Assembly: GCA_960531495.1 (NCBI GenBank)
Contig: OY482852.1
Location: forward strand, 7,276,875 to 7,340,874
DNA length: 64,000 bases
Reading direction: 5' to 3'
From: Zeus faber
Taxonomy: Eukaryota; Chordata; Actinopteri; Zeiformes; Zeidae
A model generated the notes under the pieces. That model was not told the origin of the DNA. It was given only the letters and a program-made list of their open reading frames with translations, and searched no databases. Below, in pieces: positions 1 to 64,000 of this stretch. The stretch's first letter is position 1, and every line of letters begins with the position of its first letter. The position numbers and the translations under genes are program-made.

Positions 1-10
1 AAGCTCAGAG

Positions 11-2705
<2,695 letters not shown>

Positions 2706-3738
2706 CAATGCCTGGTGTGGGTATTTACTCACTGCGTGAATGGGTGCGTGTGGCGTGCACTGTGAATATCCGTGTGCAATACGTACGGAATCCAGTATGT
2801 AAGCTCATTAACTTCTCAATATACCGTCGCCGTGCCTCTTAGCAGTGACTTCCACCAAAACTAAAGTGATGACAGACAGCATATAGTCCTTAAGCTCGCC
2901 CGCAGGATGGGAGGCATCGCGCTCTTGTGTTATTTTAACAAGTTTAGAGCCGCATTCTTGTGAAAGAAAAAAAGGCCTCGACGATCCAGATTTGGTCTGT
3001 TTTCGTGAATCTCAAGAATTTACTGGCACTCTTTATAAGGAGGGGCAACTGGCGTGACTCCTGGCTCCTGTGAAAAGACTTTCAAAAGTTATGATAATTC
3101 TTCAAAAACTGCCTCATCAGCCTTAAAAACCCAGCGGGTTCCCCATGAGGCATTTGCTTTTTTGAAGATAAGATGTTTGCGTGACGGAAAGAACGCAATA
3201 GGGTGAGAGAAAGCAATGGAGAGATGTGTGAATCTCCTGACCTTTGACCCGGAGGGTCAGTGTGAGCCCCTTTATTCCGGTCGGCGGCCGACCTCCGAGT
3301 GTCAGGGTTTGGAACAGATATCAACACAGACGGCCCGCTGCGCATCGATCCGTGGCGCCGGCTCCCCCTCCACTGGTTATTTGGTACATTCAAAGGTGAT
3401 CAGGAAGATTAGAGGGAGTGCAGGGAATCACAAGCCTCTCCAATACTAAACATCCCATTAGCCTTTCAGAGCGAACACAGGTCACTGAGAGGGTGTGAAT
3501 TACGACGAGCACCGCAGCACGGTGAAGGACGAACCACAACAAAAGGCATTTTGTTGGCTTGGGATTCATTTCGGCACAGACCATATCCCCCCCCCCCGAC
3601 CCCCACCCCATACTGTAGCTGCTCTATTGAGACTGCACTTACTATGCATTGCAGAAATGCAATTTGTCCGATTTGCCTCGCCTTAGTCTTCCTGATTTTA
3701 TGAACTGCAAATTAAACTCATTGAAACATATATTTCGG
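2706..3738. other. non-coding stretch, no gene seen
   Basis: Mixed-composition sequence without recognisable coding, RNA or transposon signals. A short poly-C tract lies near 3589-3608. Confidence 0.5.
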
Positions 3739-3861
3739 GGATGATGTGCAACCAGCCGGTTATCATCAAAATAACCCTGAAACGAAGTGGAGCGGCCTTG
3801 CACCATCCTGATATCCTGGGGTTATTTTTTCAATAATAACCGGCTGGATGCATGTTATCCT
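3739..3861. mobile_element. palindromic MITE-like element, copy 1
   Basis: The ends are inverted copies of each other. The left arm contains CAGCCGGTTATCATCAAAAT and the right arm ends AATAATAACCGGCTGGATG. The middle is only about 50 bases, so it cannot encode a transposase. Related copies lie at about 38946-39085, 51604-51720 (inverted) and 63275-63378, which makes this a dispersed family rather than a chance palindrome. Confidence 0.7.
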
Positions 3862-3902
3862 GCTTTTTTATTATTTTAAATGTTTGTTTTTGGTTTTTTT
3901 TA

Positions 3903-3943
<41 letters not shown>
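3903..3943. repeat. (ATT)n microsatellite
   Basis: About 41 bases of ATT trinucleotide repeat. Confidence 0.95.
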
Positions 3944-3944
<1 letters not shown>

Positions 3945-3991
3945 TTTCTTTTCTTGTGAAGCACTTTGAAACTTTGTTTTGAAAGGTGCTA

Positions 3992-4290
3992 CAGTGGAAA
4001 ATGTCTTATAGTGATCACGTATGTCTGGGTCAAATTGATATACTATAAAATTTATTACAAATACTACAGATTTACTACAAATTATTATTATTTTAACCAA
4101 ATTATTTTTATTTTTCTTCATTTCTCATGCAGATTACCGTCTAATGGTATCAATGGCTGACAAGGGACGCACAAGGCTTTTTTTGTTTTGTTCAATTAGG
4201 AAACGAGGAAAAAGATACATCTAAAATAAAAACACACTGTTTTTATTTAATTTAATTTTTTTGAGAAGTAGGAAACCGGGATGGGCGGCG
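3992..4290 (+). mobile_element. truncated copy of a pogo/Tigger-like non-autonomous element
   Basis: Starts with CAGTGGAAAA preceded by TA and shares long blocks with the complete copy at 40106-40546, including GATTACC(G/A)TCTAATGGT and ATCTAAAATAAAAACAC. The right terminal repeat of the complete copy is not visible here, so this copy appears truncated. Family assignment rests on end sequence and TA flanks only. Confidence 0.6.
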
Positions 4291-5218
<928 letters not shown>

Positions 5219-5275
5219 CCCTAACCCTAACCCTAACCCTAACCCTAACCCTAACCCTAACCCTAACCCTAACCC
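5219..5275. repeat. interstitial telomeric repeat (CCCTAA)n
   Basis: About nine perfect head-to-tail copies of CCCTAA, the complement of the vertebrate telomere repeat TTAGGG, followed by one degenerate copy. It sits inside ordinary intergenic DNA, not at a chromosome end. Confidence 0.95.
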
Positions 5276-5377
5276 CAAACTGAGAGTGCAGCTCTATTTC
5301 CACAGACAACATGGTGAGTTAAAACATTGAGAAGTTCTGGTAAAAAGGCAAACACGGACGGTTGTTTTAAAGACAAG

Positions 5378-6190
5378 ATTCAAGATTCAAGAGGTTTATT
5401 TGTCACATACAGTACATATACATACTTTCATACACGTATGCAGTGAAATGTCTTTGCAACAGATCTTCAATGGAAAGACAACAATGCAATTGGTGAATAG
5501 AATAATATAAATAAAATAAAATAAAAAACTAGACTCAAAAAGATAATACAGAGTGGGGGTACATAATAGAAGGGAGTAGAGTCATGTATATGGGATAGGC
5601 TATTTGTATATACAGATATGTGCAGTAAAGTGCATGTGAATAAAGTGTGCATTGAGATATACAGTACAGTATACAACAGCAGGGCACAGCAATACAGTAA
5701 CACCCAACAGAATAGTGATACAGCGCAGTATGCAGTAACCCAGAACAGTCATACAGTATGCAGTACAGTATGCTACATAGAGTACAGTGAGGCAGGGGGG
5801 CCTGTTTGAGTGTCTCAGTGCTTTATGTTAGGACCCCTGGTGAGTTCAGCGTTGACAGTTCTTATGGCTTGCGGGAAGAAGCGACATCTCAGTATCTCTG
5901 TTCTCGCTGTGTGGCTGCGGAGGCGCTTTCCGACCGCAGCAGCTGGAACAGTCCGTTGTTGGGGTGGTGAGGATGTGTGCTACTACACCTCCTGGTGTAT
6001 AAGTGCCCTCTGCGGGGCCCGCCTCTCCACCGCTCCAGAGTAGAAGGACTTGAGGATCCTCACCGAGACCCTCAAGACAGGAGGGTGGCGCTGTGTCGAC
6101 CGCACAATGGTTGCAACCAGGAGACAACAGACCCGGGGGAGCCCATGCGGCGTTCAGCGTTAACGCAGAAAATCGTGCTGCGTTTCAGAG
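5378..6190. repeat. degenerate dispersed repeat
   Basis: The 5' part (TTCAAGAGGTTTATTTGTCA, then a CAGTGAAATGTC stretch) resembles the end of the inverted-repeat element at 29238-29441. The 3' part (5800-6090) resembles a repeat commonly seen in fish genomes, but all frames are broken. I do not assign a family. Open frames here are short and unconvincing. Confidence 0.5.
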
Positions 6191-7584
6191 AACCCGGAAA
6201 ACTGTAATACATTCCTAACAGCACTAAACTGGACCCTGTGTATTGCTGCCTGCAGCTATATGTATAAATATTATTATGTGGCTACTGACAAAATAAAGAA
6301 ATACATTGGCACAGAATATATATTTGAAATTATTTTAAAACCATTATGACGAGTTTAAGCATCCACTAAGGAAAATAGTCCACAGCAACATAGCCAACAC
6401 TGCAAACTATTTGCACTACAAAACAAATCAACTACATATCACTGATCCAATTATTGTTGATTATATTAAATTGGACATTTACATGAATCATGAGATGAGT
6501 CAGGCTGAATGGGACATTGGGGAAATTTATATCGGGGGCGTGTTGATGACGACGCCCACTTCCCTGGTAGACTGGACACCCGCAGTGACAACCGAATTTA
6601 CGGTGTAACCATGACAACACATACGTATATAACGTTTTTTAACTGTCAAGGAAATGGTTCAAGCTTTCTGAATATTGGTAAAAAATTGGTCAGTAGAACT
6701 TTATTCAATGCGCCGTTTTAAAAGCGCGTGGGTCGAAGAAAAAAATAATGCACACATCACAGCCCACACCAAAAGCAGGTCTTTCAGGGAGCAAGAGGTG
6801 GTAAGTTCTCATCTCATTTTCAGCCCTCCTCGTTCCAATATGGCGACCAGGGGCCCAGAGAGGTGGGTTTGATGCTACCTCTGCATGGTGTTTCCGTCCA
6901 CTCCCCGTGTCTGTGTGCGTTCCCACCAGGTGCTTCATCTTCTCCCACCTCCACTGACATGCAGCTCGGGCTATTTCTGGAGACCCTTAATTACCTGTGG
7001 ATGTGAATGTGTGTGAGCCTATAATGTAATGGAATCCTGCATTGGTGTCCATTACTTTTATATGCTTGAGAGCTGCTGCTTGTTGTGCTGTCCGCTCTTC
7101 CTTTTCACTGTACATTATGCTCCGGGCCGTTATTTGGGTTTTGAAATAGAGCCAGAGTCAAGAGATGAAGACAAACGAGCAAAGCACGCCGCATGGCTGT
7201 CGGGGTTGGACCGAGTTGCGCCGACCTCCCCCAAATGACAAAAGCCTGCTGGGAATGTAAACAGCCACTACTTAACTTGCCTCTGTAGATAAAAGATTGA
7301 GTGATGGGTATATCATGGTTTCTAATGCCTGCTGAAATCCTCTTCATGCTCAAATCCCTCGCCGAGCAGTTTTTGGTAATCTCCGTAATCTCTTGACATC
7401 ATCATATAGTCATTCCAGTACGTTTCACGCCGGGTCAAATTTCACTGCAATTCTTGGATCATTTTCGCCACTTAGATCTGTCTGTGTGAGAGAAAAAAAG
7501 TAAAAAAACACCTTTATTGTTTGAATAATTGTATATATATATATATATATACATATGTAAGCCAAAGGACTCCTGCAGCCTTAT
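6191..7584. other. non-coding stretch, no gene seen
   Basis: No recognisable coding, RNA or mobile-element signal apart from a short (TA)n run at about 7531-7550. Confidence 0.5.
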
Positions 7585-8195
7585 GCCATGGACACACTAC
7601 AAGACTTCCAAAGTCGTCAGATGGCTGTACTGTTCACACTACACAACTTTCTGTCTTGTGATGGGGAATCTTGAAGTCGTTGTGGTTTCACACTATGCGA
7701 CTGATTGGCGACAGGGGGTCACACATTACAAGATCTTTCACCGGGGGGGAATCCCTGACGGTCGGAGTCTGTCGGGTGTCCAATCTGAGTTTTGTCACAA
7801 AAACAAAAACGACAATTGATTTTTGGATTAATTTTTTTTTTTTTATTATATTCTTGATCAATGTAAAAAAAAAAAAAACAATAGAAGCTGAATTTAAGTA
7901 AGAAATATATTCAAAGCCTAGAGAAGAAAAGTAAAATAGATGTGTTGCATGTTTCAGGCTTCTCGGCTCCTCCCCCCTCTCACTCCGTGTCTGCTCTGAT
8001 TGGCTATAGCTCGTTGCGTCACTCCCGACTCGATCCCATCACGACCAGGATCTCTCGCCGGTGTTGGCAAGCGGTCGGATCGCACCGTGAGCAGTTCACA
8101 CTACACACCCGTCGCTGACGGGAGCGCGCTATGATTTTGCTCGACAATCTCCAAAAAACTGTCGGCGATCGGAAAATCGTCTGAACTGGGCATTA
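7585..8195. mobile_element. degenerate non-autonomous DNA transposon
   Basis: The left end (ATGCCATGGACACACTACAA) and the inverted right end (ATGCCCAGTTCAGACGATTT) are loosely similar. Inside, motifs of the type TTCACACTA...CGAC recur several times (7633, 7688, 8096), as in fish Harbinger-like short elements. No transposase is present. The superfamily is a guess. Confidence 0.45.
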
Positions 8196-8909
8196 CAGCG
8201 CCAGCCACTCAGAATGGTCGCCCCCGGCTGCCAGCCGGCTGCCAGCCAGATATATCCATTCATTCCACTCAGATAAGCACTAACCTGTCACGGACCGGCC
8301 GGCCGGTCGAGGTGACTGCATTTGTATCTAACATCGGTAAACAGTGTTTGAATTGTACGCCAAAGGTCCATTTTTGGAAAAGGTAGAAAAGTTCCACTTT
8401 TGATGAAAGAAAAAAAAAAACCCTTCCACAAGGCTACGCTACAGTAACTGGCATTAATGCTGCTTGAACGGCGACTGTGAGCGACCGGCGTATCGATCCA
8501 AATTGTATGAACTTCAATTATCTAATTATTTTTTTTACTTTAATTATTAACTATAGTGCACACCGTTCACAATTTGAGACTTTCTAAGACATTTTAATGG
8601 CACAGTTTGACAAAATGTCAATGATTCAGTCCTGTGCTCCCGCCAATGGAGGATGAAACTGCCGGTTAAAGTGGTACACCGGTGGAAAGACGCTCTTTGT
8701 GAGCGTCAGTCGCACAGTCGCAGAGCTGGGAAGCCCCGCCCACCCCTACTGGCTCGCTGTTCTCTGTTTATTGAACGTTCATTAATATTACACATGTCTT
8801 GTTTTGACACAAGATTGCACCAAATTCAACGCTGCACGTCCTTGGGTCCCTGGCAAAACACCCGCCGAGTGTGAAGTAGAACGGATCGAGATTATCGCCA
8901 GTCGATCAC

Positions 8910-8952
<43 letters not shown>

Positions 8953-9734
8953 TTCCTTCCTTTATAGTTATTATTGGATTAGATGCTGCATCTGACTACA
9001 AAAAAAACCAGATTATTAATGCTGCATCCGATTTATGACTGACCTTTGACCTGTGTTGGGACTGTATCACTGTGCTTAAATGCAGTCCAACGGGTCGCAA
9101 TTATAACACAAAAAAACGAGGTTAAATCTGTGGACACGTGTCAGACATGTTAAGAAACTGAACAGATATTCCTCTCGGTTCAGTGTCTTTTTTTCAAATA
9201 TCCATCCACAATGTTTCCACTTTGTCTTTGTGATGCAAGAATAATCCCAAAGTTAATGGGTACAATTGTCTTTTTGGATCAAAGTCAATCAAAGGAGGTC
9301 TCCGAAAACAAAAACATTACAAAATAATATGGATAAATCTCACCAGAGTTGAAAATTCGGCATGTTCAGCTGAAACACCAAAAGTTCATCCATTTGAAAA
9401 ACAAACAAACTGAAATATAGTTTGGTTCCCCTCCACGTTCCAAATGTAAATTTGTTCTCATGCGCTTGGGGAGTTGAATTGGCTGCAGTTTGACTGTTTG
9501 ATTTGGTTTAACTGCTGTTGCTGAGTATCTGTTAAGACAGCGCCTTAACCAAAACAACAAAACACAAAACATTTCTAGAAGCGGACATTCTTTTTCTTTT
9601 CTGTTTATACCTTTTCTACAGAGCCCTGGAGGTGACATGATGTGACAGATGATGTGACAAATGTTTTTGTCACGTCATCACGGATCATCACATTTGTGCG
9701 CAAAAAATATTAATTTGTTCCCCTTAAAATATAT
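8196..9734. other. non-coding stretch with a tetranucleotide repeat
   Basis: Contains (ACAG)n at 8911-8951 and a short CCGGCTGCCAG direct repeat at about 8227-8246. No gene is recognisable. Confidence 0.5.
8911..8951. repeat. (ACAG)n microsatellite
   Basis: About ten copies of ACAG. Confidence 0.95.
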
Positions 9735-9737
9735 TGC

Positions 9738-9824
<87 letters not shown>
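9735..9824. repeat. (ATT)n microsatellite
   Basis: About 30 copies of ATT. It is followed at about 9869-9920 by a separate (TATAT)n pentanucleotide run of about ten copies. Confidence 0.96.
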
Positions 9825-9826
<2 letters not shown>

Positions 9827-9920
9827 GTTCCCACAAATTACACATTTCCCCTTAGTTTTAGTTTTAGTTGTATATTATATTATATTATATTATATTATAT
9901 TATATTATATTATATTATAT

Positions 9921-12900
9921 CAGACAGCTACACACACGAATATGGATGCAATAATTACACACATTTATTCATTTTTATCACTCTTGATGTGTACATGTTT
10001 ATTGTTTTAAATGTTAAATAAAATCCTTTCACTATTTTTTTCTATCACCCTGACACATCATTGAACGTGCATTTGTTACATATTCCCAGTGTTGAAATTT
10101 GCAGTCTGTGAATGGTACTTCAGTTGACTGAGGGGTGTTCATTCACTCAGCAAACACTCTCTTTCTGCTTTGCCAGTGCACATCGTACCTTCCCATCTGA
10201 ACTGGTATGAAATTTAAGGATCTGTTACAATCAATGAGGAATCCCTGTTCTAAAAAGGTATTCGTACCTTCATACGCCGTACAACCTGATTTATTCCTGG
10301 TTTTGAACTCATTACCAGCTACAGTAGGGGCTGAATTAGTGTACCTGACAAACGTGAGTGAAATATCTCTTCTTTATCTTGTGTCATCTACAGGCCTTTA
10401 TAAATTCTCTTCGATTTTTTTTCTTGTTGCTATTTTCCGACAAATCTAGGGTGCTCTATTTTTAAATGGAGGACCAGACTGGATTTGCATTTGTGTCCAA
10501 TGGGCTTTAATCGGAAATGATGCATAGTCCTTACTTTACATGCTTTATGAGCACGGCGGGGACAAACAGCAGCCAGAGACTGATTTGGCTTGGCAGGTGG
10601 CCAACTGTCATTTAGAAGCCTTTTTCGATCCTCAAAATCCTGTTTCCTGGTCAAATATCAAAAGCAGGCAGTCGGGTTTGGCGCTCTGACCATTGGAACA
10701 AAAACAGCATTAAACAAAGTTTCCGTCCTTGTTGCGACTGCATTAATCCAATCCTCAGGCCCTACGTCCGGGTCTGAAGGACCTTCTCTGCAGGTAATCC
10801 TAATCTCTCCTCCAGACAGACGTTCCTATGCACAAAGTTGGAGCAAAGGTCAGTGAACTGGAGTAATGACTTAATTTCCATGGCCCTTCCCCAAAACAGG
10901 CCGTGCGCGGCCCCAAACCAAGAGTGGAAACAACAAACGGAGGTTATTTACTCAAAGCCTTTAAGTGCTTGGTACTGACACGACCATTCTTTGCATGGTG
11001 ACCATTGTCTCGGTGACTACACCCTTCGCGTTCGTTGTCTGGAAGAGCATATTTGCTTGCATATTTTGCATATTTGGATCGATCAAAAAAAAAAAAAACA
11101 AGCAACACTCTGGTCAGTGGAGGCTGAAGTTGATGAAGGGCCGCCTTAAATTTGACCTCGTATTAAGACGAGACTGAGACTAGATGCATCCGACTACCAA
11201 CTCAAGATGTACGTAATAGGAGCCGATTCGGAGGGGCGGCCACGAGGAAGACTTCAGCAGGCGGTGTCCAGACTCACAAGGAGCCGATCGAGTTTGGGGT
11301 CATTGAAAGTAGCAGCGACGCAATTGATTCATTGCCACCGAATTAAATTATTTTAAACTTTAGACGAGGTTCTGACTCGCGCTCGTCGTTTGACGGGAAG
11401 TCTCTCTCTCTCTCTCTCTCTCTTGCTCGCCCTGATCAAACCAAAAGAGTGCGAAAATTAACCTCCTTTTTTTTTTTTTTACTGAGTGACTCGCCGAGGG
11501 CCAAACCTCAAAAGCGAATCAAACCCCTCGTCGGTAATTGACGGTCGCCGCCGCCGCCGCCGCCGCCGCTGCCACCACATATTGATGGAGCCGTGCGTGA
11601 GCTCAGCCCAGATTTACTTTAATTACCTTAATTCGGAGGACACGGCGGTTAAATGCGGCGGAGGGAGCGAGTCGAAACGTGCACAAAAGCGCGGTGACGT
11701 TGGAGCAAATGTGAGTGGCCCGCCGTACGCGGCTGCGGCGCTCCGCTTCATTAGCAGAACACTGTGGCTAATTGAGACTCAACCTTTTTCGCTATTTATC
11801 TTCAATTTCAGTGCTGACGTTATGGTCTTCCAAGCGGCTCACGGATTAGCCTGACCCAAAATCTCTCCACGGCGCTGTGAGTCGTAATTTTCCAGTCGTT
11901 CAAAGAGAGTTAAATGCGGGCGTGGTTATCACCTTCTTTGAGCGTGGAGAAACGTAATGTGCTTGATGGCGGCTGGCTAATAATTCCAGCAGCCTAATTT
12001 TACATTCATGTGGAGGAAAGGTGCCAAGTTGGAGCATGCATTTCTAGCCGCGCTTCGCCAGGGATAAGCAGTGGAAGGGGGAACGCTTCCACAGAAAATC
12101 CCACAACTCGCCTGCACAGCACGGCTCCTCGGTGCCGATGATCCCGTTTATTTGGGTAAGTTTGGTGAAGTATAAACAATTCTGTCAACGTGGCCGACAA
12201 GCCCAATTTGAGCGAGGTTTGGGGCGAGCACATTAGACGTTATAATAGCAGCCACTGTCTGAGATATTATCCTTTGTCTCATGAAATGGTGCATTATGGT
12301 GGTGGGTGGTTCATGGCGAGCATAACAATAATAAAAACTGATCCGTTATCACAAACACTGGATGTTTACCCACTCACGGTGAGGTTATACTGGGTGGAGC
12401 TGACGGAGCTACAGGGGATCGGATCATGGCTGCAGACTGCCACCATCTGGCCCACGACTGCAATTACAGCTTTTATATGACCGTTTGGAGCTCTGTATTA
12501 AAATGATCTAATCTTTAACTGTATTTTTTTCTTCTTCATTACTGTGTCGCACGAAATAAAAAAAAAACCAAAAACAACAATTTAAAAAAAACAAGTATTC
12601 TTGCATGTATGCCAGAAAATATTGTGGCACAAAGAAGAGTTCGGGCAAAGTAATACAGTTGGACCTTTCTTTTCTGTTCCTTTTTTAATCAAAATTGCAG
12701 TCGAAAATCGAGTTTTGCTCGAGGACTGATCGAATGAACGGCGACAACCACATCACGGTACAAAAGTGAGTGAATTGAGCGGTTGAAATGAGTAACAATA
12801 ATGAATAATAATTACGCAGTGTTGTGCAATTAATGATAAAAAAAAATAAATAAATGAATGTGAACGGATGAAGAAATGAATGGCTATACATAAGTGAAAC

Positions 12901-13080
12901 TAGAGATGTGGGGGGTGAATTAAATCCAGTACTAGTAAATGTACAGTAAATTGAGTGTGTATATATATATGTGTGTAGTTTGTTTATTTATTAGAATACA
13001 CGCTATTTAAACAGTAGTTGGTGCGTCAATAGATACCGACATGGGAAGGGCCGACCAATCAGAGCGAGGGGGGGCGTGTC
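9921..13080. other. upstream flank of tmem106b, possible conserved non-coding DNA
   Basis: This 3 kb is nearly free of recognisable transposons, unlike most of the window. It holds short (TC)n (11401-11423) and (CCG)n (11548-11569) runs. Several homeodomain-type TAATTA/TTAATT-rich segments occur between 11610 and 12000, and a low-complexity-free block covers about 12170-12470. No protein-coding frame is convincing. Conservation is an inference that needs a cross-species alignment. Confidence 0.35.
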
Positions 13081-13097
13081 CAGCGGCTCCGGCGCCA

Positions 13098-13184
13098 CAT
13101 AAATAAACAAGCTCCCAGCGACGCGGCGCCGTCACGGTCCTGCACGCAAGCCACGACCGCCGCCACCACAGCCGCAGCACGAAG
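13098..13184 (+). promoter_or_regulatory. tmem106b: tmem106b core promoter and non-coding first exon
   Basis: A TATA-like CATAAATAA at 13098-13106 lies in a GC-rich, CpG-dense stretch (about 13040-13380). About 25-80 bases downstream the sequence ends in a strong splice donor (GAAG|GTGAGC, exon end 13184). The matching acceptor TTGCAG ends at 14410, eight bases before the coding start. The exact transcription start is not determinable. Confidence 0.6.
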
Positions 13185-14418
13185 GTGAGCGCACCGCCAC
13201 ACGCCTCTCGGGAAAACCCCGCCGTCGTGCGGGGACGTCGGTCAGGGGAGGGGAGTCGACCGTTTGGCCGCGTACGGCGCGGTGTCTTTTGTGAGGCGGC
13301 GCTTTAGCGCGTCCACCGTCCGCGGCGAGCGCCTCTCCGCGACGGGGCCTCGACGTGAATGTCGCGAACGGATAAACACGCCACTCGTACTGCTTTTTCT
13401 GTTTGTTTTCTTGTTGTTGTTGTTGTTGTTGTTTTTTTGTTTAGTTTTTTTTTTTTGCTTTCTGTCTGATGGAGACCGTGTTGTGTGCTGCTTTCCCCAC
13501 TGGAAGTACATGATGTACTTTAAAGGGAGGTGACATGGCGTCGGCCTCCTCCCGGAATGAAGGCACCGTCCGCCGGTCCTTCCCAATGCCTTCCATTCTG
13601 TCGGACGAAATATTGTCTCCTTCAAACAACAAAACGACATCAAATCTGCCTACATTTGAATGAACGAGCTCTTCGTTTCAGCGTAAAGATTGCATTCGTC
13701 GGTGTATTGTTTTTGTGTTGTTGTTTTGGTCCAAATGAGTCAGGTTCCAACCGTGCGCATCACATGTTATGAAACCACGAACCTCCCGCTGAGCCGGACG
13801 CTACACGGTAGTGAGAGGACCGACACGGTCCTTGTGGTTCCATCTGCAGGTCTGTGTAAAAAGTAAATGTGTTCCAGATCCCGATCACCTGCCTTGCTTT
13901 CTGACCTCAAGGAAACCATTTGCAATAAGAATTCATGGAACCGCCTAGGACCTCTTTCTACCTGGTACTTACCCATCTCTCCCAAATATGTAGTTACTTG
14001 CCTTCAACTCTGGTTAAATAAGAGATTTGTTTAGAATTTGTCTGAAAAAGCAACTTTGGAAAAGCATCGAATCCAACTCTGATACCTGCAGACACCCCGG
14101 AAACCACCAATGGGTGCCGTAATTTAGTCTTGATTTACATATTGTTTCGAAAATTGCATATTATTAAAATATTGGTCGAATGGCCGTCTATTTGCATTTT
14201 TCGTTACGCCAGCAGTTTCTCACAATCGGGCTGAACCCTCCAGGCAGAGTGAGAGCGGTGATTGAGGCCCGTCGGAGCGTAGCCTTCTGGGAGAAGTTTT
14301 CTGGCAGCCGTCCAGGGGCCCGATTCCTCATTCTGATGACGTGGGCGCGCTTTGGTCGGCGCGTCGGACCCGCGCCGGATTCTGATGATGTCGTTGCCGT
14401 GTCGTTGCAGCCCTCACC

Positions 14419-16793
14419 ATGGGAAAGTCGCACTCCCACTTGGCCAAGCTCAAAGACGAGGGGCGGGACGCGCTGACGGGCGCTCCGGAGTACACGGACA
14501 TTCGGGCCGAGGAGGACGGGAAGGGCGGCGACGTTTCCCAGTTTCCATACGTGGAGTTCACCGGGAGGGACAGCGTGACCTGCCCCACGTGCCAGGGCAC
14601 AGGCAGGATCCCACGGGGTATAAATAAATAAAAAAATACATTAAAAAGTCTTGTGATTACGCCATAATACCACGGTAGCACTCGGATAAAACAGCTTTAT
14701 CACTTTATGGTGTTTTAGTGATTCAGTGTCATGAAATGATGGCATCGACCTATCGGAATCAACACAGAAAAGTAGCATGAAAAGATTAACAATCAAAAAA
14801 TAAACAAACAGTAAATCTTACAAAATTGTATGGAATAGGTATAAATGTTATTATCGTGGCGGATATACTGCACAGATGAATGAAAATGTATGCAAAATAT
14901 GAGCATGGATATCAATGGGGAGTTATGGAAGTAGAATCTATCTACTCAATAATATATAGTAATATTGTGACACCATATACAGTCTCCAGTCTAATGGTGA
15001 GGAGGTATGACTCTTTTCTTTAAGAATATGAGATCTGAAATAGATATTTTTACACTGGAGCTGTGGTCTAATGTGATAATTTACGTGATTTCAGTTCATA
15101 GTTAAGTGTTAATGTGATGAACATGGGATTCGTAATCGGTCATCCCATACTGTGGAACATTGATTGATCATACCAAATTCCCTCCAACTCCCTGCGCGTA
15201 GGGATTTTAAAACGACACCTCGTGAGGGTGACTTCCATTTGGTGACACACATTCCTCATCACGGTGAAAGAATGCCGTTGATAAGACTCATTCTGGGATG
15301 TTTGGCTGCAGGTCAGGAGAACCAGCTGGTGGCTCTGATCCCGTACAGCGACCAGAGGCTGCGGCCGAGCAGAACGTAAGTCCCGTCTCTCTCACTCTCG
15401 TTTTTTTATTATGTCCTGAGCTCGCCGTGAGTTCATAAAACCGAACTGCCTTCGCTGTAGAGCTGAGAGAAAGGCATTAGTGTGGACATTACATAATGTT
15501 TTTCAAAGGTGACCTACAATAAGCACAATTTTCATTAAGGAGTCGGTCCGTCGAGTATCTAGGGCCTGAAATAAGGGTTGCCCAGTTGCCCTGGGCAACC
15601 AGATTTAGGCCATTGGCCATTACCTCTGTATGTTTACAAAAAAAAAAAAAAAATTGGCGCGTTCGCCGTCAAAAATGGTGAAACAATTGAATATTAAAAT
15701 ATGGATTATAATTATATCGCATCATAATCACTCAATTACTATATTAAATGAGTCAGATTCGGCAGCCATTTTTTCACTCTCGGCACCCAAAAGCTGATGC
15801 ATTGTTGCTAACTTGGCAACCACTTCTCAAAGTGTAGTGGTTCGCCCTGGAAACTCAGTCAAAGGTCCAGTGGGTGGTTCATTTTTTGGAAAGTTATTTT
15901 TCTGTGGCTTCCTCTCCAGAAAGCTGTACGTGACCATATCAGTGGCTATCTGCCTGCTGCTGTCCAGCTTGGCCGTCTTCTTTCTCTTCCCTCGTTCCAT
16001 CGACGTCTCCTACGTGGGGGTCAAGACCGCCTTCGTTTCCTACGACCACGATAAACGCATCGTTTATCTCAACATCACGGTATAATATATTTGGCGCCTG
16101 TTTATTTGTAGGGAGTTTGTTTGAGCTAAGGGGGGCAGTGGCTCAGGAGGTAGAGCCGGTCGTATAGTAAGTGGAAGGTCGCCGGTTCGGTCCCCGGCTC
16201 CTCCTGGTATGGCAGCCCACTGCTCCTAGATACGTCAGTTACTAGGATGGGTAAATGCAGAGAAACTGCAAATTTCCCCATTGTGGGACTGATAAGAGTG
16301 TGTATATATAAATAAATAAAAAAAAGATGAGCTCCATACGGTTCCATTGGTGTACCAGATTGTATGCTAGTGTGGGACGCCGCTTAGGCTTCTTATTTTT
16401 TCCGATTTTTGTTTCGCAACAATCCCCCTCCGTCCCTTCCAGAACACGCTTAACATCACCAATAACAACTACTACGCCATATCCGTGACCAACATCACAG
16501 CCCAGGTGCAGTTCTCCAAGACGGTGATAGGGAAAGCCAAGAACAACAACGTGACCGTCATCATCCCGCTGGATAAACGGCAGGTACGTCCCGGCGCTGT
16601 ACGGCTTTAGGATAAACCGCCAGTGGAATGCGGCGGGAACAAAGCCCCTGCTCTCTGCGCGCTTTCCAACCGCCGGCGCGTCTGAGCCGACGCGGTGGTT
16701 AGTGAGCTCAGAGCCTCGTACAGCGGCTTATTGTACACGCAATGTTTGGGTCAGTTTGACTCGCGTGCGCACACACACACACACGCACGCGCG

Positions 16794-16845
<52 letters not shown>

Positions 16846-17136
16846 GCTGCAACATTGGTACAGTCCAAGACGTCCGCTCCCGCTTTCCCTCTTTTTAACC
16901 TCTGTGGTGTGGGAAACCTGCACAGTGATTTTCCAAAACATTCCAAACGTCTTCCCGCGCTGTACCCCTCACACCTGCTCAGCGGGGGAGCACAACGCAC
17001 ATCGCAATATGAGGATAATGTGGAAATACATTTTGCGGACGAACGTGAATTTGAAGAGTGTGGGGGAGGAGGAAGGAGAAGGAGCGCCCCGCGGCCGGCC
17101 GTAGGGAGGGCCCCGCAGCAGATTGAATGGTCTTCA

Positions 17137-17168
<32 letters not shown>

Positions 17169-18765
17169 CTGAGCTGCTAAGAGATGTTTTTCATCTACAA
17201 TCAAAGTTTGGCCCTCGGGTTTCCATCGTTGTTCGTCACCTGCACTTGCTTTGATTACAACAAGATAAGGGTGAAAATCATTTGAGAATATCAGTTAAAA
17301 ATAATGATAATCCATGAAAACATTGTTTCATTTCAATTTTTCCGAGATAAACATAATTCATGCCATCCAAGTCTTTATTGTCGCGTATTCTAACTTTCAC
17401 AAAAATCACATAAAAAATGAATGACACTTCCATTGTTAAATGTGATCTAGCAGATGTTTAAATGCAAACATTAATCCTACATGTTAGATAGATTGAGATA
17501 AAGACAGTATATGTTAAGTAGTTTATTATGTAAATGTTTATTTCTGTCTTGCTTTTAAAACCCTAATAAATGTCCCGGGTCAGTTTGAACCAAAGGTACC
17601 AAAGGGTCCAAAAAGTGAACATAATACAAGGGTTAAGCATTGTGAAGTGCTCAATATCAGGATATCGCTAAAGAACTGAATATATGAGTAGAACATACTT
17701 TAAATCCTTATTAGTTTAGCTTTCCTTTAGACTCTGTGTACTCATTAGTTTATCAAATGCTTTTGTACACAAATTCCAGGTGGACTACACAGTCCCCACC
17801 ACCATCGTCGATGAGATGAGCTACATGTTGTAAGTATTGAACATTCAAAATTGTAAGAATTACTACTTTGCCTTGAGAATAGTATTAATGTCTAATTCAT
17901 CTTTTTTTTTTTTTTTTCCTTCCAGTGACTACTGCACCATGGAGTCCATTAAAGTGCACAACATTGTGGTCATGACGCAGTAAGTATGTTTTTTTTCATG
18001 TTTTTCCTGAAAAGTTTCGGGGTCATGCAGCGCTGCACATCCATTCACTTACTTCTGAGGCTCTTAAGGTCTTGAGGTCGTGTAAACAGTCATTATGATG
18101 ACTACGTGCTTATATTTGACCTACTGTTTAATTTGGTTTATTTAGGTCAATGTTGTTATGTCTACTGGGGAACCAAGAACCGTGATTACATCTGAGCCAA
18201 ATAACAAATACGCATTGAATTTTTATTTTCTTAGGTATACTATTAATGAAAGTAGAGTAAGATGTTTTATACACGTTACCAGCATGGATGCATAGCAACA
18301 TTTGTTCTAAATCAAAACAAAGCGCTATGCGGGCTGCTCTGTTTTCTATCATTTCACATTTCTTAATCTTACCCCATTGTAGTGCTAGACCCTACTTCCA
18401 GACCATAATCTAGCTGGGTTAGACACAGAAGAGCTTGAGTCAGCCGTCAAATAGAATTTTGAGTCATGAATGTTGCACACCTTTTAACAGCAGCGGGACG
18501 GTTTCCCGTGCTGGAGGAGGTGAAGCAGCGGGGTGAGGGTGTGCAGAGATATGACTGCAGTGAGACGGGTGGTGGGGAGGGGGGGGGAGGGGGGGGCGCG
18601 CCTGCGTTCAAGCGCCCTGGTGACCGTACGGGCCCGCTCCTCAGGGTCACCGTGACGACGACGTACTTCGGCCACACCGAGCAGGTTTCCCAGGAGATGT
18701 ACCAGTACGTGGACTGCGGGGGGAACACCACGTCCCTGCACGGCCACGTCCAGGTCTACCAGTGA
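14419..18765 (+). CDS. tmem106b: transmembrane protein 106B
   Basis: A type II single-pass membrane protein of late endosomes and lysosomes that affects lysosome size, acidification and transport. Coding exons are 14419-14617, 15312-15375, 15920-16079, 16443-16583, 17780-17829, 17926-17979 and 18645-18765. All have GT-AG borders and compatible phases, giving 262 aa (human about 274). The cytosolic part holds a [13 protein letters not shown] motif (Cys55, Cys58). The transmembrane helix is about residues 90-111 and is followed by [10 protein letters not shown] and a beta-rich luminal domain. Sequons are at N139, N145, N158, N177 and N250, and the luminal cysteine pair is C208/C247. All of these align with the human landmarks at an offset of about six. 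The closest relatives are TMEM106A and TMEM106C, but the N-terminus MGKS and the luminal sequence fit 106B best. The start has a good context (CTCACCATGG) just after a splice acceptor. Confidence 0.96.
15568..15840 (+). repeat. dispersed repeat family X, copy A (intron 2 of tmem106b)
   Basis: Shares GTTGCCCAGTTGCC near its left end and AACTTGGCAACCACTT near its right end with copy B (about 33600-33832). It also shares AAAAATGGTGAAACAA and AATATGGATTATAA with copy C (about 50395-50575, inverted). The three copies are diverged and no coding frame is visible. Confidence 0.65.
16132..16320 (+). mobile_element. tRNA-derived SINE, copy 1
   Basis: Starts GGGGCAGTGGCTCAGGAGGT, resembling an RNA polymerase III A box. 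The B-box-like GGTTCGGTCCCC follows about 55 bases later. An unrelated body and an A-rich tail (AAATAAATAAAAAAAA) complete it. It lies in intron 3 of tmem106b. A second copy is at 19724-19860. Confidence 0.8.
16768..16841. repeat. (CA)n microsatellite
   Basis: A CA run with a GC interruption near 16783-16797, in intron 4 of tmem106b. A pure C tract of about 28 bases lies at 17140-17167 in the same intron. Confidence 0.95.
17168..17770 (+). other. rest of tmem106b intron 4
   Basis: AT-rich intronic sequence with no visible element. It ends in the acceptor ATTCCAG before 17780. Confidence 0.5.
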
Positions 18766-19485
18766 GGCGGCCGCGCCTCCGTGACCCAGATTGTCCGAGA
18801 CGGCTCCGCCTGCGGACGGAGCCATTGAAGAGCCTCCCCTGCGGGGCCGCGGAGGAGAGCGGGGTGAAAGATTGTTGTCGTGTTTAAAAAAAAAAAAAAA
18901 AAAAAAGATATTCTCTTAAACATAGAGTTAGCGGGATTTTCTTTTTTTTCTTATATATATATTGTATGTGATGCACTTTAGCTCGCTTAAGGAACTATCA
19001 CCCTCAAGTGCTCAGAACGTTTCAGATTTTAATGTACCAGGTATGAGGAGGAAAAAACAAAACAAACACCACTAACCATCACAGCGCACTTTTCGAAACA
19101 TGGTTTATTTTTAATCACAAATGCAAGACGTTCTATTTTTCTCGATTAACCCATTTGACCGTGACTCCAACACTTTAAACCACTTCCTGATAAAACCCGT
19201 TCCACTCCTACCTACACCAGTCTTTCGAGCAACCGTTTGATTGTGGTTTTTGTTTGTTTTTGTTTATTTTCGTATTTCCTCTCGAGTGCTTCCCCCTTTA
19301 GCACTTAGCGCCTGAGAAAATGTTCTTATCTGAAGTTTGCATATCGGTGGAAAGGCTAATGAGAATACTGTGGATCCTGGAATGGCACGAACAAACACAC
19401 TCTTATTTGTGGGTAGTTGAGAATTTCCATTCTGTTGTTTAAGGGGGAAAGCTATTTAACAAAGGGACTATGCTTGGTTTTTATC

Positions 19486-19626
<141 letters not shown>

Positions 19627-19629
19627 CTA

Positions 19630-19635
19630 AATAAA
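19630..19635 (+). terminator. tmem106b: polyadenylation signal, tmem106b
   Basis: A canonical AATAAA 865 bases after the stop codon. It is the first such hexamer seen on this strand downstream of the gene. Confidence 0.55.
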
Positions 19636-19723
19636 AAATATTGATCACTCCTGCACATTCATATTTTATCCCTTTTTTTTTTTATTTTATTTTATTTTTT
19701 TAAACGACATACACAGTACTGTA

Positions 19724-19860
19724 GGGGCAGCAGCTCGGGAGGTGGAGCGGGTCGTCTAGTAACCTGAAGGTTGTTTGTTCGATCCCCCGGCTCCTCCTGA
19801 TATTCTTGAGCAGGACACTTAACGGCGTCTGCTAAATGTTGATGTAGGGGAAAAATGCAT
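19724..19860 (+). mobile_element. tRNA-derived SINE, copy 2
   Basis: The head GGGGCAGCAGCTCGGGAGGT and the B-box-like TTGTTCGATCCCC match copy 1 at 16132. The body continues with CTCCTCCTGATAT and ends without a clear A-tail. Confidence 0.75.
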
Positions 19861-21087
19861 TTTGTTTGATTTCCGCTCACTACCAATTTAAATTGTTTTA
19901 AATATTTTGCCAGCAGCTTGCAGTTTGTGTGGAAGGATTTGTCCTGGTGACTTGCTTCATGCAGAAATGCCTTCACCGTGCTGTACGCAGACGTGGTACC
20001 ATTTGTCAAGACCAAACTGGTTTTGTCATTTGAATACGGTGTCCGCGTTGCACCACTGGAGTATGACACTGGTGTTTTCCAAAGTGCCGTTTGTGTCGGG
20101 CGTCCATGAGGATCAGCTCTAATCCTGTGAAACCCCGCACTGCATATTTGACATCCGACATCCAAACCCCTTTGTTCAAACATGAAGTGTAGATGTACAG
20201 AATGTTTTTTCCCCCCATCACTGCCAAACACCTCCACTGTGGTGTGTGTTTCATGCCTGACCCGTCAGATAATAAAATGTATTTTTTTCCCCGAGTGTTT
20301 TTCCTGCGGTCTGTTTTGTCTATTTCCCTTGCACATTGAGCTTTGTATGAATTTTGTCAAACACTGGGGGGCGCTGAGAAATTAAGGAAGAAAACGGAAA
20401 AACCTTGAGAATACAGTTGAGTGTTGAAAATAAAGCAAACATGGCCTCGGTAGATTTGTTGCATGTATAATATGTAGTTGTTGTTGCGACAGTTTACGAT
20501 TGTTCCGGTTGAATCATGTCCCCGTTCCACTGGCCCTCACAAGGAGCGTTCCTCACTGGGACGGCTGCCGTCGATGTGCCTTGCTCAAGGGCATCTTGAT
20601 GGTAATGGGTGAGTAAGGAGTGTGGATTACAGAATGTTTTCATCATAGGCACCTCTACATTGCTGTGGACTGTTTTCCTGAGCGTAAGCTCTTCAACTGG
20701 TGTTAGGGCCACAAGTAAAGATTTTGTCTTGAATCTTGAAGCCAATAACACATCAAAGACGCCAAAGTGAGTTAGAAGTAAAAGGAAGAAGTTTTATTTC
20801 AAGCAAAATGACCATTTTAAAAAGGAAAAGCATTCTGGAAGAGTTGGGTCTGGCTGGGCCAACCATGCGTTGGGCTGTCCTAGCAGGTGCCCGTCGCTAA
20901 ACTACTAAAAAAAAAAAGGTGAAAATAAATCAATAAACAAACAAACAAAGCCATGTAAACTGCACCACCAGACCTCCGTCCTCAGAGTGAGCAAAGCCAA
21001 AGCAAAGGGTGGTGCTGCTGGTCAGGCTCACCAGCTCCGCTTCCACACAGATCCTCATAAAGTGTGTCTGTTCGCCCACCGCCTATC
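19861..21087. other. intergenic, no gene seen
   Basis: Alternative tmem106b polyadenylation hexamers lie at 20271 and 20429. No coding, RNA or transposon signal could be supported otherwise. Confidence 0.5.
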
Positions 21088-21326
21088 TACCTGTCTGTCC
21101 ATCTATATATCTATCTATCTATCTATCTGTCTGTGTCGGTCTATATACTGTCTGTCTGTCTGTCATCTATCTACCTGTCAGTTTGTCCAGCTATCCATCT
21201 ATCTATGTCTGTCTGTCTGTGTCTGTCTGTCTGTATCTATCCATCTATCTATATACGTGTGTCCATCCATCCATTTATCTACCTACCTGTCCGTCCATCC
21301 ATCGATATATCTGTCTGTCTGTCTAA
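21088..21326. repeat. compound tetranucleotide repeat (TCTA/CTGT/CATC)n
   Basis: About 240 bases of mixed CTAT, CTGT and CCAT tetranucleotides. Ser-Ile-Tyr-Leu-rich frames across it are repeat artefacts. Confidence 0.93.
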
Positions 21327-24030
21327 AGTAGCAGGGCAATCAACATCTGATTGTGACACCTGGGAGAGAGGAGTGGTGGGTTGAGCAGAGGAGGTGGAGC
21401 GGCTACAGTACCACTGGGCAGTGGGCAAATGAAATAACTCTTAAATAAATATGTGGTGTGAATTATATATTCAGTATTTATCATTTATTTATATAGTATT
21501 ATTGTGATAGAGCGATACAAGACCTGATCACCCTGTCTGTGCTTATTTTGCTGTCATGACCGACAGTTGGAGCCGCTTGTTGCCGAACTGTCTTGTACAG
21601 TGAGTTGAACAACGGCTTTATGGGATGTAGGGTAAGTGTGGTGGCATTCAACAACAAAAACAACAAAATAATAATAATCACGGAAGTTGTCGCTCTGTTA
21701 TCAGGTGAGGGCTGACGGACGGAAACATGAGAGGTCTCCGCTGCGTCGCAGGCCGCTCACATCTGTTTGAGTCGTTAAAACCCTGAGGGTTTGGTTTTTT
21801 TTCCACGTTCGGGCTCTTTTCCGCAGGGAACCGCCTCAAGTGCATCCAAACACCAAGACCCTTCCTCTTTCCCGCCGCGCGTGAGAAACCGACCCCAACC
21901 CGCCGTCGCTCGTCGCCGCCCGCCACTCAGAACCGCCGCCGTAGGAAGACCCGGGAGCGAGGGCTCGGACCCGTGGCTGAGTTCCTCCGTGACTCAGCGT
22001 CTCGGGGCCGGAGCGTCTGGAAAGCCCCGACGACGAGGAGGCGAGTCAGAGAGAGCTGCTCTGCCGGGAGTCAACACTGACGTCTTTAAGCTCTGCCCAT
22101 CGCTCATGACTGTGAAGGATTGGCGTTCCTAGTTGTATTTCAGTATTCAAAATCCTAATGGCATTTAATATAGGTAACCGTGTTTGGGGTTTTTTTGTTG
22201 TCTTTTTTTTTTTTGGACAAATTAGATTTGAACTTAGACACTGTCACTCAGAGCAGATGCGTTCCCCCAATAGACATTCTCTATACCTTATTTGTTCCCT
22301 TTGACGACTTTCTCAAGTTGTCAAAGGAGTAAAAGTGAAAGGACAAAATGTGATAAATGAAATAAATGAACGCATAGAGAAATACATGAAGTCAAATAAA
22401 ACTCAGGCTACAGTATCAGGCTTTGAGCTTTTTGACCTCTGCCACCTGAAATTACTGGTAATATCTAATTCTTGGTGTGGAGGTTTTGACACACTTCCAA
22501 TAAAGTATTGCATATTAATACTGTATACAAGCCTATTGCATTATAAACATATTTTAATGAAAAGCATTAACTATTGTGTGTAATATGTCTCCTTTTTTTT
22601 TTGGAGGTCTTGGTTGTGTTAATGCCATTACAGATGTTACCCCCGCCCCCAGCCCGGACATAGTTTCCTCTCTGGATGTAAGGAAATGGCTTTTCCACAT
22701 GGACTCTCTACAGAAAATCCCTTTTGTTGCTGAAAATTTTGACATTTTGCTCCGCTGACGGCAAAAAACTGTAATTTAAGCGTTTCATGGGAGATATATA
22801 TCTCGGTCCGCTCTTTGCGAATAGAATTGTGATTTGGAGCGAGGCCCCCTCCCTTCGCACAAACGCTTGAGAGTGTGATGACTTGTTTCCAGGCAAACAA
22901 ACCTGTGTGTGACTTATGTAGAATGACAAAGCCGGTTACTGTGGTCCACGGGTTGTTGCTTTACTATGTTGACCTTATCATTGCAAGTTACTCATTAATC
23001 CACTGAGTGTTTTGTGAGTCATTTATCATTTGTATTTACATTTATCAAATGAAACAATGTCATTTTATTCAGAGGTGGAGACTGCCTGTCGATTCGGAGG
23101 GTGTCTGAGAAGTCCCAGAGCTCAGTGGCACACGTCCAGGGGACAAATTTTGCATCCCTCTCATGCAACCCCTATTTTTTATTTTTTTTTCCTTCTTCTG
23201 CAATGATCCCAATCGAAAAACAAGATGAAGCCCTGACTGAGGACAGGGAATGGAGGGAAGACGGTGCGTCCGTCAAACCAAGACAGCACCCTGCAGGGTC
23301 AACACAGGCTCCGGATTTCCAAAGCACGTCCTTCCCTCTGCGTTCCCTGCATGTTGTAGGGCGTCTGTGGGTGTAGTTTGATGGGAAACACTAGACAGTG
23401 TAGTCTGAGAGCCACTGCACCCCACCCCCCACCCCATCCCATCCACCACAGTAAAGTTAGTTTTATATTGGGGGTCGGCTGTTCAGCTTGATGTACATGC
23501 TTAGAAATAACTTATTTATTTTTTTATTTTTTTAATTGAATGAAAAAACTTTTTTAATCTTGCAAGATTTCAGTGCGGGGTGGAGAGGCTTTCGAAACCA
23601 ATGTGTAATCATCACAAATGCGAATCAACAAAGTAAAAAATGTTAGTTGACAGCAGTGGGGATGTCGACAAACATAACAAAATGCATTTTGGACGTGTTG
23701 TACAGATTGATGAAGCTGGCTGCACACCATCCCTAACTTAATACACAAAACAGTTATTCAGAATATTATTATGATTGGTGTCACTGCACAGGGAATCAAC
23801 ACTGATGGGGGGAAACTGTGTGTGTGTGCGTGTGTGCGTGTGTGCGTGCGTGCGTGTGTGTGTGTGTGTGTGTGTGTGGAGTTGGGCCTAATCTTCACCT
23901 GAAAGTTACACCACATGCACAGATGTCTGTAACTTGGTGGCAAAACTGCATCAGAACAAGGACATAAAGATGTTAATGACATTTCCTTGTTAAATTTACA
24001 CTTTTCTCACCACTGCCGCCCCCCCTACCC
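21327..24030. other. intergenic between tmem106b and the five-EGF gene
   Basis: A GC-rich, CpG-containing block covers about 21800-22080. A GT/GC microsatellite lies at 23818-23878. I saw no supportable gene, RNA or complete transposon. Confidence 0.5.
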
Positions 24031-24245
24031 CGCCTCCAACCCCCAATAGGAAACTAACTTTGCAGCGCCCCCCGCCACCCACCCACACACCCACCCACTC
24101 ACCCCAAACCTCTCGGTCGCATCCCCCCTCGTTGCTGCCCTCTCCGCCCGGTGAGAAGCTGCGGAAAGGTCCTCGGACGACCCGCGCTTTTCCGTCCATC
24201 TCTGCAGACCTTCCCGCTGTGTTTCCCGGACCCGGCCGAGGAGCC
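24031..24245 (+). promoter_or_regulatory. CpG- and C-rich leader of the five-EGF gene
   Basis: A C-rich stretch (24056-24110) passes into GC-rich sequence rich in CpG directly before the ATG at 24246. No TATA box is evident. This is likely the promoter and 5'UTR of the gene that follows. Confidence 0.45.
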
Positions 24246-27200
24246 ATGCAGAAGCCCCCGGTTGTCCCGGCCCCCCCGGCCCTGCTGCTGCTGCTGCCGC
24301 TGCTGCTGCTGCTGGCCCTGGCCGCCCCGGCGCCGGGCGCGGCGGCGCGCTCGGACGCGCCGCGGGGCGTCGCGGTGCCGTTCGTGTTCGACCCGGCGGC
24401 GAGATGCGACCCGCCCTGCAGACACGCGGGCATCTGCATCCGAAACAACTCCTGCTTCTGCTCCAGGGGCTACGAGGGAGAGAGCTGCCAGTATGGTGAC
24501 GATGCTTTTACACTACTACTACAGTACTACTACAGTACTACTACAGTAATACTACGAGGGAGAGAGCTGCCAGTATGGTGACGATGCTTTTACACTACTA
24601 CTACAGTACTACTACAGTACTACTACAGTAATACTACAGTAATACTACGAGGGAGAGAGCTGCCAGTATGGTGACGATGCTTTTACACTACTACTACAGT
24701 ACTACTACAGTACTACTACAGTACTACTACAGTAATACTACAGTAATACTACGAGGGAGAGAGCTGCCAGTATGGTGACGATGCTTTTACACTACTACTA
24801 CAGTACTACTACAGTACTACTACAGTAATACTACGAGGGAGAGAGCTGCCAGTATGGTGACGATGCTTTTACACTACTACTACAGTACTACTACAGTACT
24901 ACTACAGTAATACTACAGTAATACTACGAGGGAGAGAGCTGCCAGTATGGTGACGATGCTTTTACACTACTACTACAGTACTACTACAGTACTACTACAG
25001 TACTACTACAGTAATACTACAGTAATACTACGAGGGAGAGAGCTGCCAGTATGGTGACGATGCTTTTACACTACTACTACAGTACTACTACAGTACTACT
25101 ACAGTAATACTACGAGGGAGAGAGCTGCCAGTATGGTGACGATGCTTTTACACTACTACTACAGTACTACTACAGTACTACTACAGTAATACTACAGTAA
25201 TACTACGAGGGAGAGAGCTGCCAGTATGGTGACGATGCTTTTACACTACTACTACAGTACTACTACAGTACTACTACAGTACTACTACAGTAATACTACA
25301 GTAATACTACGAGGGAGAGAGCTGCCAGTATGGTGACGATGCTTTTACACTACTACTACAGTACTACTACAGTACTACTACAGTAATACTACGAGGGAGA
25401 GAGCTGCCAGTATGGTGACGATGCTTTTACACTACTACTACAGTACTACTACAGTACTACTACAGTACTACTACAGTAATACTACGAGGGAGAGAGCTGC
25501 CAGTATGGTGACGATGCTTTTACACTACTACTACAGTACTACTACAGGAATACTACAGTAATACTACGAGGGAGAGAGCTGCCAGTATGGTGACGATGCT
25601 TTTACACTACTACTACAGTACTACTACAGTAATACTACAGTAATACTACGAGGGAGAGAGCTGCCAGTATGGTGACGATGCTTTTACACTACTACTACAG
25701 TACTACTACAGTACTACTACAGTAATACTACAGTAATACTACGAGGGAGAGAGCTGCCAGTATGGTGACGATGCTTTTACACTACTACTACAGTACTACT
25801 ACAGTACTACTACAGTAATACTACGAGGGAGAGAGCTGCCAGTATGGTGACGATGCTTTTACACTACTACTACAGTACTACTACAGTACTACTACAGGAA
25901 TACTACAGTAATACTACGAGGGAGAGAGCTGCCAGTATGGTGACGATGCTTTTACACTACTACTACAGTACTACTACAATACTACTACAGTAATACTACG
26001 AGGGAGAGAGCTGCCAGTATGGTGACGATGCTTTTACACTACTACTACAGTACTACTACAGTACTACTACAGTAATACTACGAGGGAGAGAGCTGCCAGT
26101 ATGGTGACGATGCCTTTACACTACTACTACAGTACTACTACATCACTACTACAGTAATACTACAGTAATACTACGAGGGAGAGAGCTGCCAGTATGGTGA
26201 CGATGCCTTTACACTACTACTACAGTACTACTACAGTACTACTACAGGAATACTACAGTAATACTACGAGGGAGAGAGCTGCCAGTATGGTGACGATGCT
26301 TTTACACTACTACTACAGTACTACTACAGTACTACTACAGTAATACTACGAGGGAGAGAGCTGCCAGTATGGTGACGATGCCTTTACACTACTACTACAG
26401 TACTACTACAGTAATACTACAGTAATACTACAGTAATACTACGAGGGAGAGAGCTGCCAGTATGGTGACGATGCCTTTACACTACTACTACAGTACTACT
26501 ACAGTAATACTACAGTAATACTACAGTAATACTACGAGGGAGGGAGCTGCCAGTATGGTGACGATGCCTTTACACTACTACTACAGTACTACTACAGTAC
26601 CACTACAGTACAACTAGAGTAATACTACGAGGGAGAGAGCTGCCAGTATGGTGACGATGCCTTTACAGTACTTCTACAGTACTACTACAGTAATACTACA
26701 GTAATACTACAGTAATACTACGAGGGAGAGAGCTGCCAGTATGGTGACGATGCCTTTACACTACTACTACAGTACTACTACAGTAATAGTACGAGGGAGA
26801 GAGCTGCCAGTATGGTGACAATGCCTTTACACTACTACTACAGTACTACTACATCACTACTATAGTAATACTACGAGGGAGAGAGTTGCCAGTATGGTGA
26901 CGATACCTTTACACTACTACTACAGTACTACTTCATCACTACTACAGTAATACTACGCAGGAGAGTGCTGCCAGTATGGTGACGATGCTTTATACGACTA
27001 CTACACTACTTCTACAGTAATACTACAATAATATTATGAGGGAGAGAGCTGCCAGTATGGTGATGATACCTTTACACTACTACTACAGTCCTACTACAGT
27101 AATACTACGATGGAGAGAGCTGCCAGTATGGTGATGAGGCACAGCACTACTACAGTACTACTACAGCACTGCTACAGTACTACTTCAGCACTATTAGAGT

Positions 27201-30200
27201 AATACTATGAGGGAGACAGCTGCCAGTATGGTGTTGATGCACAGCACTACTACAGTACTACTACAGCACTACTACAGTAATACTACAAGGGGGGCAGCTG
27301 CCAGTATGGTGATGATGCACAGCCTTTACACTACTACTACAGCACTACTACAGTACTACTACGAGAGAGAGCTGCCAGTATGGTGATGATGCACAGCACT
27401 TCTACAGTACTACTACAGTAATACCACAGTAATACTACGAGGGAGAGAGCTGCTAGTATGGTGATGATGCCTTTACACTGCTTCTACAGTACTACTACAG
27501 TACTACTACAGCACTACTACAGTAATACTACGAGGGAAAGAGCTGCCAGTATGGTGATGATGCACAGCACTACTACAGTACTACTACAGCACTACTACAG
27601 TCACACTACGAGTGAGAGAGCTGCCGGTATGGTGATGATGCACAGCACTATTGCAGTACTATTTCAGTCCTACTACAGAACTACTGCAGTAATACTACGA
27701 GGGGGGGGAGCTGCCAGTATGGTGATGATGCACAGCCTTTACACTACTACTACTACGGTTCTACTACAGTAATACTGCAGTAATTCTACGACAGAGAAAG
27801 CTGCCAATAAGGTGTTAACGCATACATGATCTGTCTGTCTGTCTGCCTGTCTGTCTGTGTTAACAGTGTAGTATCTCACACAGGCTACATGTATCATTGT
27901 TTTCAGTTGTGTAAAAAGTACTGAGACCTTTGACTGAATTTAAGTAACACAACTGTTTTAGAAATGTAGTAAAAATTATAGATATTTGCTTTGAAATGTC
28001 ATGAGTCAATTTTGAAAAATTTTCAAATGGAATATATTTAAATATGGTTTTGTCATCTTATTAACAAAGTTTTGCAAATTTACATTTTGTGTGCTCAACA
28101 CAGCCAACTGCTATCCCAAATGTAAGAATGGAGGACAGTGTCTTCGCCCTGGGAAATGCAGATGCCCCCCTGGATTTGGTGGAAAATACTGTCACAAAGG
28201 TTTGCAAATAGCTTTTTGTAGTACTTCGTTTTCATTTTGTCAATTCATTTTTTTGTTTGTCAATTTCCCGCCCTCAGCTGAGCGCACAACGGGAGTCTAC
28301 CATCCAATTTCAATAAGTTTCATTTTGTTGTCTGAGTGATGCCGGAAGATGATTGAGAACATCCATCGGTTTTATAGAACCTTCCTATAATAAATGCAGA
28401 AACCCGGACGATTTTCAGCTCTTATCGATGTACCTAATTTTACCCCCCCCAAAAAAAAACACATGGTCTTGAAATGTAAAAAAAAAAAAATGCAGCAGTG
28501 GCTGAAAAAAACCCGACAACGATTACATCTTGATTCTCCAAGTCCGATGGTGATATTAATGCATAATGTAAGTCGTTACGTTGATCAGGACTGTTCCGGT
28601 TGATGTGTTTGGAGACGTTCTGCCGGCGTTGTATTGATGCCGTTGTCTTTGTCAGTGACGTGCGACGGTGGATGTTGGAACGGGGGGGAATGCATCGCCG
28701 TCCATGGAGTGGCCAAGTGCATCTGCCCCTCGAGCTGGACGGGCTCCAAATGCCAGGAGGGTACGTTTGCAGCCCTGAATAATGACCCCCCCCCCCGTCA
28801 GGACCATGGGTCAAAACCACCACAGGGGACGTGGGTTTTCTGGTCCCCTCAGCTGTGGCCGCTTGTCAGCGCACGTCTGCTCCCGACATTCCAGCCGCTC
28901 CCGCCCCGCTGTCATCGGGAGCGGCGGCGGCGGCGGCGTCCGTCCAGTAATCGTGAACGGGATTTAAATCGAATGTGCGTGATTTGTGGCTTCCTGACGT
29001 GCCGGGGATGACTGGCCACTGTGTTCCCTTCCCTCCCCAGCGATCTGCCCCCAGGGCTGCAGGAACGGGGGCAGCTGCGTGGCCCCGGGAATCTGCAGCT
29101 GTCCAGAGGGCTGGCTGGGTGGAGCCTGCCACACCGGTGGGTCCTGCCCGTCTGTCCGTCTGTCTGTCTGTCTGTCTGTCTGTCTTGTCATGCCTGGTCT
29201 GCCCGTCTCTCTCTCTATTCTGCCGTGACACACTATGATTTCAAGATTCGTTATTTGTCACATGCAGTCATACAACTACATATATGATATATATATGTAT
29301 ATATATATATATATATATATGTGTGTATGTATGTCTATATATATAATATATACTGTATGTATATATACATACATACATTACATTTCACTGCATATATGTA
29401 TGGAAGTATGTATATGTATGTGACAAATAAAAATCTTGAATGCACACACACACACAACAAAGCAAAAATATTGAGTTATGTAACACACAGTGTGAAATGG
29501 GGAGATAAACACTTGGTCTGGGGGTGTTTTGGGTTTCTGGGTACAGTGCTGTACAGCTGTAATGAGCAACAAGGTGCATTATGTGCAATGATGCATATGT
29601 GACAGTGAACATAAATACAAATCGACTGAAGATTATATATTGTTTTGATGTGGAGCTTCAGCTGCTCCGGGGTCGTTCTCATGTCGACTTCTCGGTGAAG
29701 GAAAAACGGAAATCTTAGCAGAGTCGTACCCGCCAGCGCGCGGGTACGACTCGGGCACGCAAGCTCAGAAGCACAAGCACATGCACTGGCATACAAAGAC
29801 ACACACCTCGGAGTTGACTCAGTTTTGATTACTTCTTACACGCAAACACACACACACACACACACACATACACACGGTTCTTGCGCAGAAAGTACTAAAA
29901 ACAACAAGTAAACCTTGTCCGAGAGCCTTCCTGCAGATGTGAGGTAGAGTGTACGGGCTCTTATTCTACGGGAACAGTGAATCTGAACCTGTTCAGCGAG
30001 CTGAGCTGGTCACAGCTCAGTGCTTTTCCAGATGTGACCCCTGTCAAGAGAGTTTTACGAGCTCCTTTCTCCTTGTGTCCCACCTCGGCCCAACGCTGCG
30101 TCTGCACAATCTGGCTTTACAAGAAAACGATTTCTAGTAAAAACTACGAAAGGATATCCCGTTCTCAACGTTTTTTATGTCAAGGACCCTCAATTTGATG

Positions 30201-30558
30201 TGCATTGGGCCACAGATCCCATTTAAGATCCCATTTGGCTCTGGGACGTGGGAACCCAACAGAAGATTTTATAGATATGATCTATGATCTTGTAAATGAA
30301 ATTTTAATGCATTTATTGTGAATTTACTGTATAGTAAATCATTGTTGCCGGGGACCAGGAAACCTCTTCAAGGACCCCTGGCAGGTCCCCGGACCCCAGG
30401 TTGAGAACCACTGCTTTAAAACATGTTCATATAATTCTCTCTCTGTAGCCGTGTGCAGTCGTCCCTGCCTGAACGGAGGAAAGTGCATTTCTCCGGAGAC
30501 GTGCCGCTGTCGCGCCCCGTTCTCTGGCCCGCGGTGCGATGAGAGGAAGTCCCACTAG
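24246..30558 (+). CDS. secreted protein with five EGF-like domains
   Basis: Coding exons are 24246-24495, 28104-28199, 28656-28760, 29041-29136 and 30449-30558 (TAG). All introns are phase 1 and the product is 218 aa. Residues 1 to about 32 are a Leu-rich signal peptide (PALLLLLPLLLLLALAAPAP). Five six-cysteine EGF modules follow, each with about one exon. EGF-1 is C54-C81, and the later ones carry CKNGGQC, CWNGGEC, CRNGGSC and CLNGGKC. The protein ends CDERKSH, just after the last EGF, with no transmembrane segment, so it is probably extracellular. The modules resemble those in VWDE and WIF1, but no WIF or vWD domain is present. I do not recognise the gene by name. Exons 2 and 4 are 96 bases, the same as the EGF exons of the convergent vwde gene, which suggests common origin. 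The donor of exon 1 lies inside a huge tandem repeat. Confidence 0.85.
24473..27806 (+). repeat. 3.3 kb minisatellite carrying the exon 1 end and splice donor
   Basis: About 39 tandem units, counting the real exon end. Each holds GAGAGAGCTGCCAGTATG followed by GTGACGATG (or GTGATGATG), then an array of 11-base units of the type CTACTACAGTA. Unit starts at 24473, 24555, 24648, 24752, 24834, 24927, 25031, 25113, 25206 and 25310 give lengths 82, 93, 104 repeated three times. Later lengths are 82, 93 and occasionally 71. Copies beyond about 26950 are increasingly degenerate. The first unit is the authentic end of exon 1 (24495). Confidence 0.97.
27807..28103 (+). other. remainder of intron 1 of the five-EGF gene
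   Basis: A short (CTGT)n run at 27832-27858, then AT-rich unique sequence up to the acceptor CACAG ending at 28103. Confidence 0.6.
29146..29184. repeat. (CTGT)n microsatellite
   Basis: About nine CTGT units directly after exon 4 of the five-EGF gene. Confidence 0.9.
29238..29441. mobile_element. short inverted-repeat element (MITE-like)
   Basis: The left end TTCAAGATTCGTTATTTGTC and the inverted right end TTCAAGATTTTTATTTGTCA match over about 20 bases. The interior is mostly (TA/GTAT)n. It lies in intron 4 of the five-EGF gene and is related to the left edge of the repeat at 5378. Confidence 0.65.
30156..30416. mobile_element. hAT-type non-autonomous element, copy 1
   Basis: The right end GGTTGAGAACCACTGC is a classic hAT-type terminus and the left end is a degenerate inverse (CCCGTTCTCAACGTTTTT). 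It shares AAGGACCCTCAATTT and the right terminus with copies at 34270-34606 and 35718-35990. No transposase. Confidence 0.7.
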
Positions 30559-30723
30559 CCTGGTTCTGCAGTGGGGGTCAAAGGTCAATGGGGACCAACC
30601 GGTGCTTTTTCTTACGTCTTTGAGCAAATATAATGCATTTTTTTGTTACCCAATCTAACATAGTTGTTCATCCGTTTAAACTTCTCCTGTATAAACTGTG
30701 TACTGTACTGTAATGTGTGTTTA

Positions 30724-30729
30724 AATAAA
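30724..30729 (+). terminator. polyadenylation signal, five-EGF gene
   Basis: A canonical AATAAA 166 bases after the stop codon at 30556-30558. Confidence 0.7.
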
Positions 30730-31365
30730 TGTGTGTAGTGTATGTGAATGGGTAGCGCATGTTGATCAAAGCTATGAACAGAAACAAGTGGAAAAAGGGA
30801 AATTGTAGAAATAGTATATTTTTATTTGTCTCATGAATTTATAACACACAGCCCAATTTTTGGTGGGTTTTGGCAAAAACTTGAAAACCAGCATTCACAA
30901 AAATCATCAAAACCTCTGGTATCACTATTTAGCAGGTTACACGTTAGACAAAAGGCAGCTTCATCAAATTATACTTTTCTAAATACGTGTACAAGTTAGT
31001 CCTAAGGTAACTAAAGTATGTATTTCTCAGAGTTGCAACCAGTGCACATCAACTCGGTTTAAGAATCAGGTTACACTCACACACATCAACATCAAAATAC
31101 CAAATGCGAAAGGAGTTAACTAAAAGCTCTCTGGTACGCGGAAACAAAATCCACCGTTCACAGACCAATGGTCGTAGCTCGGACTCGTTCGTCTCATCTA
31201 TAGTTTTACATTTTCAGGTGCAGAGAAGCTCATAAAACTGCATGAAACCTCTATCATGAGCCATGAGGTAGTAGCATCCAGGGACAACCAGACAAGTGCA
31301 ATATATCGAGTCCCCTCAACGTTCAAATGTGCACACAGCCACATGAGCATTTTACATATTGACGT

Positions 31366-31404
<39 letters not shown>

Positions 31405-32354
31405 GACACACACACACACACTGCTCCTCTAGCGTTGTGCATTTGCCACCGCCTGTGCAGCATTATGCATAAGGTGCCTGCAAGGAAAGAGGAATAAAAC
31501 ATTATTCCAGCACCTTTTCATGGTGCAAAAGTGACAATTTGGCAAAGTAGTTCACGGCAGTCTGAGTCCTATACGTGCTCCCAGTTTTTGGGACTAGAGA
31601 CTACTTAGCCCACACATTTTAAATGACCCCTGAACCATTTTCTTGATGATCCTCAAATAATTTGATTTTTTTTTAAATGGTTTCTGTTTGATAAATATTG
31701 TGAGAAACCTACATTAAATGTATCTTCCAGTGCCTCTGACAACTGAGCATATTTTACTTACTTTTGCTGTACATTGTATTTATTGATTCCATTGAAAGAG
31801 GGAAAGCACCGTGGCTTTAACAATAGTCAGGGGTAATGGAAAATGTGTGATTTCTGTCCCCCTTCAGTTTTTACTTCCCCTTTACTACTAGTGTTACTTC
31901 TTGTGACTGTGACACACAGTTGGTTTTGAGCACTATCGACAAAAGGTATTTATTGTAAGTCGCTTTGCACAAAAGCGTCTGATAAATGATGTAACGTAAT
32001 GTAATTTGCTGACCAGTAAAGTAAGGCCTGGTACATACTCTACATAAGCGACAATACGCAACTCTTGCTTATATACTGTAAACGCCATAACCACGAGGGG
32101 GCGCCAAAATCACTAATTTGGTAGGAGGAGGCGTTGAGTGGGATATTAAGAAGTGGCTACTGAGGAGGGGTGTATGATTGCTGTTCTCGATTGCTGTCAG
32201 AATGCAGTGGAGACGCAGTGTCATACATTTTGGGTGTATGCCAAAATCATATCCATGTCTTCTGCTGCTGGCCATTGCCATTTCAAGCTCCATTTGAGTT
32301 TCCTTTGGGACATATTGGGGTCAAACACAATTTGACCCCAATATGGTGCTTTCC
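30730..32354. other. intergenic gap between convergent genes
   Basis: About 1.6 kb between the two facing gene ends. It holds a (CA)n run at 31369-31421 and a hairpin at 32311-32345 described in the findings. No gene, RNA or complete transposon is evident. Confidence 0.55.
31369..31421. repeat. (CA)n microsatellite
   Basis: About 50 bases of CA with GC and GA interruptions. Confidence 0.92.
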
Positions 32355-32360
32355 TTTATT
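32355..32360 (-). terminator. vwde: polyadenylation signal, vwde
   Basis: The minus strand reads AATAAATAAAGG here, two overlapping AATAAA hexamers about 108 bases past the predicted vwde stop at 32468. Confidence 0.6.
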
Positions 32361-32467
32361 TATTTTTTTCCCACCACCATTTCTTGGGTAATGTTCTCTC
32401 TTTGCCTCTTGGGTTCAGATATTGTTACGAGCACCGTATTTCACCACACGTTTGTGTGAAGAGTTTA

Positions 32468-56100
<23,633 letters not shown>

Positions 56101-56399
56101 CGTCCTGCAGCCAAGACGCAGCTTTCAAGAAATGACAGAACTGGAGTCCCTGTGCTTCCCCCTCGAGGTAAATCCAGCAGCCCGAGTAAAATCCGGCAGA
56201 GTGCAATCCACAGAGAAACACCAGAGTGAGTCCCTTTACAAAAGATCAGCAGTTGGTGAAGTTGTCGGGACCAGGGAGCCCAGACTGCACCGCTGAGCTC
56301 AAGCTGCTGCTGCAGGAGCGGCAGGAGGAGCATCAGGGTACACCTTATCTGCAGCCATTCCCTGGCAACTGCAATTTGTACACTAATGCATATATACTC

Positions 56400-56440
<41 letters not shown>

Positions 56441-56445
56441 ATATG

Positions 56446-56515
<70 letters not shown>

Positions 56516-57000
56516 CTACGATGCACATATGCATTTCAGTGTTATTTGCAACGCATATGTGCATTTCATTATATATATCAACTGCAATGCATATATTCAT
56601 AAATGCATTGGATATATGCATATATGCATTGCAGCTTATATCACATTTGCATTGCAGTTCATATGCACAGGCTATGTGCATTGCAGTATGCAGTATATGA
56701 CATATACATTGCATTATACTATACAGTATATCTTACATGCATTGCAGTTCATATTGCATGATACATATTGTATCTTGCAGTATATAATGGAACTCATATC
56801 ATTCAAGAAGCCATTAAACAGTAATTGTTTTAGGATCTGGACACAGTAAAACCTTTGACTTCAGCAGCTCTTTTTATTTTGTAATGCAACGACATCTATC
56901 AATTTTTTTGGGTTCATTCAGATAAAGTTAACGTATCCCAACGCACGTACAGTATACTCAAAATGGAAAATTGGCTCCTGCAAATAATACAATCTGTGGT
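56101..57000. other. upstream flank of vwde with (TA)n
   Basis: Probably the vwde 5'UTR and promoter for the first 200 bases, with no clear TATA box. A (TA)n tract covers 56400-56515. A degenerate tandem array of GCATTGCAGT(T)CATAT-type units covers about 56540-56770. No gene. Confidence 0.5.
56400..56515. repeat. (TA)n microsatellite
   Basis: About 115 bases of TA with a few interruptions (TTTAT, GTATG). Confidence 0.95.
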
Positions 57001-58561
57001 TCATTTTTTTCTTTTTGTTTTAAATTGAAAAACCCGGGTGGCAGTCATGCCAGTTGGCTGAGCAGTAACGTGATAGGACTATTACATTAGTCACCATCCA
57101 CTTCAAACCACTAAAACAGATGGTCAAGTATTTTTTCGGGGAAATTGCCTCAGCCTTTTCTGGGGCAGTTCCTTTCATACTGCACTTCACCCTGCAATAA
57201 AACCTACAGCCAGGAGCTGGAATCCCTCTCCCCCACCTTTAGGTTGTGGACTGTACTCCCAAGGCTCATATTCCAAGCCCTTAAAAACACATGTAACAAG
57301 TTTAACGTTAAAAAATGTGTAAGGACTTAAGTGATGGGTCTGTACTGATTCTAAAATGTCGAGGAAACTTGACAATGTCCTTGTGGTTTGGTGAAGAAAT
57401 GCCTGGGATTTATTAAAGGAAGCAGAAAAGAAAATGAAGGTTTGGGAAATGGAACCCATAACCAAAATCAATTGAAATATGTATGTAAATATACTTATGG
57501 ATGCTTTCCTTTCCAGATGTCTCATATGTTTTGCCTTAATTGTTGGAGCAGTAAAATTATCCCACTGCACATCTGGAATCGTGACTATTCATAGCCAACA
57601 TTTCAAATTAAAAAGGCGGCTTCGATGGTAGTATTTTGTGCAGACGCCATCACCGAGTGACCGTACGAGAGCCGCTGAGAGGTCCCTGGACGCTTTTTAG
57701 GACCCTGTGCAACACGGGGGAAACGGGCCGACTGTCCTGCCCGGAGCCTCATCTGTTTGACTTCCTGGCAGAGAAAGAAGGAGAACAACCTTTCCCCTCG
57801 TAAATTTCCCAAACTATCAACCTGGCAGGGGCCTGGAATTGCCATCAAGTAAAATAAAATCAAACCCACTTTCTCTTCCCACTCCCACTTGCTCTCTTAC
57901 GCCACCATCTTTATCGTCCGCTAAATTCTGAGGAAATGAGAGTGTGATTTATACATATTATTACATTTGGGCTCTATCCCATTGCTCACTAAATGGGAGC
58001 TTGTGGAGCCCTTCCAGACTCTAACTGTGGTATGGGGTTTATTTGAACTTCTGGACTTGATCTTAAACTTCAACTTTGAAAAGCTCATTTTAACCCCAAT
58101 ATGTGAGCTAATTTATGCCATTTTATCCCATTCGAATAGATCGAGGGCACGTGGGTCATGACGGGAAAAGCACCCGCCCACTCCTCGGATCCGATTTACC
58201 AGATTAATATACCAGGTAAATAGGGCACCAAACACAAAACATTTTTACGCGGCTACATTGGAATTCAAACACCGTACACATGTGTTAACACGGCCGTGGG
58301 GTTACCAAATTACAGTGAAATAACTCGCTCCCTTTGAATATCCGGAGTAAATGACTTTAGAATGGCGTGGCAGAACCAACCTGCCTGAAAGTGTTGATGT
58401 GTTGATCTCATCCCGGAAGCTGTGGTTGCGTTGTGACGTGGTCAGCGGAGGTCATGGAGGTACCTGCTGTAAAAAGTTGTCCCAAGATTTATAGTTCAGA
58501 CATGACCTCTTTCTGTCTGCTGCACTTTTCTCTTTCTCCCACTCATTCTGTCATTTATCAC

Positions 58562-58599
<38 letters not shown>

Positions 58600-59550
58600 A
58601 CTCTCACGCTCTCTCTCTACTCCGTAGACTCACGCGATCAACATGTTATAAACAATTGATCAATTCAAACAATGAATTGATCATTTTGATGTGATATTAA
58701 AAATGCATAGATTACCACGTACTTGAGCCGGTTCATTTTCAAGATTGTTATTACCATAAACTACGGGAAAAAATTGATTGTTTTTTTTGTTTTTTTCCTA
58801 AGGTTCGGTTTCATCTTTTTATTTTTTTATTTTCGCAAATTGTTAATGAAATTGTGACGGACTACTTTTTCAAAATGGGGGAAAAATATTTAACGGCTGT
58901 ATCAGATCTAGGAAACACTCGGCGGGCGGCGTGATGGAGACTGGAGGGGCCGTAACAGGCCCGCGGGCCTGAGGCTCCCCACCCCTGCTGTGGGAGATCT
59001 CAGGAGTGCTGGTCTTTCCAGATGAGCCAGTGAAGTAGAACTCGACTGAAATGCTGCTCTGTGTAGTCTGTTTAAGGTGGAATAGTATTAACAAAATGCA
59101 TTGGCTTCCCAGGGCCCAAACTCAATCACAACGATCACGTCCACATCCACAGAGGACTCCAAGCACATGCACGAAAAAACAAGCAACCACCAACTCACGG
59201 ATGATGACAAAAAAACACCCAAACTTTTTGCAATTCAAGAGTCAAGCACCGCACATCGCTCCTAGTGAATATTTTCTATTTGTCCTGATTGCACAACATC
59301 CTCTGACCCAGAAAGGTAAAAAAAAAATTAAATAAATAAAAATCACAGAGGGGAGGGGGATTTGATGGAGTCAGCAGGAATGGCAGAACATTGGGTTTTG
59401 CCAGTGTGATATTTTGTTTTAACAGAACGATAAAAACAGATGTTGAATCTCGGTTCCTCGTCTGGCGAGTGACAGACGGAGGAGGAGGAGGAGGAGGGGG
59501 AGGAGGAGGGGGAAGAGAAGAGGTGTGGCGAGCTCCCATTGCACGACTTG
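57001..59550. other. intergenic, no gene seen
   Basis: Contains (CT)n at about 58567-58597, a remnant of a GGGTGGGGAGCC-type hAT end at about 58915-58995 and a (GGA)n run at 59477-59515. No supportable coding or RNA gene. Confidence 0.5.
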
Positions 59551-60110
59551 TCTGCTTTTGTCTTCAAACAGCAGCACAATTAGACGTCCTTGTGCCGATC
59601 TCCCGCCTATAAGAGGGCGTCATCGCGCCCACCGACACCGGGTCAGCGGCTTCATTTCAAGGTCCTCTCTTAATCGGATCGGCCCCAGCCCCGTCCCCGA
59701 GGCCGCGGCGGCCGTAAATGTCAGCCGCTACAATGGGGAGAGGTTTTCCCCGACCTGGAGCTCGGGGGGGGGGGGGAAGGTCGGCCCCCCTAAGAGGCCG
59801 TGTGCTTTATGAGGCCAGGGAGGTCGGCCTTCTCCGCAGGGGGGGGGGGGGCCTCCGCGGCCTCGGATCGGGTTGCCCGGCCGCCTTGCCCCGGCCCCCC
59901 TCAGCCGTCCCGGCGGGGCGGTACGTCCAGGCGTTCTGTGGCGGGCGGCCGCCTGCAGGGGTCTGTTTTCATAAGAGAGCGGCCTCCCGGGCTTATCTTG
60001 GGACCCCCGCAAAACAGCGGCGTCCCTCGCCGAGATGTGCCCCACACTTCAACCGCAGAACCCGGCGTGGCGCCTCACTACGGCAACGCTGAGGTTTGAA
60101 TGATGAGACG
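59551..60110 (+). promoter_or_regulatory. CpG-rich block, candidate promoter
   Basis: A GC-rich, CpG-dense stretch with G tracts (59764-59777, 59839-59851) and a TATA-like CCTATAAGAGGG at about 59606-59617. It lies 1.5-2 kb upstream of the 61615 gene on the same strand and could be its promoter, but no linking 5' exon could be shown. Confidence 0.3.
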
Positions 60111-60974
<864 letters not shown>

Positions 60975-60999
60975 CTATGTCCTTATAGATAACATCAAA

Positions 61000-61042
61000 T
61001 AGATTGGATAAATACTTTATTCATCCCCGGAGGGAAATTACG
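61000..61042. repeat. short retroelement-tail-like repeat
   Basis: GATAAATACTTTATTCATCC followed by CCGGAGGGAAATTAC is a motif seen very commonly at fish retroelement ends; only this fragment is present. Confidence 0.5.
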
Positions 61043-61414
61043 CTGTTACGGGAGCTGACAAAAATGTAAAAAAAAAAAAAAAGGGCGATATTTGGTAAAT
61101 TTGGCAATAAACAACAAAATGAAAATAAACAATAAACAACCACTGTATACAGATAAAGATTGATTGACCGATTGATTTAAAAGGTCAAATAACAGTCCAT
61201 TTTAAAAAAAAGGTGATTAGTGCTCCGAGCTGCGTGAGGAATGAGGGCACATTGTTCTCCTGTTGCTAAGCTCCTGTTTAAGGTTTCTGCCGGCGTCCCG
61301 CTGAGCTCAATTCCCTCCGTTTTATTCTTCATGTAAAAGACTGCCGACGCCGGTTACTAAGCAACCCGTTCCAATACACCCCAGCCTGCCCTCACCCCCT
61401 CGATGGGGGTCAGA

Positions 61415-61472
61415 GAGAGACGGGGAGAGAGAGAGAGAGACAGAGAGAGAGAGAGAGGGAGAGAGAGAGACG
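61415..61472. repeat. (GA)n tract
   Basis: About 58 bases of GA with CGGG and CA interruptions, about 150 bases before the start of the 61615 gene. Confidence 0.9.
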
Positions 61473-61614
61473 GAGCGGATCAAACGGCCGGAGTTGACCT
61501 TTCTACCACACCGGGGGACGTCGGACATTGAAGGTGAGGGCCAAACCAGACGAGAAGGTCTGAGGCCCCTTTCCCCCCCCCCCCTTTGGTCCCTGGGAAC
61601 CAAAACCGTTCAGA

Positions 61615-62831
61615 ATGGGTCAAAGCGGCATGAGTCAGTTGCATCTGTCGCCAAACTATTTTGACAGAAAGACTCTGTTCTCCGCGAGTCAGCACTTGGC
61701 CAGAGCGTGGAGCGTCAAGCCGCCGGAGCTCTCGCCCAAGCTCTACAGGTCCCTCACGGGGCCCCGGGGAAGAAGAAGCAGAGGGGGCCCGCGGCCGGCG
61801 GCTCAGATCCTCGACCCGAGGAAGAGGGCCCAGCAGTCTCTCCCAAAGTTTTTACTTGAGATAAACAAAGTGGCAGAACCGGCCAAGGTCATCCCGTTGC
61901 GCAGGGCGCCGGATGCTCTTCAGTCCCAGCTGACGTTTGTCAAATTCGGAAAATACCCCACGCGCCCTTCCAGGAACGCCAAACCGCACAGCTTTAGACC
62001 GGTGAGTAGAACGTCTTGGTTTTCTTCCGTCTTTCTTCCAGATGTATCCGTCGGGAGTGGGAAAAATCATCCCACAGGAGAGTGGTAAACACAGAGCGCG
62101 ATGACCGGAAAGCGACTTTTTTCCTTCTTTCCTGGATTGTCCGTGTGTAGATATGTCCAATGTTTTTAAAAAAAATTTTGTGATGTATAATTTTCGACAC
62201 AAGATGGCGATAGGAGCACTGTCCCGCAAGCACTCTCTTTTTTTTTTTAATTATTTCCCACAGCTAAATGAAGACCTTCCCAATATAGTCACCGCATCCT
62301 GGAATAGGGATCCTGGAAACCTGAACTTCAAATCCAAGCACCTAGACATCAGTAAACGTTCTCAAATAGTTTGGAAATGGTTTTGACCGTAACAAATACT
62401 TGGAAAATGTGCTTTTTGTTTTTTTTGCATAGACATACGCACACCTGATGGGTTAGTATGTGAAATTAAAACACTATTTGCTCATTTCCAGTTGGGACCA
62501 GATGTACAGTGTCCACCCGTAGTTCTAGGGACGTGAAGACAAGGATGGACACCTACAAACCTGCAGAACCCAGATGGGACCCGGGGCTGATACTCCCCAA
62601 ACTGCCCTGGCCTCCCAAATTAGCCTCCTATACAGTAAGTACAGCATCTTGATGCAAAGTGTTTATTCATAGTTTTCATTATATACACTATTGGGAATCA
62701 AATGCATCTGTATTTTTACCTTACATGTATCTGTTATTTAGTATTGAACAACACTAGCTAGTGGCGCCATCTTGTGACGCTGCAGAGACACTGCAATGGA
62801 AGGACTTGAATCTAAATACAAAGGAAGGAAT

Positions 62832-62865
<34 letters not shown>

Positions 62866-63877
62866 CTGTCTTTTCCTTTGATTATCTCAATAACTGTTCA
62901 TCCGATCTGCTTCAGATCTGCTTCCGGGTGTCATGCTGGGGACCCAAGGACGTGCAGTGTGATACATGGTGCAATTTGGACGCGCGACACGTGTAATATT
63001 AATACATTCCGAATGAACAGCAAGCCACTCAGCTCGCAGGGCTTCAGGGCTCTGCAACTGAGTCAATTACGTCCGCAGTGCAACCCGTTTTTAACAGTGC
63101 AGCCGCTCCAAATAGTGCGGCCCATTCCGATCATGAATGTTTTAAACGGGCACTGCACTAATTAATGCAAAGATACATTAAAGTTCTCAAGCTAGTTATA
63201 CTATATTTACAATAATTACAAATCAATATTATGTGTCAATATATTTATGTATTTAGCAACCCACTGAGTAATAAGCAAGATAATATGCAGCCAGCTGGTT
63301 ATTACTGCAAAATTAAATAATACCCTCTCTGGGGTTATTTTGCGATAATGACCGGGTTGCACATGATCCCTTACATATAGGCCTACTCCTCCTGTGTTCT
63401 AGAGCCGTTATGGGAATTCGAAGCATTGTCGAAAGGCTACCTGACCAAACAAATTTGCATGGCTGATAATGCTGTCATTCAGAAATTAGATTTTGATTTC
63501 TCTCTAAAGAAATAAGCTTAATAATTGCTAAATTGCTTGCTTTCATTTGGAAAACCCTACATTTTTAAGGTTTCCTCAACTTGAAATGTGCATCTGAATT
63601 TCTCAGTTTAAAGTTGCGAAAACAAAAAAGGACAAATTGAATCATTTTAAGTTAAGTGTAAATTAAAGCATTTAAAGTAAAATCCAATGACTCAAATTCT
63701 AAACCATACAGGCAATCTTTAAATTAAGCTTCTATTCCATTATGGCTACTGCATAAACAACACATTGATGGTATATTATAAATATTTTTTCAGATACACA
63801 GCAGAAGAAGGGAGGTTTACAGTGCCTTCATGGAGCGGGTGGAGGAGAAGTTGTCTCTGTCCTGGGCCAAGAGATAA
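61615..63877 (+). CDS. unrecognised basic protein, four exons
   Basis: Coding exons are 61615-62001, 62264-62351, 62492-62634 and 63794-63877 (TAA), with GT-AG borders and phases 0, 1, 0, giving 233 aa. The donors (CCG|GTGAGT, ATCA|GTAAAC, ACA|GTAAGT) and the polypyrimidine tracts before the acceptors look genuine. The protein has no signal peptide or membrane segment. It is rich in Lys, Arg and Pro, with a basic stretch GPRGRRSRGGPRP at about 62-74, QSQLTFVKFGKYP in the middle, WPPKLASYT near the C-terminus, and a short helical end REVYSAFMERVEEKLSLSWAKR. I do not recognise the family or function. Because it lies beyond vwde, an uncharacterised gene of the 7p21 syntenic block is possible. 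No AATAAA is visible before the window ends. Confidence 0.72.
62757..62815. repeat. dispersed repeat family Y, copy 3 (fragment)
   Basis: CTAGTGGCGCCATCTTGTGA followed by CGCTGCAGAGACACTGCAAT matches the start of copies at 39897 and 51738. It lies in intron 3 of the 61615 gene. Confidence 0.55.
62832..62871. repeat. (CTGT)n microsatellite
   Basis: About ten CTGT units with one CCGT. Confidence 0.93.
63275..63378. mobile_element. palindromic MITE-like element, copy 4
   Basis: CAGCCAGCTGGTTATTACTG at the left and TTTTGCGATAATGACCGGGT at the right are inverted arms of the family described at 3739. It lies in intron 3 of the 61615 gene. Confidence 0.65.
63379..63793 (+). other. rest of intron 3 of the 61615 gene
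   Basis: AT-rich unique sequence ending in the acceptor TTTTTTCAG at 63793. Confidence 0.6.
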
Positions 63878-64000
63878 TGTCTTCCTCAACTTTACAGTAC
63901 TTTACTTTTTACATGAACTAATGCAACGGTTCCATGGATGTGTCACATTGTGGTCATTGGAAAAATAAGCACAAAGTCTCACGTCATCATGTTGGAAAGT

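Follow-up and report, generated by a model that had tools for sequence, protein, structure and literature searches.

The first intron of a secreted EGF gene of Zeus faber holds a tandem array in which the end of exon 1, together with its 5' splice donor, is repeated 38 times downstream of the authentic copy. Judged by comparison with related sequences, this array is a derived amplification of a genuine exon boundary. Similar arrays, likewise carrying the 11-base repeat (GTACTACTACA)n, are found at other exon ends of the Zeus faber genome, and the process looks like a recurring way of splice-site multiplication in this species. We propose, with a probability of roughly 0.8 and on sequence evidence, that these arrays are mirages, as such boundary-spanning repeats are called in amphioxus, that they were formed by one minisatellite family, and that they are spliced from the first donor.

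Results

The host gene and its authentic donor

The window, by which we mean the whole stretch of 64,000 nucleotides that was analysed, contains on its + strand a gene with five coding exons, the introns of which (1-4) are all in phase 1 and the product of which is a predicted 218-aa protein. Pfam EGF matches are found in this protein, which reads by eye as a hydrophobic leader followed by five EGF modules. The gene is a secreted EGF gene and a teleost relative of SERAF, which is described as known in avian Schwann-cell precursors (PMC11463963, PMC7564073). It is adjoined on the opposite strand by a VWDE gene (VWDE immunoglobulin domain, E 7e-29). A perfect interstitial telomere-type repeat, (CCCTAA)9.5, lies at window positions 5219-5275.

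24246..24495, + strand: exon 1 coding part, with hydrophobic leader, linker and EGF 1; 3' end ...CAGTATG (predicted protein, Pfam EGF, relatives aligning across the junction)
24496..24501, + strand: authentic 5' splice donor GTGACG, as inferred from phase 1 and the read-through peptides CQYGD(V/D)
28104..28199, + strand: exon 2, EGF 2 (gene prediction and relatives)
28656..28760, + strand: exon 3, EGF 3 (gene prediction and relatives)
29041..29136, + strand: exon 4, EGF 4 (gene prediction and relatives)
30449..30558, + strand: exon 5, EGF 5, stop TAG (gene prediction and relatives)

The exon-1 end and the donor inside the repeated unit are the real ones, as the initial annotation had assumed; this is borne out by two kinds of relatives among the 66 of 134 related proteins that a motif rule chose as covering the exon-1 end. 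First, of 37 junction-type relatives, 30 have EGF 2 immediately after CQY; in five the junction is with a later EGF exon, and the last two have other sequence there. Second, the read-through peptides continue as G-D-(V/D) in 25 of 29 cases, implying a GTGAYG donor, and as G-E in the other four. A motif test found no second exon end within the first 40 residues of any of these 29 read-through relatives, of which 15 cover at least 20 intron residues; a second unit would start near residue 19, a position that two of the 15 barely reach, since they span only 20 residues. Because the relatives share junction and donor and show no second copy, the donor is old and the array not, among the sequences sampled. 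Sharing at this level (30/37 for the junction, 25/29 for the GTGAY donor) is also at odds with an introner or other intron gain, by which the intron would be new here. When the array-encoded peptide was used as a probe of other species, no match was obtained at E 0.01.

Structure and divergence gradient of the array

The array accounts for 3323 of the 3608 bases of intron 1 (92%).

24470..27818, + strand: array of 39 units, each with 26 exon bases, donor, intron start and 11-base sub-repeats (core scan, self-match)
24470..25467, + strand: exact 279-base higher-order repeat (82+93+104), authentic exon end included (self-match)
24513..24559, + strand: first stretch of GTACTACTACA-like 11-base repeats within the unit (motif scan)
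27034..27818, + strand: units 29-38, the oldest and most diverged, with donors mostly GTGATG and a last copy reading AAG|GTGTTA

A scan allowing at most two mismatches finds 39 AGCTGCCAGTATGGTG cores at 24483-27814 on the + strand, that is, one authentic exon end and 38 later copies, and none outside the array on either strand of the window. The amplification of exon end plus donor reported by the initial annotation is thereby confirmed, and its number of further copies, 38, is exact by core count; its bounds of 24473..27806 need correction, as the unit starts at 24470 and the array reaches about 27818. Core-to-core steps stay within 71-104 bases, so no unit was skipped, and the proximal steps of 82, 93 and 104 bases differ by 11, i.e. 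by one sub-repeat. The 11-base repeat (GTACTACTACA)n makes up half of each unit and, with up to three mismatches in 23 bases, matches in the window only within the array. GT is kept in all 39 units and ATG|GT in 38 of them, and the 30-mer running from the exon end through the donor occurs exactly 25 times in the 803-Mb assembly, always within the array (reversed-pattern control, 0 occurrences).

The units, the last of which is cut, comprise 27 distinct sequences, and their edit distance to the consensus grows with distance from the exon (Spearman rho 0.83). The earlier description of the changes as minor is apt in the proximal two thirds, where 36-mers are identical in 25 of the 39 units (all among units 0-25), and less so distally, where units 26-37 carry 2 to 5 edits and the last unit carries 9. 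The first 998 bases have an exact period of 279, with a 719-base exact self-match beginning at 24470. This exactness would suit an assembly artefact, an explanation that we consider extremely improbable, since the 803-Mb assembly consists of 153 contigs, chromosome-scale ones included, since only two of units 21-38 are alike, and since arrays built in the same manner are present elsewhere in the genome. Copy number within the exact 998-base block could nevertheless be a matter of assembly.

Strand structure as a driver of the amplification was rejected, as the 279-base stretch folds no better than shuffled sequences (z +1.69).

In the aged units 18-37, the block corresponding to 24484-24499 (-12 to +4 around the donor) shows four change events, as compared with 18 in the 14 exon bases preceding it. 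Such a depletion might be taken to mean that the copies are kept for function, as a run of U1 sites near the promoter that guards against early polyadenylation or boosts transcription. Several points speak against this: the block was picked after looking at the data (permutation P 0.019), it is unlike a U1 footprint in that +5 and +6 vary, nowhere else is the unit less repetitive, and the same protein is kept by relatives with no visible second copy. We therefore regard a retained function of this kind as highly improbable.

Predicted consequences of donor choice

Splicing from any of the 38 later donors is predicted to cut the reading frame short, with a premature stop following 111 or 117 residues, and these stops fall 278 to 3530 bases upstream of the last junction; mRNAs made from later donors, if they are used, would be open to nonsense-mediated decay. 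Conversely, use of the first donor would give the functional mRNA, with the later donors spliced out together with the intron. The suggestion that copy number could alter the message thus needs to be modified, as a graded effect of copy number on the protein is unlikely when every later donor leads to a stop-containing message.

We found no sequence feature that favours the first donor over the later ones except its position. U1 pairing energy is -5.1 kcal/mol in each of units 0-28, and, by donor and acceptor matrices, the donor scores 1.1 bits in 36 of 39 units (0.2, 2.8 and 3.7 bits for the remaining donors of the gene) and cryptic acceptors inside the unit score 3.2, as against 1.2, 1.3, 6.0 and 2.7 for the real acceptors of exons 2-5. 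With acceptor scores of this order, cryptic exons are conceivable. This equality of donors and strength of acceptors would also suit a model in which donor choice is spread over the array, such that some transcripts keep repeat sequence, either as noise or as a down-regulation switch that acts via nonsense-mediated decay and is tuned by copy number. The model has a counterpart in 6-16/IFI6, which is reported to use two downstream repeat units as donors (PMC4526556). We nevertheless consider it unlikely, given that amphioxus mirages reportedly splice normally, that 38 of 38 alternative donors are non-productive at the window gene, and that GT has been lost in copies of sister arrays (2 of 9 at INTS3, 10 of 164 at PDE1B), as would be expected if the copies were not needed. 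Splicing from the first donor is accordingly the reading that we carry forward.

A dispersed repeat beside splice donors

Beyond what the initial annotation had described, the 11-base repeat of the unit is found genome-wide and the same capture of exon ends is seen in other genes. When the species' own genome was searched with one 93-base unit, 195 matches were obtained and 40 of 76 candidates were scored; among the matches listed, the exon part is confined to the window array and the 11-base part recurs at 29 other loci. The 11-base unit starts with a donor-like GTACTA and ends with CTACAG. All 29 listed loci were examined in sequence. The repeat tract starts exactly at AG|GT in five of them (P 6e-7 at an assumed chance of 1 in 176 per tract, the rule being set once the pattern was already apparent). 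The comparison repeat (ACATGACA)n has three loci only and gives no matched control, which leaves phase as the sole internal control.

At 8 of the 29 listed loci, the tract begins 0 to 35 bases past the donor of a homology-supported exon. INTS3, SIGMAR1, PDE1B, ZDHHC17, SHANK3 and CACNA1C have exons recognised by solved-structure matches (E 1e-53 to 7e-9), RIMS1 is the seventh case and a C2H2 zinc finger the eighth (Pfam 3e-9, just under its cut-off); these names denote the best match, paralogues not being told apart. Another five loci (L025, L026, L034, L039 and L040) look exon-like, four having no convincing match and L026 being too short. In the other 16, more than half of the set, the start of the tract is not beside a donor or could not be judged: inspection by eye revealed no sense-strand exon in the upstream stretch of 15, and L038 was left unjudged. 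The repeat family clusters towards chromosome ends: by hand count, 18 of the 29 listed loci are no more than 2 Mb away from the end of a contig. Introns near contig ends may be repeat-filled generally, which alone could place tracts beside donors.

Sister arrays at other genes

The following arrays of exon ends, and one further tract (L047), were found, with counts that vary with the mismatch limits used:

PDE1B, G000:C18:31033177-31046733 (L048, L042, L041, L022): 164 exon-end cores, mostly in 60-base units, spread along 13.6 kb and interrupted by a single gap of 3,678 bases; 154 are followed by GT
PI4KB (L046; named from the following exon): 54 exon-end copies, 49 with GT
INTS3: 9 exon-end copies, 7 with GT
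BOP1 (L045): two exons multiplied, with 9 and 7 copies, all with GT
SIGMAR1: 2 copies of exon end plus donor
L049, 1588-3217, reverse orientation (a gene without peptide match): 21 exon-end copies, all with GT, the donor being GTGAGT (18) or GTTAGT (3)
L047: tract starting at AG|GT, downstream of a frame that looks exon-like but has no match

Three of these arrays (INTS3, PDE1B and SIGMAR1) belong to the 29 listed loci; L045, L046, L047 and L049 were found via 11-mer or AG|GT patterns and are for that reason not an unbiased sample. Across the first 60-base units of PDE1B the frame remains open over 99 residues, and splicing from one of the first few later donors could therefore insert repeats of 20 residues in frame there. 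At L049, the copies in the inspected stretch follow CTACTACAG, and each could therefore act as a mini-exon. In several of the arrays the captured piece begins at a point of existing resemblance between exon and repeat, for example at CTAC in the window gene and at ACAC or ACA in PDE1B and PI4KB; microhomology may have made the joins.

At RIMS1 it is the acceptor side that is multiplied too, the exon start being present 4 to 5 times including the real one (two probe cores), at L029:950-1310 and upstream (L043) in steps of 95-102 bases. A near-alike insert (by eye) of about 420 bases breaks the repeat tracts of both INTS3 (L012, about 2270-2700, reverse orientation) and RIMS1 (L029, about 1550-1970), and is possibly a mobile element landing in these arrays.

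Discussion

The initial annotation knew of no described case of this kind; this does not hold, as both the mirages of amphioxus and human 6-16/IFI6 are precedents. Mirages are described as tandem repeats spanning exon-intron boundaries, in the genes Adh3, globin Gb6/Gb9, troponin C and PGBD5, which are unstable in length and leave regular splicing undisturbed (PMC3087553, PMC3902484). The window array likewise has a tandem unit spanning the boundary, splice signals in its copies (39/39 GT) and concerted evolution inside with a diverged edge, here on the distal side only. It differs from mirages in its host, a teleost rather than amphioxus, in its size and in belonging to a set tied to one repeat: 39 copies at the window gene and 164 at PDE1B compare with the 3 and 6 reported from two amphioxus Gb6 haplotypes, and, unlike amphioxus mirages, the Zeus faber arrays share one dispersed 11-base repeat with a donor-like GTACTA start.

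In human 6-16/IFI6 (G1P3), an exon-end minisatellite is reported to supply several splice donors, with downstream ones used and three mRNA species formed (PMC4526556). The window gene behaves differently in prediction, since none of its 38 later donors leads into an open frame. Use of the downstream donors of 6-16/IFI6 is said to keep the frame open, and PDE1B, in which the first units are open and in frame, is nearer to that gene than the window gene is. Tandem repeats at exon-intron boundaries in human segmental duplications have been linked to new or altered splicing, exonic repeats being proposed there to create introns (PMC2812944), whereas here an old, conserved intron has the repeat inside it. 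An intron repeat of Sparus MSTN-2 was considered as a fish precedent and rejected, as the available part of its description presents a 150-base intron block and mentions no exon part.

The gradient of divergence and the microhomology are probably explained as follows. Intron 1 would once have held a stretch of the dispersed (GTACTACTACA)n, and a tandem duplication may have linked the end of this stretch (...AATACTAC) to CTAC, which it matches, among the final coding bases of exon 1. The resulting unit would have comprised 26 bases of the exon along with the donor and the first part of the intron. Unequal exchange or slippage could then have multiplied this unit, most recently in three-unit blocks at the exon side. 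Because multiplication would have been latest there, the authentic exon end sits in the freshest, identical block, with old copies decaying towards exon 2.

A bolder proposal, which we put forward tentatively and at somewhat less than even odds, is that (GTACTACTACA)n is a donor-tropic minisatellite, which would seed at the donor sites of old introns, from there repeatedly pull exon ends into arrays and so have multiplied the genuine donors of seven or more genes, in one of them more than 150-fold, and which could add 20-residue repeats to the protein at PDE1B.

Taken together, these arrays extend a curiosity of lancelets to a vertebrate genome, in which it seems to arise repeatedly and with one identifiable repeat. 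They are natural competition assays, in which 2 to 164 similar donors stand behind the same exon end, and as such they bear on how the spliceosome chooses one 5' splice site among equals. They also record the birth of minisatellites at exon ends.
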